This document shows positions 1 through 35,519 of a DNA stretch of 35,519 nucleotides, piece after piece. The DNA comes from Spirulina subsalsa FACHB-351 (lineage in GTDB: Bacteria; Cyanobacteriota; Cyanobacteriia; Cyanobacteriales; Spirulinaceae). The translations under genes and the position numbers were made by a program. The DNA lies in the NCBI RefSeq assembly GCF_026130165.1, contig NZ_JAIHOM010000050.1:1-35519 (forward strand), given 5' to 3'. A model generated the notes under the pieces. That model ran no database searches, was not told the origin of the DNA, and was given only the letters and a program-made list of their open reading frames with translations. Position 1 is the stretch's first letter. Every line of letters begins with the position of its first letter.

Positions 1-20
1 GGAAGGCAGTTTGGGGGAAT

Positions 21-87
21 AGGGAGTCGGGGCGAGGGGGAGCAGGGGAGTGGGGGAGCAGGGGAGCAGGGGGGCGGGGGAGTCGGG
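21..87. repeat. G-rich dispersed repeat array
   Basis: Imperfect tandem of GGGGAGCA/GGGGAGCG-like units with the G-rich strand on plus. The same array recurs near 12609-12670, 18921-18955, 20522-20551 and 31043-31078. No coding signal is visible in it. It is followed by a short direct repeat of GACTAACTTT at about 99-118. Confidence 0.8.
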
Positions 88-123
88 TGTAATGTCATCG
101 ACTAACTTTGACTAACTTTAGCT

Positions 124-185
124 AGAAACCGGGTTGCATTCATTGTCTAGTTTTCTCGATACACCCTAGCAAAAACCCGGTTTCT
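124..185. repeat. AGAAACCGGGTT hairpin element (solo copy)
   Basis: A 62-bp element bounded by AGAAACCGGGTT and its exact reverse complement AACCCGGTTTCT. The same termini bound three copies at 18977-19360. It looks like a non-coding palindromic or MITE-like repeat; no ORF is present. Confidence 0.75.
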
Positions 186-189
186 CATA

Positions 190-237
190 TCAATTATCAA
201 TTATCAATTACCTATTCCCTATTCCCTATTCCCTATT
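190..237. repeat. CAATTAT and CCTATTC tandem repeats
   Basis: Tandem TCAATTA units run directly into tandem CCCTATT units, abutting the stop codon of the next minus-strand gene. The same composite follows the G-rich array near 12769-12840, so the two repeat types travel together. Confidence 0.7.
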
Positions 238-1660
238 GTAGATTATCGAGTTCGCGCTGGAGTTCTTGGGGCGATCGCGGCATCCAATGGTCCCCCAGTA
301 AACGACGCAGCATTTCGAGGGCTTCGGCTTTACTTTGTCCCGTGTTTTCCTCATGTCTGCGCCAAAAGGCATCCCACCAATCGGGGGGTTCCACTTTGTC
401 CCCGTCGTACTCGGTGGGTCGTCCTCGCACTCCATCCACGACTAAACTCCCTACATAGTCCCCATCGTCATATACGCGGTCGATTTGTTCTCGAATTTCC
501 CGCAAGTCCCGTTCTACTACGACCCCGTTACTGGTAGCTTTATAAAACTGGACGGTGACACGGATGGGGAATTGGGGATCTCGTTCAATGGCCAGTTGAT
601 CAATTTCCGTAAAGGGTCCCTCAACGGCACCATGACCAATGACGGCGGCTTCTACATCAGAGCGACGTAATTCCATGGGGGCGGCCGCTGGGGGAGCCAT
701 CATCATATCTCCGGCTTCCATTTCCAAGCGCATGGGGTATTTTTGTTTGAGGGGGACTTGAATTAACATCACCATGTTTAAGCCTTCCTCTCCGGCCGCT
801 TCAGCACCGGGGCCGCTGCCACTACTGCCTCCCTCGGCCTGAAAATCGCTTAAACGCTGTCCGGTAAAACTAGCGCGATCGCCATTCTTATTAAAAAACA
901 AACGCTGTCCCCAGGTCGCCCCGGCCTCAAAGGCATCCCTTGTATTATCAATCACGGTGATGCTGGTGCCTTCCCGGGTCGCCAAAATGGTCAATACAGC
1001 CGGGTCATTCCTCATGGACTGATAGTTAAATAACACCGGATTAAATTCCGCTTGTCCCCCTTGGGGAATGGGGAGGAAACAGGCTTGAGCCGAAACTAAT
1101 ACATGGGTATCTCGATCCGCTAACAGGGAGGTTTCCCGACCAGCCCAAGAGTTGGGATCATGGAGATAGTTGCGTAAGTTGCCCAATAAGTCCCGCAAAG
1201 ATACCCGTTGCAGGTCTTTCCCCTTCTCATTGCCCACCAAGACAAAAAAGCGGTCTAGGGGAACATCGGCGGAAAGATCGGTAAAGTTGGGATGGCGAAT
1301 GACAGGCATCAAGTGTAGAGAATACTGATTCGTGCGGGGATTGCGCTGTTGAATTTGGATCGTCATGTCGCTAATATTGGGTCCGACGGCGGAGTTGTGG
1401 TAACGTCCTGTATCCTCCCAAGTCAGATTCAGGATCTGTAAACCAAACTGACGGGCTAAATTTTGCGATCGCGCATCTCGTACCATTTCCACAGTCCGCT
1501 CAATCACCTGTTGATCAAAGCGATACTGCACATAACTTTGAGGTGCTACCATCGGGGAAGGATTGGTTAAACGAGGATTATTCGAGGTTTGGGCTGTGGC
1601 TGCCGTTAAACTCAAGGGCAAACAGCAAGCTAGAGTTAAAGCTAAATAGGGAAGTTTCAT
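233..1660 (-). CDS. Exported protein of unknown function (475 aa)
   Basis: The ATG start is followed by a clear signal peptide (residues 1-24: basic K2, a Leu/Ala core, and a TAATAQ cleavage region), so the protein is probably exported to the periplasm or thylakoid lumen. I recognise no domain. The middle contains a Gly/Ser/Ala-rich linker (about residues 278-292) and a Met/Ala/Pro stretch (about 318-328). The C-terminus is rich in acidic and Trp residues (PPDWWDAFW) and ends in a Glu/Leu-rich helix. The gene is divergent from gpgS with about 160 bp between them and no operon partner downstream. Its stop lies inside the CCCTATT repeat. The reading frame is long and carries HIP1 sites, so it is very likely real; its function is unknown. 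Confidence 0.8.
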   Translation of the reverse strand: MKLPYLALTLACCLPLSLTAATAQTSNNPRLTNPSPMVAPQSYVQYRFDQQVIERTVEMVRDARSQNLARQFGLQILNLTWEDTGRYHNSAVGPNISDMTIQIQQRNPRTNQYSLHLMPVIRHPNFTDLSADVPLDRFFVLVGNEKGKDLQRVSLRDLLGNLRNYLHDPNSWAGRETSLLADRDTHVLVSAQACFLPIPQGGQAEFNPVLFNYQSMRNDPAVLTILATREGTSITVIDNTRDAFEAGATWGQRLFFNKNGDRASFTGQRLSDFQAEGGSSGSGPGAEAAGEEGLNMVMLIQVPLKQKYPMRLEMEAGDMMMAPPAAAPMELRRSDVEAAVIGHGAVEGPFTEIDQLAIERDPQFPIRVTVQFYKATSNGVVVERDLREIREQIDRVYDDGDYVGSLVVDGVRGRPTEYDGDKVEPPDWWDAFWRRHEENTGQSKAEALEMLRRLLGDHWMPRSPQELQRELDNLQ

Positions 1661-1789
1661 TGGTCGATCCCATCACAAGATACCTTATCCTAAGCGATCT
1701 TTTCCCTTCTTTCTGCCTTGTTACCGTTTTTGTAACCAACCAACACTTGTATCAAGCCTAACAGCATTTTTTTTTAGATTTATTTAAGA

Positions 1790-1807
1790 TTCTACAGTTT
1801 TGTAGAA
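1790..1807 (+). promoter_or_regulatory. Short inverted repeat upstream of gpgS
   Basis: TTCTACA-GTTT-TGTAGAA is a perfect 7-bp stem with a 4-nt loop, ending 14 nt before the gpgS ATG. It could be an operator half-site pair or a hairpin in the 5' leader that affects translation. No Shine-Dalgarno sequence is obvious between it and the start. The role is inferred from position only. Confidence 0.35.
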
Positions 1808-1821
1808 ATGCTGGTGGCTAT

Positions 1822-3081
1822 ATGGACTATAAACAAGAATTAATTACAACGATTCATGATTTTGGCTGTGATCTAGAAGCTTTGGAACAGCGTTTAATCC
1901 AACTGAGCGAAGAATCACCAACAGCTATCATCATCCCGGCTTTGTACCAAGAGCTTGAACGTCCTGCCCTGAAACAGATTCGGGATCATCTCACCACTTG
2001 TTCTTTTGTCAAAACCATTGTTGTTTGCCTCTATGCAGAAACTTTAGAACAATATATCAATACGGTTAATTTTTTTGAACCCTTGCCTCAAAAGGTGAGA
2101 ATTCTTTGGGAGAATGGTCCGAGAGTGATGGCCGTTTTAGAGGACTTGCGCGATCGCGGCTTAGATTTAGTCGATCATTTTGGCAAAGGAATTGCCGTCT
2201 GGCTAGGCTTAGGGGTGGCTTCCCTCGAAGCAGAAGCGATCGCCCTCCATGATGCCGATATCATCACCTACAATCGCTCTTACCCCCTCAAACTCCTCTA
2301 TCCCCTCCTAGAAAAAGAATTTGGCCTCGCCTTCAACAAAGCCTATTATGCCCGCATTGGCGGCAATCCCCCCACCTTCAACGGTCGCGTCGTGCGTTTG
2401 TTCGTTGCTCCCGTCCTCCGCGCCCTCAGTGACTTATTCGGAGAACGGAACTATCTACATTACCTTAACTCCTTTCGTTACCCCCTCTCCGGAGAATTTG
2501 CCCTCACCCGTGACTTAGCCCTCACCACCCGCATTCCCGCCACTTGGGGCTTAGAAATCGGCTTACTCGCCGAAGTGTACCGCAACGTTGCCCATAAACG
2601 TATCGCCCAGATTGATCTTGGCGTATTTGACCACAAACACCAAAAACTGGGCAATCATAGTCAGGAAGGCCTACAAAAAATGTGTCGGGATATCTTGCGC
2701 TCCCTCCTACGCACCTTAACGGAAACCGAACAAGTGATCATCACCTCCGATCATATCCGAGCCTTGCGCGTCAAATTCCGCCGGGAAGCCCAAGATTTGA
2801 CCCGTCAATACTATGTGGACGCTCGCTTTAACGGTTTAATCTATGATCGTCATCCAGAAGAAGTCACTATAGAAGTGTTTGAACAAGTGATTGCTCAAGC
2901 TGGAAAAGAGTACGAAAACGATCCAGCCGGGGATCAAATCCCCGACTGGACTAGAGCTTTAGCCGTTATGTCAGACTTGCGAGAACGCCTATTAACTTGT
3001 TGTTTAGAAGATGTAGCCGAACATACCGGACAGGTGTTAATTCATCCCCAAGTCGATCCAAATTTTAAGCGTAGTGCTTAA
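1822..3081 (+). CDS. gpgS: Glucosyl-3-phosphoglycerate synthase (GT81-like)
   Basis: Predicted cytosolic glycosyltransferase transferring glucose from an NDP-glucose to 3-phosphoglycerate, the first step to the compatible solute glucosylglycerate. The GT-A-type N-half has IIIPALYQELERPAL (about 36-50), a GKG at 121-123 and the metal-binding DAD (144-146) within ALHDADI. Further family-like blocks are FNGRVVRLFVAPVLRAL, YPLSGEFAL, WGLEIGLLAEVYRN and DLGVFDHKHQ; the last carries the expected C-terminal acidic and His active-site residues. At 419 aa it is near the usual cyanobacterial length. The gene converges on the next minus-strand gene with only 15 bp between stops. No phosphatase (gpgP) partner is in the window. 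The family assignment rests on recalled motifs; the exact sugar nucleotide is not visible. Confidence 0.85.
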   Translation: MDYKQELITTIHDFGCDLEALEQRLIQLSEESPTAIIIPALYQELERPALKQIRDHLTTCSFVKTIVVCLYAETLEQYINTVNFFEPLPQKVRILWENGPRVMAVLEDLRDRGLDLVDHFGKGIAVWLGLGVASLEAEAIALHDADIITYNRSYPLKLLYPLLEKEFGLAFNKAYYARIGGNPPTFNGRVVRLFVAPVLRALSDLFGERNYLHYLNSFRYPLSGEFALTRDLALTTRIPATWGLEIGLLAEVYRNVAHKRIAQIDLGVFDHKHQKLGNHSQEGLQKMCRDILRSLLRTLTETEQVIITSDHIRALRVKFRREAQDLTRQYYVDARFNGLIYDRHPEEVTIEVFEQVIAQAGKEYENDPAGDQIPDWTRALAVMSDLRERLLTCCLEDVAEHTGQVLIHPQVDPNFKRSA

Positions 3082-3096
3082 GCGTTGATTCATAGA

Positions 3097-4008
3097 CTAA
3101 TCTTCTCTCAATTCAGCCTGATCTCGCCGAATTTCTAAATAACGGTGAATATATTCCGTTGTGATCCCATGTAACATCAAATTCCGTGCGGCTTGAAAGG
3201 GACTATTGGGCGCGAGAGGATGGCGATTGCTAATCACATGATTCCAACTGCTATCGCCCGTAATTTGGGTAAAGTATAGCCCAAAATTTTCATCAAATTG
3301 TAACGACAAAACCGCCCGTTCAAATTCATCACTGGTCAAACAGAGGGAGTAAAAGACTTTAAATAACTCAATGGCAGATTCTAAATCTAAAATCCGTAAC
3401 CAGCGCCATTTTTTAAAGTTCATCTCCACGGATACCGGACGAATACTTTTAAAATTAATCCCCCGTTGCTTCAGTTTAGCTTGCCAGTGGGGATTTTCTT
3501 GTTGCGCTCGATGATAGTCATAGACAAAATTATACAAAATCAAATCATGTTCAAGGAACACATTATGGGCAAGGTCATCCACTTTTTGGGGATATAAATT
3601 AGACTTTTCTAGATAAGGATTCGGACCATTATCTATGAGAAAATTGACGATATTAGACCCTAAGCTAATATGACGGACGATTAAATAACAAGCTTCTGGT
3701 GAGACAAAATATTTCAGGAAAAAAGTCGCTGATTGGTGCATAAATCCATAAAAATGGAACTGAAAGGGCAACAACCGTTTAACGGTCATAATGACGGCTA
3801 AACAGAGATTAGCTGTGATTTTTATGGGGATTAGTAAATAATTGCGCGTCCAGTTTTGCAAGTCGCAAATCATGTACTGTTTCGCCACGGGATCAACGGG
3901 GATGGCTTGGTCTAAATAAAGCACCTGCCAAGTGTTTGGATTTCGGCGATTATAGGGGAAAAAAGCAGGATCTAAAGGGGTGAGAGATTCAGCCTCATTC
4001 TGGGTCAT
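3097..4008 (-). CDS. Unknown protein coupled to the KAS III-oxidase fusion (303 aa)
   Basis: Not recognised as a named family. It starts 1 nt after the stop of the upstream ketoacyl-synthase fusion (TAA-A-ATG on the minus strand), so it is almost certainly co-transcribed and translationally coupled. There is no signal peptide. A hydrophobic stretch at about 57-80 could be one membrane helix or a buried helix. Conserved-looking His and acidic residues cluster at H91, E105, H113 and in the HNVFLEHD segment (H148, E153, H154, D155), a pattern that could bind metal, though this is speculation. Coupling suggests it shares a pathway with the fusion protein, for example as a substrate-handling partner or second oxidative enzyme. 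Confidence 0.8.
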   Translation of the reverse strand: MTQNEAESLTPLDPAFFPYNRRNPNTWQVLYLDQAIPVDPVAKQYMICDLQNWTRNYLLIPIKITANLCLAVIMTVKRLLPFQFHFYGFMHQSATFFLKYFVSPEACYLIVRHISLGSNIVNFLIDNGPNPYLEKSNLYPQKVDDLAHNVFLEHDLILYNFVYDYHRAQQENPHWQAKLKQRGINFKSIRPVSVEMNFKKWRWLRILDLESAIELFKVFYSLCLTSDEFERAVLSLQFDENFGLYFTQITGDSSWNHVISNRHPLAPNSPFQAARNLMLHGITTEYIHRYLEIRRDQAELRED

Positions 4009-4009
4009 T

Positions 4010-5881
4010 TTAGCGCATCTCCTCTAGTTGCAATTGATATAAACGGGCTGTAACGCGGGCAGTATTAACGATTTTTTGCGCCATTTCTGCGGTTAACCAA
4101 TCGGCGTTTAAAATTGCTTCGAGTTTGCCGAGATGGGACTCATCATTTTCCCCATGATAGGCTAAAAAAGAAACTTGATCATCGGTTAACTTGAGGGTTG
4201 CTTTAATCTGTTTTGCCCACTTTCCGGCTAAACGATTACCTAGCCCTTCAATGATGAACATACTGCCTAACAAATCGAGGGGATTTTCTTGGGATGCTTG
4301 ATGAAAAATAAAGGCAGAAAGGGCTTGAGAACCGATATTTTTGGGGGAATTGACTATTTCGGATAACTCTCCCCCGACACTCACATAATTCCGCTCTAAC
4401 ATCTGATAGTCGCGGTGTTCGTCTTGGGCATGACCGATAAAGAGCGATCGCAACCGAAAATCTAGCATATTCGAGGCCGCCCGTGCAATCCACCTTGCCC
4501 CTTCCACCACTTGCGGCCGCAAATTCCGCAAAAGCAGTTTATAATCCTCTCGGGTGAAATCTCCGCGCTCTAATTTACGAATCAGGGACACCCCATGCAG
4601 TTGTTGTTCAAAGTCTAACCAAACTAAGGTTAATTGTCGCAATAAATCCGCCGCAACTGAGTTTTTTACAGCCTCATTTTCCCGGTTTAATCTTAGCTGA
4701 GGTGCATTAACAACAGCTTGCTTTTCCCCCTCCCTAATCCCAGAGAGTGCATTTCGTTCAACTACCGTGAGCATCATATAAGCCGTAGTGTAGCGCCCAC
4801 TTTCCGGCACAAAACAAAAGATTTTTTCTCCCGGTTGTAATTTGCCAGAGTGAAATAATTCCTCTAACATTAAATAAATAGAAGCACACCCAGTATTTCC
4901 CCTTGTATATAGGTTAGTAAACCATTTTTCTTCGGGAATCATACAGTTGGCTTTTTCCAGAAAATCTACAATTTTACTGCGGAAAAAATGAGAGGAGTAA
5001 TGGCACAACAACCAGTCAATTTCTTCCGGTTTAACTCGACCTGCTTCAATGAGTTTTAACCACCCCGTCACCCCTAGTTTAATCACTTCATCTAAACGGC
5101 GAATATCTTGCCTTAAATGAAATGCACCCTCTTGAACGGCTTCTGCATAGGAGGGATAATCTAACCAGCTTTTTTGAGCGCTTTCATTAGCTGTTCCCCC
5201 ATACATACAAACGGGATAATGGTGAGCATGGGAGATTAATTCAATCCAATCCACTCGTAAGCTAATTTGTTCAGAAGCGGGGGTATTTTGAATGACAAAT
5301 GCACCCGCTCCATCCGACAGCATCCATCGCAAAAACTCTGTATCAAAAGCAACTTTTTCACCATTTTTATAGCGTTGGTCTGCTTCAAAATGACCCGATT
5401 TAAACAAGCGAGACGCGAGTTCTGAAGCGACGGCAATAGTATTTCGTCGCTTGCCTAATTGGACTTGGGAACTCGCATAATTTAAGGCCGCTACTCCTGC
5501 ACAACATACCCCTTGTAGGGAAATAGCTTCCAGGGGGGAAAATTCGGTTAATTCCCCATGTACCATGCTAGCAAAACCGGGAACCGTTAAATCGGGTAAA
5601 GTAGTGCTACAGGCTAATAAATCAATGGCATGGGGTTCAAGATTGAGGTAGGATAAGGCATCTCGCACCGCAAAAGCGGCCATTTCACTATTTTGATAGC
5701 GGGTTTTTTGTTGCAGATCAATGGCATAATAGCGTTGTTGAATGCCGTTGCTCTTGAGGATACGGTGACGGACTTTAGAAGCGCGATCGCCAATTCTCCC
5801 CAGATAGCTTTCCATCTCATCATTGCCAATGGGTTCCCCCGGCAGAAATTTGCCAATACTGGTAATATATGCTGATTCCAT
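4010..5881 (-). CDS. Ketoacyl-ACP synthase III fused to heme-oxygenase-like di-iron oxidase
   Basis: Two enzyme modules in one 623-aa chain. Residues 1 to about 375 are a thiolase-fold KAS III: the catalytic triad is complete, with Cys127 in GVCCAG, His294 in LLCHYSSHF and Asn329 in RGNTGCAS. Residues about 405-623 are an all-helical heme-oxygenase-like domain of the iron-containing redox enzyme type. Candidate metal ligands are E460, the HAQDEH cluster (H484, E488, H489), E545 in FIIEG, and H576/D580/H583 forming HxxxDxxH. Such domains use O2 to oxidise fatty acids, amino acids or related substrates. The fusion suggests that an acyl product made or held by the KAS domain is oxidised in place. 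Ordinary FabH is about 330 aa with no C-terminal domain, so housekeeping FabH is unlikely. The start is the ATG at 5881; no strong ribosome site is seen. It leads the operon with the 303-aa unknown. Confidence 0.85.
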   Translation of the reverse strand: MESAYITSIGKFLPGEPIGNDEMESYLGRIGDRASKVRHRILKSNGIQQRYYAIDLQQKTRYQNSEMAAFAVRDALSYLNLEPHAIDLLACSTTLPDLTVPGFASMVHGELTEFSPLEAISLQGVCCAGVAALNYASSQVQLGKRRNTIAVASELASRLFKSGHFEADQRYKNGEKVAFDTEFLRWMLSDGAGAFVIQNTPASEQISLRVDWIELISHAHHYPVCMYGGTANESAQKSWLDYPSYAEAVQEGAFHLRQDIRRLDEVIKLGVTGWLKLIEAGRVKPEEIDWLLCHYSSHFFRSKIVDFLEKANCMIPEEKWFTNLYTRGNTGCASIYLMLEELFHSGKLQPGEKIFCFVPESGRYTTAYMMLTVVERNALSGIREGEKQAVVNAPQLRLNRENEAVKNSVAADLLRQLTLVWLDFEQQLHGVSLIRKLERGDFTREDYKLLLRNLRPQVVEGARWIARAASNMLDFRLRSLFIGHAQDEHRDYQMLERNYVSVGGELSEIVNSPKNIGSQALSAFIFHQASQENPLDLLGSMFIIEGLGNRLAGKWAKQIKATLKLTDDQVSFLAYHGENDESHLGKLEAILNADWLTAEMAQKIVNTARVTARLYQLQLEEMR

Positions 5882-6056
5882 GGGCTAGGATCGGTAAATA
5901 GTAGTGTGTCGTTAGGTCAATTCCTGATCTGGATTCACCCTAACTCCTTTGACTGTAATCCGAGACTACAGGAATCGAGAAAGTCCTGTGCCAGTTTGTG
6001 AACTTTCACTCTCCCAGATCAGTCAACAGTCAACAGTCAACAGTCAATAGTATTAG
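5882..6056. other. Intergenic region with AGTCAAC tandem repeat
   Basis: Probably holds the promoter of the minus-strand KAS III fusion. The only clear structure is a 7-bp tandem repeat, AGTCAAC three times followed by AGTCAAT, at 6021-6048. I see no ORF or RNA gene. Confidence 0.5.
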
Positions 6057-6248
6057 GGTGCATCAAACCGAATGACTTGGGTTCACTCAAAGTTACTATA
6101 GCGTTTCCATTTGAGTTTTGTAATCCATAAGGGAAAGCAAAGGGAACAGGGAACAGTATACAAGGGTTACAAGGAGCTTGAAGTATTATGAAAAACTGCT
6201 CTGAGAGTTTATCAATGATTTGGAAACGCTATATAATCCTGACGCACC
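6057..6248. mobile_element. MITE-like element with GGTGCATCA termini (192 bp)
   Basis: Bounded by GGTGCATCA (6057-6065) and TGACGCACC (6240-6248), a 9-bp terminal inverted repeat with one mismatch. Inside is a second, perfect 13-bp inverted repeat: TATAGCGTTTCCA (6097-6109) and TGGAAACGCTATA (6221-6233). A 55-bp element with the same ends lies at 17007-17061 and a lone end at 12859-12867. No transposase is encoded; the ATG at 6188 opens only a spurious frame. The element ends 24 bp before the start of the next gene, so it may supply that gene's promoter or leader. Confidence 0.6.
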
Positions 6249-6272
6249 ATTATTTAACTAGGAGTTATTATC

Positions 6273-6869
6273 ATGAAATCCTCTGTCGTGATGCTAGTGA
6301 TCGGATTCCTATTATCCCCAATATCTCCCACAATAGCTCAAGATTCCCCCCTTGCTGCATCCCCCCCCATCCCCACCCCAAATCCTTACCTCCTCGAATT
6401 TATTCCGGCCAGTAATGATCCCTTTTGGGATAGTTTTACCCAATCCTTAAATCAATGTAGCATTAACCCCAATATTCTCCGAAGAGGAGAACGAGAAAAC
6501 CTCATTGAACAAGGAGTAATTACCCCAGAAACGATTTCCCAAGAAGCAATAACTACCCCGAGTTTATGGTGGACTTATCAACAGTATGGGGAAGGAAAAC
6601 TACTACAAGATTGGCTCGCCTTTCCCGCACAAAAACGTCTGGACTTAGTGGTAAATCGCCAAATGTGGGCGCAAATGGACTATATGCAGCAGTACCGTTT
6701 TGTTAACCGTTTCGGTTCTGTCGCTAGACAATACGGGTATGAGTTGCGCGTCTTTAATTCTGAACCCCGTTGTTTAGCCCTTTATTCCTGCAATTATAGC
6801 ACCTTGCCTGACCCGCCCCAATGTCAGGTTAATTTACGACCGATGCAACGCAATCCTTTCAATTTTTAG
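6273..6869 (+). CDS. Small exported protein of unknown function (198 aa)
   Basis: ATG with an AGGAG ribosome site at 6261-6265, 7 nt upstream. A signal peptide (residues 1 to about 23, cleavage near TIAQ) is followed by a Pro-rich linker and a mature domain with three Cys (one near the N-terminus, two in EPRCLALYSCN) that could form a disulfide in an oxidising compartment. Trp and Tyr are frequent (PSLWWTYQQYGEGK). No known domain is recognised. The gene is solitary and sits directly behind a MITE-like element. The convincing signal peptide and ribosome site make it real; its role is unknown. Confidence 0.75.
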   Translation: MKSSVVMLVIGFLLSPISPTIAQDSPLAASPPIPTPNPYLLEFIPASNDPFWDSFTQSLNQCSINPNILRRGERENLIEQGVITPETISQEAITTPSLWWTYQQYGEGKLLQDWLAFPAQKRLDLVVNRQMWAQMDYMQQYRFVNRFGSVARQYGYELRVFNSEPRCLALYSCNYSTLPDPPQCQVNLRPMQRNPFNF

Positions 6870-7299
6870 GCTATTACGACTAGCCCGCCAAAGTAAACAT
6901 TAATAACGAAAATTAAATTTTTGTATATTTACACAAATAAATGTAACAAAAATGTTGCGTTATTCAAACTTTTTCCATCCAGCCATGAATCGCTCCCTGA
7001 ACAAAAAAGTTAAGTTATACTAGGGAAAGAAAGCCAAATAGACTCAGAGCTTATCTATAGTTTTCCCGTTTTCCTAAATCTGCTGTTCATGTCTTGTCTA
7101 TTTTTTGGGTGACGCTTCAATTAAGGCTCGATAACTAAGAATCGCGATAACTAAGAATCGATGGGGTAAAACCGAGTTTACTCATCTAATTAAAGACCGG
7201 ATAAATCAAAGACAGGATACAGTTAAGTTTGTCCCAATCAGAATCAAGATAAAACCGTCTTTTATTCCTTAAATACCTCCCTTAACCTTACCAAAAACT
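6870..7299. other. Leader region of cph1 with a 16-bp tandem repeat
   Basis: A 430-bp gene-free stretch. A perfect tandem of CGATAACTAAGAATCG occupies 7129-7144 and 7145-7160. Direct repeats this close to a photoreceptor gene could be regulator binding sites, but that is inference. The AT-rich part near 6900-6950 is a plausible promoter area; no ribosome site is evident before the ATG at 7300. Confidence 0.45.
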
Positions 7300-9612
7300 A
7301 TGGTTATTAGTTCCCTAAAAGTCCAAACTCATAATTTCGTTAATTTAACCGAAGAACCCATTCATTTGATTAGCCAAATACAACCTCACGGGTTAGTTTT
7401 TGTGCTGAGTGAACCAGAACTTAAAATTGTGCAGGTCAGTAGTAATACCCGAGCGATTTTGGAGGTTTCACCGGATCAGGTACTGAACAAAAATCTGGAA
7501 GATGTTCTAGATTCAGTGCAAATAGAACCCTTACAAAAAGGACTAGCTGAAGATAACTTTGATTGGGTTAATCCTAGCAAAGTTTGGGCGAGGACAAAGG
7601 GCGATGAGTATATGGTGTTTGATGCTGTCTTTCACCGCAATCCTGAAGGGTATTTAATTCTTGAACTTGAACCTGCAATTTCTCAGGAAAATATTCCTTT
7701 TTTGAGTTTTTATCACTTGGCTAAAACCTCAATTTCTCAACTGGAAAAAACAAGCACACTTGACGAATTTTGTCAAATTATTGTGCAGGAAGTGCGCAAA
7801 ATGACCGACTTTGATCGGGTGATGTTGTATAAATTTGAGGAAGACGGTCATGGGGTAGTGATTGCAGAAGATAAGATCCCAGAGTTAGAGCCTTACTTAG
7901 GCTTGCATTATCCCGAGTCAGATATTCCCAAACAAGCGCGCAAGTTATTTGCTTCTAATGTGATTCGCCAGATCCCCGATGCTGGCACAACTCCCGTCTC
8001 TTTAGTGCCGCGCCTGCATCCGGTGAGCGATCGCCCCATTGACCTCACCTACTCCATTTTGCGCAGTCCCTCCACTTGTCACCTCGAATATCTGCACAAC
8101 ATGGGAGTTGGGGCATCCCTCACCATTTCCTTAATTCAAGACGGGGAACTGTGGGGCTTAATCGCCTGTCACCACCGCACCCCTAAATTCATCTCCTACG
8201 AACTGCGCAAAGCCTGCGAATTCCTCGGCCATGTGATCTTTGCCGAAATTTCCGCCCGGGAAGAAACCGCCGATCAAGACTATCGCCTAAAACTGGCCTC
8301 CATTCAAACCCGTCTCATCGACTACATGGGACAAGACGACAACTTTATTGAAGGATTAGTCAAACATCAACCCAATCTATTAGACCTCACCAACGCCCAA
8401 GGCGCTGCTATTTGTTTAAGTGGACAATATATTACCCTCGGCAATACCCCCAACACCGAAGAACTCAACTTTTTGCTGCAATGGTTGAGTAAAAACATCG
8501 AAGATCGGGAAATCTTCTGCACCGACTCCCTGGCCCGGTGGTACTCCGACGCAGAAACCTTTAAAGATGTCGGCAGTGGATTATTAGCCATTCCCATTTC
8601 CAAACAGAATTATGTGCTGTGGTTTCGCCCCGAAGTCATTCAAACCGTCAACTGGGGGGGAGATCCCGGCAATGCCTACGAAACCATCCAAGAAGCGGAT
8701 ACCGTGAAACTATCCCCCCGGAAATCCTTTGAACTGTGGAAAGAAACCGTCCGTCTGAAATCCCTGCCGTGGCAAGGGGTAGAAGTAAAGGCTGCCCTAG
8801 GACTACGCAAAGCCATTGTCAACATTGTTCTGCGTCAGGCCGATGAATTAGCCCAACTCGCCCAAGATTTAGAACGCTCTAACGCCGAATTGCGGAAATT
8901 CGCCTATGTGGCCTCCCATGACCTGCAAGAACCTTTGAACCAAGTGGCGAATTATGTCCAATTGTTGGCCCTGCGCTATAACCAACAATTAGATAAAGAT
9001 GCCCACGAATTCATTGATTTTGCCGTGGAAGGGGTGAGTTTAATGCAGACCCTGATTGATGATGTCTTGGCCTATTCCCGGGTTGATCTGAAGGGAATTG
9101 AATTTGAACTCACCGAGGTGGAAGTTGCTTTAAAACGGGCGTTAGGCAACCTACGGGGTCGCATTAGTGATAATCAAGCGACCATCACCTACGACCCCTT
9201 ACCGACGGTGACGGCTGATGGGACGCAATTAATGCAGTTATTCCAGAATCTGATTGTCAATGCGATTAAATTCCGCAGCGCGGCCCCTCCGGTGATTCAT
9301 ATTGGCGCACACCGCTTAGAGGAGGAATGGCTGTTTTCCGTGGAGGATAATGGCATGGGGTTAGATCCCCAATTTGCCGAACGGATTTTTGTGATTTTCC
9401 AGCGTCTTCATGCTCGGGATGAGTACCCCGGAACAGGTATGGGACTAGCGATATGTAAAAAAATTATCGAATGTCACCGCGGCCGGATTTGGGTAGAATC
9501 GGAGCTGGGACAGGGCGCAACATTCTATTTTACGATTCCCATAGGAGGACGTGATCGTGAACGACGACGCAAAGGGCGGAATCTGCAAAACAATATTTTT
9601 AGTCGAAGATAA
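7300..9612 (+). CDS. cph1: Cph1-type cyanobacterial phytochrome histidine kinase
   Basis: Red/far-red photoreceptor kinase of 770 aa with PAS (about 20-125), GAF (about 150-320), PHY (about 330-510), HisKA (about 530-595) and HATPase (about 640-750). The bilin-attachment Cys260 with His261 (STCHLEYL) matches the Cph1 position, so a phycocyanobilin-type chromophore is expected. Other key residues are present: Y177, D208 in YPESDIP, H291, the WGGDP tongue start (452-456) and PRKSF (473-477). The phospho-acceptor is H540 (ASHDLQEPLN); the N box (FQNLIVNAIKFR) and the DNGMG and GTGMGLAI boxes are intact, so kinase activity is expected. The C-terminus carries a basic tail (GRDRERRRKGRN) beyond the catalytic domain, read through the start of rcp1. 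It forms an operon with rcp1. Confidence 0.97.
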   Translation: MVISSLKVQTHNFVNLTEEPIHLISQIQPHGLVFVLSEPELKIVQVSSNTRAILEVSPDQVLNKNLEDVLDSVQIEPLQKGLAEDNFDWVNPSKVWARTKGDEYMVFDAVFHRNPEGYLILELEPAISQENIPFLSFYHLAKTSISQLEKTSTLDEFCQIIVQEVRKMTDFDRVMLYKFEEDGHGVVIAEDKIPELEPYLGLHYPESDIPKQARKLFASNVIRQIPDAGTTPVSLVPRLHPVSDRPIDLTYSILRSPSTCHLEYLHNMGVGASLTISLIQDGELWGLIACHHRTPKFISYELRKACEFLGHVIFAEISAREETADQDYRLKLASIQTRLIDYMGQDDNFIEGLVKHQPNLLDLTNAQGAAICLSGQYITLGNTPNTEELNFLLQWLSKNIEDREIFCTDSLARWYSDAETFKDVGSGLLAIPISKQNYVLWFRPEVIQTVNWGGDPGNAYETIQEADTVKLSPRKSFELWKETVRLKSLPWQGVEVKAALGLRKAIVNIVLRQADELAQLAQDLERSNAELRKFAYVASHDLQEPLNQVANYVQLLALRYNQQLDKDAHEFIDFAVEGVSLMQTLIDDVLAYSRVDLKGIEFELTEVEVALKRALGNLRGRISDNQATITYDPLPTVTADGTQLMQLFQNLIVNAIKFRSAAPPVIHIGAHRLEEEWLFSVEDNGMGLDPQFAERIFVIFQRLHARDEYPGTGMGLAICKKIIECHRGRIWVESELGQGATFYFTIPIGGRDRERRRKGRNLQNNIFSRR
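9543..9548 (+). promoter_or_regulatory. Ribosome binding site of rcp1 inside cph1
   Basis: A full AGGAGG Shine-Dalgarno sequence lies within the coding sequence of cph1. It decides between two in-frame GTG starts (9551 and 9557) in favour of 9557. Confidence 0.7.
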
Positions 9613-10009
9613 TCGGGCAGATATTCGTTTAATCCAAGAAGCATTAAAACATAGCACGATTCCCCATGAAGTGATTACGGTGCGCAATGGGATGGACGCA
9701 ATGGCCTATTTGCGACAAGAGGGGGACTATGTAGATTCCCCCCGACCGGATTTAATTCTCTTGGATCTGAATTTACCGCGTAAGGATGGGCGGGAAGTGT
9801 TGGCGGAAATCAAGTCCGATTCTGATTTGAAGCGGATTCCGGTGGTCGTATTGACGACTTCTCATAATGAAGATGATATTGCTCAGAGTTATGAGTTGCA
9901 CGTGAACTGTTATATTACCAAGTCTCGCAACTTGAACGAGTTATTTGCAATTGTGAAGGGAATTGAGGATTTTTGGTTAAAAACTGTAACACTTCCTTCA
10001 GAAAGTTAA
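9557..10009 (+). CDS. rcp1: Phytochrome response regulator Rcp1
   Basis: Single-domain CheY-like receiver (150 aa) that accepts phosphate from the cognate phytochrome. The acidic pocket is E17/D18, the phospho-acceptor is D70 in LILLDLNLPRKDG, and T100 and K122 complete the site. The closing helix GIEDFW and TLPS tail resemble Rcp1. There is no output domain. Start choice: AGGAGG at 9543-9548 lies 8 nt before the GTG at 9557 but only 2 nt before the in-frame GTG at 9551, so 9557 is preferred. The gene overlaps the end of cph1 by 56 nt in another frame, implying translational coupling. Confidence 0.93.
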   Translation: MNDDAKGGICKTIFLVEDNRADIRLIQEALKHSTIPHEVITVRNGMDAMAYLRQEGDYVDSPRPDLILLDLNLPRKDGREVLAEIKSDSDLKRIPVVVLTTSHNEDDIAQSYELHVNCYITKSRNLNELFAIVKGIEDFWLKTVTLPSES

Positions 10010-10040
10010 GCTTAAATGCTCTTGACTTTTAAGCCGTTTT
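10010..10040 (+). terminator. Possible terminator of cph1-rcp1
   Basis: GCTTAAA (10010-10016) and TTTAAGC (10028-10034) form a 7-bp AT-rich stem followed by CGTTTT, directly after the rcp1 stop. The stem is weak, so the call is tentative. Further down, CCCCCA/TGGGGG at 10073-10091 forms a second small hairpin without a T-run. The remaining bases up to 10314 show nothing else. Confidence 0.4.
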
Positions 10041-10314
10041 AACTAATTTTTTGGAAGATTTTGCCCTTACCTCCCCCAAACAAACTGGGGGTATGATTCC
10101 TGATCAACCCTACCCAAAACCCCTCGCCGTTAATGAGTCAGAGTGAATCTTAAAGTGTGAAATTATCTCAAAAAAACAACCAACACCAGACGATCTTTCA
10201 AGTTGATTTTATAATAGAGATTGAAAAAAATCTTGATCTGTGATTGAAAAATCTGGAGGTGCCGCCCGAGGTTTAGCAAACATCATTAAGGAGAAATTGC
10301 GCCCCCTAAACATT

Positions 10315-11514
10315 ATGCCAGCCAGTTCCCTGAACATCTTACTGATTGAGGACAACTTGGCGGAAGCCAGATTGTTGCGTGAGCTTCTCAATGACTCTCA
10401 CTCGGTTTCCTGTCGTCTGGTTCATGTCAAGCGATTGAAGGAGGCTTTGATTAAGCTGGGTGACACGACCTTTGATGTCATTTTACTGGATTTAACGCTG
10501 CCGGATAGTAATGGTTTGTTGTCCCTGTCTCCCTTGGCGGTTTGCGCCCCCAGTGTGCCGATTGTGGTGTTGACCAATACAAACGATTCAGAGTTAGCGC
10601 GGGAGGCGATGCGTCGGGGGGCGCAGGATTATTTAGTCAAGCGTCAGGTGAATAATACGGAGACGTTAGTCCGAGCGTTGATCTATGCGGTGGAACGAAA
10701 ACAGGCGCTGGAGTCTTTGCGGGAGAGTCATGAGGCGCTGGAAAATCAGATTGAGGAGAAGGTGGCGGAGTTATTGCAAGCGCAACAACAGAATCAGTTA
10801 AAGTCTGAGTTTGTGTCGATGTTGTCTCATGATTTCCGCAATCCGTTGAATACTATTTTGTTGTCGGCTGGGTTGTTACAGGATAATCAAGATCGGTTGA
10901 CGGAGGATAAGAAAATTCGCTTGTTCCAACAGATTCGGCTGGCGAGTAAGAGTATGGCGCAGTTGTTGGATGAGGTGCTGTTAATTGGTAAGGCGGAGAT
11001 GGATCAGTTGCCTTGTGAGTTGTCTCCGTTGTCGCTAGAGTCGTTTTGCCGGGGTTTGGTGGAGGAGTTGGAGGGGAGTATGGTGGAGGGGAAACGAGTG
11101 TGCTTTTCTTGGCAGGGGGGCTATTCTGAAGGGTTATGGGATAAGCGGTTATTGCGGCATATTTTGGAAAACTTGCTGTCGAATGCGCTTAAGTATTCTC
11201 CTGAAGAGACGATAGTGGAGTTTGAGGTGGAGGTGGGGGAGGAATCGGTTTTGTTTGAAGTGCGCGATCGCGGTATTGGCATCACTTGGGAAGACCAGAA
11301 GAAGTTATTTCAACCCTTCCATCGGGGTCGGAATGTGGGACATATTACGGGAACGGGTTTGGGTTTAGCCATTGCGAAACATTGCGCCCAGGCCCACGGG
11401 GGAATGATTCGGGTGGAAAGTCAAGTCGGGGTAGGAACTACGTTTCGGGTTGAGTTACCCCTGGTTGTCGATGACTTGCACGGTAATGCGACCGCGAGCG
11501 AGTTGCACAGTTAG
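10315..11514 (+). CDS. Receiver-histidine kinase protein (399 aa)
   Basis: An N-terminal receiver domain (1 to about 125; phospho-acceptor D59 in ILLDLTLPDSNG, K109) is joined by a Glu/Gln-rich coiled coil (about 128-165) to a HisKA domain (H172 in MLSHDFRNPLN) and a HATPase domain (N box HILENLLSNALKY, DRGIG, GTGLGLAI). There is no membrane segment. The protein is probably a cytosolic relay kinase driven by phosphorylation of its own receiver. The ATG at 10315 gives the usual receiver start (MPASSLNILLIEDN); an in-frame GTG at 10240 would add 25 residues without family support or a good ribosome site, and a TTG at 10297 has AAGGAG only 3 nt upstream. It lies about 300 bp behind rcp1, which hints at a link to phytochrome signalling. 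Its 3' end overlaps convergent xseA by 60 nt. Confidence 0.88.
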   Translation: MPASSLNILLIEDNLAEARLLRELLNDSHSVSCRLVHVKRLKEALIKLGDTTFDVILLDLTLPDSNGLLSLSPLAVCAPSVPIVVLTNTNDSELAREAMRRGAQDYLVKRQVNNTETLVRALIYAVERKQALESLRESHEALENQIEEKVAELLQAQQQNQLKSEFVSMLSHDFRNPLNTILLSAGLLQDNQDRLTEDKKIRLFQQIRLASKSMAQLLDEVLLIGKAEMDQLPCELSPLSLESFCRGLVEELEGSMVEGKRVCFSWQGGYSEGLWDKRLLRHILENLLSNALKYSPEETIVEFEVEVGEESVLFEVRDRGIGITWEDQKKLFQPFHRGRNVGHITGTGLGLAIAKHCAQAHGGMIRVESQVGVGTTFRVELPLVVDDLHGNATASELHS

Positions 11515-12597
11515 GATCTGCCCCGGTGTCACTTCCTCGGGGGAGCGTAGGAGAGTGCCATTGTCTTGGCGGGCGAGGGCATAGCCTCGATCTAAGACGG
11601 CTTGGGGATTGAGGACGGCTAGTTTTTCTTGGCAGAGATGGAGACGGGTGCGGGCTTGTTGGAGGGTCTGACTGCGAGTAGGGAGTTGGCTGAGGTGTTG
11701 TTTTAGCTGTTGCAGGTGTTGCTGTTCTTGCTGGAAACGGGCGGCTAGGGCGCGGGAGAGGGCTTGTTTTCGGTTTTGGTGGGCGTGATAGAGTTGGGCG
11801 ATAGGGGGAACGGCTCGCTCGGCGGCGGCTGTGGGGGTGTGGGCGGCTAGATCGGCGACGAGATCGGCTAGGCATTCATCCCGTTGGTGTCCAATGCCTG
11901 TGATAACGGGACGCTGACAGAGTGCGATCGCCCTAACCACCCGTTCATGATTAAAACAGTCCAAATCTTCCACTGCTCCACCCCCTCGCGCTAGGATGAT
12001 TAACTCGGCGCGATTGTCCTGTTCCACCCGGGCTAGGGCTTGAGCAATGGAGGCGGGGGCGAGATCCCCTTGTACAATGGCCGGGGAAAATAACACCATC
12101 ACTCCCGGATCTCGTTGTTCTAGAGTGCGTTGAATATCTCCCCAAGCGGCGGCCGTGGGGGATGTGACTACGGCAATCCGTTTGGGATAGGGGGGCAGGG
12201 GGCGTTTGCGGGCTGGGTCAAAAAAGCCTTCGGCGGCTAAACGAGCTTTGAGTTGATTGGCTCGCAGGGCTTGTAATCCTTCCCCCATCGGTAGGATTTG
12301 CAGGGTTCTGAGTTGGTATTCTCCCCGCTTGGTGAATAGCTGCACGCTGCCTAAGATACAGACCTGTTCGCCGACTTTGGGCATTTGGATCAGGCGATCG
12401 CGCAAACTCCCCCAAACCACACACTTAATCGAAGCCATCCCCTCGGAATCACTGAGGGTAAAAAACAAACCACTCACATGATGATGGACACTCGTCACAT
12501 CCCCCACCACCCAAAGCTGTTGGAGTTGGGGATCTTCTTCGAGTACATCTTTCAAGTATTGAGTTAGTCCGGCAACAGAGAGGGCAGTTTCGGGCAT
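11455..12597 (-). CDS. xseA: Exodeoxyribonuclease VII large subunit
   Basis: Catalytic subunit of the nuclease that degrades single-stranded DNA to oligonucleotides and acts in mismatch and damage repair with XseB. The 380-aa protein has an N-terminal OB-fold (LSVAGLTQYLKDVLEED, WVVGDVTSVHHHVSGL), then the catalytic region with VVTSPTAAAWGDI, ILARGGGAVEDLDCFN and TGIGHQRDECLADLVADL followed by HTPTAAAE, and a coiled-coil C-half. The open frame continues 57 codons upstream into the G-rich repeat, coding Pro/Ser junk; the ATG at 12597 (MPETALSVAGL) matches the family start. xseB is not in the window. Its 3' end overlaps the convergent kinase gene by 60 nt. Confidence 0.93.
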   Translation of the reverse strand: MPETALSVAGLTQYLKDVLEEDPQLQQLWVVGDVTSVHHHVSGLFFTLSDSEGMASIKCVVWGSLRDRLIQMPKVGEQVCILGSVQLFTKRGEYQLRTLQILPMGEGLQALRANQLKARLAAEGFFDPARKRPLPPYPKRIAVVTSPTAAAWGDIQRTLEQRDPGVMVLFSPAIVQGDLAPASIAQALARVEQDNRAELIILARGGGAVEDLDCFNHERVVRAIALCQRPVITGIGHQRDECLADLVADLAAHTPTAAAERAVPPIAQLYHAHQNRKQALSRALAARFQQEQQHLQQLKQHLSQLPTRSQTLQQARTRLHLCQEKLAVLNPQAVLDRGYALARQDNGTLLRSPEEVTPGQILTVQLARGRITVQVIDNQG

Positions 12598-12608
12598 TAG
12601 GACAGGGA

Positions 12609-12884
12609 ATGGGGGAGCGGGGGAGCGGGGGAGCAGGGGAGCGGGGGAGCAGGGGAGCGGGGGAGAGGGAGAGTCAGGAGTCCGTAATAATTCTCTATTC
12701 TCACTTCTCACTTCTCTCTTCGCGAGGGAGTCGGGAGTCGGGAATCGGGTGTCGGGAATCGGAAACAATTATCAATTGTCAATTGTCAATTATCAATTCC
12801 CTATTCCCTATTCCCTATTCCCTGTTCCCCCGCTCCCCTCTCCCCCTCCCTTATGTAGGGTGCGTCAGAGGGAATCGCGTAATC
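12609..12884. repeat. Composite dispersed repeats upstream of xseA
   Basis: A G-rich array at 12609-12670 (plus-strand G), GTCGGGAATCGG-like units at 12730-12762, AATTATCAATTGTCAATT units at about 12768-12798, CCCTATTCC units at 12799-12825, and a C-rich array at 12826-12850 that is the G-rich type inverted. A lone GGTGCGTCA element end is at 12859-12867. The apparent small ORFs here are repeat translations. Confidence 0.75.
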
Positions 12885-13574
12885 CTAAAACGCCAAAGTT
12901 TCAATACTTTGCTCAAACACAGGTAACTGCTGGGGGAAACTGACCGCACTAGACGAGAACACCACAATATAAACCCGATCCCGTCCCGGAATCAAATACA
13001 ACAACTGCTGTAATTCCTGCTGCTCATTGTTTTGGGTGGTGATACTGGCTTGAGTTACAATGCGACCCGATGAGATATTATTCACCTTGACAATTTCTCG
13101 TTGCAAAACTTCAAAGCGTTGACTCAAAAGTTCTGCCGTTGCGTCTAAATAATTGGCAATTGGCGTGTTAGGAGGAATGGGAGCCGAAGTAATATTAACA
13201 CTGGCTAAAGTTCCTTGAGGATCAACCTGAGAATGAAAGGCGACTAGGGCGAAGGGGATAGGACTTTGGCGAATAATATTCACCCGTTGAGACGAGTCGG
13301 GAATCACTTCCCCTAGTTGTTGTTCAATACGGTCTAAATCGGTACTGGGATTTCCGCCATAATAGCTAGTCGGTAGAGCTAACGCCACTCCATCCCCTTC
13401 AATGACTTGCCACCCCGAGGGAATGGCAGACTGAGCGAGCAGATGGAGGGTATGCTCTACTTTAGTGTCATGAGTGTCATGGGGGGTTATCCTTTCGGCG
13501 ATCGCAGGAGTTGGACCCCCGATAATCACACTACAACAAAGGAGAGTACCGATTGTTTGCCAAGAAAAAGTCAT
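12885..13574 (-). CDS. Exported protein of unknown function (229 aa)
   Basis: The chosen ATG at 13574 opens a signal peptide (MTFSWQTIGTLLCC... ending near AIAE); the open frame extends 32 codons further upstream without a plausible start context. The mature part begins SGWQVIEGDGVALALP, followed by an alternating strand/turn pattern with RVNIIRQSPIPFALVAF and RDRVYIVVFSSS. This weakly recalls PsbP/Mog1-fold lumenal or lipoprotein-like proteins, but I cannot support a specific family. The short Cys pair near residue 14 lacks a good lipobox. The gene is solitary, with the GGTGCGTCA repeat end just beyond its stop. Confidence 0.75.
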   Translation of the reverse strand: MTFSWQTIGTLLCCSVIIGGPTPAIAERITPHDTHDTKVEHTLHLLAQSAIPSGWQVIEGDGVALALPTSYYGGNPSTDLDRIEQQLGEVIPDSSQRVNIIRQSPIPFALVAFHSQVDPQGTLASVNITSAPIPPNTPIANYLDATAELLSQRFEVLQREIVKVNNISSGRIVTQASITTQNNEQQELQQLLYLIPGRDRVYIVVFSSSAVSFPQQLPVFEQSIETLAF

Positions 13575-13741
13575 AAAACCTGTTAAACCATAATAGTTGT
13601 ACGAAACCGACCGAACACCCTTATACGTGCGATCGCCCCATCCCCAACTGTCAGGACAGGACCCTCCCATTGTATCCTAGGCTTGCCCGGGACGTATTTG
13701 CTAGTAACAAAAAATATTCTCAATTCTCCACACCCGATTTA

Positions 13742-15562
13742 TTATCCCGGAGCAAAGGGGAGAGAAATCACAAACTCCGTGCCACTTCCCACCTCAGAAA
13801 CAACCTCAATTCTACCGTGATGTTGCTCAATAATTTGATAACACACTGTTAGCCCTAAACCCGTTCCCTTGCCCACAGGTTTTGTCGTAAAAAACGGATC
13901 AAATAACTTGGCTTGTAATTCTGGGCTAATACCATTCCCATTGTCTTTGATGTGAATTTTAATCCAGTTATCTGCCGTTTTTTCTGTTGTAATCCAGATT
14001 TTTTTACCGATAATTCTTGCCTCGTCTAAAGCATCCACCGCATTACTAATAATATTCATAAAAACCTGATTCAACTGAGCGGGGTAGCATAAAATTCGGG
14101 GAAGCTTTACATAATTTTTTATAATTTCTACCTTTTGATGTAACTTATTATTTAAAACCATTAAGGTGTTTTCTAAGCCATCATGGATATCCACTTCCTT
14201 CATAGCCGCTTCATCCAGACGGGAAAAGTTACGCAAAGAAATAATAATGTTTTTAATGCGACTACTGCCCATTTTCATGGAGTGAATAATCTGGGGAAAA
14301 TCCTGTTGAATAAAGTAAAAATCAGAATCCTCTATTAATTCATCTAATTCTGGATCAGAATCAGGATATTTTTCCTGATAGTAAGTAATCAAATCAAACA
14401 AACTTTTACTATATTGTTCCAAATGAAGTAAGTTCCCATGAATAAAATTAATGGGATTATTAATCTCATGGGCAACTCCCGCCACCATTTGCCCTAAGCT
14501 CGACATCTTTTCCGACTGAATTAATTGGGCTTGGGTGGATTTTAAATTCTGGAGAGTTTTTTGTAATTCTTGGGTGCGTTCTTGAACTCGTTCCTCTAAA
14601 GTTTCTTGGGACTCTTGCAACTGTTCGGTATAATCTCCCATCCACTGAATTAACTGATTTAAAGCCATTGCTAGCATTTCCACCTCATCCTGACTGCAAA
14701 CATGACTCCGCAGGTGAAAATTGCCCTCTTGAACCACTCGTTGGGCAAGCTGAGTCACCTTCTCCACTGGTTGAGCAATGGCGCGACTGGTTCGCCAAGC
14801 CAGCCAAGCCGCTAAACTGGTAAAGAGCAGCAGACTGGCTATAATGACGCGCAAACGCAATTGATTAGCAGCTAAAAGTTGCAAATTGGCTTCTTTTGCC
14901 TGACGACTCGCTCTTTGGGCAATGCGGGTTAACCGTTCCGAGTTGCGTTCTAATTGGACGCGCAAATGTTTAAAATCGGTTTGATTGACACGGTTTAAAA
15001 CTAAGTGCTGGGCTGCGGGAAGTTCTTCCTCGGATAAACGGAGAGGGTCAAAATTTCCCCACAACTCTGTCATCAAACGATCATAGCCTTCAATGGTTTG
15101 TTGATAACTGTGCAAAACAGATTGAAAACTGTAGGTGTCTACGACAATATCCGTCTCATCATTGGAAATAAATCCCTCCAACTCATCAATCAGTGTTTGA
15201 GCTTCTAGGACATGACTTTTAAACTGATTAATTTCATATTCAAACCAAAGAGAATCCCCCAACACCGTCATTAACTGTTGGGGATGGAGACGAACTTGAA
15301 AAACTGCATTTTCCAGTTCTTGAATTAAGATATGTTGACGATGGGCTAAAATTAAGCGTTCTTGGGATTTTTTCTGGTAGTAGTCCCCAAATGTTAAGCC
15401 CGCTCCAATGCCACACACCGCGATAACAATCACCACAGCGTAGCCATAGCCAATTTTTTTAGCTATCCCAAAACGGCGATTGATGCTATTAGGTCTGGTC
15501 ATCCAGCGAGGAAAGCTTGCAATAGGCTTTATTCTACCTTCTGGGACATTGAAAACAGCCAT
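13742..15562 (-). CDS. Membrane histidine kinase paired with a PhnD-like lipoprotein
   Basis: 606-aa sensor kinase: TM1 about 40-58, an extracytoplasmic helical domain about 60-235, TM2 about 237-256, HAMP about 257-310, coiled coil about 311-350, HisKA with H365 (AGVAHEINNPINF), and HATPase with an N box (FMNIISNAVDAL), DNGNG and GKGTGLGL. This H box and the PFFTTK motif are typical of the HPK4-type kinases. The ATG lies 2 nt after the stop of the upstream substrate-binding lipoprotein gene, with AAGGAG inside that gene's end, so the two are co-translated. The obvious model is that the lipoprotein binds a ligand and signals to the periplasmic domain. No response regulator is adjacent, so the partner must be elsewhere. 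Confidence 0.92.
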   Translation of the reverse strand: MAVFNVPEGRIKPIASFPRWMTRPNSINRRFGIAKKIGYGYAVVIVIAVCGIGAGLTFGDYYQKKSQERLILAHRQHILIQELENAVFQVRLHPQQLMTVLGDSLWFEYEINQFKSHVLEAQTLIDELEGFISNDETDIVVDTYSFQSVLHSYQQTIEGYDRLMTELWGNFDPLRLSEEELPAAQHLVLNRVNQTDFKHLRVQLERNSERLTRIAQRASRQAKEANLQLLAANQLRLRVIIASLLLFTSLAAWLAWRTSRAIAQPVEKVTQLAQRVVQEGNFHLRSHVCSQDEVEMLAMALNQLIQWMGDYTEQLQESQETLEERVQERTQELQKTLQNLKSTQAQLIQSEKMSSLGQMVAGVAHEINNPINFIHGNLLHLEQYSKSLFDLITYYQEKYPDSDPELDELIEDSDFYFIQQDFPQIIHSMKMGSSRIKNIIISLRNFSRLDEAAMKEVDIHDGLENTLMVLNNKLHQKVEIIKNYVKLPRILCYPAQLNQVFMNIISNAVDALDEARIIGKKIWITTEKTADNWIKIHIKDNGNGISPELQAKLFDPFFTTKPVGKGTGLGLTVCYQIIEQHHGRIEVVSEVGSGTEFVISLPFAPG

Positions 15563-15564
15563 AA

Positions 15565-16434
15565 TTATAAAAATTCTCCTTGACCGATAGCTTGATAGAC
15601 TTCTCGCACCATGTCGTAATCCTCATCTTGGGCTTCGACGAACCTAGCCCCTACATACTTGTCATCATCAGCTTCGGCTAAACTTGTAAGGAGAGAGTCT
15701 TGATGGGTGAGTAATTGCGATCGCAACTCCTGCACCTCCGCCTCAGAAAACCGACTACTCACCATAAACAAATCATTGGGCAACAGCGCCCCCCGCACCA
15801 AAACCCGAAATTCCCCCTCAGACCAGCCCCGTTGCTGTAAATGATTTTGGTAGCGCAAAAACGTCCCCCCCCAAGCATTGACTCGCCCCTCCTTCAGGGC
15901 ATCTAATCCCTCCCCCCGCAACATCTCCACCTTGACATCAGTTTTGGGGTCTAACCCCCCGTCAATCAATAACTTAGTCGGGCCTAGATGGCCACTGGTA
16001 GACCCAATCGACCACATCGCGATAGTTTTGCCCTCCAAGTCCTCAACCCCCTCTATTTCGCTCTCTGCCCGCACACAGAGCAGGGAATAATAATTAGGGC
16101 GAGTGACCCCCACCAGAGGAATCGCATTAGTCCGAGCATGAATCGTCACATATTCCGACGGTCCAGCGAGAACAAAATCCACCTGATCATTTTGCAAAGC
16201 AACAGCCGCCGCCATAAAATTAGGCACGGCATACCATTCAATAGGGAGGTTGAGGATTGTCGATAAAGTAGTTCGGAACCCCCCATAATACTGCTCTAAT
16301 TCATCAACACTGGTTAAATCCGTCACCGTAAACCGTAGCTTATCCCGACTTGCCAAAACATTAGACAAAGGCTGACTAGCACGACATCCCACTAAAAAAA
16401 GCAGGGCATAACCTAAAAAATTGCGCCGTCTCAT
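15565..16434 (-). CDS. PhnD-family periplasmic substrate-binding lipoprotein
   Basis: A short basic N-terminus (MRRRN) and lipobox LVGC identify a lipoprotein; the acylated Cys is residue 17 from the ATG at 16434. A GTG one codon earlier (16437) is also possible; AGAGGT lies just upstream. The fold is the type-2 periplasmic binding protein of the phosphate/phosphite/phosphonate (PhnD) group: FTVTDLTSVDELEQYYGGF, VDFVLAGPSEYVTIHAR, an EDLEGKTIAMWSIGSTSGHL hinge block, and VNAWGGTF. No ABC permease or ATPase genes are nearby. Instead a membrane histidine kinase follows within 2 nt, so this is more likely a sensory binding protein than a transporter part. The ligand is unknown; phosphonate or another oxyanion is only a family-based guess. 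Confidence 0.9.
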   Translation of the reverse strand: MRRRNFLGYALLFLVGCRASQPLSNVLASRDKLRFTVTDLTSVDELEQYYGGFRTTLSTILNLPIEWYAVPNFMAAAVALQNDQVDFVLAGPSEYVTIHARTNAIPLVGVTRPNYYSLLCVRAESEIEGVEDLEGKTIAMWSIGSTSGHLGPTKLLIDGGLDPKTDVKVEMLRGEGLDALKEGRVNAWGGTFLRYQNHLQQRGWSEGEFRVLVRGALLPNDLFMVSSRFSEAEVQELRSQLLTHQDSLLTSLAEADDDKYVGARFVEAQDEDYDMVREVYQAIGQGEFL

Positions 16435-16437
16435 CAC

Positions 16438-16796
16438 GTTCTGACCTCTAAGCTCAAACTATACCGAGATTAATAATCCTGCGCTGTTCCGTTTCCCCGA
16501 ATTTGACCGTCCTAACCCTAGTGATACCCCAGAAATACTGAGGGGATGAATCTTGTCATCCTCCCCCCAGTGGAAAAGACCACTCCAGTCCTTCAGTGAT
16601 TTAGACCCCCTAACTGTAACAAATGTAACTAATCGGGAGATTATCCCTCCCCTAAGAGCAGGTTAAGTTGAGTTGATTTCATCCCCTCGTGAAGGGAATT
16701 TTATATTTATTTTTGTAACGATTGCGCTCAGAAAGGGGCGATTTTAACGCAAAGTGATGAGTAAATTATCTGTTCAGTAAGGAGATTCATCGAACC
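16438..16796. other. Divergent promoter region between the sensory lipoprotein and psaM
   Basis: This 360-bp region must hold promoters for both flanking genes. CCCCAGAAATACTGAGGGG near 16530 is a small imperfect inverted repeat, and AAGGAG at 16779-16784 is the psaM ribosome site. No ORF or RNA gene is evident. Confidence 0.45.
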
Positions 16797-16892
16797 ATGC
16801 CCTTATCCGATACACAAGTTCTAGTGGCTCTCGTGATTGCTTTGATTCCCGGAATCCTTGCTTTCCGCCTTTCCACCGAACTTTATAAGTAA
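16797..16892 (+). CDS. psaM: Photosystem I reaction centre subunit XII
   Basis: A 31-aa single-membrane-helix subunit of photosystem I that contributes to trimer-interface packing. The whole protein is one hydrophobic helix with the family-typical start [18 protein letters not shown] and end [11 protein letters not shown], which I recognise from other cyanobacterial PsaM proteins. The ribosome site AAGGAG lies 12 nt upstream. The gene is monocistronic, with its own hairpin terminator about 20 bp downstream. It is too short to appear in most ORF scans. Confidence 0.95.
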
Positions 16893-16914
16893 AAGCCTTT
16901 TTCCCTTAGCTAAG

Positions 16915-16948
16915 TTGGGGTATAGCTCTGCTGTACTCCAATTTTTTT
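16915..16948 (+). terminator. Rho-independent terminator of psaM
   Basis: TTGGGGTA (16915-16922) pairs with TACTCCAA (16934-16941), an 8-bp stem with one G-T wobble and an 11-nt loop, followed by seven T (16942-16948). It lies 22 bp after the psaM stop. Confidence 0.75.
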
Positions 16949-17006
16949 GGGTTCAAGGGATAAGGGAACAGGGAATGGGGAACAATTATCAATTCTCAAG
17001 GTGTAG

Positions 17007-17061
17007 GGTGCATCAGAAGAATAACTGAGGTTAAACAGGAATGAACGTATCCTGACGCACC
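17007..17061. mobile_element. Short GGTGCATCA-ended inverted-repeat element (55 bp)
   Basis: GGTGCATCA at 17007-17015 and TGACGCACC at 17053-17061 are the same ends as the 192-bp element at 6057-6248. The interior of 37 bp is unrelated, as expected for a minimal non-autonomous derivative. It lies between psaM and the symporter gene, 49 bp before the chosen symporter start. Confidence 0.55.
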
Positions 17062-17110
17062 ATCCTTGTTACCGTGAACAATAAACTTGTCACCTTCCTA
17101 CATCCAAAGT

Positions 17111-18904
17111 ATGCAAGCATTAGATTGGTGGATTATTCTGGGCTATTTAACCCTGACGATGGGCGTGGGTTTATTCCTCTCCCGCAAAGGTTCTAAGAGT
17201 TTAGTCGATTTCTTCGTTTCGGGGCGGTCTTTGCCGTGGTGGTTAGCCGGAACCAGTATGGCGGCTACAACGTTTTCCATTGATACTCCCCTCTATGTGG
17301 CGGGAGTGGTGGCAACGCGAGGCATTGCCGGAAATTGGGAATGGTGGAATTTCGGCATTGCTCATATTATCCTGATTTATATTTTTGCCCGCCTCTGGAG
17401 ACGGTCAGAAATTGTCACCGATGCCCAACTCACCGAAATGCGCTATGGGGGCAAAATGGCGGCCATTTTGCGCGGTAGCAAGGCTTTTTTGTTTGCTGTG
17501 CCGATTAACTGTATTGGTATAGGCTACGCCATGTTAGCGATGGTTAAGGTAGTAGATGCCCTCGAATTGTGGCAAAGTTTGGGTATCAATCCGGGAGATA
17601 ACCTCAAGTTGTGGAGTGTGATTGGGGTGAGTGTTTTTGTTCTCATTTACTCCGGTTTTTCTGGGTTGTGGGGGGTAGTCGCGACGGACTTTTTCCAGTT
17701 TTTCCTGGCCTTGTTTGGGGCGATTATCGTGGCGGTGATTGCGGTGAATCATGTGGGGGGAATGGGGGAACTCATTCCGGCAGTGCAGCAGGCGACGGAT
17801 ATTGATGTTTTGGCGTTTGTGCCGTTTAACTTGAATTTTACTTGGAGTGAGACGGCTGGGATTACAGCCTCGACCTTTTCGGCGTATTTATTGGTGCAGT
17901 GGTGGTCTTTTCGGCGCAGTGATGGGGGGGGTGAGTTTATCCAACGATTGGCGGCCGCGAAGGATGAGGCAGAAGCGGAAAAAGCGGCTTGGTTTTTTAA
18001 TTTGCTCCATTATGTGGTGCGGACTTGGCCTTGGGTGGTGGTGGCCTTGGTGGCGGTGGTGATTTATCCTGATTTAGGCGATCGCGAACTGGGTTATCCT
18101 AAACTCATGTTAGACTTCCTCCCCGTAGGTCTATTAGGATTAGTCGTCGCCTCCCTCATTGCCGCCTTCATGAGTACCGTCTCCACTTCCATTAACTGGG
18201 GCGCGTCCTATCTCACCAATGACCTCTATTTGCGCTTTTTACGCCCCGAAGCCGACCAAAAAGAGTTAGTCCTCGCCGGACGGCTTTCTTCGGTCTTCGT
18301 CACCCTTTTAGGAGGCATTGCCGCCTTTTATTCAGACAATGTTGGCGACATCTTCCGACTCGTCCTAGCTATCGGTACCGGCCCCGGTTTAGTTTTAATC
18401 TTGCGCTGGTTTTGGTGGCGTATCAATGCGGCCGCAGAGTTAACCGCTATGTTATGCGGGTTTGTCATTGGTTTAATTACCAGCACTTCCCCGGTACTCA
18501 ATGAACTTATCCCAGATTTTGGCGTGCGTTTAATGGTCATTTCTGGCCTCACCGCTTTAATCTGGATTACCGTGATGTTCCTCACCCCTCCTGAGTCTGA
18601 CGAAACCCTAGACGCATTTTATCGCCAAGTCCGCCCCAGTGGCCTCGGTTGGCACAAGCAACGATTACGCACGGGGGTGTTACCGGGTCAAGATTTAAGT
18701 CGTGATGCCTTGCGCGTGGTGACGGCCACCTTGCTCTTGTTTGGGTCGATGTTTACCATTGGGGGCTTTTTATTATTACAACCTGTAACGGGCTGGTGTT
18801 CTCTGATTGTGGCGGTTTTGAGTGGTTTTGCCCTCCGGCGTTTAAATCGTCGTCCCTTTCCAGCCATCCCCCGACCGGGATTAGATGATGATATCTCTAA
18901 TTAG
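17111..18904 (+). CDS. Sodium:solute symporter family transporter
   Basis: Integral membrane protein of 597 aa with about 13-14 hydrophobic helices, in the SSS (LeuT-like fold) family. Family-like features are GYLTLTMGVGLFLSRKG at the first helix, FFVSGRSLPWWLAGTSMAATTFSIDTP (TM2 region with the Ser/Thr-rich sodium-site area), LIYSGFSGLWGVVATDFFQF, and FMSTVSTSINWGASYLTNDL. Transport is expected to be Na+-driven; the solute (sugar, amino acid or organic acid) cannot be read from the sequence. The ATG at 17111 is preferred over a TTG eight codons earlier; neither has a clear ribosome site. No operon partner is present. Confidence 0.88.
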   Translation: MQALDWWIILGYLTLTMGVGLFLSRKGSKSLVDFFVSGRSLPWWLAGTSMAATTFSIDTPLYVAGVVATRGIAGNWEWWNFGIAHIILIYIFARLWRRSEIVTDAQLTEMRYGGKMAAILRGSKAFLFAVPINCIGIGYAMLAMVKVVDALELWQSLGINPGDNLKLWSVIGVSVFVLIYSGFSGLWGVVATDFFQFFLALFGAIIVAVIAVNHVGGMGELIPAVQQATDIDVLAFVPFNLNFTWSETAGITASTFSAYLLVQWWSFRRSDGGGEFIQRLAAAKDEAEAEKAAWFFNLLHYVVRTWPWVVVALVAVVIYPDLGDRELGYPKLMLDFLPVGLLGLVVASLIAAFMSTVSTSINWGASYLTNDLYLRFLRPEADQKELVLAGRLSSVFVTLLGGIAAFYSDNVGDIFRLVLAIGTGPGLVLILRWFWWRINAAAELTAMLCGFVIGLITSTSPVLNELIPDFGVRLMVISGLTALIWITVMFLTPPESDETLDAFYRQVRPSGLGWHKQRLRTGVLPGQDLSRDALRVVTATLLLFGSMFTIGGFLLLQPVTGWCSLIVAVLSGFALRRLNRRPFPAIPRPGLDDDISN

Positions 18905-18915
18905 GGCTTGCTGAA
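18899..18915. repeat. AATTAGGGCTTGCTGAA repeat (copy 1)
   Basis: This 17-mer, overlapping the symporter stop codon, recurs exactly at 30993-31009 just after the gamma-glutamyltransferase gene. Both copies are followed within a few tens of bases by the G-rich repeat. Confidence 0.6.
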
Positions 18916-18920
18916 TAACT

Positions 18921-18955
18921 TGGGGAGCAGGGGAGCAGGGGAGCAGGGGAGTCGG
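18921..18955. repeat. G-rich dispersed repeat array
   Basis: GGGGAGCA tandem units ending in GTCGGGAATAATTATCAATTG, with the same order of repeat types as elsewhere in the window. Confidence 0.75.
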
Positions 18956-18976
18956 GAATAATTATCAATTGTCAAT

Positions 18977-19360
18977 AGAAACCGGGTTGAATAACTTGGC
19001 TCGTTTTTTCGGCTAGGTTATAGCAAAAACCCGGTTTCTTATCCTCACTGACTAGAAACTGGAAACCGGGTTTTTTCAATCCTTCTTGTCTCGCTATATC
19101 CTGCCAGCAATTAGGTTTCTTCTCCCCTCTCTCCCTAGAAACCGGGTTGAATAACTTGGCTTGTTTTTTCGGCTAGGTTATAGCAAAAACCCGGTTTCCT
19201 ATCCTCATTCACTAGAAACTGGAAACCGGGTTTTTTTCAATCCTTCTTGTCTCGCTATATCCTGCCAGCAATTAGGTTTCTTCTTCCCTCCCTCCCTAGA
19301 AACCGGGTTGAATAACTTGGCTTGTTTTTTTGGCTAGGTTGTAGCAAAAACCCGGTTTCT
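18977..19360. repeat. Tandem array of a 160-bp hairpin-bearing repeat (2.4 copies)
   Basis: Copies start at 18977, 19137 and 19298 (periods 160 and 161 bp) and differ at only a few bases. Each begins with a 63-bp hairpin element bounded by AGAAACCGGGTT and AACCCGGTTTC; a further GGAAACCGGGTTTTTTC block follows in each full unit. The third copy contains only the hairpin part. A solo hairpin copy is at 124-185. The array fills the gap between the convergent symporter and rRNA methyltransferase genes, and the hairpins could act as bidirectional terminators. Confidence 0.85.
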
Positions 19361-19379
19361 TATTCTCTTTAAATGGTGT

Positions 19380-20504
19380 TTAATACAAATCATATTTCAA
19401 AAAAGTACAGGGCAAAGAGCCATTATAAACGGGAAAACGACGGGAGGCTTTTAGCCCGACTTTTTTAGTTAACTCTTTATTGCCTGATAAAATATAAGCC
19501 GTCCAACCTGTAAAACGCTGTTTAAATAAATCGCCTAATAATTTATAAAAACTGCCCAATTCTTCCACCTCTCCTAAGCGTTTTCCATAGGGAGGATTAC
19601 AAATCAAAATCCCCGGTTCTGTGGGGGGATAAATGTCCTCAATGTCTTGAACTTGAAACTGGATAGAGTCGCCTAAACCACAGTATTGGGCGTTGGTTCG
19701 CGCTTGTTGTATGATCTCAGCATTGCGATCGCTCCCCCACAACGGCGCTGGAAATTTATCCCGTTGTTGTTCTAAGGCCTCCTGACGCAATTTTTGCCAA
19801 AGGTCAGGGTTAAAATCAGACCACCGTTCAAAGGCAAATTCTCCCCGCACTAAACCGGGAGCAATATTTAAACTCTGTAGACCAGCCTCTAATAAAATGG
19901 TCCCAGAGCCACATAGGGGGTCGTAGAGGGGCGTTTCGGGGGTCCATTGGGCTAATCGTAACAAAGCACTGGCTAACGTCTCCTTGAGGGGTGCAGCGCC
20001 CATTGCGGGACGATAACCGCGACGGTGTAAACTACTGCCGGAACTATCTAAACTGAGGATGGCGCGATCGCGGTGAATATGCAAGTTTAACATCAAGTCC
20101 GCTTCTTGGGAGTCTACACTAGAACGCCGTCCCGTTTGATCCCGTTGTTGGTCTACTATGGCGTTTTTTACCTGTAAAGCCGTGAAGTGGGTATGATTTA
20201 ACTGGGCATTGGTTCCCGTACAGTGAACCGATAGGGTCTGGTCTGGGGTGAGATAGTCCCGCCAGTCGATTTTCTGGATTTCTCGGTACAATTGATCCCC
20301 ATTGCGACAGGGAAAGTTTTTCACCGGGACAAATACCCGAAACAATAAGCGACTCCACAGGTTAACACGATAGAGGAGTTCTTGATTCCCCCGGAAATAG
20401 ACCCCGGTAAAGTCCGGTTGAACCTCTTGGGCGCCCAAATCCTTTAATTCTTGGGCAGCGATTTCTTCCAGACCTCGGGCTACGGTGGCAAAATATTGAG
20501 TCAT
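19380..20504 (-). CDS. rlmL: THUMP-domain 23S rRNA guanine-N2 methyltransferase
   Basis: SAM-dependent methyltransferase of 374 aa: an N-terminal ferredoxin-like/THUMP region (about 1-155, beginning MTQYFATVARGLEEIAAQEL) and a Rossmann methyltransferase with the SAM site DPLCGSGT (195-202) and catalytic N303-P-P-Y. It resembles the N-terminal half of E. coli RlmKL, which methylates G2445 of 23S rRNA; the exact target here is inferred. The open frame extends 24 codons upstream through the G-rich repeat; the ATG at 20504 fits the family start. It lies 75 bp downstream of the CHASE2 cyclase on the same strand, with repeat DNA between, so co-transcription is uncertain. Confidence 0.9.
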   Translation of the reverse strand: MTQYFATVARGLEEIAAQELKDLGAQEVQPDFTGVYFRGNQELLYRVNLWSRLLFRVFVPVKNFPCRNGDQLYREIQKIDWRDYLTPDQTLSVHCTGTNAQLNHTHFTALQVKNAIVDQQRDQTGRRSSVDSQEADLMLNLHIHRDRAILSLDSSGSSLHRRGYRPAMGAAPLKETLASALLRLAQWTPETPLYDPLCGSGTILLEAGLQSLNIAPGLVRGEFAFERWSDFNPDLWQKLRQEALEQQRDKFPAPLWGSDRNAEIIQQARTNAQYCGLGDSIQFQVQDIEDIYPPTEPGILICNPPYGKRLGEVEELGSFYKLLGDLFKQRFTGWTAYILSGNKELTKKVGLKASRRFPVYNGSLPCTFLKYDLY

Positions 20505-20521
20505 GATTGGGGAATAGGGAA

Positions 20522-20579
20522 TCGGGAGCAGGGGAGCAGGGGAGAGGGGGAATCGGAAATAATTGTCAATTATCAATTA
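20522..20579. repeat. G-rich and AATTATC repeats upstream of the rRNA methyltransferase
   Basis: GGGGAGCA units followed by AATTGTCAATTATCAATTATC. They create a false in-frame extension of the methyltransferase gene. Confidence 0.7.
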
Positions 20580-22505
20580 TCAATTCCCATCTTTCACTGA
20601 TAATCCCACCAAACTATATAACCGCACAGGGAGCGATCGACCTTTGAGTTGATGTTCTCCCAAGTCTGTCACCTCCACCTTATCCTTAACCAGTTCATAG
20701 AGGGATTCAGTAATTAGAATATCTGTCCCCAACTCCTTGGTCAATCCTTCCACCCGACTGGCAATATTCACCGTATCCCCCATGACCGCATATTCCCGTC
20801 GTCGCCATGAGCCAATATCTCCGGCAATCACTTCCCCGTAACTGATGCCAATCCCGTTAAATAGGGGTTGACGGTTTTCCGCTTGCCAATATTGCCGTAG
20901 GAGGGCGAGGTCTTGGCGCATGGTGAGGGCGGCACGAATGGCGTTGAGGGCATCTTCTTCCGGGCCGTGGGAGAGGGGAAAGCCAAATTCGGCCATGACG
21001 GCATCCCCAATGAATTTGTCGAGGGTGCCGTTATTCTGCACGATGGCCTCAACCATGGTGTGGAAATAGGTGTTCAGTTGGGCTATTAATTCCTCGGGGG
21101 GGAGTTGAAACGATAAGGTGGTGAATCCTCGCACGTCGGAAAAAAGAACGGCCACGTTGAGTTTATGACCGGGTAACATGGTGTAAAAGCTATCGGGGTG
21201 TTTGAGAATTTCTTTAACTACGGGTTCGGCGACATAGCGTTCTAAGGTGTTCCGCAAGCGCAGTTTTTCCAGTTGGTTACTCATGGCTGCGAGGAAGAAA
21301 CTGGAGAAGCTGCTGAGGAAAAGTGCGATCGCCGGAATCGCTGTGGGAAGAATCCATTGACCATAACTAAACAGGATATAACTCCCCCCTAACCACAAGA
21401 CCATAAAGCCTAAACCCCAGAGTAGTTGTCGCCCCGGTCGTTGGACGAAACGATCGACAGCCAAGCCTAAACTAAGAACAGCGAGGGTGACAATAAAACC
21501 CTTTAACCCAAAGTGGGGGAGCAGGGTTGCCATTGCCTTATTCTCTAATAAAGTGGCGATCGCATGGCCATGAACTTCTACCCCCGGCATCCGTTCAGAA
21601 ACCGGAGTTCGCTGGAAATCCGTAAAGGTGGCCGAGGTGGTGCCAATCAGAACAATTTTGTCCCGAAAAACCCCCGCTTCTTCCAGTCGCGGCCACTCTT
21701 CGGGATCTAAAATCCGCCAAAAGGAAACATGGGGGAAAGTCCGATGAGGCAGACCCCAATAAAAGATCCCTTCCCCCCTCGCGGGAGGAATCACCATTCC
21801 CGCACTCTCTAAACTCGCCTGGGCGAGAGAGGGAATAATGGGCAAATTGAGGAAACTGGCAATTTGTTCTTGATATACCGCCCCTAAACGATAGACCCGC
21901 TCATTGGCCTCCGTGAGGAAATTCACCGACCCCAAGGATAAATTAGGGCTGTTCAACACCGCAAAGGGTTCAAATAGTTGCACCTCTGACCCCTCCTCAC
22001 TCATGGTTTCCAAGTAGGCCGCCCCCAAGGTCACTTTCCCCACGTAGCGCTCTAAAACCGCTTGGAACGCCTGATCATCCTCTTCTCCGTAGCCACTGGG
22101 GAGGTCAAACAGTAAGTCAATGGTCACGGTTTTGGCCCCAGCTTCCAGCAAACGCTCGACCACTAAACCATAGGTACGACGAGGCCAGGGATAGCTTTGT
22201 AGTAATTCTGTAATCTCCGCCCGTTGGGGATCTCCCTCAAATTTTTGGGCGGCCGAGAGGGAGGCATCATCTAAGGTCACAATGACAATCTCTTCTGGTA
22301 CATCGGGCGGGTCCAAAAAAAGCCGGGCTTGAAACAATAAACTCTGGGTATTGCGTTCTAGACTTTGTGTTACCCGGTCATCCCCCGCCGTGAGCAATCC
22401 CGCCCCCACTGCCCACAAAACAATTAAACTCCAGCGTAGTCGCGGTGACTGTAATAGGTGAGTCCACCGGAAGGGGCGCTTAGGGGTGGGAAAAGGTGAG
22501 GACAT
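20580..22505 (-). CDS. CHASE2-domain class III adenylate/guanylate cyclase
   Basis: 641-aa membrane cyclase: an N-terminal TM (about 24-42), an extracytoplasmic CHASE2 sensor (about 45-330, with EEIVIVTLDDASL, KTVTIDLLFD and KIVLIGTTSA), three TM helices (about 332-410), a short linker helix, and a catalytic domain (about 445-625). Metal-binding D457 and D501, purine-pocket K497 (LDKFIGDAV), N580 and R584 (GDTVNIASR) are present. The second base-selecting position, Asp in mammalian adenylyl cyclases (YDIWG) and Thr in some cyanobacterial ones, is Ala573 here (YAVMG), so ATP versus GTP preference is uncertain. It is divergent from a short DUF928-like ORF, a neighbourhood often seen with CHASE2 proteins in cyanobacteria. 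Confidence 0.92.
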   Translation of the reverse strand: MSSPFPTPKRPFRWTHLLQSPRLRWSLIVLWAVGAGLLTAGDDRVTQSLERNTQSLLFQARLFLDPPDVPEEIVIVTLDDASLSAAQKFEGDPQRAEITELLQSYPWPRRTYGLVVERLLEAGAKTVTIDLLFDLPSGYGEEDDQAFQAVLERYVGKVTLGAAYLETMSEEGSEVQLFEPFAVLNSPNLSLGSVNFLTEANERVYRLGAVYQEQIASFLNLPIIPSLAQASLESAGMVIPPARGEGIFYWGLPHRTFPHVSFWRILDPEEWPRLEEAGVFRDKIVLIGTTSATFTDFQRTPVSERMPGVEVHGHAIATLLENKAMATLLPHFGLKGFIVTLAVLSLGLAVDRFVQRPGRQLLWGLGFMVLWLGGSYILFSYGQWILPTAIPAIALFLSSFSSFFLAAMSNQLEKLRLRNTLERYVAEPVVKEILKHPDSFYTMLPGHKLNVAVLFSDVRGFTTLSFQLPPEELIAQLNTYFHTMVEAIVQNNGTLDKFIGDAVMAEFGFPLSHGPEEDALNAIRAALTMRQDLALLRQYWQAENRQPLFNGIGISYGEVIAGDIGSWRRREYAVMGDTVNIASRVEGLTKELGTDILITESLYELVKDKVEVTDLGEHQLKGRSLPVRLYSLVGLSVKDGN

Positions 22506-22800
22506 GAGATAACATCAGCTTGAATTGGGCATTTCGCATCCAACGGGAGCAAAATCAATAATTGTAACATACACCTTGTCAAAGATATGCCCAAGTTGTA
22601 TATTGTTAAGACGTATAAAGAAAATCTCAATCTGAATCGTCCTGATTTTTGTTTAGTCAACGGCGGCAACCCTCTGTTTTACAGAGTTTTAGCGTGTTTT
22701 CTCCCCCAACTAACTTCGATTTAGCCTCTATTCTCTCCTGTGAGTAACATAAAGACACGGAAAAAACAATCATTAAGTTTTTTGATCAAATGGCTCGTCC

Positions 22801-23229
22801 GTGAATATACTCAAGATAGAAAATCACAGAAGTCGAATTCCAGAAGTAAACAATCGCAGAAAGGTGTTGCTGGCTAAGGTCATGTTTAGAGGTCTTTATT
22901 CCATTGGTATTGTAACTGTCGCTCTAGGAATCCCATTCCTAGGGGCTTTGTGTTTCGGGGTTTCTAATGAAATCATGGGGGTAGAAAACAAAATCACTCT
23001 CGGGAGGGTTAACCCAGATGTCTTGTTTTCTAATGTCTTGTTTTCTAATGTCTTGTTTTCTAATACAGTCTCGGAGAATAGCTGGAGTGGTTTGGGTCTG
23101 AATGATTCGAGTCTATTGGTTTCTTGGTCTAATTCCCATCAGCAGAAAGGGGGCGGTTTTGAACCCCCAGACCGAGGAGGGCCAGATAATTCAGAAGGGT
23201 CTGGAACACGCTACCAGATCGATTCTTAA
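22801..23229 (+). CDS. Short exported DUF928-like protein, possibly truncated
   Basis: 142 aa from a GTG at 22801; an ATG at 22882 (115 aa) with AAGG just upstream is an equally good start and puts a hydrophobic signal or anchor segment (FRGLYSIGIVTVALGIPFLG) at the N-terminus. The middle holds VLFSN repeated three times, encoded by an exact 15-bp tandem (23019-23063). The end, FEPPDRGGPDNSEGSGTR, resembles the N-terminal signature of cyanobacterial DUF928 proteins, but the roughly 200 residues normally following are missing, and I see no continuation in other frames downstream. It is therefore either a truncated DUF928 gene or a small protein that kept the motif. It is divergent from the CHASE2 cyclase, with about 300 bp between, where no other feature is seen. 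Confidence 0.45.
   Translation: MNILKIENHRSRIPEVNNRRKVLLAKVMFRGLYSIGIVTVALGIPFLGALCFGVSNEIMGVENKITLGRVNPDVLFSNVLFSNVLFSNTVSENSWSGLGLNDSSLLVSWSNSHQQKGGGFEPPDRGGPDNSEGSGTRYQIDS
23019..23063 (+). repeat. In-frame 15-bp tandem repeat, three copies
   Basis: TGTCTTGTTTTCTAA occurs three times without mismatch. Because the unit is a multiple of three, copy number changes would add or remove a VLFSN pentapeptide without a frameshift. Confidence 0.85.
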
Positions 23230-23391
23230 GGGTTAACTCTTAGGATTAGACCGTTGAAGAATGGGGATCAGATTTGGGGTATTGTTGATGTACTCTAAGA
23301 CTTAAGTTAAAACTATAGAATTGATAAGCGTTACTTTTAAATCGCTGTTTTTATTCAAAAGTTCGTTGCCATTTTAAGGTTCACTCACCTA

Positions 23392-25059
23392 TCAGGTTGC
23401 ACAGGGTTCTGTGTGCCAGTTTTCTGACAAGATCATGGTGTGAACTTGCCAAGCTTCTGAAGGATGTGGGAAATCGCTGCGGAAATGTCCCCCTCTACTT
23501 TCAGTCCGAAACAAGGCACTTTGGAGAATTAAATAGGCTAAGTCCAGCAGGTTTAGGGTTTCTGTGAAAGTACGGATAACCGTATCCGTGTTTTCACTAA
23601 TTGCCGGAAGGAAATGATCGGGGTTTAGCTGTTGGAGGGTTTGCGCTAACGGTAGGGTAAGGATGGAGGAGCGCCAAGCTTGGACTTGTGCGATCGCCTC
23701 AGTTAACACTTCTTGATGGCGAGAAATGCCTGCACTGTGCCACATCAAGCGTTGTAGCTCCCCTTGCAAGGCTTGTAATTCCCCCAATTCCGGCATCTCA
23801 GACAGGGTTAAGGGTTGACGGGGGGAGGCAAAGGGGGCGGGAGGGGGCGAGAGTTCCAACTTGGCCAACTGTCCCGCATAAACCAAACATTCCAATAGAG
23901 AATTACTCGCCAAACGGTTAGCCCCGTGAACTCCTGTACTGGCCGTTTCCCCAATGGCATAGAGGCCTGAAATCGTGGTGCGGTTCATTAAATCCGTGGC
24001 GACTCCTCCCATCCAATAATGGGCAGCCGGAGTTACGGGAATAGGTTCCTTAAATAAATCAATCCCCCACCGTTGACAGACCCGAATAATATTAGGAAAT
24101 CGGTACTGTAAACGGTCTACCGGAATGGGGGATAAATCCAGATAAACATGAGCCTGAGCGGGATCGGGGCTAGTTTTGGCTAAATGATTAAAAATCGCCC
24201 GACTGACCACATCCCGGGGCGCTAATTCCCCTTGGGGGTGATAGTCAAAAGCAAAGCGTCGCCCGGCCTCGTCGATTAAATGAGCGCCTTCCCCCCGCAC
24301 CGCTTCACTAATGAGAAAGTGGGGGGCGCCGGGTTTGGTCAGGGCGGTGGGGTGGAATTGGAAAAACTCCAGATCCCGCAATTTGGCCCCTACCCGCCAA
24401 GCGAGTGCTACCCCATCCCCTGTGCTAACGGTGGGGTTGGTGGTTTGGGCGAACACTTGACCGCCCCCCCCTGTAGCGAGGACTACGGCCGAGGCTTTTA
24501 ACCAATGGAGTTGGCCTTGATACCAGATGGCCAATCCCTCACAGTGGCGCTGGTCATTCAGCCAGAGTTTGAGGGCGAAGGCCTGGGCAAATACTTGAAT
24601 ATTGGGGCAGGCGAGGACTTTTTCCCCTAATGTACTGACAATGGCGCGTCCGGTGGTGTCGGCGGCGTGGAGGACGCGGGGGCGGGAGTGGGCTGCTTCT
24701 AAGGTCATGGCTAATTTGTCCGCTTTACGGTCAAAGGCTACGCCTAAATCGACTAAACGGGCGATCGCCTCGGCCGCATTTTCCACCAAAAACTCGACGG
24801 CCGGAACATCACACAATCCCGCCCCGGCTTTGAGGGTGTCCTCCACATGGAGGGCCGTGGAATCCTTGGGATCAATGGCCGCCGCAATTCCCCCCTGGGC
24901 CCAATCACTGGCCCCGACTTGTAGGGTTGATTTGGTGATTAAACCCACCCGATAATGGGAGGGGAGACAGAGGGCGGCGTATAAACCGGCCGCACCACTA
25001 CCGACGACTAACACATCAAACTGGGCGGGAAGGGGGGCATGGTCAGAAGATGGGGTCAT
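23392..25059 (-). CDS. nadB: L-aspartate oxidase
   Basis: FAD enzyme that oxidises L-aspartate to iminoaspartate, the first step of de novo NAD synthesis with NadA. The 555-aa protein starts MTPSSDHAPLPAQFDVLVVGSGAAG, giving the FAD-binding GSGAAGLYAAL; then WAQGGIAAAI, an ATGGGGQVF block, GDGVALAWRVGA, FQFHPTAL, a TPAAHYWMGGV capping-domain motif, and GANRLASNSLLECLVY near the end of the flavoprotein core, followed by a helical C-terminal domain. All are typical of NadB rather than succinate dehydrogenase in this context. The ATG at 25059 is chosen because upstream in-frame codons run into the psbU terminator hairpin. Monocistronic, convergent with the DUF928-like ORF. Confidence 0.95.
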   Translation of the reverse strand: MTPSSDHAPLPAQFDVLVVGSGAAGLYAALCLPSHYRVGLITKSTLQVGASDWAQGGIAAAIDPKDSTALHVEDTLKAGAGLCDVPAVEFLVENAAEAIARLVDLGVAFDRKADKLAMTLEAAHSRPRVLHAADTTGRAIVSTLGEKVLACPNIQVFAQAFALKLWLNDQRHCEGLAIWYQGQLHWLKASAVVLATGGGGQVFAQTTNPTVSTGDGVALAWRVGAKLRDLEFFQFHPTALTKPGAPHFLISEAVRGEGAHLIDEAGRRFAFDYHPQGELAPRDVVSRAIFNHLAKTSPDPAQAHVYLDLSPIPVDRLQYRFPNIIRVCQRWGIDLFKEPIPVTPAAHYWMGGVATDLMNRTTISGLYAIGETASTGVHGANRLASNSLLECLVYAGQLAKLELSPPPAPFASPRQPLTLSEMPELGELQALQGELQRLMWHSAGISRHQEVLTEAIAQVQAWRSSILTLPLAQTLQQLNPDHFLPAISENTDTVIRTFTETLNLLDLAYLILQSALFRTESRGGHFRSDFPHPSEAWQVHTMILSENWHTEPCAT

Positions 25060-25087
25060 TTGCCTGAAAAAATGAATTTCAAATAGA

Positions 25088-25115
25088 ATAACCCACTCCT
25101 TGGGGAGTGGGTTAT
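25088..25115 (-). terminator. Terminator-like hairpin between psbU and nadB
   Basis: ATAACCCACTCC (25088-25099) and GGAGTGGGTTAT (25104-25115) form a perfect 12-bp stem with a 4-nt loop. Reading minus strand it lies 62 bp after the psbU stop and 29 bp before nadB. The following bases are only moderately T-rich, so it may end psbU transcription or act as an attenuator or RNA-stabilising hairpin. Confidence 0.6.
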
Positions 25116-25177
25116 GGAAAATCTGGCTCACCGGGAGGGCGTGGCGGATGAATCGTTACCGAGTCCCTCCAAGAATT

Positions 25178-25591
25178 TTAGTAGTATCCGTTATTAAAGC
25201 GATCGCCCCCTTCAACGAACACATCCACCGGATCTAACACAGTGAAGTTCTCTAAATTCGCTTGTAAACGCTCTTTTTGCCCTTCAGACAGGCCGGGAAT
25301 GTTCAGCACATCTTCCACCTTTTGGTAGGGTGCATTTTCCACAATTTTAGAGGCTAAGGAGGGATAAAACCCTTTTAATTTACGGAATGCCCGCACGTTG
25401 GTGTTATTGAGATCAATTTTTTTGCCGAATTCAGTTTGTAGCATGGCATCGGCTGGGTTTTGGTATTCTGCCAACAGCATCGTCGAAGAGGTCAGATTTA
25501 AACCTCCGGCGATCGCCTGTTGTTGTCCCAGAAAACCGCAAAATCCTAATACTAAAGCAATTACAGCAATTACACTCGCCAATTTTTTCAT
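25178..25591 (-). CDS. psbU: Photosystem II 12 kDa extrinsic protein PsbU
   Basis: Lumenal subunit that stabilises the oxygen-evolving Mn cluster of photosystem II with PsbO and PsbV. The 137-aa precursor has an N-terminal signal (MKKLASVIAVIALVLGFCG, cleavage in the AIAGG to LLAE region) and a mature domain with the family pattern GKKIDLNNTNVRAFRKLKG, YPSLASKIVENAPY and LNIPGLSEGQKERL, two helix-hairpin-helix motifs. The ribosome site AGGAGG lies about 10 nt upstream of the ATG on the minus strand. It has its own promoter region (25592 onward) and a hairpin downstream. Confidence 0.97.
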   Translation of the reverse strand: MKKLASVIAVIALVLGFCGFLGQQQAIAGGLNLTSSTMLLAEYQNPADAMLQTEFGKKIDLNNTNVRAFRKLKGFYPSLASKIVENAPYQKVEDVLNIPGLSEGQKERLQANLENFTVLDPVDVFVEGGDRFNNGYY

Positions 25592-26258
25592 TGAATTAAA
25601 GTCCTCCTAAACCGTTGCTCATCATTATTTATCGCTTGAATCCCACCCCACCCCCATGATTGAGATTGAATGGGAAAACCACAGTACAATCAGGCACTGT
25701 ACTTTGTTTTGACCTTCCCCGATCTGAACGCTCAGGGACACTCAGTTCTACAGAAGTTTAGTCATCAGGGCAATTATACAGGTTTAGATACACTGCTTTG
25801 ACTGCCCTGCTGCCACAGCCCTCCATGGGTCTGGCTATCCTAGCTCCCCAGCTTGAGGAGTCAGGTTCTCAGAATGACTTGATCTGGTTAACTTTTATTT
25901 CCGATTTTCTCATTCTATCAGGGATGGGCAAACCCGGAAGACCTTCAAAGAACAAGATAACTGGGGAATTCCCTATTTGCCCCTTAACCCTTCCGAGAGT
26001 GTTCATTCTCAGATCAGGTAATAATAATTCACAAAAACCCGATGGGAATACCGTAGTTTTATGGGATGATGTGAAAAATAAGCCCCAAGGCTAAAACTGG
26101 GGGTGTTGTCCAGCTAAACTTTCGCCAACCGGGGCGAGAATCCCGCCGTCGGGAGGGATAAACCCTTCTAATTAAGACATCGCCACCTCGCGTAGCAGGT
26201 GAAAGAGTATTCAATTGCACCCCATAGCAAGTGTATTCATACAGGAGAATTCGTAAAT
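25592..26258. other. Divergent intergenic region of psbU and peroxiredoxin with small hairpins
   Basis: A 667-bp region holding both promoters. Near its right end are several small inverted repeats: GCCCC/GGGG-type pairing around 26082-26103, TCCCG/CGGGA around 26143-26156, and CACCT/AGGTG (26184-26188 and 26197-26201). The GAATCCCGCC...GGGAGGGATAAACC layout resembles a decayed end of an IS200/IS605-type element, but no tnpA or tnpB is present and the resemblance is weak. A TTG-initiated frame at 25798-26094 looks spurious. AGGAG at 26243-26247 is the peroxiredoxin ribosome site. Confidence 0.4.
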
Positions 26259-26894
26259 ATGGCATTACAACTCGGTGATACTGTCCCCAACTTCACGCAA
26301 GCTTCCAGTGAAGGGGAAATTTCCTTTTATGACTGGGCCGGAGATAGTTGGGTGGTGTTATTTTCCCACCCAGCCGACTATACCCCCGTTTGCACCACGG
26401 AATTAGGGGAAGTGGCTAAACTGAAACCAGAATTTGAGAAACGCAACGCTAAGGTCATTGCTTTGAGTATTGATGACGCGGACTCTCATCAAGGGTGGAT
26501 TGGGGATATTAACGAAACCCAAAACACCACGGTGAACTATCCCATTTTGGCGGATGTGGATAAAAAGGTGTCTGAACTCTATGGGATGATTCACCCCAGC
26601 ATTAGTTCTAATATTACGGTGCGCAGTGTTTTCATTATTGACCCCAGCAAGAAATTACGGCTGACGATTACTTATCCCCCTAGCACCGGACGCAACTTTG
26701 ATGAGATTCTGCGGGTGATTGATTCGTTGCAATTAACCGATAATTATCAAGTGGCGACCCCTGTAAACTGGAAAGATGGGGATGATTGCGTAGTGGTGCC
26801 TTCTATCCCAACGGACGAAGCGAAACAAAAATTCCCGAAAGGGGTGAATGAGATTAAACCCTATTTACGCATGACCCCTCAACCCAATCGTTAA
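26259..26894 (+). CDS. 1-Cys peroxiredoxin (Prx6 type)
   Basis: Thiol peroxidase of 211 aa that reduces H2O2 and alkyl hydroperoxides. The peroxidatic Cys45 is in HPADYTPVCTTELG, the Prx6-type motif, with Pro and Thr in the expected places; the long C-terminal domain (VATPVNWKDGDDCVVVPS) is also Prx6-type. A second Cys occurs in DDCVVVP, a position conserved in this group and not a typical resolving Cys. The ATG at 26259 has AGGAG 11 nt upstream; the frame is open 20 codons further but without a good start. Monocistronic, ended by a strong hairpin terminator. Confidence 0.95.
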   Translation: MALQLGDTVPNFTQASSEGEISFYDWAGDSWVVLFSHPADYTPVCTTELGEVAKLKPEFEKRNAKVIALSIDDADSHQGWIGDINETQNTTVNYPILADVDKKVSELYGMIHPSISSNITVRSVFIIDPSKKLRLTITYPPSTGRNFDEILRVIDSLQLTDNYQVATPVNWKDGDDCVVVPSIPTDEAKQKFPKGVNEIKPYLRMTPQPNR

Positions 26895-26916
26895 GATTGG
26901 AGGCAGGATGAGAATT

Positions 26917-26946
26917 AGAGCGATGGTACTGACCATCGCTCTTTTT
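26917..26946 (+). terminator. Strong rho-independent terminator of peroxiredoxin
   Basis: AGAGCGATGGT (26917-26927) and ACCATCGCTCT (26932-26942) form a perfect 11-bp stem with an ACTG loop, running into five T. It also lies 4 bp from the convergent WD40 gene's stop and may act on both strands. Confidence 0.9.
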
Positions 26947-26950
26947 GACT

Positions 26951-29209
26951 CTATCGGACCGAATCCTTGCGTTTTTCCCATACCTTAACGGTGCCATCTT
27001 GACTGGCGCTGACCAACTGCTGACCATCGGCAGAAAAGGCGATCGCATTGACTCGATTTTCATGACCCGCCAACAGCGCCACCTTCTCCCCTGTGGTGGT
27101 ATCCCAGAAGGTAATGGTTTTGTGGGTGGTGGCACTGGCAAGTAGGGACTCGGAGGGGTGCCAGGCGAGACTGTAGACTTGATTGAGTAAGCGAATACTG
27201 TTCAATTCCTGTTGAGGGGGAACCGTCCAGAGGCGAATTTTGCGATCGCTGCCCCCACTGGCTAAAGTCCGGCCATCGGGACTAAACACCAAACTATGTA
27301 AGGTTCCCCCCACCGCTTGACTACTTAATTTTTCCCCCGTTTGCACCTCCCAACTTTTCAGGGTGCCGTCACTGCTCCCACTAACTAAAGTTTGACCATC
27401 GGGAGAAAAGGCGATCGCATAAACCCGATCCCAATGACCCTTTAACGTCCGTAACTCTCGCCCCGTCCCCACATCCCAGAGTTTCACCGTCTTATCATAA
27501 CTACAGCTAGCAATGGTTTGACCGTGAGGACTAAAAAGAACCTGACTCACCCCATGAAAATGTCCCTCAAAAGTGTGCAGAAGTTTCCCCGTATTCACAT
27601 CCCACAACTTTAGGGAATTATCCGCACTGCCACTGACTAAACGGCCGCCATCGGGACTAAAAGCCAGACAAAACACCTCATCCCGGTGTCCCATAAACAT
27701 CCGTCGGGGATTCAAACTTTCCCGATCCCATAATTTAATGCCATAATCTGCGTCAGGAGAGGCGATAAACGACCCACTCAGGGCAACAGTGCGCACCTGT
27801 TCCAACTCACTGGGTAACGTCTCCACACAATGCCAAACCTCTAACAAAGCCGCCTCTTTTTCCGGATTGAGACGAGAAGCGGCAAAGCGACCAAAAGCAT
27901 CCCGTAAGGTACTGCCAAACCCCACCAAATTATCCCCCAGACCGCGCACCCCTTCAGTCAACTCTCGCCCCAACTCTTCTAAATCCGGGACTTCCGGGGG
28001 AGTTGGTTCTGATTCTAGCTCCGATTCCACGGGCGGTTCCTCCTCCTCCATCAGGGGAGTCTCAACATCCTCCTCCGCTACCGGGGGAGTCGGGGGAGAT
28101 TGTAACTCTGCCTCCGCGTCAGCCTCTCGGAGAAGAATCGCCTCCCGTAAACTCGCCAATTCTTCCAGCACCGGGGGATCGAGCAGAGGTTTGATTTGAC
28201 CTTGTACCCCTTGCAACGCCCCTCTGAGGTCGCTAATTTCGCGCTCTAAGGGGCTTAAATCCACCCGAGAAGGGGCGGAAAGGGTTTCCCCTTGCCATTG
28301 CTTAAATTGACGGTCTAACGCCTCTAATTGCGTCAAAATGGCGTTAGCTTGAGCCTCATCGGTTCCCAAGGCAGACACCGAGAGACTGTTTAGCTGTTGA
28401 TGGAGTTGGCTAATTTCCCCATTGACCCTATCTAGGCGCTCTTGCAAAGTATTCAACAGACCTTGACGGTGAGTCATGGCCTCCCATTGGCCGTGGAGTT
28501 GGGTCAATTTCTCTTCAATGGGAGTCAATTGTTCCTGCACAAATTGACTCGAAATTTGCTGCTGTGCCAGAGTCCTTAATTGCCCTTGAAGCGGAGAGAG
28601 TTCCTCTTGTATCGCCGCCACCCGTTGGGAGGTTTGCTGACTCACCTCCGTTAAAGTCATAGCTAATTCCCGTTGTTGCTCTTGTAGGGCAGGCAACTGT
28701 TCCCGCAAGGGGCGTAACTCATCCCAGACCGAGTTAAACTGTTCCCGCAGGGCGGGTAATTCTCCCACCACTCCATCTAAAACCTGTTGAATCGCCCCCC
28801 ATTTTTCCTCACTGGATTGAGATAACCCTTGCGCTTGGGTTTCGAGGGTCTGATATTGGGTTTCAAGTTGATGATATTGTGCTGTAATCGGTTCAAACTT
28901 AGCTTGTATTGCCAGTAATAGCTGCTGTAACTCCTCCAATTGTCCTGTAATGCGGGGTTCAATTTGTGCCGTCGATTCCACCAGTTGACCTTGTTGTTGC
29001 GTCAATTCCACCAACTGGGTTTCAATGGGTAAAAGGCGCGCCACTTGTGCCGCAAGACGTTGACGATTGAGGGTATTTAGTCCCAATGTCACCGTTAAAG
29101 GAGCGGCCGCATAGATGGCCTGTTGTGTCACTACTGTGGCCACAGTCCCCGATAGGGAGGCCACGATGCCGACATACTCGGTAATTTCTAGCCAGTGACG
29201 TTTACTCAT
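26951..29209 (-). CDS. Membrane-anchored coiled-coil protein with a WD40 propeller
   Basis: 752 aa with three parts. Residues about 12-46 contain one or two hydrophobic helices (ITEYVGIVASLSGTVATVV and AAPLTVTLGL). Residues about 48-360 are a Gln/Glu/Leu-rich coiled coil, followed by an acidic Pro/Glu linker (about 372-420). Residues about 465-752 form seven WD40 repeats, each ending LWD, LWD, LWD, SWE, LWT, FWD and VWE, enough to close one propeller. The design is that of an interaction scaffold tethered to a membrane; no enzymatic domain is present. The ribosome site GAGGAG lies 4 nt before the ATG. Solitary gene, convergent with peroxiredoxin. The partner is unknown. Confidence 0.9.
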   Translation of the reverse strand: MSKRHWLEITEYVGIVASLSGTVATVVTQQAIYAAAPLTVTLGLNTLNRQRLAAQVARLLPIETQLVELTQQQGQLVESTAQIEPRITGQLEELQQLLLAIQAKFEPITAQYHQLETQYQTLETQAQGLSQSSEEKWGAIQQVLDGVVGELPALREQFNSVWDELRPLREQLPALQEQQRELAMTLTEVSQQTSQRVAAIQEELSPLQGQLRTLAQQQISSQFVQEQLTPIEEKLTQLHGQWEAMTHRQGLLNTLQERLDRVNGEISQLHQQLNSLSVSALGTDEAQANAILTQLEALDRQFKQWQGETLSAPSRVDLSPLEREISDLRGALQGVQGQIKPLLDPPVLEELASLREAILLREADAEAELQSPPTPPVAEEDVETPLMEEEEPPVESELESEPTPPEVPDLEELGRELTEGVRGLGDNLVGFGSTLRDAFGRFAASRLNPEKEAALLEVWHCVETLPSELEQVRTVALSGSFIASPDADYGIKLWDRESLNPRRMFMGHRDEVFCLAFSPDGGRLVSGSADNSLKLWDVNTGKLLHTFEGHFHGVSQVLFSPHGQTIASCSYDKTVKLWDVGTGRELRTLKGHWDRVYAIAFSPDGQTLVSGSSDGTLKSWEVQTGEKLSSQAVGGTLHSLVFSPDGRTLASGGSDRKIRLWTVPPQQELNSIRLLNQVYSLAWHPSESLLASATTHKTITFWDTTTGEKVALLAGHENRVNAIAFSADGQQLVSASQDGTVKVWEKRKDSVR

Positions 29210-29390
29210 ATACTCCTCTCTATTGCCCGATATACAACATCAGTTTAACGGTTTCTTAGTCGTCTGCCCTAACAGTAAACTGTTATTATCAATCAGAGGG
29301 GGTGAGCATCACCAACCAACCTTTTAATGAGATTTTCCTTGTCTTGTTCTCCGGAAAAGTCCATCAACAGGACAAAAAGCCCTAGATAGC

Positions 29391-30989
29391 ATGATAAATT
29401 CCTTGGACTTGTCCCATTCTCCCTACTCTGCTGCCCGTTATGTGATGATGGGGAAACGGGGCGCAGTAGCTACCAGTCAGCATTTAGCGAGTTTAGCGGG
29501 GGTGGAAATGCTGCTCGCTGGGGGTAATGCCGTAGATGCGGCCCTTGCCATGGCGATCGCTCTCACCGTCGTTGAACCCACCTCAAACGGTATTGGTTCC
29601 GATGCTTTCGCCCTCGTCTGGGACGGCCAACTTCACGGCATTAACGGCTCAGGCAAAAGCCCCAAAGCCTTAAACTTAAACCATTTCGACCCCTTGGGTA
29701 ACATCCCCGAATTCGGTTGGCTCTCGGTCACGGTACCCGGGGCTGTGGCCGCTTGGTACGATATCTGGCACCGTTGGGGAACCCTCGCCTTTGCCCATCT
29801 CTTTGAACCCGCTATCCGTTACGCGGAGGAAGGGTTTCCCGTTTCCCCTATTACAGCCCAAGCGTGGCAACGGGCCGAAAAACAGTATCTCCCCCTCCAA
29901 GGCCGGGAATTCCAAACCTTTAAACAGGTCTTTTTCCCCCAAAACCGTGCGCCTAAAGCGGGGGAAATGTGGGGCAGTGATGCCCATGCCTACAGCCTGA
30001 AAGGGATTGCTAAACATGGGGGCGAAAATTTCTATCGCGGGGAAACGGGGGAACAAATCGCCCACTATGCCAATGATACCGGGGGACTTCTGAGCTTTGA
30101 TGATTTAGCCGAACACCATTCGGAATGGGTGAATCCCATCCACAGCGACTATCACGGCCTCTCCGTGTGGGAATTGCCCCCCAATACCCAAGGCATCGCC
30201 GCTTTACTCGCCCTCAATATCCTCGAAGGTTTTGATTTAGCCCAGTATCCTCGGGAGTCGGTGGAGAGTTACCACCTACAAATTGAGGCGATGAAACTGG
30301 CTTTTGCCGATGTTTACCGCCACGTTGGGGATCCGCGCTATATGTCGGTGACGGTGGAGGAATTGCTCTCTAAATCCTATGCCGAGAGTCGCCGTCAAGT
30401 GATTCAAGATCATGCCCTCCCCGTAGCGGATCCCGGTTTGCCGAAAGGGGGGACGGTGTATCTCTGCGCGGCGGATGGAGAACTGATGATCTCTATGATT
30501 CAATCTAATTTTAACGGCTTTGGCAGTGGGATTTTAGTCCCAGATACGGGAATCGCGCTCCATAATCGAGGATCGGCTTTTACTCTCACTCCCGGACACC
30601 CGAATCAAGTGGCTCCCCAGAAACGCCCTTTCCACACGATTATTCCGGGCTTTTTGACCCAAGGGGATCAACCGTTAGGGCCTTTTGGGGTGATGGGGGC
30701 GCAAATGCAGCCTCAAGGTCATGTACAGTTGGTGGTTAATCTGCGGGATTATGGGATGAATCCCCAAACGGCGTTAAATGCCCCGCGCTGGCGGTTTTTA
30801 CGAGATAATCATGTGGTGATTGAGTCGGGGGTGAGTGCTGAGATTGCCAGTGGTTTGCAAAAACGGGGGCATCAAGTGGCGGTGACGGGGTTTCATCATT
30901 TCGGCAAGGGTCAGATGATTTTACGGCACAATGGCTCACTGGTGGCGGGTTCTGAACCTCGGGCTGATGGCTGTGCGATCGCCTATTAA
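29391..30989 (+). CDS. ggt: Gamma-glutamyltransferase family protein
   Basis: Ntn-hydrolase of 532 aa that cleaves or transfers gamma-glutamyl groups, for example from glutathione. The start region GAVATSQHLASLAGVEMLLAG plus GNAVDAALA and the VEPTSNGIGSDAFALVWDG block are typical. Autocleavage would create an N-terminal nucleophile at Thr355 in PKGGTVYLCAADGE, followed by SMIQSNFNGFGSGI. There is no signal peptide, so it is probably cytosolic, unlike periplasmic E. coli GGT; several cyanobacterial homologs are similar. Monocistronic; no clear ribosome site before the ATG. Activity on glutathione versus other gamma-glutamyl compounds or acylases of the same fold cannot be told from sequence. 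Confidence 0.9.
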   Translation: MINSLDLSHSPYSAARYVMMGKRGAVATSQHLASLAGVEMLLAGGNAVDAALAMAIALTVVEPTSNGIGSDAFALVWDGQLHGINGSGKSPKALNLNHFDPLGNIPEFGWLSVTVPGAVAAWYDIWHRWGTLAFAHLFEPAIRYAEEGFPVSPITAQAWQRAEKQYLPLQGREFQTFKQVFFPQNRAPKAGEMWGSDAHAYSLKGIAKHGGENFYRGETGEQIAHYANDTGGLLSFDDLAEHHSEWVNPIHSDYHGLSVWELPPNTQGIAALLALNILEGFDLAQYPRESVESYHLQIEAMKLAFADVYRHVGDPRYMSVTVEELLSKSYAESRRQVIQDHALPVADPGLPKGGTVYLCAADGELMISMIQSNFNGFGSGILVPDTGIALHNRGSAFTLTPGHPNQVAPQKRPFHTIIPGFLTQGDQPLGPFGVMGAQMQPQGHVQLVVNLRDYGMNPQTALNAPRWRFLRDNHVVIESGVSAEIASGLQKRGHQVAVTGFHHFGKGQMILRHNGSLVAGSEPRADGCAIAY

Positions 30990-30992
30990 CTT

Positions 30993-31078
30993 AATTAGGG
31001 CTTGCTGAAATCAGGTTCGTAGTTGCGCTTTAGCGCCTAATCGGGAGCAGGGGAGCGGGGGAGAGGGGAAGTCGGGAA
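30993..31078. repeat. Composite repeat after ggt: 17-mer, GCGC hairpin and G-rich array
   Basis: AATTAGGGCTTGCTGAA (copy 2 of the 17-mer at 18899) at 30993-31009, then GCGCTTTAGCGC (31025-31036), a 4-bp-stem hairpin, then GGGGAGCA/GGGGGAGAGG units to about 31078. No coding content. Confidence 0.7.
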
Positions 31079-31129
31079 AATGCCATTGTATTGAGCAGAA
31101 TTGCCCATCCTTCTATACCGTGGGGTAGT

Positions 31130-32518
31130 TCACCCGAGATCATCATCCTCAAAATGATCCCCTTCTAAAATGGCATCCCGATGACGCTTGAGGGTGCGCT
31201 GGATTTTCTGGATGAGGAAGGTGGAATCGGGGTTTTGGGGAATGGTGCCTAAATCGGAGAGGCTGATTTCGGTGTGGGCAATTTTTTGCGCTAAGGTTTG
31301 CGCCCCTTCGGTGTAACTAGCGAGTAACATTTCTCCCGAATCGGGCAAATCGGAAATCTCCGTGGCTAAGTCATCGGGTGCAAAGGTACTCGGATCCACT
31401 CCGGCCTCAATCACCAGCATTTCTAGGTCTTCTAAGGCTTGTTGCGCTCGTTGGATCTTCTTAATGAGCGATCGCGCTGATTTTAACCCCGTTTGGGCTG
31501 AAGTGGTTAAACTCGACAACTTTTCCGTAAAGGCACTGGCCACCCGGTTCATTTCCCGACTGGCTTCTAGGCTATGATTGACCATATTGCCAATCTCATT
31601 GGTAATTTGACTGAAGCGGGAAATTTCCGTATCCGACTGATTCGCCACAATGGCCGCCTGTACCGACAAATACCACACCTGCTCACTAATACGTTTAATT
31701 AAATGAGAGGTGGTGTAAATCTTATCGAGTTCCTCACTTAACAATCGCCCAATCTCGACAATATCATTGGTATTTTCCACAATCAGATTAATCCCCGCAA
31801 AGGTTCCCCCAAAGGCCGCCTTTCCTTCCTGTGTCGCCCTCGCACTCATCTGGAGTAAATGTTGATTCAGATGGGAGACATCTTGTAACGCTTGTTCTAA
31901 CTCCGCCTGTTTAGCCGCTAGTTGTTGATGTTCTGCGATCGCCCCCTGTTGACTCTCCAGCAGTTGGCTAATTTTTTTCACCTTCTGTTCCTGTTGTTCC
32001 AACTTTTCCGACGAACGTTTGAGGGCTAAACGGTGCTGACTCGCCTCATGGATAGAATTCTGGGTAATCTCCGAATGGGCCCGCACCAGCGTTTGAAATT
32101 CCAGTAAAAAATGATTCCCTAAATCCGGATTTACGGCATCCCGCGAGGTAATAATTAACGGTTCATACACATTATCCGCCGTCCGTTCCAGCGCCTTCAC
32201 CAGCGCCCGAGTAATCTTCTCCTCCTCCGGAAACAACAAAAAACTTTTCTGCGGCTGACTAATACTTAAAAACACCTCAATGGGGCGTTCTAAAAAAATA
32301 TCTGGCCCATAGGGAGAACTCATCCACTCATTAAACTTTCGTCGGGAAATCATCCCCAACAGTTTCCCCTCATTAGCAATAATCACACCCGGTAGCCAAG
32401 GCTCTTGATGAAATTGTTGCGCGACAAATTGCCCAAGAGTATTGGGACTCACCTGGAAAAAATGTAAGGGTAGATCCCCCAGTGTTGAACGGGAAGTCAA
32501 CCGAGTGGGCTTACTCAT
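31130..32518 (-). CDS. Soluble chemoreceptor-like protein with a CBS-like N-terminus
   Basis: 462 aa with no membrane segment. Residues about 15-125 look like a pair of CBS motifs (GVIIANEGKLLGMISRRKFNEW, then EPLIITSRD). Residues about 150-225 are a long Gln/Glu-rich coiled coil. Residues about 230-375 resemble the cytoplasmic signalling hairpin of methyl-accepting chemotaxis proteins: KRISEQVWYLSVQAAIVAN aligns with the IAxQTNLLALNAAIEAA tip, and RFSQITNEIGNMVNHS with GFAVVAxEVRxLAxxS. The tip lacks the conserved EAARAGE residues, so CheA coupling may be lost or altered. It ends with an acidic tail (EGDHFEDDDLG). It may be a cytosolic receptor or scaffold responding to a nucleotide bound by the CBS domain. 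No che genes are adjacent. Confidence 0.82.
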   Translation of the reverse strand: MSKPTRLTSRSTLGDLPLHFFQVSPNTLGQFVAQQFHQEPWLPGVIIANEGKLLGMISRRKFNEWMSSPYGPDIFLERPIEVFLSISQPQKSFLLFPEEEKITRALVKALERTADNVYEPLIITSRDAVNPDLGNHFLLEFQTLVRAHSEITQNSIHEASQHRLALKRSSEKLEQQEQKVKKISQLLESQQGAIAEHQQLAAKQAELEQALQDVSHLNQHLLQMSARATQEGKAAFGGTFAGINLIVENTNDIVEIGRLLSEELDKIYTTSHLIKRISEQVWYLSVQAAIVANQSDTEISRFSQITNEIGNMVNHSLEASREMNRVASAFTEKLSSLTTSAQTGLKSARSLIKKIQRAQQALEDLEMLVIEAGVDPSTFAPDDLATEISDLPDSGEMLLASYTEGAQTLAQKIAHTEISLSDLGTIPQNPDSTFLIQKIQRTLKRHRDAILEGDHFEDDDLG

Positions 32519-32891
32519 CAGACTTTAATTTTATTGTGCCTCAGCCATATCTCTACAGTTTAATGGGAGTTTGTCGGTTGTCTACGAATCTTTGCAAGAA
32601 TTTTAGCCAACCCCTTCAGGTTAGCCCCTTAAGTTCTCTCCCCTCCTCACTACAATTGATACATTAGCCAACCATCGGGGCATCGAACCCCCGTCGGTTG
32701 GCTTGAGGGAGTCCATGTATCCCCGCCCTAAAACATTACTCGTCTGGACGACTCCCTCGTTTTTGAGGACGGGGTTTTATCGCTCCCTCAAACTCCCTCT
32801 TTCTGATAACCTAGCAGTAACCCAAGTTTTGCCTTGTGTCTGGCTCAATCTTGTTTACCACTCCACCCGCAACAAGGGACGGCTTTAGTTT
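32519..32891. other. Divergent intergenic region with nested inverted repeats
   Basis: Three inverted repeats are packed into about 125 bp. (1) AGCCAACC (32666-32673) with GGTTGGCT (32696-32703), continuing inward as CGGGG/CCCCG around an 8-nt loop. (2) GAGGGAGT (32705-32712) with ACTCCCTC (32751-32758). (3) CCCCGCCCT (32721-32729) with AGGACGGGG (32766-32774), one mismatch, interleaved with the second. Read on the minus strand, the first hairpin contains GTTCGATGC, a T-arm-like loop. It could be a decayed mobile element, a structured small RNA or a terminator cluster. No ORF is convincing. Confidence 0.55.
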
Positions 32892-34913
32892 ATGAAATTA
32901 CTGCCCCCGATGACTTTCCTGCGATTCCTCTTGCTCGTCCTCGCAGTATTGTTCATCTTTCTGAGTTTCAGCCAAACCAACCACCTTGACAAGGCCGCTC
33001 CCACCCCCACCCCCCTCAGTACAGGTTGGCTTTATCGATGGGGAAACTCCCCCAACACCCCAGAAAACCTTCCCCTCTGGGTGCTAGAACCTCCCCAAAA
33101 GGATTGGACTCCCCTCCCCCTCCCCCAGCAGTTACAACCTCCCCCCCACACCCAAACCCTTTGGTTAGCGGTTTCCCTTCCCCCCGGAGATTGGTCTTTC
33201 CCCAGCTTATATTTTCAGAATATCCCCCATCTGCTTCATGCCTATTTCCAGGGTCAATTAATCTATAGTTATGACGAGTTCGCCCCCACAGGAGAATTAA
33301 GCCCCAATGAGGGTAAATTTCCCCTTGTTTTTTTACCTCCAGATTTTGCGACGGAAACTCTCTATCTTCAAGTTCATGTTCCAGGTAAAAGTATTACTTT
33401 AGGCTATGATACCTTACTCAAAATTGGCAACTCTGACCAATTATTTAAAGCGTTAATTCTAAAGGATAGCATTCAATTAACCCTCGGTCTGCTCTTTATC
33501 TTCTGCGGTCTATTTCCGCTTATTTTCGCTCTCTTTACCTCCACAAAAAGCTATTATATTTCTTTCGGCTGGTTTGTTTTACTCCTTGGCATCTACACCA
33601 TCACCCCTACCCACACCATTCGTTTAATCTTTAATTATAGCATTTTTTGGACTTATATTCACCACACGGCTTTTCATCTTATCCCCCCCAGTTTGTGCCT
33701 CTTTTTTGAACATATTTTTGGTCAACGTCGCTATGGCATTGTTCGGCGTTTATGGCAAATTCATTTAAGTTATGCCCCCATTGCCTTGATTTTCGGCTCA
33801 TTAGGATTTTGGGAACTGGCCGCCCACCCAACGCAGTTTTTAGGGGTTACGAGTGCTTTGATTTTACTGTTGCTTGTTGTGAGAACTGCCCTCAACGGCA
33901 ATCAAGAAGCGAGAATCTTTGCCCTGGGTTTTATTGTATTGATGGTGGTGATGATTTATGACATTATCACCTATGTTTTCTTTAAACCTTTAAGCGCACA
34001 TTTTCAGCTTTATTATTGGGGAATGTTGTTCTTTATTGGCTGTGTTGCTTACTTATTAGAACGGCGGTTTATTGAGGCTCAAAAACGCTTAAAAGCTTAC
34101 AATTTAGCGTTAAAACGGTTTGTCCCCCATGAGTTTTTGAATTTTCTCCAACGAGAGAGTATTATCTATGTAGGTTTGGGGGATCAGGTACAGGAAGATA
34201 TGACGGTTTTATTTGCGGATATTCGTTCCTTTACCAGTATTTCTGAAAGTATGTCCCCCCAGAAAAATATTGAATTTTTAAATGCTTATCTCAGTTATGT
34301 GAGTCCGGTTATTCGACACAATGGGGGATTTATTGATAAATACATTGGGGATGCGGTGATGGCTTTATTTCCCCGTAATGCGAATCATGCTTTAAAGGCG
34401 GCTATTGAGATGCAGTTTCAAGTGGAAGAATTTAATAAAATGGGTCATGACAAAGGGTATCCGAGGGTTAATATCGGGATTGGTTTGCATCGGGGAAATT
34501 TGATGTTAGGGACGATTGGGGAACAGGAACGCTTACAAACGACGGTGATTGCTGATGCGGTGAATTTAGCCTCTCGTTTGGAAGAGTCTACGAAACAGTT
34601 TGGGGCGAAAGTGATTGTCAGTGAAAGTACGTTGTTGGGGTTGGAGGAGTGCGATCGCTACTTAACCCGTTATTTGGGTCAAATTACCGTCAAAGGCAAG
34701 AAGAACGCCGTGCGGATTTATGAGGTGTACAATTGTGATTCCCCATCGTTGCAGGCGAAAAAGACGGCAATGAGAGGGGAATTTGAGCAGGCGATCGCAT
34801 TTTTTGATCAAGGCCAATATATTCAAGCCTATGCTATGTTCCAGCAACTAATCGCCCAATGTCCCGAGGATCTGGTTCTCCACCGTTGTCTACAGCGTTG
34901 TGGGCTGATGTGA
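32892..34913 (+). CDS. 7TM-sensor class III nucleotide cyclase
   Basis: 673 aa. An N-terminal hydrophobic segment (about 8-26, signal or anchor), an extracytoplasmic beta-rich sensory domain of the 7TMR-DISM kind (about 40-180), seven TM helices (about 185-395), a linker helix (RRFIEAQKRLKAYN), then the cyclase domain (about 430-615). Metal ligands D443 (FADIRSFT) and D487 (YIGDAVMALF), purine-pocket K483, Thr551 (TTVIADAVN), N558 and R562 are all present; Lys plus Thr is the combination known from some cyanobacterial adenylate cyclases, so cAMP is the likely product. The C-terminal 50 residues form a TPR-like helix pair often seen behind such cyclases. An in-frame ATG at 32910 is an alternative start. 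Monocistronic. Confidence 0.9.
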   Translation: MKLLPPMTFLRFLLLVLAVLFIFLSFSQTNHLDKAAPTPTPLSTGWLYRWGNSPNTPENLPLWVLEPPQKDWTPLPLPQQLQPPPHTQTLWLAVSLPPGDWSFPSLYFQNIPHLLHAYFQGQLIYSYDEFAPTGELSPNEGKFPLVFLPPDFATETLYLQVHVPGKSITLGYDTLLKIGNSDQLFKALILKDSIQLTLGLLFIFCGLFPLIFALFTSTKSYYISFGWFVLLLGIYTITPTHTIRLIFNYSIFWTYIHHTAFHLIPPSLCLFFEHIFGQRRYGIVRRLWQIHLSYAPIALIFGSLGFWELAAHPTQFLGVTSALILLLLVVRTALNGNQEARIFALGFIVLMVVMIYDIITYVFFKPLSAHFQLYYWGMLFFIGCVAYLLERRFIEAQKRLKAYNLALKRFVPHEFLNFLQRESIIYVGLGDQVQEDMTVLFADIRSFTSISESMSPQKNIEFLNAYLSYVSPVIRHNGGFIDKYIGDAVMALFPRNANHALKAAIEMQFQVEEFNKMGHDKGYPRVNIGIGLHRGNLMLGTIGEQERLQTTVIADAVNLASRLEESTKQFGAKVIVSESTLLGLEECDRYLTRYLGQITVKGKKNAVRIYEVYNCDSPSLQAKKTAMRGEFEQAIAFFDQGQYIQAYAMFQQLIAQCPEDLVLHRCLQRCGLM

Positions 34914-34978
34914 GCATTTACGCTCAATCCATAGAGTTTGGTGAATCAGTAACAGGGCAACCTACTCAAAATTAGCCC

Positions 34979-35096
34979 CAGGAAATCGAAGCACGAGTCA
35001 CCAGCTTGGAAATCGAACTCACTCAAATTCAATAAGTCTTAGCCACCGTCACCTCCCCAGAACAACTGCATTGAGTTGTCCTAAAATGGAGACTGA
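34979..35096 (+). pseudogene. Degenerate coiled-coil ORF remnant
   Basis: One frame reads QEIEARVTSLEIELTQIQ, stops, then VLATVTSPEQLH before a second stop. This looks like a small heptad-type protein broken by stop codons, lying next to the decayed toxin-antitoxin module. No start codon is intact. Tentative. Confidence 0.25.
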
Positions 35097-35120
35097 ACCT
35101 TAAGAAGCGAGAAGTCGGCA

Positions 35121-35364
35121 ATGGGTACTATCGATAATTCCCCCATCCAGGATACAGAATCAGCTTAATGATTCACTCAAACAACTCTCTCCTGAGCGCT
35201 TACGGGTGCTGGCTGATTTTGCAGCTTATTTGGCTAATGCTGAAAGCAAGACGGCAACCCAAGAACTATTAGAAATTCCTGGATTGCTAGAGCGAGTTAA
35301 GCAAAATCAAGCCACTCCCAAGAAGCAGTACAGGAGTTGGAGAACCCTTCGTTCTGATGTATGA
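35121..35364 (+). pseudogene. Frameshifted antitoxin gene
   Basis: The ATG at 35121 reads MGTIDNSPIQDTES, then hits TAA at 35166 in that frame. A one-base frame change gives LNDSLKQLSPERLRVLADF and AAYLAN, then a TQELLEIPGLLERVKQ block and the end SWRTLRSDV, all typical of small cyanobacterial antitoxins that precede RelE/ParE toxins. The frame that carries the bulk has no start codon before the similarity begins. It is therefore a disrupted antitoxin unless programmed frameshifting rescues it. Its stop overlaps the toxin ATG. Confidence 0.6.
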
Positions 35365-35416
35365 AGTTCTCCTCCATCCTGATGCCCAAAAAGTTTACCA
35401 AAAACCCTGGGTCTAA
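35357..35416 (+). pseudogene. Truncated RelE/ParE-type toxin fragment
   Basis: ATG overlapping the antitoxin stop; encodes MYEVLLHPDAQKVYQKPWV and stops after 19 residues. The MYEVxLHPxAxKVY opening is that of RelE/ParE-family toxins (normally about 85-90 aa). The rest is missing and is replaced by a hairpin terminator. It cannot form the toxin fold. Confidence 0.6.
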
Positions 35417-35420
35417 AGCC

Positions 35421-35444
35421 CCGTCCTTCTAGGACGGCTTTTTC
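35421..35444 (+). terminator. Hairpin terminator after the toxin fragment
   Basis: CCGTCCT (35421-35427) and AGGACGG (35431-35437) form a 7-bp stem with a 3-nt loop, followed by CTTTTTC. The CCCGTCCTTCTAGGACGG form is also common at the ends of IS200/IS605-type elements, which might explain the truncated toxin. The remaining bases to the window end show no feature. Confidence 0.65.
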
Positions 35445-35519
35445 TTAATCGTAATACAATTAAGAGAATCACTTGCATTTCGTAAGATGCTCATTCTTTC
35501 CTATCAATACAAGTTGCGT

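What the first reader, a model, noticed from the sequence alone, without database searches (positions are those of the whole stretch)
3097..5881. KAS III-di-iron oxidase fusion coupled to an unknown protein
Seen: a complete Cys-His-Asn KAS III triad (C127, H294, N329) followed in the same chain by a heme-oxygenase-like domain with an apparently complete metal site (E460, H484/E488/H489, E545, H576xxxD580xxH583), and a 303-aa unknown gene starting 1 nt after its stop. Known: heme-oxygenase-like di-iron oxidases such as UndA, CADD and BesC carry out unusual C-C or C-H cleavages, and KAS III enzymes join or transfer acyl groups. Inference: the unit makes an oxidised acyl-derived metabolite (for example an alkene, aldehyde or hydroxylated lipid), with the KAS domain loading or building the substrate. 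I do not recognise this pair as a described pathway.
Basis: partly seen in the sequence, partly recalled or inferred. Interest (0 to 1): 0.68.

Follow-up and report, generated by a model that had tools for sequence, protein, structure and literature searches.

The report
Ring-forming synthase fused to iron-type oxidase
Bacteria from several distant groups share a gene pair in which an enzyme that probably joins two fatty-acid chains into a ring is fused to, or sits beside, an iron-type oxidase and is nearly always accompanied by one protein of unknown function, which points to a shared and apparently undescribed lipid pathway.

Summary
The fusion and its neighbour are real. The N-terminal domain is not a generic FabH: it is a close sister of the StlD/DarB ketosynthases, which make 2,5-dialkylcyclohexane-1,3-diones (StlD structural Z 53.5, next fold 38.3). 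The C-terminal domain is a PF14518 haem-oxygenase-like oxidase. The neighbour is PF22523 (DUF6999), with no solved relative found. Of 80 related loci, 77 carry DUF6999 downstream on the same strand; two of the other three have it elsewhere in the genome. Of 244 cyanobacterial genomes the same seven have DUF6999 and an intact fusion; an eighth has a fusion with stops and no DUF6999. A Pseudoalteromonas plasmid and three further genomes encode ketosynthase, oxidase and DUF6999 as separate neighbouring genes, so the parts very likely act together. Some lineages add a fatty-acid hydroxylase, a desaturase, a histidine-rich membrane protein or a Coq4-like protein. My reading: the ketosynthase closes a 4-carboxy-dialkylcyclohexanedione, the oxidase domain oxidises it with O2, and DUF6999 is a near-obligatory partner, giving an oxygenated ring lipid. 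Substrate, product and metal are inferred. The catalytic cysteine is C126, not C127, and the first metal-ligand pair is non-canonical. Eight searches of open-licence papers found no description.

The parts
4010..5881 (-). KS-HDO fusion gene, 623 aa
   Evidence: ORF and translation; Pfam; relatives; AF2 model pLDDT 88.8
4754..5881 (-). Ketosynthase domain, about residues 1-376; C126 (codon 5504-5506), H294, N329
   Evidence: StlD match over residues 2-374, Z 53.5; triad 81 of 81
4661..4753 (-). Linker, about residues 377-407, low-confidence in the model
   Evidence: pLDDT below 50 at 378-406
4013..4660 (-). Haem-oxygenase-like oxidase (HDO) domain, residues 408-623; conserved H484, E488, D491, E545, H576, D580, H583
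   Evidence: PF14518; helices; conservation 54 of 54 fused and split domains
4019..4025 (-). AGAGGAG, a ribosome-binding-like sequence for the DUF6999 gene inside the end of the fusion gene, ten bases before its ATG
   Evidence: read from the sequence
3097..4008 (-). DUF6999 gene (PF22523), 303 aa
   Evidence: ORF; PF22523 E 9.1e-103; AF2 model all-helical, pLDDT 90.8

Best explanation
The unit is the core of an O2-dependent ring-lipid pathway. Step 1 (inferred from the close relation to StlD/DarB): the ketosynthase domain joins two activated acyl chains, a beta-ketoacyl and a 2-enoyl thioester from fatty-acid synthesis, into a 4-carboxy-2,5-dialkylcyclohexane-1,3-dione. Step 2 (inferred): the tethered haem-oxygenase-like di-metal domain, rather than a DarA-type flavoprotein, oxidises that ring with O2, most likely by oxidative loss of the 4-carboxyl or by oxygenation with aromatisation. 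Step 3 (dependence shown by genomics, role inferred): DUF6999, all-helical and perhaps membrane-associated, is a near-obligatory partner that binds, releases or further processes the lipid. In some lineages a membrane hydroxylase or desaturase, a histidine-rich membrane protein or a Coq4-like protein decorates it. Shown: domain identities, conserved residues, the constant partnership, fused and split forms. Not shown: any substrate, product or metal.
For: KS: StlD/DarB model 447.6 bits against FabH 78.7; StlD Z 53.5 against 38.3 for the next fold; C126/H294/N329 81 of 81; 63 positions shared with four DarB/StlD sequences and two consistent differences. DarB reported to make 4-carboxy-2,5-dialkylcyclohexane-1,3-diones (PMC5515871, passage). 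HDO: PF14518; seven candidate ligands conserved in 54 of 54 fused and split domains. Partnership: DUF6999 downstream in 77 of 80 loci, the same 7 of 244 cyanobacterial genomes, HDO in 19 and KS in 18 of 20 genomes of the Archangium phylum with near-complete DUF6999. Split genes side by side. No DarA-like gene found in 120 loci, 1.30 Mb. PF04116, PF00487 or Coq4-like neighbours in part of the loci.
Against: The window protein misses the StlD/DarB cut-off by 2.4 bits, and 5 of the 6 clade members scored miss it. The tree separates the clade from StlD/DarB by a long branch, so the reaction may differ. First metal pair non-canonical. G290 has KS and DUF6999 but no HDO found; the L034 genome, a MAG, has the fusion but no DUF6999 found. 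The DarA query found its relative in L119 but not in the DarB locus L120, so its absence elsewhere is weak. No fold or function is known for DUF6999.
Confidence: 0.45

Rival explanations
1. The HDO domain is only an O2-dependent aromatase standing in for DarA: the unit makes ordinary 2,5-dialkylresorcinols, and DUF6999 moves or modifies them.
For: KS close to DarB; no DarA-like gene found in 120 loci.
Against: Does not explain why DUF6999 is nearly always present, nor the Coq4-like and hydroxylase neighbours; the DarA search had a weak control.
Confidence: 0.22
2. The KS clade has changed reaction: it condenses acyl chains without ring closure (as OleA or PqsD do), and the HDO cleaves or decarboxylates the linear beta-keto product in the manner of UndA, giving a ketone, alkene or similar. 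This is closest to the first reader's examples.
For: Deep split from StlD/DarB; 5 of 6 clade members scored fall below the StlD/DarB cut-off; F103 and G362 differ consistently; OleA and PqsD are among the next structural matches, Z 37-38; HDOs include the decarboxylase UndA (PMC11363339, passage).
Against: StlD match far above OleA and PqsD (Z 53.5 against 37-38); 63 shared positions with DarB/StlD, including S153-E154.
Confidence: 0.2
3. The C-terminal domain is not an oxidase: it has the fold but a mononuclear or absent metal site and serves binding or assembly.
For: Core helix 1 lacks the canonical E...H order; the fold also occurs in metal-free enzymes and in FlcD with one iron (PMC11363339, passages); G290 seems to do without HDO.
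Against: H484, E488, D491, E545, H576, D580 and H583 are 54 of 54; AetD shows that ligand order may change in a working di-iron site (PMC10654658, passage).
Confidence: 0.08

Closest known systems
StlD / DarB ketosynthases (NCBIfam NF005293, NF053539; PDB 5gk0-5gk2)
   Same: Fold (Z 53.5, 41% identity over 367-369 residues), C-H-N triad, 63 positions shared with four members
   Different: Separate clade, scores near or below the curated cut-off, joined or adjacent to an HDO and DUF6999, no DarA-like neighbour found
Haem-oxygenase-like di-metal oxidases (UndA, BesC, CADD, SznF, AetD, PolF, FlcD)
   Same: PF14518 match; E545 and H576xxxD580xxH583 fit the last four ligands of the printed E-H-E-H-(D/E)-H motif
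   Different: First pair is H484xxxE488 (xxD491) in place of E...H; none of these characterised enzymes was among the two PDB sequences matched at E up to 10 (3dde, function unknown, and haem oxygenase 1xk2); here fused to a ketosynthase
Coq4 (PF05019)
   Same: A protein of about 170 aa beside or near the pair in 11 of 52 cyanobacterial loci has a short HDxxH...E stretch that PF05019 picks up in 11 of 11; human COQ4 is reported to do the oxidative decarboxylation of a lipid-tailed ring (PMC11495197, passage)
   Different: Match below the Pfam cut-off in the member shown (13.5 of 22.9 bits; best E among members 0.0024); absent from the window's own genome and 4 more of the 7 system-positive genomes in the sample

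Membership tests
StlD/DarB ketosynthase family | KAS III fold with Cys-His-Asn triad | tested here: met
   C126, H294, N329 in 81 of 81; StlD Z 53.5
StlD/DarB ketosynthase family | Curated NCBIfam score: NF005293 at least 450 bits | tested here: not met
   447.6 for the window protein; of 6 clade members scored, 1 (L005, 459.9) reaches it; two DarB-type controls score 551.4 and 552.5. Hence filed as a sister, not a member
StlD/DarB ketosynthase family | Forms 2,5-dialkylcyclohexane-1,3-diones | not testable with these tools
   needs enzyme assay
DarA/DarB dialkylresorcinol clusters | DarA-type aromatase beside the ketosynthase | tested here: inconclusive
   no tblastn hit in 120 loci at E 1e-3; the query, a presumed DarA from L118, finds L119 but not DarB locus L120, and it has no Pfam match over cut-off
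FabH (TIGR00747) | Curated score at least 292.1 bits | tested here: not met
   78.7 bits
HDO (PF14518) | Pfam gathering score 28.9 | tested here: met
   33.6 bits; a split domain from L106 43.0, but the Pseudoalteromonas one (P0005) gave no PF14518 match
HDO (PF14518) | E-H-E-H-(D/E)-H metal motif on three core helices | tested here: inconclusive
   last four positions fit and are invariant; the first pair is H484/E488 or E488/D491, not E...H
HDO (PF14518) | Binds two metal ions, activates O2 | not testable with these tools
   no coordinates, no assay
DUF6999 (PF22523) | Pfam gathering score 27 | tested here: met
   343.5 bits

The most novel reading that the evidence does not exclude
The system makes a fatty-acid-derived, isoprenoid-free lipoquinone-like compound: the ketosynthase closes a 4-carboxy-dialkylcyclohexanedione, the HDO replaces the carboxyl by a hydroxyl in an O2-dependent oxidative decarboxylation (the logic reported for COQ4 on coenzyme Q), and DUF6999, with Coq4-like or membrane di-iron partners in some lineages, finishes a redox-active dialkyl hydroxyquinone or hydroquinone in the membrane.
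Probability: 0.12. Interest if true: 0.85.

Novelty: new variant of a known kind. Interest (0 to 1): 0.62.

Why it matters
A nearly constant three-part module (ring-forming-type ketosynthase, haem-oxygenase-like oxidase, DUF6999) occurs in at least seven phyla (Cyanobacteriota, Bacteroidota, Chlorobiota, Acidobacteriota, Myxococcota, Bacillota, Pseudomonadota), and I found no description of it. It offers a defined, testable reaction for a fast-growing oxidase family, gives DUF6999 a functional context, and predicts an unrecognised lipid or signal in common bacteria.

Tried and rejected
Generic FabH: rejected, 78.7 bits against 292.1. Fusion as replacement for FabH: the window's own assembly has no FabH match over cut-off, but 12 of 13 genomes of its family do, among them the same-genus genome G012, which carries both the fusion and a FabH 27 kb apart; an assembly gap is the likeliest cause. 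DUF6999 as a relative of the HDO domain or of the FA hydroxylase: hhalign probability 0.1 each. Fold of DUF6999: Foldseek gave nothing at E 0.001 or better in PDB or BFVD; VIA-align 2 best Z 5.1, within what unrelated helical models give; no PDB sequence at E up to 1. None of this proves a new fold. FA hydroxylase as a cyanobacterial partner: profile A4 (17 of the 20 intact non-cyanobacterial copies plus 3 myxobacterial) hits 33 of 244 genomes, 3 of them among the 7 system-positive (G000 and G072 strong, G051 weak), so no specific link there. VIA-align of the whole fusion listed only KAS-type folds, so the HDO half was not tested by structure. Promoter-like (8 against 6.8 expected) and terminator-like (5 against 3.6) sites are near expectation; no Rfam match in the window.

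Full report
What is there. On the minus strand, ORF 4010-5881 encodes 623 aa and ORF 3097-4008 encodes 303 aa, one base apart; an AGAGGAG sequence lies inside the end of the first gene, ten bases before the second start. Pfam gives PF08541 (44.1 bits) and PF14518 (33.6 bits) in the first protein, both over cut-off, and PF22523, DUF6999 (343.5 bits), in the second.

Ketosynthase half. NCBIfam's best model is the StlD/DarB family, 447.6 bits against a cut-off of 450; FabH scores 78.7 against 292.1. StlD is the best PDB sequence (E 9.2e-90). The AF2 model of the fusion (81-sequence alignment, pLDDT 88.8, pTM 0.81) matches StlD at Z 53.5 (367-369 residues, rmsd 1.5-1.6) and the next fold, AbyA1, at 38.3. 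An unrooted tree of 44 ketosynthases separates 40 rows from these systems (35 fused, 5 split; the window, 28 of the 80 loci and 11 from other records) from three DarB-type sequences and StlD, with 100/100 on both sides; L109 is a long branch. At 63 positions all four DarB/StlD rows and at least 95% of the 40 agree; at two (F103, G362) they consistently differ. Of six clade members scored, one reaches the StlD/DarB cut-off (L005 459.9; the others 372.2 to 447.6), whereas two DarB-type controls score 551.4 and 552.5. So I file it as a sister clade with most of the family's fixed residues kept, not as a member. For DarB the product is given as 4-carboxy-2,5-dialkylcyclohexane-1,3-diones (PMC5515871, passage); the primary papers, Fuchs 2013 and Mori 2016, were seen only in reference lists.

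Oxidase half. In 54 aligned domains (50 of 81 fused, 4 split) H484, E488, D491, E496, E545, H576, D580 and H583 are 54 of 54; residue 460 is E in 34 and D in 20. The motif in print is E-H-E-H-(D/E)-H over three core helices, with a seventh Glu in SznF (PMC11363339, passages and section 10). E545 and H576xxxD580xxH583 fit the last four. The first pair is different here; AetD is a precedent for a changed ligand order (PMC10654658, passage). By sequence only two PDB entries match at E up to 10: 3dde (unknown function, E 9.6e-9) with the same late motif, and haem oxygenase 1xk2 (E 0.43). Coordinates of the model were not available, so the metal geometry was not checked. HDO reactions in print include C-C cleavage, N-oxidation, desaturation and azetidine formation (PMC12614342, passages).

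The partner. One genome-collection scan found 136 relatives and kept 80 loci, 52 cyanobacterial and 28 other. In 77 of 80, DUF6999 lies downstream on the same strand; 65 of those gaps are under 100 bases, the largest 3,087. Of the other three, the genomes of L029 and L060 have DUF6999 elsewhere; that of L034, whose contig ends 158 bases after the fusion gene, has none. In 244 cyanobacterial genomes DUF6999 occurs in 7 and a full-length fusion without stops in the same 7 (in G181 as two matched pieces of one open frame); G111 has a fusion copy with two stops, matched to residue 539, and no DUF6999. Chance of identical sets is 1e-13 if genomes were independent, which they are not. In 193 genomes of Archangium's phylum, 22 match and 20 have near-complete DUF6999; HDO was seen in 19 of 20 and KS in 18 of 20 (G413's KS was not looked for, G439's contig ends, G290 has KS without HDO). 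In G351 the fusion lies 3.75 Mb from DUF6999; in G414 and G430 the two are on different contigs, so linkage cannot be told. The two genomes with only fragments of DUF6999 (G306, G384) lack the fusion. In 247 Bacteroidia 6 have DUF6999; the 5 checked have the fusion next door, and the sixth is the genome of L058. The reverse scan, for fusions without DUF6999, was done only for cyanobacteria.

Fused and split forms. On a Pseudoalteromonas plasmid KS (366 aa), HDO (226 aa) and DUF6999 are three adjacent genes, preceded by a 185-aa membrane-type protein (the HDO there gave no PF14518 match, but aligns with all conserved positions). G313, G269 and G276 have the same four genes, in G276 with DUF6999 on the other strand. 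In the 185-aa protein HExVAHxD and HAHxYL are conserved in the four copies; it has no Pfam match. Fusion in some lineages and adjacency in others argues that the parts work together.

Other partners. In 22 of 28 non-cyanobacterial loci the gene just before the fusion belongs to one cluster, of which the three members tested are PF04116 fatty-acid hydroxylases. Several myxobacterial loci carry a PF00487 desaturase next to the fusion (L110, L114, L121, L122) and some a PF04116 gene nearby (L110, L115, L121) (Pfam was run on L106, L110 and L115, the others are by likeness). In 11 of 52 cyanobacterial loci a Coq4-like protein of about 170 aa lies beside or near the pair. At strong scores (E below 1e-80) it occurs in 2 of 244 cyanobacterial genomes, both system-positive and within 1 kb; eight other genomes give short matches at E 1e-6 to 9e-4; the window's own genome gives none (chance of 2 of 7 against 0 of 237 is 7e-4). 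Its likeness to Coq4 is a short motif: PF05019 in 11 of 11 at E up to 1, best E 0.0024, and E about 0.06 to two Coq4-type PDB chains. COQ4 is reported to remove C1's carboxyl and hydroxylate it in one step (PMC11495197, passage).

DUF6999. The model is all-helical (pLDDT 90.8). Invariant columns of 76 sequences include H91, R112, H113, H154, D155, E214, D239, E240, H280 and E285. The best 19-residue hydropathy mean is 1.25 to 2.67 in 78 sequences, so membrane association is possible. No fold match stands out.

Mechanism. I commit to ring closure by the KS, O2-dependent oxidation of that ring by the HDO, and DUF6999 as near-obligatory partner. Whether the oxidation is aromatisation, oxygenation or oxidative decarboxylation is open, and no product is known.

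Literature. Searches over open-licence PMC papers showed no listing that describes this module; 'DUF6999' occurs in none of them. Subscription papers were not searched, so a description there is possible.

Noticed in passing
window 1822-3081 (+): Glucosyl-3-phosphoglycerate synthase-like protein (NF040724, 517.1 bits, below its cut-off of 700), converging on the DUF6999 gene.
   Followed up: no
whole assembly G000: No FabH match over cut-off in the window's own assembly, said to be 99.99% complete, while 12 of 13 genomes of the family have one; probably an assembly gap.
   Followed up: partly
G111:C1:5339891-5341504: Fusion gene with one TAG and one TAA, matched to residue 539 only, in a genome without DUF6999: a decaying copy that seems to have lost its partner.
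   Followed up: no
L084:12648-13202, L105:10692-11270, L106:5539-6165, L107:2958-3539: Membrane-type protein of about 185-208 aa with conserved histidine stretches and no Pfam match over cut-off, next to split KS genes; possibly an unrecognised membrane metal oxidase.
   Followed up: partly
L118:7004-9190, L119:5959-8143: DarB-type ketosynthase beside a flavodoxin-like protein in two cyanobacterial genomes of the window's order, with a glycosyltransferase-like neighbour; reminiscent (from memory) of bartoloside clusters.
   Followed up: no
window 7300-11514 (+): Phytochrome-like sensor kinase followed by response-regulator-type proteins, judged from the translations only.
   Followed up: no
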